From positions 26,700,422 to 26,764,421 of the forward strand of contig CM067344.1 of NCBI GenBank assembly GCA_034190875.2: a stretch of DNA of 64,000 nt, written 5' to 3'. This document shows positions 1 to 64,000 of the stretch, one piece after another. A model generated the notes under the pieces. It did no database searches and was not told the origin of the DNA. It saw nothing but the letters and a program-made list of their open reading frames with translations. The position numbers and the translations under genes were made by a program. Each line of letters starts with the position of its first letter. The first letter of the stretch is position 1. The DNA comes from Urechis unicinctus (lineage: Eukaryota > Annelida > Polychaeta > Xenopneusta > Urechidae).

Positions 1-299
1 GGGACCTAATATAGGTATACAAACAGTTTAATGGATTTGGTAATATAGTGTTGATTAATTTTTGAGCTTCGAAAACAAAATTGAATTATAATTTTGTCTA
101 TGTTTTTTGTTACATTTCTTTTGAAGTTTGAGGTTTTATTCTCTCAAATTTGTACAATATTGTTTATTCCTTTTTCCTTATATTGCTTTTAAGGTACTTA
201 GGGCTTTTATTGTATTTGGAAAACAGGAAAAAATATAAATACAAGACATGTCTTTATTCAAAAAGAACATGCATAGTACCAAATATGGGCAAACAACAC
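1..299. other. AT-rich sequence without a recognisable gene
   Basis: No open frame, RNA or repeat family is recognisable. It lies 3' of the minus-strand MADF-like gene, so part of it may be that gene's 3' untranslated region. Confidence 0.4.
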
Positions 300-1809
300 T
301 AGTCCATGCATGCTCTAGTCCTCATCCTCCTGGATATCTGACTGGGTCTGCGACTGGGCCTGCTCCTCACTGTCCCGGTGGGTGAGCCAAGCCAGAACCT
401 CTGAGAACCATGCAGGTCGCTGAAGTCAATCTCTCCTGGACTGGAGGTGCTGCTGTGGAGGGTGGCCATGGCCTGGCTGAGCACCCCCGGATATGTTTCC
501 TGCGAGCTGCTGATGGAGAGAGTGGAGGACCTTATACGTGGGGGAGTCTGCAGCAGACAAAAAAACAATGAAATATTAACAGTAACAGACATAAAAAAAA
601 CTAATGATATTTTAGAACATCTAAGAATATTCATTGTACAGGTTTTCATACCGGTCTCTGAAAGATCTGCTGCTACTAGGGGGTGGGGGGGGTGGCGTAG
701 AGGTTGACCATAGGCTGCTCCTGTTGCCACTGACGCTGATGTGGCATTCCAAACTGTTTCTGGTGCTGCTTGGGTGGCGGCCGTGGGGCCACAAAGCTGT
801 ACTGCTTCAGTCGTAGAAGCTGCTGCTGCTGGGTTGCCTAATGCTGCCCAACATAGCACACGGCAACGAGGAATGTCTCTTGCTTGTAGGCCCTCCACAG
901 CTCGTGGGGGGGGGGGGGCTGTCCTGGTGGAAGCTAGACATCCACTGTGTTCAGGCCTGACGCTCCGACCGGCTACTGGTTCTGTACCAGCACTATTAGA
1001 AGCCTGCAACATAAATACACAGAACACTGTCTGTGAACATTGTGCAGCAAGGAATATTTTTCAATGCAAAACGTCTTCTACTAAAATAGCAGAATAATGA
1101 TAACATATTTATAAAACCTCCGCCACATCAACTTGCGACTGTCTCAGCTCCTTCATCGAGTCACTCGGCAACTCCGCCAGCACCTTTGTCAGATCCTTCG
1201 TGGGATCCTCCTTCTTGCTCTTCTTGTCGACGGAAAGGGGCAAATCGCTGTCCTGGCTCTTGTCCCACCCCCACCCCCCACTCCACTAGACTGTATGGAG
1301 GACACCGCAGACTCTGGCTGCGCGACCTGAAGCATAAGCAAGGACCAGTTTCAGCAAATGGAAAGCAACAATGCTAAAAAAGTGTTTATTTAAGAACACA
1401 AATGGGAAAAATGGAACAAAGAGCCACCAGTCCTTGCATATGCTTACCGAGCCGATCTCTGAGGACCTGCCCCTGAGCTTGAATTCCTGGAGTGGGGTCA
1501 GCCTGGTCTGTCCCTTGCCAGACTTCTCTTTCTGCTGCTAGCCTCTCAGCTTTAAATAGTCTGTGTGTATTGACCGAATCCGCGTCATGATGTTAAAGTC
1601 TGTAAGCAGATAGAAAGGAAACAATGTGCAAAAGTGTAAATTTCAAAACACACAAAAATATTGACTGGCAGGAAAATTATTGATAAGCATGAAATAAAAT
1701 TCATGAACTCTAAAACATACTCACGCGCCAATCCTATCTTGTGTGTAAATTCCTTCAGCAGGGCGTTCTTGTAGTCAGGGTTTGTCATGTCATAAAATGA
1801 TGGAAGGTC
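300..1809 (-). pseudogene. MADF-like domain protein, 3' part, several exons, frames broken
   Basis: Read on the minus strand, exon 1725-1809 (donor gtgagt) encodes DLPSFYDMTNPDYKN and continues into exon 1448-1599 (acceptor ttacag, donor gtaagc) with FNIMTRIRSIHTDYLKLRG and SGKGQTRLTPLQEF. The pattern 'F/LYD..NPDYKN...I......I..IR..Y......SG.G' is what a MADF (Myb/SANT-like DNA-binding) domain looks like; such proteins occur as transcription factors and as partners in Harbinger-type transposons. Exon 1118-1326 (acceptor tgcttcag) is rich in K, D and E; exon 620-1010 is Q- and P-rich; the last exon lies near 300-550. Phases between the first three exons agree. Odd points: an in-frame TAG inside the 1448-1599 exon just after KLRG, and frame changes at a G-run near 1275 and a C-run near 910. 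These could be true decay, alternative splice sites, or homopolymer errors. The family call is from pattern memory; the 5' end was not found. Confidence 0.45.
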
Positions 1810-1879
1810 CTAGAAAGAGGAGGCAATGAGCTCGCTCTGGGTCTCTGTAAATGTTGAGGTCTGCTGGCTGGTAGGTAAG

Positions 1880-2350
1880 GTGGGGTGGGGAGGGACACAT
1901 CGCCCCCTTCTAAGCGGCGTCGGCCTGCCCGCCTTAATTATCAACACGACAGCCCGGGTTACATCCGTTCACTCGGTGGGGAGGGGTATAACCCTGATAG
2001 CAGCAATCCTTATAGCCTTGACTCGCATGCGGGTCCATCCTCCAAATGGACTCATAGGGTCACGTCGGGATTGCTTAGCCTAGCCTATCGTGTGGACGGG
2101 TCAAGGGTCACGGGAAAGCAAGTCAGCTGACCGGGGACCCTATGTAAGGGCCACATACGGGTCAGTCAAAAGGAAATTGATCTAGCCAAAGGAAGAGATT
2201 CTAATCGAGATCCCAGTGAAGCTTCATTGTTGAAAACATAATTAAACCAATAAACAACTCTGCTCCTGGACACACACCACTCCAAGCAGTACAAAGCCGA
2301 AAATAATAACGAAGGAGCGCAGCATAAACAAGAAAATTAAAGTATAAGAA
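1880..2350 (+). repeat. Dispersed repeat, solo-LTR-like, related to 9,160-9,694
   Basis: This stretch shares order and many words with 9,160-9,694: 'ttaattatcaacac', 'ggtataaccctgata', 'cgagatcccag', '...aaacaactctgctcctgga', and the end 'aacgaaggagcgcagcataa' followed by 'aagaaaattaaag'. The second copy is a clean insertion, so this is most likely a mobile repeat such as a solo LTR or non-autonomous element. No coding capacity is seen. The left end is not sharply defined. Confidence 0.5.
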
Positions 2351-2999
2351 AGACGCGTGAACGATTCCCTTTTGTTATCAATCAAAAGCTCTTTGAGATG
2401 TCCCTTTCTTTTTGTCAATAAATGAATGAGTCACATTTTTGTTAACAAAAGAGAGACATGTATAAGAAAACTCGTTGTGACTAATGAAAAGAGAATTCCC
2501 TGCATGTCCGAATATAGTCGCCATTAATGCAGTTACTGCGTCAACAGCAGGCCAGACAACCGGAAGTACGTTGAATGAAAATTTATGGAACCAATGAGAT
2601 AAGCCTCACGAGAAAACACGAATCTATTGAGTGAGCAAGCCATGAACCAGCTATCATGATCACGATGCGTTTCAATTTACTTGGTTATTCCATTGACAAT
2701 ATTTGGTAGCTGAGTTGGAGAAGGGTTTTTAGTCAATATAGCACAAATCTAGCCTAGATATGACGAGATGAAAGAGAGCTACAAAAATAAAACGTGAAGA
2801 TACCTATTTGAGCTTTGCAATGAGCAGCACTGAGTTGGACTCAATACTCAATTTGTGGACCCTGGGTGAGATACCGTAGGGTCTTTGGCAGAAGCCAGTT
2901 CCTATTTACGACTCTACGACCATGGGCACTACTGCTGCGTAGACCAGATACAGCCATTTGGTCGTTGACACTGAACTCTCATCGATAAACATGTAACGT

Positions 3000-3030
<31 letters not shown>

Positions 3031-3540
3031 GTGGCATAAATACATTCGAAATAAGCCCAGAGGTAATCTGATTAACTAATTGCACTGAGAAAATATGACA
3101 TAACTTTGGAGCACTGGTGCAGTTGACCAACATTTAGTGACGCTATTTAATATTGATGGATTTAAGGTGTGTCAGTGTAATTCGGGGCTGAATTAGCACA
3201 AGACGCGATGTGATCATGCGTGCATTAGTTCTATAACACTATAATTTTTTTCTCTTTCGTTAGATATCTAATTTTACCTCTCTGATCATAAATGTGCATA
3301 CTTAATGCCAAATATTGTATAGCAGTAAATAACTGCGGTCCAAAGATGTTCTGTAGACATGTTTGTATTCACAGAGAGCATTGAATAACAGTAATACTTA
3401 AGCCCTAATATATAGAAAATGTTAAATTATACGATTTGTCGTTCTCGGGATAATTAACGTGAACATAGCCACCCTGGAACGTCGCTTTGACATGCGCAAT
3501 TCGCACATGCAAAACGAAAGGGTGATGGCGCTTAGTACCG
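2351..3540. other. Intergenic; poly-G tract at about 3,001-3,028
   Basis: No gene recognised. The one conspicuous feature is an uninterrupted run of 28 G following 'catgtaacgt'. The first region shared with copy B starts just after this stretch. Confidence 0.4.
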
Positions 3541-4724
3541 TCATGGCGTCAGTTTCGTTTGTTATGTTTCTGTCGAATCTATTGGCGGGGAGTGTATGCA
3601 TACACAGTGTGTGACTTGGCGTAGTGTGACGTCTGTGGCGTAGCAACAACATCTGACTGGCAAACTATATTGTTCACAATATCGGCCCCTCGCAGTTCAG
3701 TAACAAAACAGGCTTTGACATATTTTGTACCATTCGTTCTGTATTCAGACAATTGCTGTAGTATATATAGAAGTTGGTGCCACCAGTGTTTGACTCTAGT
3801 TTCACGTTGTACAATCGATTGATTCCAAAATTCGGTGTAATTGCCTCCTGAAACCTATCGTTTTTGTCCATTAATGCGTCTGTGTAAAGGGAACCAGACA
3901 GACCCTGATTTCGGAACTGGCGCCTGTTTATCAAACTACTTGTAAGTATTTATGGGTGGCCAAGTGTTACATGGAGTGGGAGGTATGGCTGTGTACACTA
4001 TAGGACCCCCTTATCTTGAAGAAAACATCAAGTCTAAAAACACTCTGCTTTACATAGGTCAGTCCACTTCGCTATTACTGCAAAAATACAGAAATAACAA
4101 CCAGCCAGTGGAAATCATAACGTGTTCAAAATCATAAAGACCCTCGCATCTCATTTCAATTCCAATGTTTTTCAAGCGGGTTTATTGTTAATACCTGTTT
4201 TGTTGAATGTACGTATTATATAAAGCTTCACGGCGCTTGGTCCCGCCGTGGTTTTCATCGCTGGTAGTGCCATGTTGAACCTTGACGTAGACATCGGCTG
4301 TGTTGATATTGACGCGTGAGCCAGGAGTAGCTAGCAACTGCGTAACCTCTCATTTTTACACGTATTTAGCCGCTAATTCTTCGTGCCATCCATGCGGTAA
4401 GATTATATGGTACAGGATTGAGCTGATGCACGGCCATCCGGGGTGGGTGGGTGCATGTTGGATGGGCTTCCTAGTGGCTTTGTTATTGATTACACTGTTC
4501 GCTTTCTGCATGAGATGTTTCCCCAGTCGCCTGCCATATGATAAGCGCAGAGAAGATACTGTTGAATATCGATTATTTCAGACATGGTTTTGACAGATAT
4601 ATAACAGAATACAAAATTCAATCACAATTTAACTAAGATAAGTAAATATGGACCAATGCTTCATCTGGCCTTATTTAGCGGCTAGGAAAGGAGAAGAATC
4701 AGGCAGAGCGACAAGCCGAAACCC

Positions 4725-5360
4725 ATAAAGTACGGGGGCAGAGTCCCACCATGGCCATAAAGCAAGGGGGCAGGGTCCTTCCATGCCCGTAAAGTACGGG
4801 GGCAGAGTCCTACCATGCACACGGCGTCCAAGCGATCATGATCTAATATCAGCACTTCTCTCAATATCATCTATTACAAACCAAGAGTATTTACTGCTAA
4901 CAGTAGCAGGCATCGTCGAAATTAGAGCAGTCAGTGCATTGGCGACGTGTTTGCCTAAGATGCTCCAGTTCCAATTTAAACTGACACCAGCGGCGGCTGC
5001 GCTATTTGCCAGTCGATTATGTTGTGTGGTGACACGGCCAGTGTGAACGACAGACGATGTTGTCATTGTCTTTGGTATCACAATAAAATAAACAGCCACG
5101 CCTACCATCAGGTGGATGCAATTGCAATACTTTCTGAATAGGAGGAGAACCAAGCTTCACAGACCAATTTAATTCCTGTATAAGTAATTGGCCAGTAATG
5201 ACAGGTTTTGTAAAAAAAAGTATCCTCTTGCTACAGTAGTGTAACGCTACCTGGGAGGCCATATTACATCACTGTAACGTGGAAAGGAGAAGAATCAGAC
5301 TGAGCAACCAGCCGAAGCCCATAAAGTACGGGGGCAGAGTCCTACCATGCCCATAAAGTA
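4725..5360 (+). repeat. Minisatellite, unit about 36 bp, in two clusters
   Basis: The unit 'cataaagtacgggggcagag' plus 'tcctaccatgcc' occurs three times in tandem at about 4,725-4,820 and again at about 5,318-5,360. The equivalent position in copy B (about 25,555) has a single truncated unit ('cccataaagtacggcgtcc'), so copy number has changed since the duplication. Confidence 0.75.
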
Positions 5361-5697
5361 CATGAACAAAACGCAGTCACGAGCCTTTGTGTGGCAGCGA
5401 CAACGTGGTCTATTCCACCCCATGTCACGCCGGAAAGCAGTAACAGAACCACCGGAAATTACGGCATAGCTTATGATGGATCGCTTGTTTGACGCACACG
5501 CTTTTTGTCTTATTGGGGTCGCCGTTTTGCTGCTGCACCTGCATTTGAATGATTTTTGTATTTTTAATGGCAAATGTTCATTGGTGGTTTTCTTTATGCA
5601 TTTCACTATATAAAGTGTTTTGTAAACTTACTCTATTGTTTTGATTGTAATAACATTAATATTTGTGGTGGTTGATTTGTGAGAGTCTTTACTCGTA

Positions 5698-8093
5698 ATG
5701 GAGCTTAAAGGGGAAGCTCATATACGCCGGAAGTAAACCCCTAGCGACAGAGCTTCGGTGAATACAAATGGCAGTCAACCATTGCTTTGCTCGGTTGAAA
5801 TTACCTATTTCTTGGTATATCGAACGCGTTGGATAACCGCCGCCAGTGACTTAGAAATATAGCTGTGATTACTGGCAGCATTTTGATTCTTTGAGTATGG
5901 ACGTTCTTCTCATTTTACGCTGGGCGAGGTGCTCAATCGACGACGCGGGATGGCAAGCGTTTGTAGGGCGGCACTTCTTTTCATCTACGAACGTCAAAGG
6001 ATATCTTATGCCTGACGAACCACCAGGTTCATCGTGGAGTACATAATCAGTTATCACGTTTGGAAGGGAAGTCATCTGTACATATGAATATGGGAAATAT
6101 TAAAGGAAATACATCCATACTATACCCAGATATAAGCAGATGTTTGTTGCAGATGCTCAGTATGGTGACTTTGTGTATTAGCCTCCCAATGAATGTGCCA
6201 TCGGCCGAGATGAAAGAAACAATGATTTTGTTGTTCATATATGCAATAATATAAGTATGTTTTGGCAAGCTGCTTTTCTCCCTGAGCTACTCACACGTCG
6301 TCTCGAGTTGCAAGCTGACAAGGATAATTGTTCCAGCCCTACAATACATGGCAGAAAGAAAGATGCCATAATTGGTTGTGACAATAGCGGTTGTGTTTAC
6401 AAGTAGTTTCACTTCTCTTGCATTCTTTGAAAAGGGCCCCTAAGGGTGCCGGGTTCTGCAAATCATGTAGGTTGTTCAACACAAAATAACTCTACCCTCC
6501 TATGCATTGCATTTGTATTATACATGACCTTGCTTTTTGCATTGGGTCAATAAACTTGAGTGCTGACAATTCATTGTTTTTTTATGCCTGTCTCAATTGA
6601 CCCAAATAAGCATTATTTTTTTCAGTAGCATAGTTGTCATAATTTTAGTATCCATTCATGACATTAGCTGATGAAATAATCGTCCCGTTTACACAATTCT
6701 TGGACATAGATGTACCAGGCCCAAACACCATCATTACATTACATATACACAGACAAAAAACACTTATCCATTCACAAAACGTCCTCATTGACAATGATGC
6801 TGTCTCCAGCATTGAAACGCAAAAAAGCAACCACAACAATCTTATCTACACAACTGTAAGGTGAGTCATCAGCCTCATCTGTGGCAGACTTTACCAGACA
6901 AAGTGGGAGCGTACCTTTGAGAATAGAATATCGTCTCTTCACACAGCCAATGACCCTCTCAATGTGGATACGAATAGTTGACTTCTAACGATATAACTCA
7001 ACATCATGGGCAGTGAGCTGTTTATGGCCTTTTGTAAAACTATGAGCAACTAGCTCTGCTCCGCAAACAGTGGCCAAATCATAGGTACTGATGAAACCAG
7101 ACTCCTGTACAATGACTCCACGGTCTAAAACTGGCATTCTTTATCATTGTCTACTATTGTGTCAGCAGATAGTGCTGATACCTTCATTTTCTCTTCAAGT
7201 GAGACGAACTTTTTCTTTCCACAGAAGGTGAATGTTGTGTGTGATGACTTTCATCACCGGTTGGGAATCTCATCTTCTTCTGGTGTGGAGATTGGAGGAT
7301 GCTTACTGAGTTGATCCAAGCTGTTTGCTCACAATTGGTTGGTAGGTCAATTTCACCACCTCTGACATCTAACACATTCAGACAAATATTGTTAAAAAAC
7401 ACAGCTTTGAATGGTTGACAAACTGAACAACAATTATAACAGAAATCCAACCTCATCTTCACTCATCCATCTTGACCTTTTCCATGCGTTTTCGTATCTT
7501 CTTAGCCTTTGTCCTGACTGGGTATCCGGTAAGTGAGAAAATATTGATGGAACCCAGTCTGGATGCAGCTCATCGGTACTGGGTTTACCTGTGATCAGAA
7601 CCAAAAAATGACATAATAATAGGGAGCTGGTCTGCATTCACGCTGAGGACAAATCACAAAAACAAAAGAAAGTGCTTTCGATTCCTGACCCACATCGTTC
7701 CTTTCATTCACGATCGATTGCTATTTAAGCTTCCAAAAAACCAATCGGACATATTTGATTATTATTGAAGCAGTAAACGTAACTCACCAGTGACGAAATA
7801 TTTTTTTCCGGTTCACTGCCAAAATCCACTTTTCTAACCTTTCATGGTGCTTAGGGAAAGTGCGGAATGAAGGCTTGTTCCTCATGATGTGGTGATTCGT
7901 GCAATTAACGGCACAACAATTTTAAGGCATGTCTAAGGAGTAGAGATCAACGTCTGTTCAGCTTGAAAAACTAAATGCGAAATGACTGACCGCCGTCTGT
8001 GATAAACGCAGTTGATTTCACCGTTGCTATGCGCGATGTGCGCGCAATTCATTTTGGGAACTCTGAAATGCCCGGATGACCAATAAGCTCCAT
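5698..8093 (-). mobile_element. Decayed DNA transposon (THAP + DDE transposase, PHD finger) inside the 5' LTR
   Basis: Short inverted ends: ATGGAGCTTA at 5,698 and TAAGCTCCAT at 8,084-8,093. On the minus strand, 7,780-7,925 reads like the start of a THAP zinc finger (CCAVNCTNHH..KPSFRTFP) and 7,434-7,610 like its end (ITGKPSTDELHPDWVPSIF). About 6,840-7,135 matches the C-terminal part of a DDE_Tnp_4-type (Harbinger/ISL2EU) transposase: KGHKQLTAHDVELY, then RIHIERVIGCVKRRYSILKG. On the plus strand about 6,350-6,475 encodes a PHD-like finger (DNSGCVYK, stop, FHFSC; CKSCR in another frame). All parts have stops or frame breaks, so this is inactive. Copy B keeps the PHD part but lost the transposase part. 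Confidence 0.6.
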
Positions 8094-8443
8094 CTGACCT
8101 TATTTTACTTGTGTAGTGTTAGCAGTTACTAAAACAATTTCCAGTCGTTCGCTTGGTCAAAGCAAAGTTAAGTTGCAAACTAGATTATAGAGATTGAAGA
8201 AAAATACAGGGCGCTGTGGTCTGCCAGCAATCGGCCGGGGTTCACACTACAAAAATTGGTGGCAGCGGTGCGATATAAACTTGAACCCTTTTTAGGTTTA
8301 TTGCCTTCAGCGTACTATAGTTGGGTAAATTATTTGCCTTTTTTTCTTCTTTGTTGTTGTGTTCCCTTGGAATACATAGTTGGTGCCATCCTTAGGTTTC
8401 GCAATTGCTGTTTCATTCTGTCTATGCCCAATCTTTCTTAACA

Positions 8444-10640
8444 GTGATTGACCGGAATAGTCCAGTCTTGGAGAGTTTGCCAGATTCTGTGGCTAGTTCA
8501 TTTGTAGGTGAGGGCGCTTAATCTCATATTGATGAGGATGTTGTCCTAGTTCGTTCTCGAATAGGTCAGGTGTAAAGGGCTGTAAACATATCCAATGGTT
8601 TGAATATGTTAGGTTCAGTAGCTAGTTGATAGTGTCCGACCCACATCAGGTGTCCCAGCTCCAATAGCTACTACTGGCCCATTTCATGATGGAGGTGCGC
8701 CAATAAATACAATTATACAAACCCTCTTGAACGTAAGCCATGCTCAAAATTCATTTGGTGGTATGGGTAGCCCCCACTACCAAGTGCTTATATGTCAGGA
8801 ATACCTTCTGGCTTCTCCCCTAACTCGCATTCAATGTACCCTACACTTGGATATCCATTCGCATGACCAGGTCACCCAGCTCTGCCAAGAGGAAGTCCAT
8901 GGTATTTTGGGGCTTGGCAATACAACCGAGGTGTTGATAGAGGGACAACATCGGGTAACAATTAGGTAGGCACTCCACCAAGGATAGATATTAGTCAGGA
9001 CAATTGCAATGCCCAAGTTCAGCCAGGAACCCTGCTCTGTCCGGAAAAATTCTTATGGACAACGGCCCACCAATGCTCACTCTCGTGCCCCACCTACTCT
9101 CTGGGACATGCCACCAGTTGTGGGCCAGCCAGTTTGGCCACCTTCAGACACGAAGAGGTCTGATTTTTAGTGAAATTAATCTAGCTCATCTGACTTTTAA
9201 AGCCTCCCACCTCTTTAATTATCAGCACAACATGTCTACACTAGCCCTGGTCTCCCTCTGCCTATACGGTGGGGGTGTGACCCTGATAAGTAGTCTTGGC
9301 TGGTGCCGTTCCCATTGGCCTATGACCTAACGAATCCACGCCCCATGTGGACCGTTAGGTCAAGACCTGTGCGGAACCGGCCGGCTTTACCTGAACCAAT
9401 GAGGTGTTAGCTGATCGAGCGGATTGGGGCAGAAACCAACGACCGGAACTCCGATATAAGTGCTACACACGCTGGTTTTGAGGGAGAACTATCTAGCAAA
9501 GAAACAAGAGAAACTAATTAATATTCTGATCGAGATTCCAGAAAAGCTAAAAGCTTAACTTCAATAAACAGCAAGAACTCTACTACTGGACTCGTGTTAT
9601 TTCTCTGGCTAGTCCCCTCTCAAGCAACTACAAGCAGCAATGTTTTCCGATAACGAAGAAGGAGCGCGCATAATCAAGAAAACTAAAGCTTAACATGATC
9701 CCAATTGTGACAGAGAGGGTGACTTGGGTGTGGTTGTTAGAAATACGGAAAAGTCCCAAGGGCTAGGATTCCAAGCAGATAGCAATGTCCTAACGCCGAG
9801 ACAGATTCGTATGGGAGCAAAAAAACGCACCAACATTTGATGGAAAATCTAGCTTTCGAGATTATCTAGCTCAGTTTGAACTTATTGCAAAAATGAATGG
9901 TTGGTCTTCTAAGGAATATGCTCTTGAATTAGCCACAAGCTTGCGGGGTCAGGCTCAGGATGTACTTAGCGACATCGAAATGGTTCAAAAGACTATTACC
10001 AGATCCTGACTTGCACCCTCATGTCCAGGTTTGAACCAGGTAACCAGGCAGAAGTTTAAAACTCGATTGGAGAACAGGGTCAGCCATAGGACAAAGCCAA
10101 TCAGTGAGCTAGTACAGGATATTAAAAGGATGGTTAGGCTGGCCTTTCCTCCACAAAATAGAGAGATGTCATAGAAATACTTCATGGCCTAATGGACTCG
10201 CTGAGCGATTTGATTATGGAACTGTTCATATTTCAGTCCAAACCTAGCAGCTTAGATGATTCTCTGGAGTCAGCTTTGTAGAATGAAGGCAGGGCCTATA
10301 GGACAGGATCTAGCAAACCGCACAATGGGGTGCAAGAGCTAGATAGACCATCTCCGGATGACTCCATGAAAGATGATTCCATAAAGGATGAGTTCGTAAG
10401 GATGCAGACCCAGTTAGCTCAACTGTCATCAGTTGTAAAGAAACAGTAGACTAGGTTCCAAACAAAAGAGCGGAAAAGTGCTCGCAGGGGCAGGAGTTAC
10501 GAAAGTTGTCATTATTTTGAGAAACAAGGCCACTTCAAAGCCAATTGCTTCAAGCGGCAGAAAGATGAAGTCAAGGAAAAGTTGAAGCATGGTGAAAACG
10601 TTTTGGTAACTGAGAAAAGCTGCGGCAGAAAGCCATGTCG
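8444..10640 (+). pseudogene. gag pseudogene of the LTR element (copy A)
   Basis: Collinear with the better preserved gag at 27,048 in copy B, but the start codon is lost (cttaacagtgattg against cttaacaatgagtg) and there are many stops and indels. Recognisable parts are the conserved gag core around 9,838-9,985 (FRDYLAQFELIAKMNGWSS, then LATSLRGQAQ) and a zinc knuckle near 10,505-10,555 whose second cysteine is missing (CHYFEKQGHFKANC). A 535-bp insertion splits it at 9,160-9,694. Confidence 0.7.
9160..9694 (+). mobile_element. Insertion specific to copy A, solo-LTR-like
   Basis: Copy B reads straight through this point ('...gaacaggtcggatcccaattgtg'), while copy A has about 535 extra bases between 'ggtctgat' and 'tgatcccaattgtg', leaving a probable 4-bp target duplication TGAT. 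The inserted DNA is the same repeat as 1,880-2,350. No open frame. Family not determined. Confidence 0.65.
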
Positions 10641-11250
10641 CAGAAGAGGGAGTTTCTAAGGGGCCTGTTGATAATGGGGTATTGTCCTGCTGGCATGGGT
10701 GTGACTACGACTTCCCCTTGGAAAGGAAATAAAATGAAAAGGCATATCGCCAGACATCATCCTGAGATTGCCAAAAGGGACAGGTCTCCTCGTATGGAGG
10801 AGATACGGGTTAGGAGGAGGACAGAGACACCCCCGCTTTGCTTGTCATCAGCATCGAATTCTCCATCCCCAATTCCGTATTTACTCCAGACTCGGAGAAA
10901 GGCTCTAGATCTCTTTCTCCACTTCTTCTGCTGGTGGATGGGAGGTGGAGGAAATTTTAACGGATCGGAGGGACGAATCGGAAGGGCAGTCAAAGGTAGT
11001 TAGTGAGTGTGAGTAGGAATGCTTAGATGCCAACAATGCAGATGCCCATTCACGGCGTCTATGTGTATATTGTAGGGAATGTAACCTTGCACAGGAGAGG
11101 AGGAGATAGTGATAGGAAGTATCACAGTTGCACAGGTCCTGATTTAAGGATGTATGCCCTGTCCAATGAGTCTTTGTTAGACCAATGGTCCCTTGCCCAC
11201 ATCAGGGACCCTGAGATGAGGACAAGAAGAACATAGTCTACACAGCCCAA
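10635..11250 (+). other. Unidentified reading frame after gag, possible C2H2-type finger
   Basis: Between the gag remnant and the 3' LTR, where pol would be expected, there is an unrelated stretch. In one frame it reads CWHGCDYDFPLERK and in the next frame MKRHIARHHPE followed by a basic region (RSPRMEEIRVRRRTE). C-x3-C and H-x3-H in that order look like a C2H2 zinc finger broken by a frameshift. No family was recognised. Copy B lacks this part. Confidence 0.3.
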
Positions 11251-12116
11251 TGACTTTCTGATTTGATTTTTTTGTTTTGTTTTGGTCGTTTTAGTGTTTG
11301 CTATGAAACCAAGTTGTGTTCATAAGATTATTTTCTTTTCATGTTTTAATATTGGAGCATACGTTATTTTTATATCATACTTGTCAAGAGTATTTTTTGG
11401 TACATATATATTTTTAATATTTTGTATGGTCAGTGATGTCTGTTTGGGACAAACAGGTTTTAAAGGGAGGGCAGTGTGACGCACACGCTTTTTGTCATAT
11501 TAGGGTCGCTGTTTTGCGGCTCTACCTGCATTTGAATGATTTATGTACTTTTAGTGGAATATGTTCATTGATGGTTTTCTTTATATATTTCACTATTTAA
11601 TATGTTTTGTAAACTTATTCTATTGTTTTGATTGTAATAGCGTTAATATTTGTAGTAGTAGTTCCGAGTAAGTCAGTCTTCGAGTAAGTCGGACAAACCT
11701 CGCCAACTGATCCGAGGAAGTCGGACGATTTTGGCTTTAGTTTTATTCCGATTAGTCGGAAAAACATTGCAAGTTGTAAGCACCATGTGTGGTACTTGGT
11801 TTGTGGGTGTCGTTATTCGTAATATTTGCATTTGCCCTGTTTGATTGTATTTGTTTAGCGTTTCGGTTTTAGCGCCCAAATCTAGAGGGCTTCGTTAACT
11901 TGGTCGAATGTTCTGCTGGAATCTGTCTTTATTTTATTTCTGTAGTGTTAGCAGTTAATAAAACTGTTTTTGTTTTTCATTAAATGTCACGTTCTTTCAT
12001 TCAGTTCGACAATTTCCAGTCCGAGCTAAGCTTGGTCAGAAACTGATTTTAGAGATCAAAGGAAATTATAGAGCGCTGCGATCCACCAGCAATCTGCCAG
12101 GGTTCACCTACACTTG

Positions 12117-14691
12117 TTACTGAATTATTTCCTTAACAAGCTCAACCATGTCGAACAGAGGGGCCTTGTCAGACCTCAAAACGTCAATTCTATGTCTTTT
12201 CATGTGTTTTAAGATTGCTCATGTATACCAGAACCTAACACGAGCAGTGCTGCATTATTGGAAGCACGTGATGGAATGTGACGACAAGGCTGACTTGCAA
12301 TGTGGTTTCTTCGGGGGGTGGGGGGGGGGTCGGTCAGGCATGGACAATGTAGAATTTAGTAAAACCCGTCTTCAATTCAGTGGAATTAATCAACGTACAC
12401 TATTCATCATAGTTGTGTATGTGCTTTTAAGAGGTGTGAAGTCGACCAACAGAGCGGTTTCTAAGTATATGCACATTGTACCTGTCGCATGGACTTGGCA
12501 GCAAAACATACCCGTCTGTTGAGTTATGATCTCTACTGTGGCTATGTGTATGGGTGTAAATAATGGGTTGCGAGTCAAAGTAAGTGGAGCATATGTGAAG
12601 AATCTTGACTTAAACATTGAGGAGTCTGATGGCTTTAAAAGATTTGTTTTTAAATCACATATGTCACGGCGTACTTCAGGGAACAGGTCTAGACCTCTTC
12701 TCGTGGGGTACCTCTTCGACACATTATGTTTAGTATGGCAGGAGCAGTGTGGAAACACAGGCGCCTGCTGGATGTATGACAACAAACCCTTGTCTCTACA
12801 GCTTACCTTTTCCCTTTCTTGTGGTCAAGGTCTTTTCAGCTATCATCCGTTTAAAGTAGACCTTCAGTCGAGAACGTGTCCCATACAGAAGATGGTCAAT
12901 CGATTGTGGCTCTTCAAATTTTGGACATCTAGTCAAAGAATTTTTCACATTCGAAACACTAAGGAAAGACAAAAATGCGTTTTCCCGTCTACTCATTTGT
13001 GATTGATGGACAACGTGTACATCAGGCTCGGGGCATGGTTATTTGGACGTTTTTCAGTCCACTCTATCAGTTCAGTAGTAAATGTAGAACTGAGAAAATT
13101 TATGTACAGTGTTATTTCCAGTAACTTGAAAGCAATGACGAGTGCTCCAATGAACACTCTTATCCTGCAATAATGAGTCTAACGTGGAAACGTTAGCCCT
13201 CATTTTTAAAATCCACTAAATATATATCGGAATACGACCCAGAGTTCGCACTTAGCTTCTTTCCCTCTCACCCACTGGGCTTGCACCTAAAAACTTCTAC
13301 TTGCTCAGGACTTGGTTAACTAGCCTAATCCTTCTACCAAATATTAATCCAAAAATGTCTCAAGAAAAAAACTTAATTGTTTTGTAAAACAGCAATGATA
13401 ACAATCATCGGCAAAAAGCAAGATCACAGTTCGCTAGCATGATAACACCGTGCATGATAAGATCTGAAAGTAATATTTATTCATCGGCTTGGTCAAAGTT
13501 ATGAGCTGAGACAAAGTCGGTTGGACATCGAGCACATGCAACAGTCTCGTGTCATAGCTTGATGGCGGGGAGAGGGTCAGAGCTCACAGTAACTCTTTAC
13601 GAGTCCTCATTCTGTAGCAACGTACTCAGAAGACAGAGATTTGCATGCTTGAGCTGAATGATAAAATATACATATGCGACGTCCACAAAAAGGGTCAATA
13701 TACAATTGTATACGAATGCAATCATTTAATTCCACATTCCCGCTAGACGACCAATCTTGAGAATTGAACTCGACCAGGCTGCACAGCGCAGTCCATCATT
13801 TTCAGGTCGCCTCGGACGCCAAGGAGTATTTCAATGTAAATTCTGTTTGGGAAAAAAAACTACATCCACCGACTCCAAACTTCTATTGGAAATAATATAC
13901 TAAATAGACCTGATCGCCCCACATTTGCATATTTAAAAAAAAATCCGGAGGCTGTTTTCAACGGGCCAATATCGAAGGTAAGGTAAGTATAAGGTCCTAG
14001 GGCAAACGATTATCCTAGGGCAAGCCGATTGACTGAACCGTGGCATTCCAGCTTCTCGTCTAGGTGAAATCTGGGCCAAAGTGGTGTTACAGATATGGCC
14101 CTCGTAAGGACTTCTGCACTCAACCTCCTGGATCCCATTATCTACCGACACGAGTTGCTACCCACAGCCAACAAGTTGACCCCTATTAGTCGACGGCATG
14201 TAGAAGGATACATTGGACCTATTCTACCGCAGATACCGGCATGTAGAAGGATACAGTAGACCTATTCTATCGCAGATATCGATTAAATATCGATGATTTG
14301 GTGTTTCCAATACTTAAGTCATTCTAGCAACCAGACAAAAACAGACCCAAATACCAAATTGATCCTGGCATATAAAAAATGTATCTTTAAACGCATACCC
14401 TGATCCGAATTCAAAAAAACCAATGTTTTAATACGTTTGTATTTTTTCATCTGCGGTTGTGTAAATTACAATGACACACATGAGAACAGAGACAGTGCAA
14501 TAAGTCAAAATTTCAATATTTAAACATTATCGGTTCACAAACATGACAACACAAGCTATTACTGAACCTCGTGGTAATTGGTTCCTGAGCTTCGGTCCTT
14601 GAGGAGTTGTTATTGGTTCATTATACCATGTTTTCCCCCTGTACTAATCATGTATGACGTCAACTTGTAGTCAGGTCAGGAGCACCGTCAG
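12117..14691. other. Intergenic, 3' of MCT copy A
   Basis: About 12,150-13,000 has open frames on both strands without family resemblance; I regard them as chance. From 13,335 on it is collinear with 28,827-30,302 of copy B. Part of 13,470-14,691 may be the 3' untranslated region of the transporter. Confidence 0.4.
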
Positions 14692-17600
14692 TTACCGAGC
14701 ACAGTGGCGCATGCGCATGGACATCATTATCATTGTTCCTCCCGTCACGCTGCTCAGCCCATTAAACACGAATGACCAGGTGTAGAAGCCGAAGAGATCC
14801 CGCAGTAATCCTGTTACACCACATGGGAAAAGTCTTCACTTCAAGCTAATTCATCTTCTTAAACATGAAGAAACCAGTCAAATATGTATTTCTCTACTTT
14901 ATAATGCACGCGATGTTGTATAATACAAGCTACTGGGCGGTTTAATGTGGTAAAAACTTTCGATTGGGTCATTCACCTGATAATACTGGCCCAACGAAAA
15001 TACTCAGCCCAATGCAGGACAGACACCAACCTAAATAAAATGGAAGATTTTTTGGGCCATACATATCAACCAATATGGCGGCTCGTTGGCTGGCAATAGC
15101 TCCTCGAAGCAAACCATGGCAACTGCAAATAATAATGAGGACTTTGTAATCATGAACGAAGCCAGTGGTGAGGATAACACAGCCACAGACAATAGAAATG
15201 GCACAGTACAGATAGCGACGACACCTCCTGATAGCCGGCAAATCAAAAAATAATCCGATCACAAGTCGTCCAACTGTGTCAAATATTCCACTGACTGCCA
15301 GCAAGAACACTGCATTCTGATTCAATATACCCACTTCTCGTGCATAATCCACAAGAAGTTGTAACGAGGCGATCGAGGATTGGGTGACCAAAGCTAGGCC
15401 AATGGCATAGGTAACAAAGGACTTGTTGATCAACTGAAATGATTCGAAACAATTGAGACATTTGGAGGAGGAGTTAGTCGTCTCTCTCTGTATTTGTGCG
15501 TGTCTCGGCAGACGACAGATATCATGTGATTTCTCGGCATTGGACGCTTCGTCAGTTACAGGTCCTATATCGCCCAGAGACGTTTCTCCTCGCAACTCAT
15601 GGCAAACGTCTCCCGGTGAACTCTTTGTGAGGGTGCGAGGACGTGGGAGAGGTCGCAGAAGCCCGGCGAGACAACAACTATTCAGCAACAACGCGCCAAA
15701 GATGAAGAATCCACCACTGAATCCGTAGGTGTTAAAGAGTATATCCAGCAGGGGCGGAGCAGCAAACCCAGCGATGCCCCCGCCTGTTGCAGTGATACCA
15801 TTGGCCAATGCACGACGAGAACTGAAATACTGATTGACCAGAATGAGGCAGGGTGAGTAGATCAAAGCGCCACCTACTCCTGAAAAACGCGGTATATACA
15901 GGAAATGATCAGATCACACCACAGGCGCTCGGTTCCCGATGCCAAGCTTCCGAGCGGCTGACGAGCGCCGAGCCACTATCTATATATATTTCGAGGTATG
16001 AAACAGATAGTTCGTGCTGTCTCATCTTTCCCGCATTCACACACGAAATCTCTGTCTTTCATTCGGTCCATCATACATTCTGATCAGTGTTTCTGATGCT
16101 TAAAAGAATTGCTTCCACAATTAATCGTCGATAACATTCTATGGAGCACCAGAAAAACTCATCGCAATGTGTGATGTCCGGGGTGAAATATATAGTTTTC
16201 GCGTGTAAAAGACGGAAGGGGGAGGCAGAGGCACCGGTCATTTACACACCTTGTAGTTTATACAGACAGTGGTTCGGCGATCGGAACCAGCTCGGCGCTC
16301 GGAAGCTTGGCAACGGGAACCGAGCGCCTGCGATCACAACGATAAACAGGGAGCTAGTTATATTACAGCTTTACAAGCATTAACAATAGGGCCAGGTGAC
16401 TAATCGCCGTAATTATTCGCCGAATAAGAGATTTACTATAGGATGAGACTTACCGGTACCCACTCCCTGCATAACAATCATGTACCCAACGTTGGGCGCC
16501 AATCCACACAATACCGTGGAAGTTCCCATAATAAAACCGCCTATGAAGACGACAACGCGAACAGACGACATACTGCTCAAACTAGTAGCAACGTGACCTG
16601 GACATAAACCATGGTTATATGAAATAACCACGTCTCCAAATGCATACAAGACTCAACGATTTCACTTGACACATACAACATACGGTGACAATTACCTCCT
16701 CGATATGGATACTCATACTTTTTATATCATGGAATAACCTATTTTGATTTGTCAGGATGAAAGCTCTCAGTAGACTGTTGGTCAATGTGATTTAGTATGC
16801 TAACCTCTGGTAGTATGCTATGCTAGCCACTTTCTTTCCAACAACACGAAAGCATCTCAGCATGAACAATTGGCATATCCTTTGAGTGTTTTTAATTGAG
16901 CCGCAATCTCAACATGGAAATTGTGATGTATGCAAGAAATACAATGGCGGGGTTGTAGTACGTAGTGGCACTCACTGAGGAAGTATGGTACAGCGGCGTT
17001 GACAGAGCCCACAAGAGAAGCTGCCACCGAAGAACAATCGAATACCTCACGCATTTTGACGTACACAACCTACACATTCGTCACACCAAATTTACTTCAG
17101 ATTCAAACGTCGGCAATTTGTTTCAATCCATCGACATCGATCAGTTATCAATGTGTGTGTGAGTGTGTGTGTGAGAGAGAGATTATATGTGTCTGTGTGT
17201 GTGTGCGTGCGTGTTTATGTATGTATGTGTGTCTGTGTGTGTGTATGTGTGTGTGTGTATGTGTCTGTGTGTGTAAGAGAAAGAAAGAAAGAGAGGGGGG
17301 CTGAGAGGCAGAAAAAGAGAAATGTTATCACTCGCCCCTGATGTTGCAGGAGGGGCTGTCTGCAGAATTTGAAGTAGGAAACAGGAAGTGACGACACACC
17401 AACCCCAACCTCCATCTGGTGCTGAATCCTCGGAGGTGGTGGAGCGCGTCTCCTGATCGTTGTCATCCACCACGTCGACAAACGAGCTGTTGGACGGAAT
17501 CAACGTTTGATGGCCAATGCGTTTTCTCAATGTGATGAGTCAATAACGAGAATTGTTCAATTGAGAGACTAATTACCACAACTATGTTATGATTACAATA

Positions 17601-17730
17601 AAAATCCTTTTATCACTCCACAAAGAATTCATTTAGATGCAGCAATGTACTCACGTAGAGCCCGAATCATTTTCGCTGCCCTCGTCCTCGTCCACCACCG
17701 TGAACTCCAGCGATGGCTTGCCATAGCTGC
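14692..17730 (-). CDS. Monocarboxylate-transporter-like protein (SLC16/MCT family), copy A
   Basis: Exons on the minus strand: 17,655-17,730, 17,336-17,525, 16,976-17,069, 16,454-16,597, 14,977-15,879, 14,692-14,810; phases close (1,526 nt, about 508 residues seen, 5' exon missing). MCTs are 12-helix proton-linked carriers of monocarboxylates in the plasma membrane; substrate here is unknown. The MCT signature in helix 1 is present ([11 protein letters not shown]), and the second signature in helix 5 ([20 protein letters not shown]). An acidic N-terminal tail ([16 protein letters not shown]) and a long loop between helices 6 and 7 rich in S, T and R are also typical. The C terminus ends MRMRHCAR, shorter than in many MCTs. 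The intron after DGGWGW has a GC donor (GGG/gcgagt). No in-frame stops: apparently functional. First coding exon not found upstream of 17,730. Confidence 0.88.
17151..17300 (+). repeat. (TG)n-rich microsatellite with flanking (AG)n in an MCT intron
   Basis: Imperfect TG repeats interrupted by TATG and CTG, followed by 'gaaagaaagaaagaga'. It lies in the GC-AG intron of MCT copy A, at the same place as the longer (ATGT)n/(TG)n array of copy B. Confidence 0.9.
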
Positions 17731-18640
17731 CTGAATAATAAACAATTCTTTCTGCAGAAGCGTTTGTATTTGTATCGTTTGAAAATTGGTTCACGTCATT
17801 GATAGCTACACTCCCACACTTCCATAGGTTACGCGTCGCTGTAAGACTCGAGTAATGGTGAGGTTCTCAGCAAAGAGTGCTACTCTCCTTCTTTTGTCGA
17901 CTTTGATCTATTGTTGCTAAAAGTCAAGCGAATAACACGTATGGGTGGCTGTGTGGAGCATATCACCAGTAGTGGTTGTAGGGGCGCACAAAGACAAGTC
18001 AAATTAATGGGTAACTAACGCCAAATGATCTTGCAAAATTATCCCGACATATGATTCGTTTTTACCCACGAGAGAAATGAATCACCCCTTGTGATTTTAA
18101 TTAACCCGCGATTTAATGATTTATCTTGCGAGATCAATGACAATTGCCGCAAGATAAATGATTAATCTCGGGAGACAACTGAAGTATTCAGTGAGATAAT
18201 TCCACGTTTTCTGAATCATGGCGAATCATTTAATTTATGCGTAACTAGAATGTCCTCGTTGCGGCTGCACAGTTGATGAGGAACGACAAGAAATCGCCAT
18301 CTGACCCCCGGTTTTTTCTTGCGATCTACTGGCTGATTAGAATGGCGGGTCTTCATAATTTATCTGTATAATCATTAATTAGTTATTGCTCTTTTTACGT
18401 TGAAATTGGTTTATTAATGTTTGTGAATTTTTTTCTCTCCGATTATTGTCTTTGATATGTTTATGTAAACTGTACCGCAATTATCAGCCTGAGCACAATT
18501 TGGCTGTGACACAATTGACACTCTTTAAATGAGATAAGATTGCTGTTATATCCAGCTTTCTGGGGAAATAGATGGTTGTTAGATATTGAAGGATATTACT
18601 TACCATATCGGTAAGGCTATAGGTGCAAGGTCACATTTTG
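17731..18640. other. Upstream region of MCT copy A with a MITE-like block at about 18,010-18,250
   Basis: The first coding exon of the transporter should lie here or further right, but I could not find it. About 18,010-18,250 is built of short palindromic words (tcgcgaga-type: 'gatttatcttgcgagatcaa', 'attaatctcgggaga') between 'ggtaactaacgcc' and 'gcgtaactag', which are roughly inverted; this looks like a non-autonomous DNA element. A related block is at 34,590-35,005 in copy B. Confidence 0.4.
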
Positions 18641-18647
18641 CTTGGGC

Positions 18648-18887
18648 AGTTCTCGGTTACAGCGTCACATTATGTTGTTCCTATCCTTGGTGAACTATTG
18701 TTACAGCGTCACATTATGTTGTGCTTGTCCTTGGTGAACTAGGGTTACAGCGTCAGTTTATGTTCAACCTATCCTTGGTGAACTATGGTTACAGCGTCCC
18801 ATTATGTTGTGCCTATCCTTGGTGAACTACGATTACAGTGTCGAATTATGTTGTGATTATCCGTGGTGAACTACGGTTACAATACAA
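18648..18887 (+). repeat. Tandem repeat, unit about 44 bp, five copies
   Basis: Unit: 'ggttacagcgtcacattatg' then 'ttgtgcctatccttggtgaacta'. Five imperfect copies. The same repeat has about three copies in copy B at 42,285-42,400. It marks the right end of the region shared by both copies. Confidence 0.85.
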
Positions 18888-18889
18888 CA

Positions 18890-20065
18890 GCCCCTTCAAA
18901 GAAAACGACCCCATGAATCATCTCCCTCACTTCCTCACAATCATGAGCATAATGAACCCCGCCCCCCACCCAAACTGTTAAAGTCCATACATTAAGCAAC
19001 AAACTTAACATAGTCAAAATAAACCCCATCATTGTTCAAAAAGAGATCATCAACATCATAGGTCCATATTTGATCACCACCAAAACAGGTTCCTGCATAA
19101 CCCTAATAGTTTCAATATCACAAGCCATCCTTTTGCAAAACACCCAATCTCTTGGAAAAATCCAGGTCACCACTAAGATTCTTCAATAAAAAAAAATCTG
19201 AAACTAAAGGTATCATTCAAGGTGTTACTACCGATATTCCAGATTCGGACCTCCTTTTGGCACTTAAACCTTTTGATGTTATCAGAATCAGTTGAACTAA
19301 CCTTTTCTACCCCTGACCTCCCCCACCAAAGTACTAATAGGCTTCTCCTTTCACAACGTTAAACTTTACATTCCCAACTCTACCAGATGTTTTAAATGCA
19401 ATGGATAAGGCCATACTTCCCCTTTCTACCCAAATAACCCCTCTTTTCCAAACTGTGGAGAGCATCACCCCTTTACTCAATGTCAAACTAAAGAGAACAA
19501 ATGTCCCAATTGCGGTGTTAATCACAGCGCCTATAAAGGCTGTCGCTCTTACAGTAAAGTCCAATCAATAAATCAAATCAAATTCACCAGAAACATTTCT
19601 TACGCCCAAGCAGCATCCCTTGTTCCCCCTACTCTCCTCTCTTCCTCATCATCACCCCCTATCCCCAAAACTCAAACCACCTACCTCCCTTATTCATATC
19701 AATCAAACTAACCATCATCGACCCCTCACCCTACTTAACTCTCGGCTGCTTCCACAACACCTTCCAAATCTACAACTCCTTTCTCTGCTCCAATTTACCG
19801 ATCCACTCCCTCTTCCACTCCATCCTCATCTCAATCTCATTCTACACAACCCTCTCCAGTTATCAAATTATCTCACTTTGTATACCTCTCCACAGCTATC
19901 ATCTCATCTCACCTTTCACCCGACTCGAAAGCAAATATTCTCTCTGCATTTGCCCAAAAACTACGCAATGTCAACACCCTCTCCAGTACCCAAATTCAAG
20001 CAATAAACCAACATTCTATCGTAATCAATCAATTACAGCATTTTCTTAATCCTTCACCTTCATAA
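18890..20065 (+). pseudogene. ORF1 (nucleic-acid-binding protein) remnant of a non-LTR retrotransposon
   Basis: From about 19,320 the plus strand encodes a row of CCHC-type zinc knuckles: RCFKCNG, stop, GHTSPF; then CGEHHPFTQC and CPNCGVNHSAYKGC. This spacing is typical for ORF1 of Jockey/CR1-like LINEs. It is followed by a serine- and proline-rich linker with stops near 19,710-19,735 and a final helix-like part (AFAQKLRNVNTLSSTQIQAI) ending in TAA at about 20,063. The strand is strikingly pyrimidine-rich. No reverse transcriptase follows, so the copy is truncated. Confidence 0.6.
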
Positions 20066-21245
20066 ATTTGATGAAAGCTTTCCATTGTATCTTCCGTCGT
20101 GCCCTTTTTATGCTCTCATCCTTTCTGATATCATCACTACTCATCACACTTCTCCGCTCCAATTTCCCCCCTCCATAATTTCTTTAAATTCTCCTAATCT
20201 CAAACAACTTTGTAACACAGTTAATATTTTAAAAGGAAATCATTCCGACTCTGCCGTCCCCCCTCTTCTAGCAGCCCATAATATTCAACAATCAACAAAG
20301 CACTTATGTTCTTGCAACTCATTTAGCTCTAATCATAACCTACCCCCTGACTTTACTCCTGATTCCATCACCACCACTTTGATGAAGAAAAGTTTGCAGA
20401 AATTGTGTGTAATGTGTTGCATTTTTCTTTTCATCATTTCTCTTTCCAGAAATCAATAGCAATAGTGTTCTTTTTTTTTCTGTGCATTAATGTTTTGATG
20501 TATAGTTTGTTGTAATTGATAATATTTCTTTTCATGTTCTCGTTCAAAATAGCCATAATGTTTATAAATAAATGGTACTCGGTTAAATGCAATGGAAGTG
20601 CGTTTATTATTCTTTATTGTAAAATTAATCAGTGTTGTGTAGAGTTGGCAAGAAACTGTCTTGATATATTGTGGGGGAAATATAAACTGGTCTTCAACAA
20701 ATAGATATAAACTATTTTTTTCTTAACTGCAGTTAAGAAAAAAAAATCATACTTTAAACACAAGCATATATTTGAGTCTTGAGAACCTGTTTTTGTTTTA
20801 TTATGGTTACTTGGTTCTAACTACACACCAGGTTTTTGCTGCTTTGGCATGGAGGGATCAACACAGGATCTTTCTTTATGTGCAGGCCTTTGTTTGTTCG
20901 CATGAAGCGCTGAAGTTAAGTTTCTGATTGGAAAGTAACAGGTATTGGGTCAACTACAAAGATTTTTTTTATTCCATTTTTCCAAAGTTCTATGTTTTAA
21001 AAGGGTATCGTAACCAAAATAAGGTGACTGCGCGCTTTTTTTTTTTAGAAAAATGATTTTTAAATGTACATTTTCCACGTCGAATCTGACAAGATACCGC
21101 TCGGTAAAATTCGTGAATTTCCGGACAGTGACGTCATTCAGGTTGTTCACGAATATTCCTCGCCATCTTCAGCCTTCACGGTTGGTTGACAGCGTGTGAC
21201 TTACTCGTCTTTCATCACGGTCTGGTGCGTTTCTCGGTGTGGATT
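20066..21245. other. No gene recognised
   Basis: Contains an AT-rich stretch and a near-palindrome at about 20,711-20,748 ('ttttttcttaactgcagtta' with 'agaaaaaaaa'). The frame at 20,085-20,459 lacks any motif and has the same pyrimidine-rich composition as the LINE remnant, so it may be its non-coding tail. Confidence 0.35.
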
Positions 21246-22883
21246 ACGCCTTATTGTTGTGCGTTTGGTTGTCGGAACAATAAGAAGTCAGGCGTGAGTT
21301 TTTTTTCTGTTTCCAAAAGACAGCAAAATGCGCCGCATATGGGTGTCGAAAGTCAAACGTAAACACTGGAGTCCTACCCTTACGACAGTTCTATGTTCTG
21401 ATCATTTCGAGAATGGTGCTTATGATACTGACTCAGAGCTGCTCAAAAGTCTAGGATTTCGTAAGAAACCCAGGCTCCGAAAAGAAGCCATACCGACTCT
21501 CTTTAGTCACGTTGGAGTTGATGACAGTCAAAGTAAGCGACGGAGTGCCTCGGAGAAAAGGCAACGACAACAGGTGAGATCTTATGGCTTGAACCTTTAG
21601 GCTAGTCCTGCTATGTTGACGTATACTTATTTAGATGTTAATGAATTTATCACAAAGTTGCCAGTTTATCAATCCAGCTGTTTCTTGTCATGCAGGTAGT
21701 AAATGAAATGGTATTTGCAGCTGAGCAGAAAGATAAATCAAGTGACAGTGGTGAATCACAGACCTAGGCACTTCGCCTCTGACAGCGGCTCTCTGTCACT
21801 AGGCATGTCGTCAATGAGCACGCGGGGCATGGGGATCTGTACCCGGAATGTGAGCATGCACTACTAGAGGACAGGAAGTGGATACTGAAGGGTCGGTATT
21901 AGTTTTTAATCATATACGTTTATCTAGAAATATTTACTTCAGTGGTAGTGTAATTAAATGAGTCGTAATGGTAAAATCCATGTCCCTGTGGTACTACTTT
22001 ACCAAAGAAATGTAATCTGTACTGATATATGTGTTAACCATAAATAGGATCGAAGCCACACAAAGAGTTGGAGTTGATAGTCTCCAGCAAGCATCTCCAA
22101 AATGACATTGGCAGGCTTTCCCCATCAGAGCAGACGTCAAGCCTAGAATCGTATCACAAAGTGGTCATATTCTTCGCACCAAAGAGTGTCCACTATCCCT
22201 ATGCCACCATGGAGGCAGGTAATACCAATGAAATAACAGTTTGAAATTCGGTTGTGTATATTTGTTGTATGGAAGTTTAGCACATTTGTGTAGTGACAGC
22301 TGTAATGTTCTTTGTATAATTATGTGCTCAAGTTTCAATTCTTACTTAGCAATATATTATCAACCTGCTATATATATATCCAGATTGCTCCTAGCAGTAA
22401 TTCACTTCAATGAAAACTCGAACAGAGCTCAAGCCATCACTGAAGGAGGTCAGTCCCAATGGAGAGTGTCTTACCCCAAAGCCAGACAAGGAGACCCAGT
22501 TGTCAAGCCGGTCAAAGTACCAATTTCTTTTGGTGTGTACATGCATTAATCTAAAATGAAACATGTTATTTTGACATTTATTACCGAAACCTAAATAAGT
22601 TTCATATGCACAAACATTGTTACCCAATTCAAATGGGCATATTTTATAACTAACTTACTTTATGACTATCATAAAATATGAATATCATTGATTTGCTTCA
22701 GACTGTGTACATCAGTTCATTGCTGAGGTGCTTGATCTCAGGCAAAAATACCCAAGCTACAGACTTGCAGAGGTCCTTGAAGAGGAAAGGAATGTTCCAC
22801 CACCTATTGCCTCCCAGTACGAGAAACCTGAAAAGGATCTTCTCATAGATGCTCACGGGTGTCGATTTAACCTGACCAAGTAA
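21246..22883 (+). pseudogene. THAP-finger / transposase-like protein, truncated and decayed
   Basis: Exons: 21,246-21,573, 21,696-21,891, 22,048-22,218, 22,384-22,532, 22,702-22,883. Exon 1 is a THAP zinc finger: CCAFGCRNNKKSG, then IWVSKVKR, VLCSDHFENGAY and RKEAIPTLF (C-x4-C ... C-x2-H, ending PTLF), which binds DNA. Later exons (DLYPECEHALLEDRKW, LSPSEQTSSLESYHKVVIF, AVIHFNENSNRAQA, YPKARQGDPVVKPVKVP) match the C-terminal half of the THAP-containing, Kolobok-transposase-like proteins common in marine invertebrates. The central catalytic part is absent. Lesions: ACG where the start ATG would be, one extra T in a T-run after VSFF, two in-frame stops in exon 2, and a phase mismatch between exons 3 and 4. 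The final exon is intact and ends RFNLTK. The specific transposon family is my inference. Confidence 0.65.
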
Positions 22884-24030
22884 CCTTCCGCTCCATTGTA
22901 GATAACCTGGTATATTTGCCGCCCATGTGAGGGAAGGATTCTCTAACAACTGTTACCACACAGGCTGTCATCACTTTCCTGTTTCTTTTGGCCAGTCTGT
23001 GCCATATCAATAATGTAAACTGGTGGTAGGCTAGATACCTGAATAATCCGAAGCAATATGTCAATAAGTTGTCTATGGTTATGAAATAAGTTGTATAGTT
23101 AAAAAAACAATTGTCATTTGTCAACCATTCCCTCACTTTGTAATTTTATTGTAAGCTCTGCCTCTGGATTTCATGTTACTGGTTTTATTTATTCTTGGCT
23201 ATGTGAAATATATAATAGTTTATCAATATGAACACTGAATATTTTACACAGTGGGATTGATGTTCCCTTAGCAATAAATATGATTGTTCAACCTCAAACC
23301 GTCCTTTTTGGTAGCAATAATGGCTAACTTACTCATTGTAGAGACCTCATCTCCAACAGGTCCATCCATTTGAATAGATTCAAGTTTGGAAGCTTCTAGT
23401 ACATTTTTATTCAGGCAGTTTGCCAGGAATCTGGGATGCTTGGTGATCAGATGCATGTCCATTTCTCCGTTATATCCATCACTCTCTCCAAACTTCTGCT
23501 GCACACTGGCTTTGTCCATTGGGATACAGTGCTGACAGCTACACCTAACTTAGAGAAGTAATTAAAGAGTTATTGTAAATTTATATTTGTGGTACAATGA
23601 ATGAATATAAAAGGAAAATACTTTATATACTGCATGTAATCATCTGTCCAAAATATTTAATGTGCTGAGGGTACAATGGCAAAGCTACATTCACTAGCCA
23701 AGTTCTATCTGTTGTAATAGTTACTTCTGTCAATATACCATCCTCAACTTACAGAATGTGTAAATTTATTGGGTAAATGATACTAACGATTATTTTTTAC
23801 CAGTTAACATAGTTCAATAAAGCTTGGGAAGGGTATTCTTAAACTCACCATTCGTCGAAATCTTAAGTGGATTCTTCATCCGAAGCGGACCCTTGAGTTC
23901 CCGGTATCATTTCGAAGTGTGACTTCGATTTTTCAACTCCCGTCCGTATTGGCTCAAATAAATAGTCATGGACATAATTTGCCCCAATTTTATGCTATGG
24001 GGCCTCGTTATTTTCATCAGAAGATGACAT
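22867..24030 (-). pseudogene. P2X7 C-terminal-domain-like protein, three exons, two in-frame stops
   Basis: Minus-strand exons 23,849-24,030, 23,333-23,544 and 22,867-23,030 join with correct phases into 186 codons (ATG at 24,028-24,030, stop TAA at 22,867-22,869). Exon 2 begins WCSCQHCIPM and contains LITKHPRFLANCLNKNVLE; exon 3 contains YHQFTLLIWHRL and CVVTVVRESFPHMGGKYT. This pattern (CxC.HC, 'hP.F..NCLN..VL', 'C....IR..FP...G.Y') belongs to stand-alone invertebrate proteins related to the zinc- and GDP-binding cytoplasmic 'ballast' of the P2X7 receptor. Exon 1 is an acidic leader with two in-frame stops, TAG after NEAP and TAA after DEEST, so the gene is probably dead unless read through or spliced differently. 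The last exon overlaps the last exon of the THAP gene by 17 bp on the opposite strand. Confidence 0.65.
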
Positions 24031-26103
24031 GGCTTAATTTAAAAACAGTGAAATCCTAAAATCCAAACAATCGCTTTTCGCTTCGCTCGCTGTCAAATTC
24101 TCTTTGAGGCCGCGCAGCAGGAATGACGTCACGCAACCTGCCCCTAGCGGCCAACTGAGGCAAAATGGCATCGAGAAGATGGCTTCGTATTTTCTTCCGA
24201 GTGGAACCTTATCGGTGGATTTTTAGTAGTTATGCATGGCGGTGCAATGAATTATGAGTACCCGTTGGTTAATGAGTTATTAATCTTCATTTTGAAACAA
24301 AAAATAAAGAAATGATGAAAATCGTTGAAGTTGACCTTTATTCGTTTGTTATGTTTCTGCCGTATCTATTGGCGGGGAGTGTAGGCGTAAACAGTGTATG
24401 ACTTGGTGGAGTGTGACGTGTAAGGCTAAGCAACAACATCTGACTAAGCAACTGCCTCTGCGTTATAACTGTATGAAAGCACTTACTATAATGTTCACAA
24501 TATCGGCCCCTCGCAGTTTAGCAAGTTAAATATAGTTTAACAAAACAGGCTTTGACATATTTGAAACCGTTCGTTCTGTATTCAGACGATTGCTGTAGTA
24601 TATATAGAAGTTGGTGCCACCAGTGTTTGACTCTAGTTTCACGTTGTACAAACGATTGATTCCAAAATTCGGTGTAATTGCCTCCTGATACCTATCGTTT
24701 TTGTCCATTCATGCGTCTGTTTAAAGGGAACCAGACAGACCCTGATGGCGGAAGTGGCGATAGTTTATCAAACTACTTGAACGTATTTATGATTGGCCAA
24801 GTGTAACATGGAGTGGGAGGTGTGGTTGTGTACACCATAGGACTCACTTATCTGGAAGAACCCATCAAGTCTAAAAACACTCCGCTTTACATAGGTCAGT
24901 CCGCTTCGCTATTACTGCGAAAATACAGAAATAACAACCCGCCAGTGGAAATCATAACGTGCTCAAAATCATAAAGCCCCTTGCATCTCATTTCAATTCC
25001 AATGCTTTTGAAAGCGAGTTTATTGTTAATACCTGTTTTGTTGAATGTAGGTATTATATAAAGCCTCACGGCGCTTGGTCCCGCCGTGGCTTTCATCGCT
25101 GGTAGTGCCATGTTGAACCTTTACGTAGACATCGGCTGTGTTGACATTGACGCTTGATTCAGGAGTAGCTAGCAAGTGCTTAACCTCCCAAAATAAAGAA
25201 TCATTTTTACACCTATTTTAGCCGCTCATTCTTCGTGCCATCCATGCGGTAAGATTACATGTTACAGGATTGAGCTGACGCCCGGCCACCCGGGGTGGGT
25301 GGGTTTTCCTAGTGGCTTTGTTCAGTGGATGTTTCCCCCGTCGCCTGCTATGTGATAAGCGCAGTGATAATACTCTGTTGAATATCGATTATTTTAGACA
25401 TGGTTGTGACAGATATATAACAGAAAATATAAAATTCAATCACAGCTCAGAAATAGTTCTTCACAATTTAACTAAGAAAAGTAATTATGGACCAATGCTT
25501 CATCTGGCCTTATTTAGCTGCTAGGAAGGAGAAGATTAAGGCAGAGTGACCAGCCGAAGCCCATAAAGTACGGCGTCCAAGCGATCATAGTCTAATATCA
25601 GCACTTCTCTCAATATCATCTCTACAAACCAAGGTTATCTACTACTGACAGTAGCAGGCATCGTCGAAATTGGAGCAGTCAGTGCATTAGCCACGTGTTT
25701 GCCTAAGATGCTCCATTTACAATTTAATCTGACACCGGCGGCATATGCGCTATTTGCCAGTGGATTATTTTGCGTGGTGACACGGCCAGTGTGAACGACA
25801 AACGATGTTGTTATTGTCTTTGGTATAACAATAAAATAAAGAGCCACGCCTACCATCAGGTGGATGCAATTTCAATACTTTCTGAATAGGAGGAGGGCCA
25901 AGCCTCACAGACCAATTTAATTCATGTATAAGAGTCGGTCAGTAATTCTAATGACAGGTTTTATAAAAAGTATCCTCTTGTTACAGTAGTGTAACGCTCC
26001 CTGGGAGGCCATATCACACCACTGTATTGGGGTCGCCTTTTTTCGGCTGCACCTGCATTTGAATGATTTATGTATTTTTAATGGCATTTTGGTTCTTTGA
26101 TCA

Positions 26104-26345
26104 TGGACGTTCTTCGCATTTCACCCTGCGCGAGGTGCTCAGTCAACGACGCGCGACGGCAAGCGTTTGTAGGACGGCACTTCTTTTCATCTACGAACGT
26201 CAAAGGCAGTTCACAATATTGTTTATGCCGTGAGGAAAAGAACGATGCCATGATTGGTTGTAGCAATAGCGATTGTGTTTACAAGTAGTTTCACTTCTCC
26301 TGCATCTCCTTGGAAAGGGCCCTAAGGGTGCCTGGTACTGCAAAT
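26104..26345 (+). pseudogene. PHD-finger fragment of the nested transposon (copy B)
   Basis: Open from MDVLRISPCARCSVNDARRQ to CLCREEKNDAMIGCSNSDC, then VYK and a TAG stop where a tryptophan is usual, then FHFSC; the next frame gives PKGAWYCKSCR. The cysteine/histidine order (C-x-C, C-x4-C, H-x2-C, C-x2-C) is that of a PHD finger. The same TAG is in copy A at about 6,400, so the stop predates the duplication. Confidence 0.6.
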
Positions 26346-27047
26346 CATGTAGGTTGTCCAACACAAAATAACTCTACCCACCTATGCATTGCATTTGTAT
26401 TATACATGCATTCATCTCATTGACCTTGCTTTTTGTATTGGTTCAATAAACTTGAGTGCTGACAATTCATTGTTTTTTTATGCATGTCACAATTGACCCA
26501 TATAAGCAATATTTGTTTCAGTAGCATAGTTGTCATAATTTTAGTATCCATTCATGACATTAGCTGAAGAAAAAATCGTTCTGTTTACACAATTCCTGGA
26601 CATAGTTTTTCCAGGCCCCAAACACCAACATTACATTACATATACACAGACAAAAAACACTTATGCTCCCAAATCTAGAGGGCATCGTTTACTTGGTCGC
26701 TGGTGTTGAATATGTTGAAATCTGTCCTTATTTTACTTGTGTAGTGTTATCAGCTACTAAACAATTTTCAGTCGATCGCTTGGTCAAAGCTAAGTTTAGT
26801 TGCAAACTAGATTATAGAGATCGAAGGAAAGTACTGGGCGCTGTGGTCCGCCAGCAATCTGCCGGGTTTCACACTACAAAAATTGGTGGCAGCGGTGCGA
26901 TATAAACTTGAACCCTTTTTAGGTTTATACCCTTCAGCGCAATATAGTTGGGTAAATTATTTTCCTTTTTTTTTCTTTGTTGTTGTGTTCCCTTGGGATA
27001 CCTAGTCGGTGAATCCGTAGGCTGTCTGTGCCAAATTTTTCTTAACA

Positions 27048-28580
27048 ATGAGTGATCGGAATAGTCCAGCCTTGGAGAGTTTGCCAGATTCTTTGGCTAG
27101 TTCATTTATAGGTGAGGGCGCTTTACCTCATATTAATGAGGATGTTGTCCAAGTTGGTTCTCAAATAGGTCAGGTGCAAGGGGCTGTAAACATATCCAAT
27201 GGTTTGAATATGTTAGCTTCAGTAGCTGGTAGGGTTGATAGTGTCCGACCCACATCAGGCGTTCCATCTCCAATAGCTACTACTGGCCCATTTCATGATG
27301 GAGGTGCGCCAATAAATACAATTACACAAGCCCTGTGAAACGTAAGCTATTCTCGTAGTACATGTGGTGGTATGGGTAGCCCCCACTACCAAAGTGCTTA
27401 TATGTCTGGTATACATTCTGGCTTCTCCCCTAACTCGCATTTTATGTACCCTACACATGGATATCCGTTCGCATGGCCAAGTCACCCAGCTATGCCGAGG
27501 GGAAGTCAATGGAATTTTGGGGCTTGGCAATACAACCGAGGTGTTGAAGGAGGGACAACATGGGTTAACAATCAGGTAGGCACTCCACCACAGCCAGTCA
27601 ACGCTCACTCTCGTGCCCCAACTACTCTCTGGCACATGCCGCTAGTTGTGGGCCAACAAGTTTGGCCACCTTCAGACATGAACAGGTCGGATCCCAATTG
27701 TGACAGAGAGGTTGACTTGGGTGTGGCTGTTGGAAATACGGAAAGGTCCTCTGGGCTAGGATTTCAAGCAGATAGCAATGTCCCAACGACGGGACAGATT
27801 CGTAGGGAGCAAAAACGCGCACCAACATGTGATGGAAAATCTAGCTTTCGAGATTATCTTGCTCAGTTTAAACTTATTGCAAAAATGAATGGTTGGTCTT
27901 CTCATGAATATACTCTTGAATTGGCCACAAGCTTGCGAGGTCAGGCTCAGGATGTACCTAGCGACCTCGAAATGATTTAAAAGACTATTACCAGATCCTG
28001 ACTTGCACACTCATGTCCAGGTTTGAACTAGATAACCAGGCAGAAGTTTACAGAGCTCAGTTGAGGTACAGGGCCATGCGCATAGGACGGAGCCACTCAA
28101 TAAGCTAGTACAAAATATTATAAGGATGGTTAGGCTGGCCTTTCCTACAGTATCGAGTGATGTCAGAGAAACACTTCATGGTCTCACGGACTCGCTGAGC
28201 GATGTGCTTATGGAACTATTCATATTTCAGTCCAAATCTAGCAGCTTTGATGATGCTCTGATGTCAGCTTTGGAGTATGAAGCCTTCGTTGAAGGCATGA
28301 CCTATAAGACAGGATCTAGCAAACCACACAATGTTAGGTCCCAGAGGTAAGAGCTACATAGACCATCTCAGGATGACTCCACGAAGGTTGATTCCATAAA
28401 GGATGAGTTCGTAAGGATGCAGACCCAGTTAGCTCAACTGTCATCAGTTGTAAAGAAACCTGGGACTAGGTTCCAAAGAAAAGAGCCGAAAAGTGCTCGC
28501 AGAGACAGAAGTGATGGAAGCTGTCATTATTGTGGGAAATAAGGCCACTTCAAAGCCAATTGCTTTTAGCGGCAGAATGT
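27048..28580 (+). pseudogene. gag pseudogene of the LTR element (copy B)
   Basis: Starts MSDRNSPALESLPDSLAS at 27,048. After a stop near 27,336 and a frame change it continues in frame from 27,372 to 27,980 with a G-, P- and W-rich spacer and the conserved gag core (DGKSSFRDYLAQFKLIAKMN, LATSLRGQAQDVP). It resumes at 28,126-28,350 and ends with a zinc knuckle at about 28,518-28,553 (CHYCGK, stop, GHFKANC). The capsid-like core packages element RNA in such families. No protease or polymerase follows. Confidence 0.7.
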
Positions 28581-28826
28581 CAAGGAAAAGTTGAAGCATG
28601 GTGGGAACCTAGCTAGTAGCCCAAGTTGGAAGCCTAAATCATCCACAAGGTTTGGGTAACTTCCCGATGCTGCGACAGAAGGCCAGGCAGTTTCTAAGAG
28701 GCCAGTTGATAATGGGGTATTGGATGATATGAAGTGAATATTGACTCTAGGTCATTGCCAGTAACGGTGTCAAATGGATTTCATATACTGGTTCTCGTAA
28801 ATAGAGACTACTGTTGGTACTATGGC

Positions 28827-30302
28827 ACTACTTCTACCAAATATTAATCCAAAAATGTCCAACAAAAAAAACTGAATTGTTTTGTAAAACAGCAATGATA
28901 GTACGGTTTTAATAAACCTTGTGACATGACTACATCAATGTAACTATTAACAAACATCAGCCAGCCACAAGTTCACTATTCGCTAGCATGATAATACCGT
29001 GCACGATAAGATCTGAGAGTAATATATATTCATCAGCTCGGTCAAAGGTATGAGCTGTGTCAACGTCGGTTGGACATCGAGCACATGCAACAGAGAAACA
29101 CTTCATGGTCTCACGGACTCGCTGAGCGATGTGCTTATGGAACTATTCATATTTCGATGGCGGGGAGAGGGTCAGAGCTCTACGCTTGGATGTATTCAAG
29201 TTTGATCACCAAGAGGTCACAGAGAGTGCTGACCTGCAGTGACTCTTTAGCAGCAGACCCAGACGACAGAGATTTGATGAGCAGTCGCCATGTATGCTTG
29301 AGCTAAATGATAAAATATACATATGCGACGTCGCAGAAAGAGAGACTATATGCAATTGTATACGAATGTTATCATTTAATTGCACTTTCCCGCTGGGCGA
29401 CCAATCTTGAGAATTTAACGCGACCAGGCTGCACTGGGCAGTTTTTCATTTTCAGGTCTCCTCGGACGCCAAGGAGCATTTCAATCTAAATTCTGTTTTG
29501 CAAAAAAAATACATCTACCGACTCGCAACTTCTATTGGAAATAATTTAGTTAATTGACCTGATCGACCCACATTTGTATAATGTTTTAAAACAACTTCGG
29601 TGGCTGATGTCAACGCACCAATATCAAAGGTCAGGTAAGTATAAGGTTTAACGGCATACACGTGAATGGATATGAAAAATTTTATCCTAGGGCGAACGAT
29701 TATCTTAGGGCAAGCCGATTGACTGAACCATGGCATTCCAGCCATCTAGGAGAAATCCGGGCCAAAGTGGTGTTACAGATATGGCCCTCGTAAGGACTTC
29801 TGCGCTCAACCTTCAGGATCCCATTGTCCACCGACACAAGTCGCTACCCACAGCCAACAGGACCTCTATTAGTCGACGGAATGTCGAAGGATACAATGGA
29901 CCTATTATACCGCATATATCGATTTAATATCGATGATTTGGTGTTTCCAATACTTCAGTCATTCTAACAACCAGACAAAAACAGACCCAAATACCAAATT
30001 GATCATGGCATATGAAAAATGAATCTTTAAACGCATACACTGATCCGAATTCACAAAAGCCAATGTGGTTGTGTAATTTACAATGACGCACATGAAAACA
30101 GAGACAGTGCAATAAGTCCAAATTTCAATATTCAAACATTATCGGTTCACAAACATGACAACACAAGCTCTGACTGGACTTCGTGGTATAGGTTCCTGCG
30201 CTTTGGGCCCTGAGGAGTTGTTATTGGCTCATTATGCCATATTTCCCCCCTTAACTAATCATGAATGACGTCAACTTGTTGTCAGGTCAGGAGCACCGTC
30301 AG
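28827..30302. other. Intergenic, 3' of MCT copy B; contains a 64-bp templated insertion
   Basis: Collinear with 13,335-14,691. At 29,091-29,154 there are 64 bases identical to 28,164-28,227 (gag), replacing about 16 bases found at this place in copy A. No gene recognised. Confidence 0.6.
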
Positions 30303-32930
30303 TCACCGAGCACAGTGGCGCATGCGCATGGACATCATCATCATTACACCTCCCGTCACGCTGCTCAGCCCATTAAACACAAATGACCAGGTGTAGAAGC
30401 CGAAGAGATCCCGCAGTAATCCTGTTACACCACATGGGATAAGTCTTCACTTCAAGCTAATTTATCTTCTTAAACATGAAGCAACCAGGCAAATATGTAT
30501 TTCTCTACTTTATAATGCACGCGATGTTGTATTACACAAGCTACGGGAAGTTTAATGTGGTAAAAACTCTCGATTGGGTTATTCACCTGCTAATACTGGC
30601 CCAACGAAAATACTCAGCCCAATGCAGGACAGGCACAAACCTAAATAAAATGGAAGATTTTTTGGGCCATACATATCAACCAATATGGCGGCTCGTTGGC
30701 TGGCTATAGCTCCGCGAAGCAAACCATGGCAACTGCAAATAATAATGAGGGCTTTGTAATCATGAACGAAGCCAGTGGTGAGGATAACACAGCCACAGAC
30801 AATAGAAATGGCACAGTACAGATAGCGACGACACCTCCTGATAGCCGGCAAATCAAAAAATAATCCGATCACAAGTCGTCCAACTGTGTCAAATATTCCG
30901 CTGACTGCCAGCAAGAACACTGCTTTCTGATTCAATATACCCACTTCTCGTGCATAATCCACAAGAAGTTGTAATGAGGCGACCGAGGATTGGGTGACCA
31001 AAGCTAGGCCGATGGCATAGGTAACAAAGGACTTGTTGATCAATTGAAATGATTCGAAACAATTGAGACATTTGGATGAGGAGTTAGTCGTCTCTCTCTG
31101 TATTTGTGCGTGTCTCGGCAGACGACAGATATCATGTGATTTCTCGGCATTGGACGCTTCGTCAGTTACAGGTTCTATATCGCCCAGAGACGTTTCTCCT
31201 CGCAACTCATGGCAAACAGAGCAAACGTCTCCTTGTGAACTCTTTGTGAGGGTGCGAGGACGTGGGAGAGGTCGCAGAAGCCCGGCGAGACAACAACTAT
31301 TCAGCAACAACGCGCCAAAGATGAAGAATCCACCACTGAATCCGTAGGTGTTAAAGAGTATATCCAGGAGGGGCGGAGCAGCAAACCCAGCGATGCCCCC
31401 GCCTGTTGCAGTGATGCCATTGGCCAATGCACGACGAGAAAGGAAATACTGATTGACCAGAATGAGGCAGGGTGAGTAGATCAAAGCGCCACCTACTCCT
31501 GAAAAACGCGGTATATACAGGAAATGATCAGATCACACCACAGGCGCTCGGTTCCCGATGGCAAGCTTCCGAGCGGCTGACGAGCGCCGTGCCACTATAT
31601 ATATTTCGAGGTATGAAACAGATAGTTTGTGCTGTCTCATCTTTCCCGCATTCACACACGATATCTCTGTCTTTCATTCGGGCCATCATACATTCTGATT
31701 AGTGTTTCTGATGCTTAAAAGAATTGCTTCGACAATTAATCGTCGATAACATTCTATGGAGCACCAGAAAAACTCATCGCAATGTGTGATGTCCGGGTTG
31801 AAATATATAGATTTCCCGTGTAAAAGACGGAAGGGGGAGGCAGAGGCACCGGTCATTTACACACCTTGAAGTGTATACAGACAGTGGCTCGGGAATCGGA
31901 AGCGGCTCGGCGCTCGGAAGCTTGGCAACGGGAACCGAGCGCCTGCGATCACAACGATAAACAGGGAGCTAGTTACATTACAGCTTACAAGCATTAACAA
32001 TAGGGCCAGGTGACTAATCGCCGTAATTATTCGCCGAATGAGAGATTTACTATAGGATGAGACTTACCGATACCCACTCCCTGCATAACAATCATGTACC
32101 CAACGTTGGGAGCCAATCCACACAATACCGTGGAAGTTCCCATAATAAAACCGCCTATGAAGACGACAACGCGAACAGACGACATACTGCTCAAACTAGT
32201 AGCCACGTGACCTGGACATAAACCATGGTTATATGAAATAACCACGTCTCCAAATGCATACAAGACTCAACGATTTCACTTGACACATACAACATACCGT
32301 GACAATTACCTCCCCGATATGAATACTCATACTTTTTATATCATGGAATAACCTATTTTGATTTGTCAGGATGAAAGCTCTCAGTAGACTGTTGGTCAAT
32401 GTGATTTAGTATGCTAACATCTGGTAGTATGCTATGCTAGCCACTTTCTTTCCAACAACACGAAAGCATCTCAGCATGAACAATTGGCATATCCTTTGAG
32501 TGTTTTTAATTAAGCCGCAATCTCAACATTTATGGAAATTGTGAAGTATGCAAGAAATACAATGGCGGGGTTGTAGTTCGTAGTGGCACTCACTGAGGAA
32601 GTATGGTACAGCGGCGTTGACAGAGCCAACAAGAGAAGCTGCCACCGAAGAACAATCGAATGCCTCACGCATTTTGACGTACACAACCTACACATTCGTG
32701 ACACCAAATTTACTTCAGATTCTGACATCGACAATTTGTTTTAATCCATCGACAACGATCAGTTATCAATGTGTGTGTGTGAGTGTTAGAGAGATTATGT
32801 ATGTATGTATGTATGTATGTATGTATGTATGTATGTATGTATGTATGTATGTATGTATGTATGTATGTATGTATGTATGTATGTATGTATGTATGTATGT
32901 ATGTATGTATGTATGTATGTATGTGTATGT

Positions 32931-32989
<59 letters not shown>

Positions 32990-33462
32990 TGTGTAAGAGT
33001 GTGTAAGAGAAAGAAAGAAAGAGAGAGGGGGGCTGAGAAGCAGAGAAAGAGAAATGGTAACACTCGCCCCTGATGTTGACGGAGGGGCTGTCTGCAGAAT
33101 TTGAAGTAGGAAACAGGAAGTGACGACACACCAACCCCAACCTCCATCTGGTGCTGAATCCTCGGAGATGGTGGAGGGCGTCTCCTGGTCGTTTTCATCC
33201 ACCACGTCGACGGACGAGCTGCTGGACGGAATCAACGTCTGGTGGCCGTTGCGTTTTCTCAATGTGGTGAGTCAATAATTAGAATTGTTCAATGGAGAGG
33301 TTACTTACCACATCTATGTTATGATTTCAATAAAAATTCGTTTATCACTCCACGAAGAATTCATTTAGATGCAGCAAAGTACTCACGGAGACCCTGAATC
33401 ATTTTCGCCGCCCTCGTCCTCATCCACCACCATGAACTCCAGCGATGGCTTGCCATAGCTGC
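30303..33462 (-). CDS. Monocarboxylate-transporter-like protein (SLC16/MCT family), copy B
   Basis: Exons: 33,387-33,462, 33,068-33,257, 32,594-32,687, 32,068-32,211, 30,587-31,498, 30,303-30,421; 1,535 nt seen, all phases close. The same MCT signatures as copy A ([31 protein letters not shown]), 12 predicted helices, large loop between helices 6 and 7. Differences from copy A: three extra residues in that loop (DVCSVCHELRG), S to L next to NQYF, REAFD for REVFD, a different end of helix 12 (GGVMMMMSM), stop TGA instead of TAA. No stops or frameshifts, so both copies look functional. The same GC donor (GGG/gcgagt) follows the DGGWGW exon. The 5' coding exon is not identified. Confidence 0.88.
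32797..33030 (+). repeat. (ATGT)n then (TG)n microsatellite in the MCT copy B intron
   Basis: About 30 uninterrupted ATGT units (32,799-32,922), a short mixed part, about 22 TG units (to 32,984), then three 'gtgtaagagt'-like repeats and (GAAA)n. Copy A has only the imperfect TG part, so the ATGT expansion is specific to copy B. Open frames across it on both strands are artefacts of the repeat. Confidence 0.97.
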
Positions 33463-35267
33463 CTGAATGATAAACCATTCTTTCTGCACGAAGCGTTTGT
33501 ATTTGCATTGTTTGAAAATGGGTTCACGTCATTGATAGCTAGGCGGCAGAGTTCCACTTCCATGGGTTACGCGTCGCTGCTCCTTCTTTTGTCAGAACAA
33601 ACTAGACGATTTATTGTTGCTAAAAGTCAAGCGAATAACACGTATGGGTGGCAGTGTGGAGCATATCAGCAGTAGTGGGGGTAGGGGCGCGCAAAGACAA
33701 GTCAAATTAATGGAGATATCATGTTATATAAGTCACTTCAGTCACTTCCATGTTCATTTTAGTTGTTTGCGAGTAGTTGCCTTTGATGCCCCCGGAAGAT
33801 AAATTAATTGAATCCCCGTGGCTTTATCATGCTTAGTCTTCTGTCACGAATCAAGATTAACAGAATTGTCTGACAAGTCAAGTACATTGTGTTATCTGCT
33901 ATTAGGTGACTCGATAACATAGATGGTATATGCTTACCATTATAAACCTGACTCACATAGTCCGAATATACGAGAAGCAATACCCTGACCTGCTGGTGAC
34001 CCAGACGTAGATGGGATATGTTTTTTAGGTTGTTGACAATAACTTGAATGTTAGGGTGAATCGGGGTCATGCTAATATGGACGATACTGAGGGGGCGGTT
34101 CGGGTCAGTGGCCATCTTGGCATTTTATGACAACCTACAAACGCATTTCCAGTTACATACCGCATAGCCTTCTACATTCAACATTTGATGGGTGAAAAAG
34201 CCGATGCTTTGCTTTTAACGGTGTGAATAATGAGGGCAATAATGTGACATTTCACATGCAACCATGAAAAAGGAGAAGCATGACGAGAAAACCTCTAATC
34301 TTTTTTTAAAAACAGGGCACACGCTCCATGGCGCTTCAAATATTGAGAGACACTTTCCAATATAACCAATAATTCACGATGTATAATTTCACTTAAATCA
34401 CCATTAATAATCTTGGATATTTTTAGATAGCATGCCACAATGGTTTTATTACCACCTGAATTGGATTAGGGTCGCTTGTAATAACATGTCATTCGAAAAT
34501 TGATACAGCATAAGAGACTTAATGATAAACGCCACGAAATGTTGTAATCGTAAACAAACCAAATATGTAACTGCCAAGCAGACAAAGGGTTACTAACGCC
34601 AAATTATCTCGCCGAATTTTTACCCACGAGAGAAATGAATCATCTCTCGAGATTTAAATTATCACGTGAGATAATGATTGATCTCGTGGGATTAATGAAT
34701 ATTGCCACAAGATAAATGATTAATCTCGGGAGACAACTGAAGTATTCAGTGAGACAATTCCACATTTTCTGATCCAAACCCCCGAACATATTCAGGCCAG
34801 TTATCAACCACAACAGTGAATACAAAGTTGCCAGGGTGGTAATTGACATGCTGATGGCCTTCTATGTCTGTTTGCTTCCTTGGTTGACGCTTACTGTCAT
34901 TAGACCGAAGTAAAAGCACCTTGGCTTCAACTGATCCATGGTTTCAGTAAGGTTTTTCTCTGTATTTATTTGATGACGAATCATTTAATTTATGAACTAG
35001 GTAACAAGAAGTTCCGCGTTACGTTTGCGCAGTGGATGAGGAATGAGCAGAAATCGCCATTTGAGCCCCGGTCTTTTCTTGCGATCTACTAGCTTATTAG
35101 AATGGCGGGTCTTCATAATACATCTGTATTATTATTGATCAGTTATTGCTCTGTTTACGTTGAAATTAGTTTATATATGTTGGTGACCATTTTTCTCTCT
35201 GAATATTGTCCTTGATATGTTTTGGTAAACTGTACCGCAATTATTAGCCAGAGCACAATTTGACTGT
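33463..35267. other. Upstream region of MCT copy B; MITE-like block at about 34,590-35,005
   Basis: 33,470-33,700 and 34,590-35,267 are collinear with copy A; 33,715-34,590 is not found there. The block 34,590-35,005 starts 'gttactaacgccaaattatc' and ends 'atttatgaactaggtaac', rough inverted ends, and contains palindromic 'tctcg.gaga' words. Inside it, about 34,772-34,977 is absent from copy A. No transporter exon was recognised. Confidence 0.4.
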
Positions 35268-35432
35268 TGTGATATCCCCGCATAATTGACATTATGAATG
35301 ACTACATTTCACTAGTTGTAATAGCATTCGCCGGGTGGCGCGATAGTCGGTTCCGTTTCTGTAAGTTCGAGAATAAACACGTGTAAAACTTCATGGATCT
35401 GTTATGTGATTGCTACATAGTACAACGTCACA
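35268..35432 (+). repeat. 5' LTR (165 bp)
   Basis: TGTGATATCCCCGC to GTCACA. It is very short for the superfamily. 'gaataaacacg' near its end could serve as polyadenylation signal. The following 'tttggcgacgaggatggg' is a plausible primer-binding site. Confidence 0.92.
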
Positions 35433-35652
35433 TTTTGGCGACGAGGATGGGATACTGTAAGCCCAAAATATCCATAGAAGTGAGTGTTTATTAATTTCTA
35501 AACGAACCCCCGTGTAAAGTCCATTGATTTTAATGGTGAAGTCGGAATCCATCCCGCGGGAATCGCATTTGACCTTCCTGACCTTTGAACTACGAAATAG
35601 TGTCAAGGACATTTCTGTATTCAAAATATAGTCTATTTTTATAGAACACAAC

Positions 35653-36012
35653 ATGCCGACGCACGGACATCTAAACTCATTCAATGTGAATGAGGACTGG
35701 AACAGTTATAAGGAACAATTGGAGTTCTACTTTTTGGCAAACGATGTCAGTGACGATGATAAGAAGAAAGCCATTTTGTTGAGTTGTTGTGGACCTGAAA
35801 CATATCGTATTACTCGGAATCTTGTACAGCCGAGTCGATTGACTGACAAGAACTATTCGGATATTGTGAAGCTGTTGACTGAACATTTCTGTCCAAAACC
35901 ATCTGCAACTATCCAGCGAGCCAAATTTAACTCATCTTACAGAGAACCAGGCCAGTCAGTTTCTGAATTTATTGCTGAGCTGAAACGACTTTCTGAACAT
36001 TGTAACTTTGTT
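35653..36012 (+). pseudogene. gag, N-terminal part, truncated by insertion
   Basis: Opens MPTHGHLNSFNVNEDWNSYK and includes LEFYFLANDV and AKFNSSYREPGQSVSEFIAE, the typical capsid-like gag core of Ty3/gypsy elements in animals. It breaks off after LSEHCNF, where the inserted DNA begins; the last 31 residues of the open frame are inserted sequence. About a hundred or more residues up to the zinc knuckles are missing, so insertion was accompanied by a deletion. Confidence 0.85.
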
Positions 36013-38250
36013 TCGTACACACTACTTACGGTTGTTTCGTACACGCGAGATTGGTTGTTTCGTACACGCAATATCAAAAGCAGTTGTTCCGTATGTAATG
36101 CTTAGTGAAGTAACTACGTAATATACTTCTAAATATAAAATATCTGGTATCGTGTTTTATTATTTATTTTCACAAAGTTTTATTAAGAGTTGGCTTGAAA
36201 AAATGTTATGGCTTGTGTAGACTAGAGCATCTATTAATCTAATGGGTACCCTCCACGACGAATGTAGTGCTTAAAATCAAAACAGCAAGTAGACCACCCT
36301 GCTCCATCCTTGTCTCAGTGGAACCAAAATCGGGAATTTAAACACATCCCTCCCCCGTTAAATACGGCAACTGAATATGACCAGGCTATATTACACAATC
36401 GCGACGCGTTTTGTCTTCTTCGACAAGTTCACATTATACCATTTTCACATTTTGCAATTTTAGCATGAGCAAATATGATGTCACAATACTGTATCTCATC
36501 ATTGATTAACAGCATTTGAAAGTTTTTTTATTGACTACTGCATAATCATAGAAAAACTTTAACGAGTGTTTTGGGCAGTTTAGGCAGGGCACATTGGACG
36601 GCTGTGATGCAGAAGTAGGTATTTCCCCCTACTCTATATACAATTAATACGTGATGCATATAGTATCAAACAACATAATAGTATATACACGTTTAAGATA
36701 TGCAATGTATTGTGATTCAAACATTAATTAGGGGGATGCGGGAGGGGGAATTGTTGCAGCTGTGAAGGCAATCAAGCGAACAACCCGTGCGTGGTGGGGC
36801 TGGATGCTAGGTCACGTGACGAGCATACGACCTCGACATTGACTCGAAAAATTCAAATGGACCACATTGTCTTCCCATGTGACGTCACACGGTCCGGTGC
36901 CGCCATGTTGGAGTATAAGCTACCGCCAGCGCGCTGCACTTTGACGAGAGGTAGCTTGGAACGTGCCGGCGCGTTATGTTTCCCACGTTCTTCATTGATC
37001 AAAGGGGTCATTTCATAATACGAAATTTATGTGCCATCGTTGATTGTGCCATCATTGGTTGTGCCATCGTTGGCTGTGCCATCGTTGGCTGTGTCAACAG
37101 GGGTAACCGAGATAAAGACAAATCACTGTAAAATCTATGCCAATATAATCGCTTATGTTATCATATACTCAACGTCTTCACAACCCACCATGTGTAACGT
37201 TGCTGTGATCTTGTACAGGTTACTCTTGCTTGTAATATATTCTAGAACTGAAAGCGAAAGTTGGTACTGTGATGGAACCTACAGTGAGTCGTGAGAGCCT
37301 CATTGAGTGTGGAGTGTCCATGCTCAGACGAGTTTTAAATCAGGTCGCATTGGCCTTTTACCTCGTGTCAGGAAAGCACAAGAAATATCAAAGGTATTAA
37401 GCGTGTCCTTCTTATTACCGCAAATGCAAGAAAAAAAGTGTTCCTTATAAAGGAGAAACAGCCGAGAGGTCATTTAAACGTGTGGGTCCTGGCGCAAGTA
37501 TACGTGGGTGGTTACGTATATTAATGTGATTGTGCGTGTGTGCAGGGGTGTAGCCAGCGATACCCACTTACGCACGTGCGCAACAGCAATTTGAACTGTA
37601 GATTTCTCCCCCGTAAATGCGTAATATTCCTTCAAGCCTGGCTACGCCCCTGGTATGTGTGTATATGTATAGACAAGTATATATAAGTAACACATTATTT
37701 TGCTTTCTGCATAACATAACTAACGATGTACGTTTTGAATGGCTAGATCTTTGAGAAGCTCATATTACTGTACTATGAATTGGCATTCAATAAATTCATT
37801 ATTTTAACTAGAATTGATTAAATTTTATATGGTGAACCCCAACGGTTAGATCTGAAAGGTTTGTTATAATAAATCCCCTACTATATAATTACTACTACTG
37901 CTGTTTCATTTAATTTATTTTAGTCTTCACATTAATTGCATGGCCGAATTGATTTGTGGCCGATTAACTCAAGGCCGAGTTGACCATCCTCGCCAGGTAA
38001 GACGTAACATCTGGATAACTCATGATTAATGCAAAAAATGACCTACGATGTCATAATTCGAAAAAGATAACAATAACAGGCATATGAGCAGACACATCGT
38101 ATTCAGTGTTCATGTCTGCGTATTATCGAAACAATTCCCATTTGTGTACGAAACGACCTGTGTTCATGTCTTGTGTACGAAACGACTCCCAGTCCTGTGT
38201 ACGAAACAACCATCGGTGTACGAAACGACCTGTGTACGAAACGCGGGTGT
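36010..38250. mobile_element. Non-coding insertion in gag with reiterated GTTTCGTACAC ends
   Basis: At the left end GTTTCGTACAC occurs three times within about 60 bases (36,009-36,070). At the right end its reverse complement GTGTACGAAAC occurs five times (38,145-38,245). The interior has no transposase-like frame. It holds an 18-bp tandem repeat ('gtgccatcgttggctgt', 37,031-37,097) and an inner inverted pair 'ggggtgtagccag' / 'ctggctacgcccc' (37,546 and 37,636). The ends suggest a DNA transposon with repeated transposase-binding sites. The family is unknown to me and no target duplication was found. Confidence 0.6.
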
Positions 38251-38269
38251 ACAAACAGGGTGCATACAA

Positions 38270-41200
38270 TGCAAACCAAGAAAGGTTATCCCAAGCTTGC
38301 AAATAAGAAGCCATCATTCCAACCACCCCAACATCAACATCAAAAACAGTGTTATCGTTGCCTCTCACAAAAGCATCATCACAGCAAATGTGTCGCTAAA
38401 GATATGATTTGTAACTACTGTCACAAGAAAGGACACATTGCCAAGGCATGTAGAAAGAAAAATGGTTGTCGAATTCAAAAGACATGTCATATCTCCGAAC
38501 AACCACTACAGACCATTACCACCGATGACATTGTGGAAGAATCACTACATACTGTTTACTCTGTCAGTGACTGGATCGGTCCTGCGCCTCCGCTAATGGC
38601 AGTGATGGAGGTAAACGGAAAAGAGCTTGAAATGGAGATTGACACAGGAGCATCAGCCACTCTGATGAGTAAAACAAAATTTGATGAATTTTTCCAGTCA
38701 AAGCAGCTCAAGAAAAGTAGATGTAGTCTATCCACTTATACAAATGAGAAAGATCAAAGTGGAAGGAGAAATTGAAGTCTCAGTCAAACATAATGGACAG
38801 GAAAAGAATCTGCCCATTCTAGTGGTATCTGGTAGTGGTCCAACACTACTGGGTAGGAACTGGCTGCAACATGTCAAAGTCGACTGGGGCGAGGTACATG
38901 CTATCAATGTACACGGTACATCTAAAATCAACCAGTTGTTAGAACAGTATGATGAACTGTTTAGTGATGAACTAGGTCAGCTTAAAGGAGTATCCGCACC
39001 ACTACAAGTACCTGCTGATGCTAGACCATGCTTCTTCAAAACCAGACCTATTCCCTATGCACTGAGGGATCCTGTTAATGAAGAGATTGATAATCTGGAA
39101 GCAAAAGGAGTAATAGAAAAGGTCCAGCATTCTGATTGGGCAGCCCCAATTGTACCAGTAGTTAAACGCGATGGAAAGAAGATAAGACTATGTGGTGACT
39201 ACAAGGTGACTGTCAACTCTGTAGCAAAAACAGACACATATCCAATTCCACGTGTGGAGGATCTATATGCTAGACTTTCTGGTGGACAAAAGTTCTGTAA
39301 ACTAGATCTCAGTAATGCCTACCTGCAAGTAACACTACATCCGGATAGCAGGAAGTTCACTACAGTCAACACACCACGTGGACTGTTTCAGTACAAACGT
39401 TTGCAGTTTGGCATTTCGTCGAGTCCGGGAATCTTCCAGCGATGTATGGACAATTTGCTTGGTGACCTGGTGTATGTTGCTACTTGGATGATGTGCTCAT
39501 ATCCGCACTATTGGTGGAGGAGCATCTCTCGATTCTGGAAAGAGTATTCCAATGTCTCTGTACAGCAGGATTGCGTCTAAAGAAGGACAAGTGCACCTTC
39601 TTATCCAGTGAAGTATCATATCTAGGACACAAGATTGATGCATCGGGACTGCATCCTCTTGATGACAAAGTGAGAGCTATCGTAGAAGCTCCACAACCAA
39701 CCTGTATAGCGGAGTTGAGATCGTACCTGGGCATGCTTAACTATTACAGTAAATTCCTACCTGATTTGGCTACCATACTCGCTCCACTTCATCACCTACA
39801 GAGGAAAGATGTTGTATTCAAGTGGGGTGATTCTCAAACAGCTGCATTCAACAAGTCAAAGGAACTTTTGAATTCATCTCGGTTGTTGGTACATTATGAT
39901 CAGGGGCAGCCAGTGGTTGTTTCATGTGACGCATCTCCATACGGCGTTGAGGCCGTTATGTCCCACGTATTCCCTGATGGTACAGAAAAGCCAATTGCTT
40001 TCGCTTCAAGATCGCTCAGCGTTGCAGAGAAGAATTACTCTCAGCTTGATAAAGAAGGCTTAGCTGTCATATTTGCAGTACGCAAATTTCATCAATATCT
40101 TTGGGGACGCAGATTCTCCATTATGACGGATCATAAACCTTTGTTGGGTTTGCTAGGGGAAACTAAGCCTGTACCAGTGATGGCGTCTCCTCCTCGTGTT
40201 CAACGCTGGTCACTGATACTAGGGACATATGACTACCACCTAGTTATAGACCTGGAAATCTGCTAACGCCAACGCTGATGCAATGAGCAGACTTCCTTTG
40301 AAAGATTCACCAATTAACCCTCAGCCTTCTGGAGAAATTGTGTTGTTATTGAATCATATTAATGATCAGACTACTCTATCGGTGAACCTGATTAGACAAT
40401 GGACTCAGAAAGATTCAACATTGAGTAAGATCTGTGAGTTACTCCAACAAGGTTGGCCTGAAGGTCTACAAGTGGATGAACCTTTAAAACCCTATGCTAG
40501 CAGGAGGATGGAACTCAGCATAGAAGATGGATGTATCTTGTGGGGTATTCGTGTGGTTATTCCCCCACAAGGTCAGAAGAGATTTCTTGATGAATTACAC
40601 ACCGCTCATCCTGGTGTTACCAAAATGAAAACATTAGCTCAGAGCTATGTGTGGTGGCCTCACATTGACGTGGACATTGAGTCAGTGGTGCGTGAATGCA
40701 ACAGTTGTCAAGCTATTCGCAAACCTCCCCCGGAAGCACCCCTACATCCCTGGGAATGGCCCGATACCCCCTGGGATCGCCTCCATATTGATTACGCTGG
40801 TCCATTTATGGGTAAAATGTTACTGATCATAGTGGATGCATGTTCTAAATGGATTGACTGTCATGTCATGTCATCCAGCACCTCAACAGTAACCATCGAG
40901 AAATTGACTGAAAGTTTTGCCATACATGGTCTTCCAAGGACAATTGTGAGTGACAATGGATCGTCATTCACCAGTGAGGAATTCCATAAATTTACTCGCT
41001 CAAATGGCATCCAACATATCACATCCAGCCCGTGGCATCCCGCTACCTACCAACGGATTGGCAGAAAGAGCAGTTCAGACTATGAAATCTGGTGTTAAAA
41101 AGATGGAAGGAGGAACTTTGGAAAGTAAAGTGTCACGCTTCCTGGCTCGATATAGAATCACGCCTCACAGCACCACCGGTGTAACACCATCAGAACTGTT

Positions 41201-41743
41201 AATGAAACGTAAAGTCAGATCACGCCTGGATCTTATTCGTCCAAGCATCACGACACGTGTTCTTGCTTCTCAATCAAAGCAGAAGTACTACCATGATCGA
41301 CACACCCATCCACGTACCATTGAAGTGGATGACACTGTGCATGTCAAGAACTTTGCATCCGGCTCTCCCTGGCTAGCCGGTACAGTAATTGACAAACCTG
41401 GACCTTTGTCATTCCGTGTGAAACTAGAGGACGGTAGAGTAATCCGTCGTCATCTGGATCATATGAGGATGCGTTACAGTAGTGGTAACTTACCCGTGGA
41501 CTCGCCTATAGTTACGCCGAACGACGACGTAGGTGCAACACCACACTTACCTGATTCTGGAGTGCATACACCTAGAGTAGTTCCAGTTGAATCCCAGAAC
41601 ATTCAAATTTCTAGTGTTTCACCCTCTGCTACACCCAATGTTGAGACACCCAAACCTGAAGTAAGTGTGTCACCTGCCCGGATCAATGGTGGACGCCAGT
41701 CTACACGTAGGAGTAATCCACCAGTGAGATTGATCGAACAGAT
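38270..41743 (+). pseudogene. gag zinc knuckles and pol (protease-RT-RNase H-integrase) of the Ty3/gypsy element
   Basis: Zinc knuckles CYRCLSQKHHHSKC and CNYCHKKGHIAKAC (38,350-38,450); aspartic protease MEIDTGASATLMSK (38,632); reverse transcriptase with CKLDLSNAYLQV and LQFGISSSPGIFQR; the catalytic LDD stands at the start of the next frame (39,484); RNase H with VSCDASPYG and TDHKPLLGL; integrase zinc-binding part (HTAHPG ... CNSC), catalytic D (HIDYAGPF), D (VSDNGSSF) and E (NGLAERAV), and a C-terminal chromatin/DNA-binding tail (YHDRH to VRLIEQM, stop 41,745-41,747). Frame breaks: about 38,740 (protease), about 39,478 (immediately before the RT active site), about 40,250 (after RNase H) and about 41,042 (integrase, a 4-bp tandem duplication of CTAC). 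Confidence 0.9.
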
Positions 41744-41870
41744 GTGATTCCATTGAACATTGAGCTATTTTGATGATTATTATTAATATTATTATTGGTA
41801 ACATTCGTACAGTATTGATAGTTTGCATTTTGTCTGATATCATGGAAGTCATGATTTAAGTGTGGAGGAA

Positions 41871-42119
41871 TGTGATATCCCCGCATAATTGACATTATGA
41901 ATGACTACATTTCACTAGTTGTAATAGCATTCGCCGGGTGGCGCGATAGTCGGTTTCCGTTTCTGTAAGTTCGAGAATAAACACGTGTAAAACTTCATGG
42001 ATCTGTATGTGATTTGCTTACGTATTTCACTAGTGGTAACTATGTTTATGTCAAGTTCGAGAATAAACACGTAAACTTCATGGATCTGTTATGTGATTGC
42101 TACATAGTAGAACGTCACA
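41871..42119 (+). repeat. 3' LTR (249 bp) with internal duplication
   Basis: Same ends and nearly the same sequence as the 5' LTR, but about 84 bases longer because the part 'gttcgagaataaacacg...catggatctg' is present twice, with intervening 'tacgtatttcactagtgg'. A purine-rich 'gtggaggaa' lies directly before it. Confidence 0.92.
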
Positions 42120-42284
42120 ACTGTGACACAATTAATTAACACTCTTCAAATGAAATAAGATCGTTGTTTTATTTAGCTTTATGGGGGAAAAAACTTGGTT
42201 GTTAGATATTGAAGGATATTACCTGCCATATCGGTAAGGCTGTAAGTGCAAGGTCATATTTTGCTGGGCCAGTTCTTGGTGAAC

Positions 42285-42400
42285 TACGGTTACATCGTCA
42301 CATTATGTTGTTCCTAACCTTGGTGTACTGTAGCGATTACAGCGTCACATTATGTTGTGCCTATCCTTGGTGAACTACGCGGTAGCATCGTCAAATTATG
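42285..42400 (+). repeat. Tandem repeat, unit about 44 bp, about three copies (copy B)
   Basis: 'ggttacatcgtcacattatg', 'gattacagcgtcacattatg' and 'gcggtagcatcgtcaaattatg' with 'cctatccttggtgaactac' between. Equivalent to the five-copy array at 18,648-18,887. Confidence 0.8.
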
Positions 42401-43483
42401 TCGTGGGGCGGGTTACGAAAGAGTGCTCTTAATTCATAGGATCAAGTATCAGTTTCTCAGCCGTACTGTTTGAATTACGTGTTGCAACGAATAAATGATT
42501 TTATCTATCTTTTCATGTGTGTCACTCCACTAAGGACGTAGTATCTAATCTAAGTATACTGCATTAAAATAGAAGATTAGTTTCACGAGTTCCACCTATC
42601 TACCTAAACACTCGGTTGTCTTTCGCCTCAACCACGAGCCCACCACCCAGAGGCTAATCAGGTACACCAATGCCATGGGTGATGGGCCACGAGTCTTTAT
42701 CGAAAATCAGTACCAGTCCTCCTCTGCCATCCTTTGTAACCTACCCATCTTTCCAAAATCCGCAAGAGTAATTTCAGCATCTCCAATATCCACTAGTGTT
42801 CAGATCTCAGTTATTGCAACTTCATCTGGTGAACAAACTGCTGCCTCATTCGGATATCTTGTTTACAATACTCTCTGCAACAGTATAAAAGACAACTTCG
42901 GCTGTTTGATCAACCCTATATGAATAAAATACGCAAGGAAATTTCCTCTTTAGTACAACTTCAGGTAAAGGAATTGGTAGGCGGAATCAAGTGCTAATGC
43001 TTGCCGAGGGGTGAACCTTCCTAGTTATCAACGAAATATGACAACATTTCTACGAAAGCATTACTCAATGCTTGGCGGATTTGTCTACGATGAAGGAACG
43101 CCATCTCAGAATTAACCTATGTTGTTTGGCAGATATTGAACCTACGCATCTACGTCATGTATACAGCAAACCAGCCAGGAAACACGGTCGGGTTGACTGT
43201 GCGTGGCCTCACAATATGCTCTTCACAGTTATCCAGTTCAGATATGGCACATTATCTATATATCACAGTAGTAGTAGTAAAGTGAAAGGCGTTTCTGAGA
43301 CACCTTGTCCCTTACACCTAATCATAGAGAGCATAAAGGCAACACTAGTAGCGAGCACACCCTCACAAGACGAGCGACCACGCATGGAGAACAGTTGCGA
43401 GTGTTTCAGCTATAATTATCACTCATTGAAGTATATACTAATGTCGATACATACGCCAGTGTGTCTATTCCATTTGCATCGAT
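42401..43483. other. No gene recognised
   Basis: Lies between the end of the duplicated block and the Polinton polymerase fragment. The plus-strand frames at 42,675-42,923 and 43,072-43,494 have no motif I recognise. They may be parts of the same Polinton-like element or chance. Confidence 0.3.
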
Positions 43484-44742
43484 CTACCTCTTGAAATCGA
43501 ACGTGAATAGGGACACCTTGTTGATATGCATACAGTATATCTGATGTCCCTCGCTGCGTAACATGTTCACGCCGTGCCTGTATTTCTTCTTATCAGGGTC
43601 TCTATGTATTACTCGTGTCTTAGCTGCTTTTTCACAACAACCTTTTTCACAACCTTTGCATCCCCAATTTCTCCCTCGTCGGATAGCATAAGAATACATC
43701 CTAGGCCGTCACCGTACGTACTCCTTGATTGACACTCCCTTTTTATTTTGCCAAAGAACCATTTTATTTTCGTTGCTGTGCAGGGTGTGGCATGGTGGAT
43801 AATTGCTTGAATCAAAGTTGCTGTCATAGAACATATTTTAATACACGTCCGGCGTTTTGATCTCCATAAACAAGGAGAACGTGTCCTATAAAACAGCTGT
43901 AGCCTCTCACCATACCTTTCCTTCATTGTATTTTAGTAGAATTCCTACATCAGGTGGATGGAGAGGTCAAGAATGCACATGCCGACGGATACTGGTCTGT
44001 CTAGGACTAGCTTGCTCTTATGCATGTTTAGGGCTGCAAGATCATCGTCTAATACTCGAATATTTTATCCTCTTCTGTAGAACGCACAAGCTTGACATTG
44101 ACCCGCTTTCTAAGCTTTGCTTTACCAAATACCGAGTTGTTCATCAGCTTGTAGAGGTCTTTCTCAAAGTCGCCGGTAGCCACCTTCCAGAGATCTATGT
44201 TCATGCGGATTCCGGGCTCCTCCAAGGGCTCTGGTTGAAGGAGAGCGCTCTGTGAATCTTTGTAAACCGCATCCCGAGAGAGAGAGAGAGGTAGACCTTT
44301 AAGTTCCTGTAGTGGATCACATACTTTTCTTTGTTGCATAAGTTGGATAACAATTTCTCAACCTCAGAGGGGTCCCCACTCCCCTTGGATATTATTTGGT
44401 AGTCTCTCAAACCATTCCTTTTGTTCCGCCATCCTTTCATGTTCTGAGGGTACTCGTTGTGCGCATCGTGTAGCTCCTCCGGGTAATCCATGTCTACCTC
44501 AAGTATGTACCTTGGTTCTGCATCATCAGGATATGTTGGTATAGTATTTCTCAGGGCATCTACGTTTGCAACCTACTTTATTGACCCTGTTGATAGAGGC
44601 TGGCTCATTGCCCATCCATACATGTTGTCCGCATCGAGGTACATATATAGCTTGTCGGATAATCCTTATCGAAACCCTGTAAAAGTGGGTGGTTGGCCTT
44701 TGTGCGTCACTTTGAAGCCATGCTGATCCCTCCACGTAGTCC

Positions 44743-44785
<43 letters not shown>

Positions 44786-45345
44786 CACTTAAGTGTATTA
44801 CTATAGGAGTAGTAGTATATATGTGCTGCGCGATGGGGGTATGTTTTTTGGCCGCGTACGACGGGTTTTTGGGCTCATACTTGTACGACGGGGTATGATT
44901 TTCAGCATCAATCTATACGACGGTTTATACATTCGCATAATACCTTGTACGACGGGGTATGCTTTTGGCCATTTTGACCTTGTACGACGGGAACGGGTTT
45001 CCGAGGTCCCGCGGCACACCCCTATCCAGAATAAGGCCAAATGCCCCCCCCCCCGGGACGGAGTCCCTTCTCAATGAATAGGTACTGGTCATAGTTGGCC
45101 ATCAGTTATAGATCTACACATGTGCTTTTCAGGAGAGCGTCATGGATTGGTGTAGTAGTGGGGCGGGTCTAGGCCATACTGTTTTAGGCAGGTTTTGCGA
45201 AAGATCTCAAACACGTCTGCCAGGACCAGTACATCTGCACGCAGGTACGGATCGTGGTAGTCGCTTATGTTGTGACACATACTTTATGGGCATGCTTGTA
45301 GTCCTTGTCGGTTATCCTCACCCCAGACGAGATTTAAGTGGCTCT
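43484..45345 (-). pseudogene. Protein-primed family B DNA polymerase of a Polinton/Maverick-like element, C-terminal part
   Basis: Minus strand, fragments in order: ITDKDYKHAHKV (about 45,320), DYHDPYLRADVLVLADVFE and QYGLDPPHYYTNP (45,160-45,280), NYDQYLFIEKGLR (45,070-45,105), then after an inserted repeat YLDADNMYGWAMSQPLSTG (about 44,590-44,650), DYPEELHDAHNEYPQNMKGW (44,430-44,490), VIHYRNLKVYLSLSLGM, TKIHRALSFNQSPW, DLYKLMNNSVFGK and LRKRVNVKLV (44,080-44,330), MKERYGERLQLFY (about 43,890-43,930), CKGCEKGCCEK and RSEGHQIYCMHINKVSLF (43,490-43,670). These are the conserved blocks of pPolB, which copies Polinton genomes from a protein primer. Several frame breaks; dead copy. No integrase, capsid or protease gene was found nearby. 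Confidence 0.85.
44740..45062. repeat. G-run-ended repeat with 'cttgtacgacggg' words, copy 1
   Basis: Starts with about 41 G in a row (44,744-44,784) and ends in a C-run ('aatgccccccccccccggg'). Inside, 'ttgtacgacggggtatg' and variants recur four or five times. It interrupts the polymerase frame between LFIEKGLR and YLDADN. Opposite homopolymer ends make it a candidate small inverted-repeat element. Confidence 0.65.
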
Positions 45346-45390
45346 GAACAGGAACAGTAGACCAGGGGACCAGCCTATCAAAAGCTGAGG

Positions 45391-45565
45391 TTGAATCCCA
45401 AAACAACAACTATACCAGCTGTTTCACAACCTACGGACGATGATTCCAACCTCTTTATGTATGCCATCAGCGAGGTGGAAGGCCAAATCAACTGCATCTC
45501 TAACAACATGGAGAAGTATATCTCACTGTCCCTAGGACAGTTATGCTTCATTGACAGTGCTCAGT
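45391..45565 (+). pseudogene. Inverted N-ward fragment of the same DNA polymerase
   Basis: Reads INCISNNMEKYISLSLGQLC then FIDSAQFLL on the plus strand. In pPolB this block lies N-terminal to ITDKDYKHAHKV, which here is on the opposite strand just 50 bases away. So the two parts of one gene face each other, which implies an inversion with a breakpoint near 45,350-45,390. Confidence 0.75.
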
Positions 45566-45570
45566 TCCTC

Positions 45571-45765
45571 TTGTACGAAGGGGGACGCTTTTTTTGCCAT
45601 TTTCACCTTGTACAACGGGTTATACATTCCCATAATAGCTTGTACGACGGGTTATGCTTTTGGCCATTTTCACCTAGTACGACGTGTACGTGTTTTCTTC
45701 AAGGTCCCTCGTCACACCCTTATCCGGGATAAGGCCAAGTGTCCCCCCCCCCCCCCCCCAGGGGA
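45571..45765. repeat. Related repeat, copy 2, ending in a C-run
   Basis: 'ttgtacgacgggttatgctt' and 'ttggccattttcacc' recur, and the end 'cacacccttatccgggataa' / 'ggccaagtgtccccc' matches copy 1 ('cacacccctatccagaataa' / 'ggccaaatgccccc'). It follows directly on the inverted polymerase fragment. Confidence 0.65.
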
Positions 45766-46733
45766 CCACTCCCTAATCGAAAGGACTTCCTCAAGGTCAA
45801 TAGAATCATAACGCATCTTTTAAACCCCCGGCTTTCTGACCATCATGACCGTTCTCTGATTTTGTCAACACAAATCACTGAAAGGCCAGATATAATCTGA
45901 CAGCTGTTTAAGTGTGATCAACAATTTATTAAATAAGATTTGATTTGAATAGCAACATAAGCTTAGTAAAAAAAAAGTTGAAGTCTCAATTACATCCTTA
46001 AACACTTTAAATGATTGAGCACAATTAAATATGATTCTTTGTTTTCTGGAGTGTAAGGAAAGCACTGTAATGATTTAACAAAATATGCTAAGATTGAAAA
46101 TAAAATATGTATCAGTCCTTAATATCCTGTTATACTCAACATACATTTATGCAATAGAATAAAAAGTTTATCTGAATGATAAGCAGGTCAGAAGCCACAA
46201 TGGCCCTGGTACTGCCTCCGGACCATGAACTCCTCGGCACAAATGATTTGAATATAGTATCACTAAAATTGAGGGGAAATGTATGAAATGCAAACATACA
46301 GCATGTACTCGCTTGTACTCGCTTGAGAGAAATAATTATTCAGACAAAACAATAATATAAAGCATATAGACTAAATGAAGATGGGGCGTCAAGAAGAGAG
46401 AGTGAAATACTATAAGGTGAGAAATAATGATAAAAGTTTTTTTGGTAAACAGATTGTAAAAAAATATCATTAAATACTTCAAAACATTGTTCTCCTCATT
46501 CAACAAGTTTCCTTAATGAAGTAATAGAATAATTGTACTGAGTTCAGACTTAACAATAATCACTGGTTCTTTGTTGTCACCAAACTCCTCAGTCCTCAAA
46601 CATATTAGTCACTAAAATTCCTATCAATATTATCTCAATATTCAGGTACTACTTAGATGAAGCATAAGAAGTTGTGATAAATACATAACTTTGTAATAAA
46701 TAATGTAAATGAAATACAAATGACATCAACTGA
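45766..46733. other. Probable 3' untranslated region of the ABHD-like gene and spacer
   Basis: AT-rich; on the minus strand several AATAAA-type words occur (for example 'caatttattaaataag' at about 45,922 reads as an AATAAA signal). Which one is used cannot be told. No other gene is seen. Confidence 0.4.
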
Positions 46734-49700
46734 CTAGAGTTCTTCTCTGCTACTAAAGATGGCACCAACAAATTGGGAAAACACTTTGTTCATGTAGTTG
46801 TCATGTCGAGGCAAGAGTCCTTCCAGAAATCCAATATGTCCTCCATGGTGTGTCATAACTATGGCAACATTGTCGCTTTTGCTAGCTTCATCCAGGGGAA
46901 TGGCTGTAATACACACTACCGGTTTATTTACAATACCAGTTTTATTTACAATACACAGGTGATCATCTCATTTCTATTTACAATACGATACATATAGATT
47001 GCCTATCAAGACCTCATGTTAATCATGATCTGTCTGAGCTCTTGTTTGCTACAACAGTATATAAAACTGATAGCATGATTAAATATTACTCAGAGCATTA
47101 ATGAGAATCTCACATGCCTGAAAGGATCGGAACTGATTACTTCATGGAAACTTACCACGTTCGGGGGAGAACATGTCATCTGCGGCATTCAATGCCAGGT
47201 AAGGTATTTTGATATCATGGAGTTTCTTATAGAGACGAGCATCTTCGTAATACTCCTTGTAGGAGGGATAACCAAACACCTTGGACGTGAAGACATCATC
47301 AAACTCTCGTATCGTGCGACACTGTCAGAGCAGTTGAACAATAGATAACAGTAGAAAAAAGATGACATGCCTTACTGAGACAGAATTAACAAATTTTGTG
47401 AGGCATGATATGGATTTTGTTGGTGATATTGATATTTTTAGACCGTTTAAGCTAACAGTGAGCAAAACACCATGTTTATTGAAATGTCAATTCGCAAACC
47501 TTCAAAACCTCTTCCTCGTCAACCATTTCTGTGAACCAGTGAGCATTTCTGGAAGGAAATGAATCCGATAATAAACAACTCTATAAAAAAATAGGGGCAA
47601 AATTGCTTACTGCCCATCAGATAAACAAAACATTGTTACATCCAGTTATGTGTTAACCTGTGAGAAACCGTGGAGCATAAAATATGAAAAGCTCTTGTTG
47701 AGATGCTGTCATACAGTGAGTTAACACATGTGACAAAAGTTCTAATCCCATGATGTTTGTTTGATCAACACACACAATTGAGAATTTTAAAATGACCGAA
47801 AATAGTGGCTCAACCCACTTGTTGAAGACACTGACAAGTCCATTAGTGAGGGTCTTGTTGAAAATGAGACTGTTGATAGGTTCTTCCAGAGTTTTGGTCG
47901 ACTCCAAGACATCCCAGGCTGCTGATATGCTCATGGCTCCCACGAGTTGGCATTCATTCCCCATCATGGCTACATAGTTGCTGAGAATGAGACTGGAACA
48001 AAACAACAACAAAATCAAATTACATTTGATCCAAACCAGAGTGAGTTATGTTATGGTGTGGCAGGTTTGCAGTGTCAAATTCATAGCAAAGCAAGTTGAC
48101 TTCCCGGTCAATGTTTCAAAATAAGTCCAATGAGATTTAAAATAAAGATCGTTACAAAATACAAAAAAGAATTATTTGACTGCTTGAGAGCCTCCCCCAA
48201 TGTACTCCCATATCAAGTCCCTGTCACCCCCACACACACACAAACACACACATCACACTATCTAACTGCACTGTCACCAAACCATATCAAACAATTAACT
48301 AAATAGGATTCTATCATTTTGCATTAACCTCAATTTTGTTGACTGCATAAAACTATAATAATCTTTTCTTTATGACATATATTTTAAAAGAGAAAAATAG
48401 ATTGTCCTAATCAATCAGAACAGACCCGCCCAGTGATATTCCAGCGGCCATGACAGGAGCATCGGGGTAGAGTTTCTTCACATGGTCCACCACTTCTGAT
48501 AAGTCTTCAACATTTGTAGCACAATATGTTCTTGCAGTCTTCAACTCTGCTCCTCCAAAACCACGGTAGTTGAAAACTACAGCCCTGTATGGGAGAGTAA
48601 TGAATTATCAAATATTATAGATGTCTTTAGGATTGATATAATTAAAACCACATTGTTAGTCTTTCTTTATATGATGTAAAGAGCTTGAGTAAATTTTCTG
48701 AATTCAGGGCATCATAAGAGTTATTGCAATTATAACTACTAGTTTCAATGAATATCAATATTAGGAAGTAAATAAACTTTTCACTACATTTCATTGTCTG
48801 GTCACTTTCCTATAGCCTTGCCGAATCACTCAGCCTTGTCGGATCACTTACCTATAACATTGCCTGATCGCTTACCTACAGCCTTACCGGATCGCTTACC
48901 TATAGCATTGCCAGATCCTAGCCTGATTACCTATAACCTAGCCTGATTACCTATAACCTAGCCTGATTTCCTATAACCTAGCCTGATTACCTATATCCTA
49001 GCCTGATTACCTATATCCTAGCCTGATTTCCTATAACCTAGCCTGATTACCTATATCCTAGCCTGATGACCTATATCCTAGCCTGATAACCTATAACCTA
49101 GCCTGATTACCTATATCCTAGCCTGATTTCCTATATCCTAGCCTGATTACCTATATCCTAGCCTGATTACCCATAAACTAGCCTGATTACCTATATCCTA
49201 GCCTGATTACCTATAACCTAGCCTGATTACCTATAACCTAGCCTGATTTCCTATAACCTAGCCTGATTACCTATATCCTAGCCTGATTACCTATAACCTA
49301 GCCTGATTACCTATAACCTAGCCTGATTACCTATATCCTAGCCTGATTACCTATATCCTAGCCTGATTACCTATAACCTAGCCTGATTACCTATATCCTA
49401 GCCTGATTACCTATAACCTAGCCTGATTACCTATATCCTAGCCTAGCCTGATACCTACCTAGCCTGATACCTATATCCTAGCCTGATTACCTGATTACCT
49501 ATATCCTAGCCTGATTTCCTGATACCTAGCCTGATTACCTATATCCTAGCCTGATAACCTAGCCTGATTACCTATATCCTAGCCTGATTACCTATAACCT
49601 AGCCTGATTACCTATATCCTAGCCTGATACCTATATCCTAGCCTGATGATTACCTATATCCTAGCCTGATTACCTATATCCTAGCCTGATTACCTATAAC

Positions 49701-52700
49701 CTAGCCTGATTACCTATAACCTAGCCTGATTACCTATATCCTAGCCTGATTACCTATAACCTAGCCTGATTACCTATATCCTAGCCTGATTACCTATAAC
49801 CTAGCCTGATTACCTATATCCTAGCCTGATTACCTATAACCTAGCCTGATTACCTATAACCTAGCCTTATTACCTATAACCTAGCCTGATTACCTATAAC
49901 CTAGCCTATAACCTATAACCTAGCCTGATTACCTATATCCTAGCCTGATGACCTATATCCTAGACTGATTACCTATAACCTAGCCTGATTACCTATAACC
50001 TAGCCTGATTACCCTAGCCTGATTACCTATATCCTAGCCTGATTACCTATAACTAGCCTGATTACCTAGCCTGATTACCCTAGCCTGATTACCTATAACC
50101 TAGCCTGATTACCTATATCCTAGCCTGATTACCTATAACCTAGCCTGATTACCTTAAACCTAGCCTGATTACCTATAACCTAGCCTGATTTCCTATAACC
50201 TAGCCTGATTACCTATATCCTAGCCTGATTACCTATATCCTAGCCTGATTACCTATATTCTAGCCTGATTAACTATAACCTAGCCTGATTTCCTATAACC
50301 TAGCCTGATTACCTATATCCTAGCCTGATTACCTATAACCTAGCCTGATTACCTATAACCTAGCCTGATTACCTATAACCTAGCCTGATTACCTAGACTG
50401 ATTACCTAGCCCTATATTAGCCTATTACCTTATAACCTAGCCTGATTACCTATAACCTAGCCTGATTACCTATATCCTAGCCTGATTACCTATATCCTAG
50501 CCTGATTACCTATATTCTAGCCTGATTAGCCTGATTACCTAGCCTGATTACCTATATCCTAGCCTGATTACCTATAACCTAGCCTGATTACCTATAACCT
50601 AGCCTGATTACCTATATCCTAGCCTGATTACCTATATCTAGCCTGATTACCTATAACCTAGCCTGATTACCTATACCTATGATTACCTATATCTGATTAC
50701 CTATAACCTAGCCTGATTACCTATATCCTAGCCTGATTACCTATATCCTAGCCTGATTACCTATATACCTGATTATATATCCTAGCCTGATTACCTATAT
50801 CCTAGCCTGATTACCTATATCCTAGCCTGATTATAGCCTGATTACCTATAACCTAGCCTGATTACCTATATCTAGCCTGATTACCTATATCCTAGCCTAT
50901 TACCCTGATTTACCTATAACCTAGCCTGATTACCTATATCCTATATTACCTATAACCTAGCCTGATTACCTATATCCTAGCCTGATTACCTATATCCTAG
51001 CCTGATTACCTATACCTATAGCCTATATATTAGCCTGATTACCTAGCCTGATTACCTATATCCTAGCCTGATTACCTATATCCTAGCCTGATTACCTATA
51101 ACCTAGCCTGATTACCTATAACCTAGCCTGATTACCTATATCCTAGCCTGATTACCTATATCCTAGCCTGATTACCTATAACCTGATTACCTATATCCTA
51201 GCCTGAGCCTGAACCTAGCCTGATTACCTATATCCTAGCCTGATTTCCTATTACCTATAACCTAGCCTGATTATAACCTAGCCTGATTACCTAGCCTGAT
51301 ACCTATAACTAGCCTGATTACCTATAACCTAGCCTGATTACCCTATAACCCCTAGCCTGATACCTACCTAGCCTGATTACCTATAACCTAGCCTGATTAC
51401 CTATAACCTAGCCTGATTACCTATAACCTAGCCTGATTACCTATAACCTAGCCTGATTACCTATAACCTAGCCTGATTTCCTTTAACCTAGCCTGATTAC
51501 CTATAACCTAGCCTGATTACCTTTCAACCTTGCCTGATTTCCTTTAACCTAGCCTTGTTACCTATAACCTAGCCTGATGACCTATAACCTTGCCTGATCA
51601 CTTCCCTACAAATGTACTAACCTATAGCAACATCTGATTATCTACCTTAAGTTTCACCTGATCACTTACCTATAGCCTTGTCTGATCACCTGATGAACAC
51701 AGTGCACAGCATACGATTCCTCGCTGCTTCCTACAACACATGCAACCAACATCAACAAGGTTACAGTGACCTTACACAAAGACATGCTTCAGAACAAGAA
51801 AGGCTTGTGCTTTAAACATCACTGCAGACATCAAAAATAACGATTTTGATCAATTCTCTACTAGATATCATCAGGCCAAAACCCTCACAATATAGCCCAT
51901 CTGCACCCCATGCCCGTAAACAGCTAATGTAAATGTGCCACGCCCTAGTTTTAGGATCCACTAGGACAAGCTTTTCATAGTGGGTAGCACTCCTCAGTCA
52001 ACCATGCATTCCTGTCACCAACACATGATCCTCACTCACACCTGAATGTCACCCATATGACAATGTCACCCATACATGAATATCACCCACATATGAGCAT
52101 CTCCCATACACAGATGTCACCTATATGATCATCACCCATATTTAAACATTACCCATGCATTAATTCCACCTATACATTACATCACTCATACATCACTCAC
52201 CAGTCAAACCAGGCAGCAGGACAACGGTGGGGCGTTCTTGTTTCGAAATTGGGGAATTAACATCATTGTCCATCCAATCCAAGGCAACGTGACCTCCATC
52301 AAGAGTACACATAAACTCCCTGAACATAATATTCGCCCAAGTCAATCCCCTTGATCAGAACATACAATATTTTTTTTGATGTATAGGTCACAAACTTTTG
52401 CACGAAAATTCCAATCTCCCACCAAAATGGTTGTGGGGAGGGGGAGGGGGAGTATACGACATGTACAAGAGTGTGACTTATCCCGAAGTAATTCTGATTC
52501 ACATATGTAAGTATCTCCATTGTGGAATCATAATTAGTGCTACAGAACTGCTGTTTCTTCAACCAAATATCATGTTTGTAAAATGACTAAATCACCTTCA
52601 AAGTTGATTAGCCTTTCTGACAAAGCAATGGTTTCAAATACAATTACACTGAAAATGGCTAGTTCGAGAAAAAAAGCAAAGATCATAGACAAAAGTAGTG

Positions 52701-53336
52701 GTATGCAAGGTCTGATAAATAATCCAGCATTAATGCCCATCGGTCAAATCCACAAATTCTGTTCCAAGATGCATCTGAGAAACAACTCACTTTCTGTATG
52801 GTAATGTGGGAGCTGTCTGTAATAAAGCTCGCACTATAGTTTGGAATCTGCCCTCAAAGCACCAAAAGGTTGGCCAAAATTTACGGTTGATAACTGGGCA
52901 ATGAGTCAGAAGGAATTTCTTCAGTCTGGGGTTGCATGCTACAACAGGACGCTGACACACCAAAACAAAGGTTGAGATTTGAAGAACATTGCAAATACAA
53001 CACCACCTCCATACTTCTTCATTGGACCACACACATAAGTGCAGCCATTCTGACGAAATAGTAAATATCAACACTCATAATTCATTGATAACCTAAACAG
53101 GCTTGGATTCAGAATATTGAATTTCCAGTAAACTGGTAAATATTGCAAAATGATGGCTTTGTTCAGTTTCTGATACTTATTAACTACATTACAAAAACAC
53201 TACCTTAAATATATTGAGTTGTATCACATCCTACCTTAACAACATACACGGAGTACCAACATATATATCCCAAAAATAAGCCGCAAGCAACAGAACCAGT
53301 GGGGTATTGCCGGGCGAGATCCAAATGATCGAACAT
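46734..53336 (-). CDS. ABHD1/ABHD3-like alpha/beta-hydrolase
   Basis: Nine exons on the minus strand: 53,235-53,336, 52,791-52,951, 52,201-52,319, 51,670-51,730, 48,426-48,584, 47,819-47,992, 47,500-47,548, 47,156-47,321, 46,734-46,903. The sum is 1,161 nt with every junction in phase: 386 residues, the usual ABHD3 length. Residues 1-34 hold one membrane anchor (ACGLFLGYICWYSVYVV). Then RLKKFLLTHCP and YPxxWC-like FWPTFWC, DGGHVALDW, VVLLPGLTG, the fold's NYRGFGG, the nucleophile motif GISLGG (Ser), LNAADDMFSP (Asp) and THHGGHIGFLEG (His): a complete catalytic triad. ABHD3 is a membrane-bound phospholipase for medium-chain and oxidised phosphatidylcholine; ABHD1 is its close relative, and I cannot choose between them. 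The intron between exons 4 and 5 contains the large minisatellite. Head to head with the TMEM201-like gene. Confidence 0.95.
48800..51680. repeat. Minisatellite of about 130 units built from the exon-4 5' splice site
   Basis: Main unit on the plus strand: cctgattacctatatcctag (20 bp, variant 'cctgattacctataacctag'), from about 48,905 to 51,600, with partial and fused units. On the gene's strand this is ctaggatatag/gtaatcagg. The exon-4 end of the ABHD-like gene is caaggctatag/gtaagtgatcagg (51,656-51,680). Units at both edges of the array (48,810-48,905 and 51,590-51,680) are longer (about 24 bp) and still close to that junction ('gatcacttacctatagcctt', 'gatcgcttacctatagcatt'). Confidence 0.95.
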
Positions 53337-53740
53337 GGTTTTACTTTTAAAAGTGTTACACTAGCTTCTTTTGCACACAGCTTAAAACCTTTCCTTAGTC
53401 ACGTTAATGTGGTGATGATAACGAACTCGCCCCTGATGTGTTGATAATCTGATGTCACCTTAGCGCGGATGTGAGAGATTGAAAGTAGTAAATGGCGCGG
53501 ACGCTGTCAGAGGCGAAGTTTCATTGCCTAATGCATCAGCTGCTGATATCTATGGTGTTCCATTTAATGAACCCTCGTCCAACATAACGTCACTTTCAAC
53601 ACTGCACCCCACAGAGGTTATAAGATCAGTGTCTATTTCATCTTCATTTGATTTTTTTCATCATAACGTCATTTTACACATCATCGTATGGATATTTTCT
53701 TGACGACAGCTACAACCAATTTTTCATTATTTATTTCAAC
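53337..53740. promoter_or_regulatory. Bidirectional promoter region between the ABHD-like and TMEM201-like genes
   Basis: The two start codons are divergent and 404 bp apart, so the genes must share this promoter region or have overlapping promoters. No TATA box is evident. 53,470-53,520 ('gagattgaaagtagtaaatg', 'gcggacgctgtcagaggcg') has a diverged second copy in the TMEM201 gene at about 57,220-57,262. Transcription starts cannot be placed. Confidence 0.6.
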
Positions 53741-56700
53741 ATGATTTACAATTGGCAGTCTTGTCTCTTTGGTGCAACATTCCTCATATTTTTCTTCCTC
53801 ATTGCATTCGCCCTTTTCAAATTTATTAGGTATGTCAGGTCAGAATTGTGTAGTATATTTTCCGTCTGTTTTTCGTCGGAGAGCGATGTTATGGTGATTT
53901 CTTTATTGATGCGTCGTTCCTTAACCAGTGTTAACTAGCCCAAAAGACCAACGTCAGGTTCTATTTATCACCTTGTCGGTCCAACAGTTTTAGCTAAATT
54001 TTTTGGTCGATGCATTCGATCAACCCAGAACTCACTACTTTTTTCACGAAATATGCATGTTCTGACGAGTTTCGGGCGATCAGTGTCGAAAGTTATTATC
54101 TAATTCGGTTCGAGATAATGTTTCATATTCCTATCGTCTGCGGAAAACTATATTTTCGATAACTTTCCAAGTTTACCGGTGATATTTTCTTCCTAAATAC
54201 AAGCGCGGTGGACGATATCCCAGACAGCCCCAGAAACTTCCGATGTAATAAATAAGGCGGTGAGAACATAGGCAAAAACTATAGCTGATAATTCCTGTTG
54301 CCTTTTCCCCAGGTTTGAGTTGCTTTCTTCGTGATTCGGTGTGATATTTGTGCGACAGTTAATGTTAGTGGCCTTTTCTACATGTTAGACAAGGTCATTT
54401 TAGCTTTTAGCTTCGTGCCACAAATAGTCCCTGTGAACCCGCGTCTTGCGAGTAGTCTCGCCAATGTTCCAATTGGTGTATGCTCCCGCTGGTCAGTTTC
54501 CGCCGCCATGTTGCCAAGTCGGGCTCAGATATTACCGTTTGGTGTGTTTTAGGCCTAAATACTTATTCACAGGATACTGTTGTTGCTGAAATTCAGCTTC
54601 TGGTCCTATAAATGTTTGGTGAGTTGATTTTATTAGCTAAAACTAGGTAAAGCAGCGGAACTCTTGACTTATGCCGGGAATATGCCTTGGACGACAGAAC
54701 TAAGAGGGAGTGCATGCATAACTCCCGTACTTAGTTCAAAAGAGCTATCCTTAACAGCTTTAACAAGTAGCTCTTTTGAACCAAGTGGAGCTTGCGCTCC
54801 CTCTTGGTTCTCGAAGTGGACATTTCCTATGTAGAAAATGCGATAATAAGAACTTACCTTCACGATGTCAACTTGATTTAACAAGTCCAATTTAATAAAC
54901 AATCAGTATTATGCATTGCATTAGAGTCTCAGGTATCGCAGCAACTTGTAAATATGCATAATCGCCTTAAATGTGCGAGGCGATTAACTTTTCCGACTAA
55001 ATTCCAATATGGCGGCGAGATTGCGAAACGTAAGTCAGATGGAAACGGACTTTTTATGATGATGAATAAAGGAGAGGAAAAGGCAACTGGGTCGGAAAGT
55101 TATAAGGTATAAATCTAGTATAAACTGACTTACCTGTGAAATGTATTATCAAGCAGATGATGGTATGATAAAAACTCCACGCGGTCGTTTGCGACAACGT
55201 CATGCAAGAGACCGTTTGTTGACAACCACCAGAATTTGGAGTGGAATTTCGCCGAAAAGTTAGAAATTAATCGAATATCAAGTGTTCTCCCGGATATTGG
55301 TTAAAAAAAAAACCCATAGCAATTAAATTCAGTCAATACTGTCACTGTTGGTGGCTTTAAATTCTTCTCGGTACGTATTTTTAACTTGATAGATTAAGCA
55401 TGTTTGTCAATCTACCGATAAACTGAGGGTTTTCCTGTTAGACCAACAAGGGAGTACCCGATTGACTGTTGGTCTGTTGGGCTATTAATATATTTTCCGT
55501 CCGTTTTTCGTCGGAGAACGATGTTATGGTGATTTCCTTATATTGATGCAGCGTTCCTTAACAGCTTAAACAAGGTATCGCACGACTGCTCTGGGGAAAG
55601 TTATAGATCCGTGGGCTGTTCATAACTGGTCACTGCCTAGTCTTTGAAGCAGAGTCATGAAATTTATTGTTATTTCAATAAAATTTGACTCCCAAATACT
55701 CTCATTTTCATCGGCCTATGTCTTGGCAAAATACTCTGGTGGCATCACTAGAAACTCATGCCCAACTTATAGTGCGCCAAAAATTGTGATCAGACTAAAT
55801 GCATTTTTTGGGGACAAGTACAGAACTGTTGAGGCCCAAAGGATGGTTTTGTTGCCAAAACCTCATTAATAAACTTATAATTTGTTTTATATATATACAG
55901 AGGTTAAAACTATTATTTGCTCATATTGAGAATTGCACAATTAGGTACTATGTGTTAAAACAAAGAAAGATTATGTTGAACAATCATTTCCCTGAATAGC
56001 ATTACTTCACAGAGCATGAAATTAAGAAAATTTGCCACCGGCCATCCGATTTCGACCCGCCATTGACGGTCGGGCGGGCGTTAGTTTTGAGCCCTGCCTC
56101 ATGAATAATTTGATTATAGGTAATCTATCTTTTTTGTTACAGACCCTGGTTTCCTGTACAAGTTGAATGTTGGTTCTGTCAGCATGTAACAAAGATACCA
56201 TATAACTACTACAACAGATGGGACTGTCCACAATGTGACCAGTACAATGGGTTTGATCAGGTTGGTCAGGATTTCTGATCTAATACATCATAAATCATCC
56301 TAGGCCCTTTTTTTCTGATCCATGTTCCATTTCAACTCACTGTTTCTATTTTGATCACCCAGCTAGTTGTTTTCTTCAACAGGATGGAGACTACAACAAA
56401 CCAATATCAGCTCAACGCAATATTGACCTCAATCCATCTCCTAATACTTCAGAGCGTTGCAAGGATTCTTATAATTCTGGATCTGACCTTTTGTGCCAAA
56501 CATGTGAACGGAACCAAGTGCTGAAGATAAGGAACCTAGCTCATTTTGTGCCATATTCTGAGGTATGCAGGCATGTAATAACATATTATCATGTCTGTTG
56601 TCCTTACCAAGTGATTTTTGCGGTACATATCTATAGCACACTTAGAGACTCAATTGGTCTGATTGAAACTAGTACAGTTGAGTATCCCTTAACCGGAATG

Positions 56701-59700
56701 CCCGGGGACGAGCGAGATGTTGATTCTTGAATTTTCCCTATTTCGGAATGCCTTTCTACACGTCCATTATCATGCATTGCAGAATTTTGGAGAAGTACAA
56801 CTGTGTGTAAATCATAATGTTGCGGTTTTTCCCAACAAAAACTGCCTTGTCCACTTCCTTATCATTGTAAATATCGATAGAAATTGGAACATTACCATTA
56901 AAAAAAAGTCGCAAGCGTACCTCAATGTTATTTCAGGGTGGGGAATGTAACGAAACAATTGTGTGGGAATTAAAATCTCATTTAGACCCTATTTCGTCAT
57001 TGCGGCATACATGCTTGGACACAGGCTAAAGAGGATGTCAGCTGAAAATACGAGCTGAAATCCCGTCACTCTTTTCTAAATGTACGATGTGAGGTATATA
57101 ACAGTTCAACTGAACACAACTGATGCTTATGCTAACTCGTTTATCATGGTCGTATTATAGGCTAGGCTAGGCACTCTCCCCAGGTCTTTTGATGATTTGA
57201 TGCCTCAGTGGGCATATAAGAGATCGAAAGTTGTAAACAGTGTGGACACTGTCAGAGGCAGTTGCCTAGGTAGCTTTGCTGCTTGAAATGGAGGCGCACG
57301 GTTTCAGCGTTCATGCAAATTCAAGAGACATTGTCGGCTGAGACTTATTTAAGCACCTTGATTACGGCCCCACCACAAACCTCTTGCCGCCGAAGTCAGA
57401 CCAGTGTCTGTTGTTTATTGGACGTGTGTATGCTGGCACATCACATGAAATTTTTTCCACTGGAAAATTTTCCCTGTTGCGTCATACTGGTGCTCACCAA
57501 AAAATTCCGGATTTCAGAGGTTTCCGGATTTCAGATTTTGGATAAGGGATACTCAAATGTAATACAGTTGAAACGAAACATACCGCAGTGCACATTCTCA
57601 GTGAGGTTAACTCATTTATAACACATGAATCATACTGTTTATGCAGGCTAACTTTGAACATGAGGTGGAGACATACAAGGCTAACCTTGAGGAAGTGTAC
57701 AAACTGTGTTATGGCTGTGAACTACGGGTACAACGTCACCTGGATGAGCAGGACCGACTACTGGCAAAGAAACTGGAACAAGTCATACGACAATCTCCTC
57801 CTCGGAGCAATAACCATGAGAGGGTGGTGGCAAATGACTGCCAGGTGGGTGTTTACTGTGACTGTATGATTGTCAGGCCAATGTTAACTTACAGAGAGTT
57901 ATGATAAATGACTGCATGGTGAGTGCTTACAATGAGTCAGTGGTGCAAAAAAAAACACAGCCAGGTGTGTGTTAACTTCTAGACAGTGATGCAAAATGAT
58001 TGGCGAGTTCTAACTACAAGAGCGAGATGCCCAATGAAGATGGGACCTCACTTATCTTTGATTAGTTAATTGAGTGATATTGTTGGAGATATTACAAGCT
58101 GAGAATGTTGTTGTGTTTCTCTTGTGATCTATTATATTATATCATATCATGTCATTTTTTAGCAGATGGAGCTTTCTGTTGTATGATTTCAAACAATAAT
58201 AATAGCACTGCTAGTTGATGTTTCAGCAACATGCAATTTGTCGGCACTCAACTCCTTGGCATATCTACTTGCTGCACCTTAGTTCACTGCTTGCCTCCGT
58301 AACCCTGGTGTCTGGCAGCGCTGTACACTTTGTAAAGCACAGCCAGATGCACATTGACTTCAGTGCCTATCTGGGTGACTATGGAGTCTGGTACATAGAG
58401 GGTGTCTATAGTAATGCAATACCTACCATCCTGATTGGCCTGCTTACAAAAACAGCAGCATCTACAGCCCTCTTCCTCTGCAAGGACTACAGGTCATAGT
58501 TGACAAATTTGCTCCCTTGTGTCTCACAAAATCCCTCTTTCGGTTGTCATTTCTTGTAGCTGTACTGAATATGTTCTAGAGTGCTCATTAGAAACAACAG
58601 CAATGGCATTTTCATTGCCATATTTTTTGTGCTCAAGAGAATCTATCTGGTGGAATTAACTTGATGTGGTTTAAATTAAATACCAGTATACGAAAAAATA
58701 TTTACTTAAATTTGATTTACTCTGCTGGCAGTTTAAACCATCCGTGTAAGCTTCCTGAATCTCATCATTAGTTTGCCTTCCGTTGCAGTGTGACGTGGAG
58801 TGATATGGTATCGCTGATCACATGGCTTGGCTGTCTCCTGGCATTTTCCGACAAAGTACAGCGAATGCCCCCGAGCGACCAGTTCTTCCTACAAACATGG
58901 ATCGCTTTCCTCACCACTGTCTTGCAGCTCTATGTGACGGTGGTGTACCGCCAAGCACCTCCCAGAAAAAGACAGTTTGTTAGGTTAGAAGCAATGTGAA
59001 GATTCCCTCTTTAGAAGTTACTGCCAATGTTTTAAACACATTTGATATAGTTTGTAGTTAGTATTGCATATTTTTACTTGAGCTTTACTTGTAACTTACC
59101 TACAAAGTTTAAACTATTCTTCTGTGAATCATCAGATTTGCAGATGTATCCTTAGGTGAAATAAACACTTAAGAAGCTAATGATCAATATAACTTTATTA
59201 AAACAGTTTATAAACTGACATCTAAAGTTGCCCTTAAATGTGATTGTTACAGGAAAACTTTGCATCGTAGAAATTTGTCTTCGGCCAGTCAGGATTCCCC
59301 CCCGGCTGGTGTGCGTTACTCTATCACACCAGAGGATCGACAACCTAGCTCTTCTTCCTCTACAGATCCCAAACATGGTCACCCTGACCACACATTCAGC
59401 AGATTTGGTGGCTTGAGTATAGGGCAAAGATATGCCGCTGCTGATGACATGACAGGTGTACAATTACTGCCTATATAACTGGCAACTGTGATGCTATTAC
59501 CCTCTCACCATTGTTCAAGCTCTACTCTAATTTTTATAACTGTTGTCTCCTGCCTTTTTCCCTTACAATTGGTATCTTTTTTGGTGACATGAACTAGTCA
59601 ACTTGTAATCTAGAAGAAATCTTCCTGTGACTGCTGACAGGAGGTGTTTTTGGCCAGTACCAGCCAGTGCATGCTCATCAGGGAAGAAACCAGGCGGAGC

Positions 59701-60346
59701 TACAACAGCGTGGATCGCTGCTCAGTGCCCCTCGCTTCTCACCAGACACACTCATGTCACATCCCCCAGCAAACATTTCTGGCACCAATAAGCATCATGG
59801 TGGGCATTTTCTTCCTGCTTCATGAAAGCAATCGTTCCCTTTTATTGCTTTGAAGAAAGACAAAACTGGACCATGTTTTTTTACCTATACTCCCTTTGCT
59901 GTAATCTAGTAGCATCTTCTGTACACAAATCTTCGTTGATATCTGAGGGAGCCTCCAGGTCTCCTGTGAGTGGTTTGTCTGGGGGTGGTCCCATCACTCG
60001 TGATGACAGCGCCAGTGAGGGAAGTGACGATGGAAGTGAGGTAGAGAGTGATGAGGAACCTCACTGCCATGTCAACAGCACACGCCCAAATCGTAAAGGT
60101 GAGTGAATCCTGCTGTCTGGTCGTTATGTTCATTGTGATTCCTTGAGATCTTGATGGTTGTTTAGTTGATTTATTGATGAAATTACACGAATAACAGTAT
60201 GTCTGTTTATGTGGTTAATGACAGTATTTGCTGTGTATACAGCTTTCCAAAGTCTCATACAGCGTGCTGCTCTCGGTGTTCTCATGGGTCTCATCATCTC
60301 CCTTATCATCTTCTGCCTCACGGACCTCCAATCATGGACCTCATGA
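53741..60346 (+). CDS. TMEM201: TMEM201/Ima1-like inner nuclear membrane protein
   Basis: Ten exons: 53,741-53,829, 56,143-56,260, 56,383-56,562, 57,647-57,844, 58,227-58,492, 58,789-58,983, 59,253-59,455, 59,641-59,799, 59,910-60,098, 60,243-60,346. Sum 1,701 nt, all phases close: 566 residues. A first membrane helix (CLFGATFLIFFFLIAFALF) is followed by the Ima1 N-terminal zinc domain: VECWFCQHVTKIPYNYYNRW, CPQCDQYNGF, then LCQTCERNQ and LCYGCELRV (four CxxC pairs), RHLDEQDRLLAKKL. Then come three or four further helices (HLSSLLASVTLV, TILIGLLTKTAASTALFL, SLITWLGCLLAF, IAFLTTVLQLYVTVVY), a long S-, G- and D/E-rich tail, and a final helix (ALGVLMGLIISLIIFCL) before TDLQSWTS and the stop. TMEM201 (Samp1/NET5) links the nuclear lamina to the cytoskeleton and centrosome. 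Ours is about 100 residues shorter than the human protein, mainly in the tail. First intron 2.3 kb, with a MITE. Confidence 0.93.
53854..55562. repeat. 80-bp tandem duplication split by a TTAA-flanked inverted-repeat element
   Basis: 'tatattttccgtctgttttt'...'cgttccttaac' at 53,854-53,934 recurs at 55,489-55,562. Between them lies an element beginning ctagcccaaaagaccaac (53,935) and ending gttggtctgttgggcta (55,484), inverted copies of each other over at least 17 bases, with TTAA on both sides. TTAA targets are typical for piggyBac and Kolobok families. No transposase frame is seen inside, so it would be a non-autonomous copy. It sits in TMEM201 intron 1. Confidence 0.65.
54698..54809. repeat. 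Long imperfect hairpin inside the TTAA element
   Basis: Arms 'aactaagagggagtgcatgc'... 'ttagttcaaaagagct' and 'agctcttttgaaccaag'...'ctccctcttggtt' pair over about 45 bases. The loop 'tccttaacagctttaacaag' resembles 'ttccttaacagcttaaacaa' just beyond the element at 55,555. Confidence 0.7.
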
Positions 60347-60635
60347 TTCCTCAGTAATCTCCAATTATGGCCTTCATGATGCCTCACTTGCAGTCATGAA
60401 TCTCATGGAGCCTCACTGATACCCAGGCATGAACCTCATGAAGATTCACTGATATCCAGGCATGGACTTCATGAAGCTTCACTGATATCCAGGCATGGAC
60501 CTCATGAACTATTGTCTTTCAGTGATTGACCTCATGATGCCTCATTTACCTCCAATCATGAGCCTCATGATGCCTCACACATTCCCAGTCATGAGCCTCA
60601 TCATGCCTCACTGACCTTCAGGCATGCATCTCTAA
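60325..60635 (+). repeat. Tandem repeat, unit about 32 bp, seeded by the last TMEM201 coding exon
   Basis: About nine imperfect copies of 'caatcatggacctcatgatg' + 'cctcactgat'. The first unit is coding: it spans ...CAA TCA TGG ACC TCA TGA, i.e. the C terminus QSWTS and the stop codon. The rest is 3' untranslated sequence. Every unit therefore carries a copy of the stop-codon context. Confidence 0.85.
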
Positions 60636-61737
60636 TTTCTGGAATTTTAATGGAATACAACCTTCACCTAGAGTATGAAATCTAACTCTGAGCATGTTCT
60701 TTGATAGAAGTCATAGAACATCATAGACCATTGTGCCTTCAGAATGTTAAAGCTGACCTTAGGGAAAAAATGTCCATTGGAACATTGCACTCATTTAATG
60801 CTCAAGTTGTTTCAGTTTTGAAACATAGAAGTTCATTTGCAGTTTCAACATGTTATTTCCAGTTACTTGCCATGTTTGGTTCAGTTAATATGGTGAGGTT
60901 TTGTATTGTTTAGTGAGTGTCTGCTTCTCCTCGTATATGCACCAGGCTGGTAAGTGAACAAGGTACTCTGTCAGAGTATGTGTCCAGTAGCACATTACCT
61001 ATCTATCACCGTGTGCTTCCTTTGTTGTGTAATTGTCAAAATAACTTTTGTTCTGTAATAATATGCAACATGACAAGCTGTAAGAAGATACAGCAATATG
61101 TGTTACCACCCAATGACATTTTTATGACTGGGCATATCCTCCATTTCAACATCAGCCTGCTAACTACTTTGAATGTGCCAATGAAAACCATGAATGGCAG
61201 GCTTGATGTTAGTGTGTCCTGGCACTGAAGTGTAATTTGTTCTGTATAGTCTGACATGTGTTCACTTTGTTTTATTGGCTATCAAGCGTTTCATTTGGTG
61301 AATTAAAATCAATTTAATATCACTGTGGTGTGTTTGCTTAGCTGATGTTATTGAATGGTGCATGCCGTTAATTGAGGTCACTTGTTTGTGGTGATTGTTA
61401 CTCACACGTTGCACTTCATATTACAAATTCATCAAAGCCCATTTTACTTGCTAAGTGTGTGTGGTTAATTACTCTATACATGCACGGGTGCAATAACAGT
61501 TAACATTATTTAACCCATGCAACTTGGCATTATCGATATTCACAACATGAAAGTAAACATGTTTAGTAAACAATCAAGACGTCGCTATAATGTACATCAT
61601 TGTCCTCATCACCATGCTCAGCTTGCAAGGCAGCTATGTTAGAAAGAATTCTCCACTTTCAATGATTCCAGTTTCAATATAGCCTTCAAAGTTTGCTGTG
61701 TCCTAATACCCATCATTGATGAAGAAAAGATTGCCTT
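60636..61737. other. 3' flank of TMEM201-like gene, no further gene seen
   Basis: The frames at 60,701-60,913 and 60,917-61,228 lack recognisable motifs. Part of it is likely TMEM201 3' untranslated sequence. Polyadenylation site not placed. Confidence 0.35.
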
Positions 61738-62335
61738 CTAAACCATTTTCAGCATTTCTTGAATGATTTCTTTAAGACATCGGGTGTAACTTTGTCCCAT
61801 GCAACTTTGATCCGTTACGGAATCTTGGTTACGGGAGGGGGCGTTGATTGCCATGAACAGTGAGCGTATGTCACCCAGAAAACTGCCACTCTGGTATGTA
61901 CGCCATATCAGTGCTGAACTCCCTCCTGACCGCATCTTTTACCATGTGGGTGCAGTGGCCTCTTAATGTATCCCATACCAGCAAACGTCGCCTAGCCGTG
62001 CACGACGTTTTGGTATATATTTATATTACCGTCGTGCGCGGCTAACGTCGCCTCGATCTCTCCCTTTCTCAAACCCGTGCTAACCATATTAGCTCCATCT
62101 GTGTCCGCTCTCCCGCATGTAGATCGTAATCCCTGCAGGAATGCGGGTCTGTGATGATGGGCGAGCGCCAGGGGGAAGTACCATTGGCTGTAACTTGTTC
62201 CCATCAGCCAGCGCTGACAAAAATTATGGCGTACCTTTTCTTGTCCCTCTCAAGTTAGCTACTGGAATTAGCGACCTTCAAAACATGCATGGTTGTTATA
62301 TAATTGGACTCCGACGACCTTCGAACCATGTGTGA
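61738..62335 (-). pseudogene. pogo/Tigger-type transposase fragment
   Basis: Minus strand, in order: FVSAGDGNKLQPMVLPPGAR (about 62,160-62,230), IPAGITIYMRESG, RRRLLVWDTLRGH (about 61,960-61,990), AVRREFSTDMAYIPEWQFSG, then KVAWDKVTPDVLKKSFKKC (about 61,745-61,800). This is the order of the catalytic domain of Tc1/mariner-superfamily pogo/Tigger transposases: GxKLxPMV, IPAGV, LLVWDxxRGH with a catalytic D, IP, and the C-terminal AWD..T.D...KSFKKC. At least four stops and frame breaks. The N-terminal CENP-B-like DNA-binding domain is not seen. Confidence 0.7.
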
Positions 62336-62339
62336 TTTT

Positions 62340-64000
62340 TGGCCACAGAGGGTTCCATTAAGAACTAAGAACCCTGATATGGTAGGGGATTCCACTAGGT
62401 CGTAGAGAATTCCTTCCTTGACGCATTTTTAATAGCTTTGATCAAAGCATGTTGCCAATTTAAATTGTGAGACAACATGAGAATCTCGAGCTCAAATGAT
62501 TATGTTCTAAACTCCTATTTTGATATATAATTGCAAACTTGTTTAGGCAAGGTGGATATATAACTTTATACACAATATCCATGAAACTAACATTTTCATT
62601 CAAATCTCAATTTCATTTTGTACTGTACGGTATGTTAAATCAACTTATACCTGGCAACAATTCCTCGCAGATTTGAATACTGAGTGAGCGCCATATGACA
62701 ATTTGTCATGTCGGTCTGTTTCCTCATAACTAAGTTTCAATACCAACTTTTTCGTATATGATATGAAATACAAGCAATTTTTAAACACTGCCATTATCGA
62801 TTGTTTCATGAAAATTTAGTCGATTAATATATACAAATCCTATTATTGTTGTTTGAGATCTGAATTAAATTTTTAATTAGGCCTTTTTGTGTGAAACAAT
62901 ACTTCCTGCATGACGAAAAAAGGATTGATCAGCGAAACGAATTGATGTCGCTCTAGTATTTAAGAGATGAGGTTTTTAAAGATGCGCATTTTATGTGAAA
63001 AAACCCTACAGAAAACTATTGAATAGTGAAATGAATGCATCCATTGTTTAAGTAATATATATGTTCACTTATAGTTGATTCATTATTTCAATGGATTCTT
63101 TTTATTTTGAAACTACTTTCAACGTTTAATGAAAATATAGTTAATCAATATTAACCTCATTTAAGGTTTGGATCAATTCTTTATGCTGCTTTATCTGTGT
63201 AAAATAGCATAACGACCAACATAAACGGTTTGTACCATGTTGGTCTAACGGCGGACCGTTGCAAAAGCCGTAGATTCACTTACATGCTCAGAAAAAGAGT
63301 GCAAATGATACTAATATAAAATTGCAGGTTTGAAATAAATTGACATAATCGAAAACAAATAATATTGTTTTTTGCCTTTGTTAACAATTGTTAGTATGAA
63401 ATCTTCGCTTATATGAAAGTGGTATAATTTTACAGGAACATGTAATTGATTAGCATAGGTGAATCATATTACTCTTGTTTTAAATGCAAAAGCTTTATTC
63501 CTATCGCTGATAAATCATTGGTATGCAACACTTGCTTAACTGTGCATTTCCTGGGTGTAACAGTTATCACTGCAGATCAATGATGCGAATGAAAGGTTTT
63601 ATCAATATTTAGAAAAATGTAATTGATTAGTGTATGTAAACCATAGCATTATTTTATATAATCTGAATTAATTGTAGTTTAAATATGTATTCTCTGTATG
63701 AAACAATCGCTGTATAATGCATCAATTGTTCAAGAAATGTATGCTCCTGTTGCTGATACATTATTCCAATGGAATCCTTGATTTTGAAAGTGTTAATAAT
63801 GTTTATAAATACAATGGTAATTTGTAATCAAACCGTCCTTATTAAATATCTGTATTCACTATTCTTCTACATGTATTCCCTGTGTGAACAAAATAATCAC
63901 TTATGATTCAGAAATGTATGTTTCATTAGACTATCGACTCTACGTGTGCGACACTGACTGTATGACATATTCATATAGTTTTATTACACATGAAAATGAT
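62340..64000. other. AT-rich DNA with diverged repeats
   Basis: No gene. Some phrases recur at about 0.2-0.7 kb distance, for example 'attatttcaatggattcttt' (63,080) with 'attattccaatggaatcctt' (63,760), 'tgtaattgattagcataggt' (63,440) with 'tgtaattgattagtgtatgt' (63,618), and 'tgtatgaaacaatcgctg' with 'tgtgtgaaacaatacttc'. This suggests an old, diverged tandem array or several copies of one repeat. Confidence 0.4.

Follow-up and report, generated by a model that had tools for sequence, protein, structure and literature searches.

A mirage-like minisatellite at the exon 4 junction of an ABHD3-like gene in the annelid Urechis unicinctus

An ABHD3-like gene with one long intron

We analysed a window of 64,000 nucleotides of the Urechis unicinctus genome (contig CM067344.1) that contains an intact ABHD3-like hydrolase gene on the minus strand (46,734–53,336). 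The gene has GT-AG junctions, an uninterrupted coding sequence of 386 aa and homology to ABHD3: the predicted protein matches Capitella teleta ABHD3 at 58% and has an Abhydrolase_1 match at 1.7e-16. The exon model, including the exon 4 junction, was predicted from homology and reading frame and comprises nine minus-strand exons, namely exons 1–3 (53,336–53,235, 52,951–52,791 and 52,319–52,201), exons 4–6 (51,730–51,670, 48,584–48,426 and 47,992–47,819) and exons 7–9 (47,548–47,500, 47,321–47,156 and 46,903–46,734). All eight predicted donors carry G at position +5. Exon 4 (61 nt) encodes a peptide ending in SSEESYAVHCVHQVIRQGYR, in which G, Y and R are each at least 90% conserved among 25 aligned animal ABHD3 proteins; its end and donor read CAAGGCTATAG|gtaagtgatcagg on the minus strand. 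A reading of this DNA from its letters alone (hereafter, the sequence-only reading) had called exon 4 a micro-exon; at 61 nt the exon is short, but it falls outside the usual meaning of that term. Exon 4 lies between introns of 470 and 3,085 bp; the longer of these is intron 4 (48,585–51,669), and the gene's seven remaining introns span 178–471 bp. We looked for an array-free paralogue for ancestral comparison and found none among ten protein matches in the assembly, eight of which are to the ABHD3-like gene itself and two to distant one-frame paralogues (25–26%).

Intron 4 is long because of a tandem array with degenerate edges (48,796–51,669, minus strand) that starts at intron base +1 (51,669), fills 2,874 of the 3,085 bp and amounts by length to about 140 units. 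The remaining 211 bp, acceptor included, are close in size to the gene's smaller introns. Tandem Repeats Finder (TRF) located the array where the sequence-only reading had placed it, with a homogenised core (48,917–51,598) of 135.6 copies of a 20-bp unit, GTAATCAGGCTAGG(T/A)TATAG in the sense orientation, and a second, 24-bp array of 5.1 copies at 48,802–48,917. Core units are mostly uniform at 20 bp, whereas the edges consist of divergent, 24-bp units. The distal edge (48,796–48,916), made of 24-bp units probably of the older form, includes three units with strong donors: GTAAGC at 48,899, GTAAGC at 48,875 and GTAAGT at 48,851. In contrast to these edge-type units, the core unit carries a donor-like site without the +5 G. 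The proximal edge (51,582–51,669) is degenerate, and its first two units, each 24 bp, are in register with the true donor. It had been claimed that every unit keeps ATAG/GTAA, but GTAA follows the TATAG context in only 100 of 123 cases. The T and A variants of the core unit show no higher-order periodicity (best lag match 0.57, p 0.85).

Origin of the array from the exon 4 junction

We compared the array with the 24-nt junction GATCAGACAAGGCTATAG|GTAAGT (51,664–51,687, minus strand), the presumed source unit, which comprises the last 18 nt of exon 4 and the donor and differs from the edge-type 24-mer by one mismatch. Without gaps, the match to the junction is 21/24 at the unit at 51,605, 19–20/24 at 48,899, 48,875, 48,851 and 48,833, and up to 18/24 in the core, against a best of 17/24 at 111,908 window positions outside 46–54 kb on both strands. 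Edge units had been proposed to lie nearer to the junction than core units and than random 24-mers; this holds for the distal edge and for one proximal unit, but the two units nearest the exon each match at 17/24. When the comparison is restricted to the exonic 17 nt, eight types of edge and core unit match at 13–15/17 with alignment scores of 9–13, and the top score among 20,000 random 17-mers was 7. The core stands out less when the entire 24-mer is scored with gaps: its mean is 8.3, and 20,000 null draws have a mean of −3.2 (SD 2.7) and a maximum of 9.5. The random-draw and window-control tests led us to reject chance as the source of the likeness.

In a search of the 1.19-Gb assembly with a word method that skips very common words, all 82 exact matches to a 19-nt core pattern fell inside intron 4, and all four matches to the edge-type 24-mer (three mismatches or fewer) fell at the ABHD3-like locus. 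We therefore rejected a dispersed satellite or a transposon-derived repeat. Together, the likeness and the single-locus matches strongly support the earlier proposal that the array arose from the gene's own 5′ splice junction; these were the two points on which the sequence-only reading had said that its proposal could fail, and neither result went against it. That proposal had named the donor site as the seed; since 18 nt of coding sequence are also part of the unit, the seed is better described as an exon–intron junction than as a donor alone. The presence in the units of exon 4 coding nucleotides, together with the conservation of G, Y and R across 25 animal ABHD3 proteins, indicates that the direction was from exon to array.

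Decoy donors and predicted splicing

The dominant core site, TAG|GTAATC (99 sites), has T at +5, and over an 11-nt context it is predicted to pair with U1 at −6.8 kcal/mol, compared with −11.6 kcal/mol for the true donor. Five decoys pair at −9.6 kcal/mol or better (48,899, 48,875, 48,851, 51,367 and 49,458), and the one at 48,851 equals the true donor at −11.6 kcal/mol. The core decoys pair more strongly than four of the gene's eight predicted donors, whose energies are −4.9 to −6.4 kcal/mol; hence, pairing energy alone is insufficient to dismiss the decoys. In the predicted frame, the first intronic codon met on read-through, or after use of a downstream donor, is a stop (AG|G TAA).

The sequence-only reading had offered three functional options: that the array titrates U1, that it shifts donor choice, or that it is neutral. 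The first two find no support in the pairing energy and missing +5 G of the core sites, although half of the gene's donors pair more poorly still; neutrality is the best supported of the three. We infer that splicing ignores the decoys. The original donor would still be used, being nearest to the exon 4 acceptor and well paired with U1, and removal of the intron would take the entire array with it; upstream 5′ splice sites are reported to be preferred once introns exceed about 250 nt (PMC9225289).

A proposed history of the array

We propose that the array is a minisatellite of the type described as mirages in amphioxus, seeded at the exon 4/intron 4 junction, and that it most probably reflects neutral repeat growth tolerated by splicing. 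The seed would have consisted of GTAAGT and the 18 nt of exon 4 that precede it, a stretch spanned by an 8-bp direct repeat, GTGATCAG, with copies 24 bp apart. As to mechanism and order of events, we infer growth inside the intron by slippage or unequal exchange, followed by the appearance of a 20-bp unit through loss of 4 nt, the donor +5 G among them. Amplification and homogenisation of this derived unit would then have produced the core, with the older 24-bp form persisting at the edges.

A functional role for the decoys appears improbable. Under such a role, more than 100 weak U1 sites would act on the exon 4 donor by competing with it or by buffering or tuning its use, and stop-containing transcripts targeted by nonsense-mediated decay would lower gene output according to array length. 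This model fits the 99 TAG|GTAATC sites, whose pairing exceeds that of four of eight predicted donors, the five sites at −9.6 kcal/mol or better and the TAA that any use meets at once. However, the dominant sites lack the +5 G, the true donor is favoured by cross-exon proximity (PMC9225289), and normal splicing is reported for amphioxus mirages that carry AG/GT signals (PMC3087553, PMC3902484).

That intron 4 itself was gained when an exonic segment with AGGT was duplicated in tandem, leaving the array as a relic, seems very unlikely. Such duplication is reported to make introns, including by multiple 24-bp duplication in fission yeast (PMC4974935, PMC3443670), but the units here combine the end of exon 4 with intronic GTAAGTGATCAG, and the 211-bp remainder with the acceptor lies outside the array, so the intron is not made up entirely of duplicated exonic sequence with both splice sites drawn from AGGT copies. 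We give almost no weight to an ordinary intronic minisatellite of independent origin that resembles the junction by chance: although such repeats are common in the genome (mirrored control patterns occur at 618 and 591 places, see below) and the gapped core mean overlaps the null extreme, the exonic 17 nt score above all random draws, edge units at 19–21/24 exceed every control position and the period begins at intron +1. It is equally hard to credit that the array, through its many U1-pairing sites on the sense strand, holds U1 on a long intron and suppresses premature polyadenylation (telescripting), since the sense strand of intron 4 contains no AATAAA or ATTAAA signal, leaving little to suppress, and the intron is long only through the array.

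Comparison with known systems

The sequence-only reading knew of no described minisatellite seeded by a donor site at this scale, but the kind is known. In amphioxus, mirages are described as minisatellites that span exon–intron junctions in Adh3, the globin genes BflGb6 and BflGb9, and TnC, with a similar case in PGBD5, and they are reported not to disturb splicing (PMC3087553, PMC3902484); units are given as 10–72 bp in Adh3 and about 150–160 bp in the globins (PMC3087553). Like them, the ABHD3 array reflects tandem duplication of an exon–intron boundary and has many units with AG/GT signals (PMC3087553, PMC3902484): its edge units hold 18 exonic nt plus GTAAGT across the predicted junction, it adjoins its source junction in a 24-bp register from intron +1, and its units are of minisatellite size (24 and 20 bp). 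Its concerted core and divergent edges likewise resemble mirages, which are described as homogenised inside with cluster boundaries excluded from concerted evolution (PMC3087553). It differs in scale, since BflGb6 is reported with six and three units in two haplotypes, against about 140 here (PMC3087553, PMC3902484); in its core unit, a deletion derivative without the +5 G; and in its annelid host and the involvement of further genes, mirages having been described in cephalochordates (PMC3087553, PMC3902484).

Intron gain by tandem duplication, as reported for ATP2A1 and for a 24-bp segment in fission yeast, likewise involves short exonic AGGT segments (PMC4974935). Unlike those cases, 211 bp with the acceptor lie outside the ABHD3 array, which suggests that an intron was already present and that the array extended it. 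Internal tandem repeats of human duplicated genes also include minisatellite expansion at exon–intron boundaries; with a mean of four 30-bp copies, these reportedly give rise to new introns or alternative transcripts (PMC2812944), which the ABHD3 array is not known to do. Intron 1 of earthworm metallothionein provides a parallel for large intronic minisatellites in an annelid gene, with monomers of 25–216 bp, some in mirror arrangement; the account does not state whether they span a splice junction (PMC12783039).

What is new here is the annelid host, the roughly 140 units, the core without the +5 G, another array near the donor of intron 3, and junction arrays at other genes. This indicates that junction-spanning minisatellites are not confined to amphioxus but are also present in an animal lineage far removed from it, where they affect more than a single gene and reach a far greater size. 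Every array of this kind amounts to a natural experiment in which the spliceosome has to choose one donor among near-identical neighbours. With arrays of differing length and decoy strength in a single genome, both the cross-exon proximity rule and the contribution of the +5 G would become open to direct testing. They also bear on intron growth and on a possible route from junction duplication to new introns.

Junction arrays elsewhere in the genome

Genome-wide, AGGTGAGT triples occur at 965 places against 591 for the mirrored pattern, and AGGTAAGT triples at 306 against 618; these are counts of places, to which a long array contributes repeatedly, and the mirrored words are microsatellite-like. 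Junction arrays adjoin an mTOR exon (locus L110; E 6e-12) and a pair of I9-propeptide genes (E 6e-5), and perhaps, judging from its homology, PPP1R12 (E 0.08). At ten further candidate loci there is near-chance homology or just an open frame.

Array edges were not distinguished from controls by an ab initio exon score that had been trained on a single gene: 0 or above was reached at 11 of 53 edges, at 16.6% of 1,200 random GT sites and at 5 of the 15 single GGTRAGT words. Among loci read as exons, L104 and L068 gave nothing, L071 scored −11.0, L107 −2.8 and the mTOR exon −0.1, a later donor being used for L068 and L071. Nor did open-frame length separate array edges from an antisense control (554 sites; median 102 nt, 95% mark 302 nt); three of 29 edges exceeded that mark (L067, L082 and L030, the last not read as an exon). 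A PDB search gave no match to the L101 or L109 peptide and chance-level matches only for L108 and L090, and Pfam gave none for L068, L071, L110, L108, L090, L104 or L088. Weak Pfam matches of 0.012–0.1 are near chance for ten short peptides, as is a match of the L067 peptide to an unrelated viral family (0.074).

A broader reading, which we consider doubtful, is that splice donors are common birth sites of minisatellites in this genome and that the ABHD3 array reached about 140 units by being self-protecting. Birth sites of this kind might affect perhaps at least 100 genes, a figure extrapolated from 10 of 24 array edges in a sample covering about the first tenth of the 965 places. Protection would come first from the amplified unit already lacking the donor +5 G, and second from intron growth: a short intron, such as this one at 211 bp without the array, favours downstream donors, whereas the lengthened intron would be recognised by exon definition, to the advantage of the original donor. 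Other exon-adjoining arrays have several consecutive units with intact GTGAGT or GTAAGT, in a survey that selected for intact donors; hence, loss of the +5 G is not required for tolerance.

The ABHD3-like gene itself has a second array, degenerate and with a 17-bp period, at the donor end of intron 3 (51,996–52,200, minus strand). The true donor, G|GTGAGTG, is in register with this array, which starts at +1; the lag-17 identity of 0.56 was reached by none of 3,000 shuffles, and TRF returns a weak row at 52,013–52,096.

Structure and origin of the intron 4 array

The ABHD3-like gene lies on the minus strand and has nine predicted exons with GT-AG introns, encoding an uninterrupted 386-aa protein with an Abhydrolase_1 domain (E 1.7e-16). 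ABHD3 of Capitella teleta is the top database match (58%). In a maximum-likelihood tree of 27 ABHD proteins it forms one group with two Capitella rows (support 98/96), within a wider group of Capitella, Dimorphilus and two further sequences (100/99), which makes an annelid host most likely; the annelid Owenia is placed elsewhere. Intron 4 is 3,085 bp long, compared to 178-471 bp for the seven other introns. Exon 4 and its donor read GATCAGACAAGGCTATAG|GTAAGTGATCAGG, and tandem descendants of this junction 24-mer extend from intron 4 base +1 to window position 48796, a total of 2,874 bp, leaving 211 bp of the intron outside the array. Edge units are mostly 24 bp; the core unit is 20 bp, GTAATCAGGCTAGG(T/A)TATAG, with four bases fewer than the junction 24-mer and a few substitutions. 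The four-base loss changes GTAAGT to GTAATC, and hence removes the +5 G. TATAG is followed by GTAATC in 93, and by GTAA in 100, of 123 contexts in the array.

The sequence-only reading proposed that this minisatellite grew out of the gene's own 5' splice site, and the two comparisons that it named as able to refute this did not do so. Edge units agree with the junction in 19-21 of 24 positions, against a maximum of 17/24 at 111,908 other positions; the two units adjoining exon 4 match at just 17/24. All 82 matches to the core pattern in the 1.19-Gb assembly, searched with very common words skipped, fall within intron 4. The exonic bases of the unit code for GYR, which is conserved at ≥90% across 25 aligned ABHD3 proteins, so the array was copied from exon 4 and not the reverse. 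The array most likely started with a tandem duplication across the exon 4/intron 4 junction, perhaps aided by an 8-bp repeat, GTGATCAG, with copies 24 bp apart. A deletion derivative lacking the +5 G was then probably amplified and homogenised, with the edges retaining the old form.

The sequence-only reading knew of no described case at this scale. Arrays of this kind are known as the "mirages" of the amphioxus genes for Adh3, globins and TnC, and PGBD5 has similar repeats (PMC3087553, PMC3902484). Among the open-licence papers listed in our searches we found no annelid minisatellite at a splice junction, and an earlier report may exist. Intronic minisatellites have been described in an annelid metallothionein gene; the passages on them do not state that they span a junction (PMC12783039).

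Decoy donors and splicing

We computed pairing with the U1 end sequence over an 11-nt context. The true donor of exon 4 scores -11.6 kcal/mol, the dominant core decoy TAG|GTAATC (99 sites) -6.8 kcal/mol, and TAG|GTTATA (55 sites) -4.1 kcal/mol. Five decoys reach -9.6 kcal/mol or better, at 48899, 48875 and 48851 in the distal edge and at 51367 and 49458 inside the array; that at 48851 is on a par with the true donor. A +5 G is present in all eight predicted donors of the gene, yet the core decoys pair better than four of these donors (-4.9 to -6.4), which counts against a simple reading of the values. Exon 4 ends in phase 2, so that any downstream donor would give an immediate stop past the junction (AG|G TAA). 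Published data on alternative sites and minigenes show that, once introns exceed ~250 nt, splicing favours the 5' site closest to the acceptor of the exon (PMC9225289); the introns flanking exon 4 are 470 and 3,085 bp. Judged from sequence, the array is probably ignored by splicing.

A second repeat, degenerate and with a period of 17, occupies the start of intron 3 (window 51996-52200), and its GGTGA keeps the register of the true donor, G|GTGAGTG. Among the gene's eight introns, periodicity in the first 205 nt is significant in introns 3 and 4 only, being matched by 0 of 3000 and 0 of 500 shuffles, respectively (p 0.11-0.79 for the other six). It is doubtful that the intron 3 unit includes exonic bases.

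Junction arrays elsewhere in the genome

For arrays that contain three AGGTAAGT we surveyed the 5' edge at 29 loci among the matches listed (306 places in all), after microsatellite-like clusters, e.g. L026 and C5:37158126, were left out, and for those that contain three AGGTGAGT at 24 of 25 clusters among the matches listed (965 places in all); one duplicate cluster was left out, and the sequence of L111 ended short of the array edge. By eye, from reading frame and unit overlap, a coding exon was suggested at 4 of the 29 AGGTAAGT loci listed (L067, L082, L068, L071) and 10 of the 24 AGGTGAGT loci listed (L088, L090, L101, L103, L104, L106, L107, L108, L109, L110); the case for L088, L090, L104 and L108 consists of the open frame and the unit overlap. 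In exonic bases, the overlap with the following unit is 27/33 (L110), 33/37 (L103), 29/36 (L101), 30/33 (L107), 23/28 (L108), 16/20 (L090), 12/15 (L067), 11/13 (L082 and L068), 9/11 (L106) and 8/10 (L071). Scripted overlap was low at L088 (2 nt), L109 (5) and L104 (1, where the wrong next site was taken).

Junction arrays recur in two further genes, given firm homology at two loci. At L110:150-531 (G000:C3:8857920-8858450) an mTOR exon (E 6.3e-12) is followed by a 37-bp junction-spanning array, and at L067:235-801 (G000:C6:52547900-52548700) an Inhibitor_I9 exon (E 6.3e-5) by a 31-bp array. L082 (G000:C6:52576200-52577030) has a nearly identical exon and the same 31-bp array; in these nearby I9-propeptide paralogues the array thus probably survived gene duplication.

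Further genes are likely to carry such arrays. At L068 the preceding exon and the first residues of the array-side exon match a fragment at 22/27 residues, and the sole match of L071, to PPP1R12A (E 0.082), is suggestive. Matches near chance and under curated cut-offs are VGCC_alpha2 (L101, 0.058), PYC_OADA (L107, 0.066), Ig_RIMBP2 (L103, 0.048), Na_Ca_ex (L106, 0.012) and DUF6736 (L109, 0.1). The 33-bp unit at L107 (G000:C3:8315730-8316250) comprises 11 stop-free codons, so decoy use would lengthen the protein in frame. At G000:C2:72713668-72714214, whose 5' edge lies in L104, ~17 units of ~31 bp keep AGGTGAGT beside a possible exon, giving many strong decoys in succession. An ab initio exon score did not separate array edges from random GT sites, and donor-bearing arrays did not consistently outnumber mirrored patterns across the AGGTAAGT and AGGTGAGT surveys; the surveys fall short of showing that donors are a hot spot for minisatellites.

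Other features of the window

Two near-identical long open frames (14969-15913 and 30579-31532, minus strand) represent a local duplication; we take them to resemble monocarboxylate-transporter-type membrane proteins. A 44-bp tandem unit lies at 18654-18881; judged by eye, some sequence at ~42260-42400 is similar to its reverse complement over a short length. Open frames at 38077-41747 (plus strand), recognised by eye, resemble a Ty3/gypsy-type retrotransposon.
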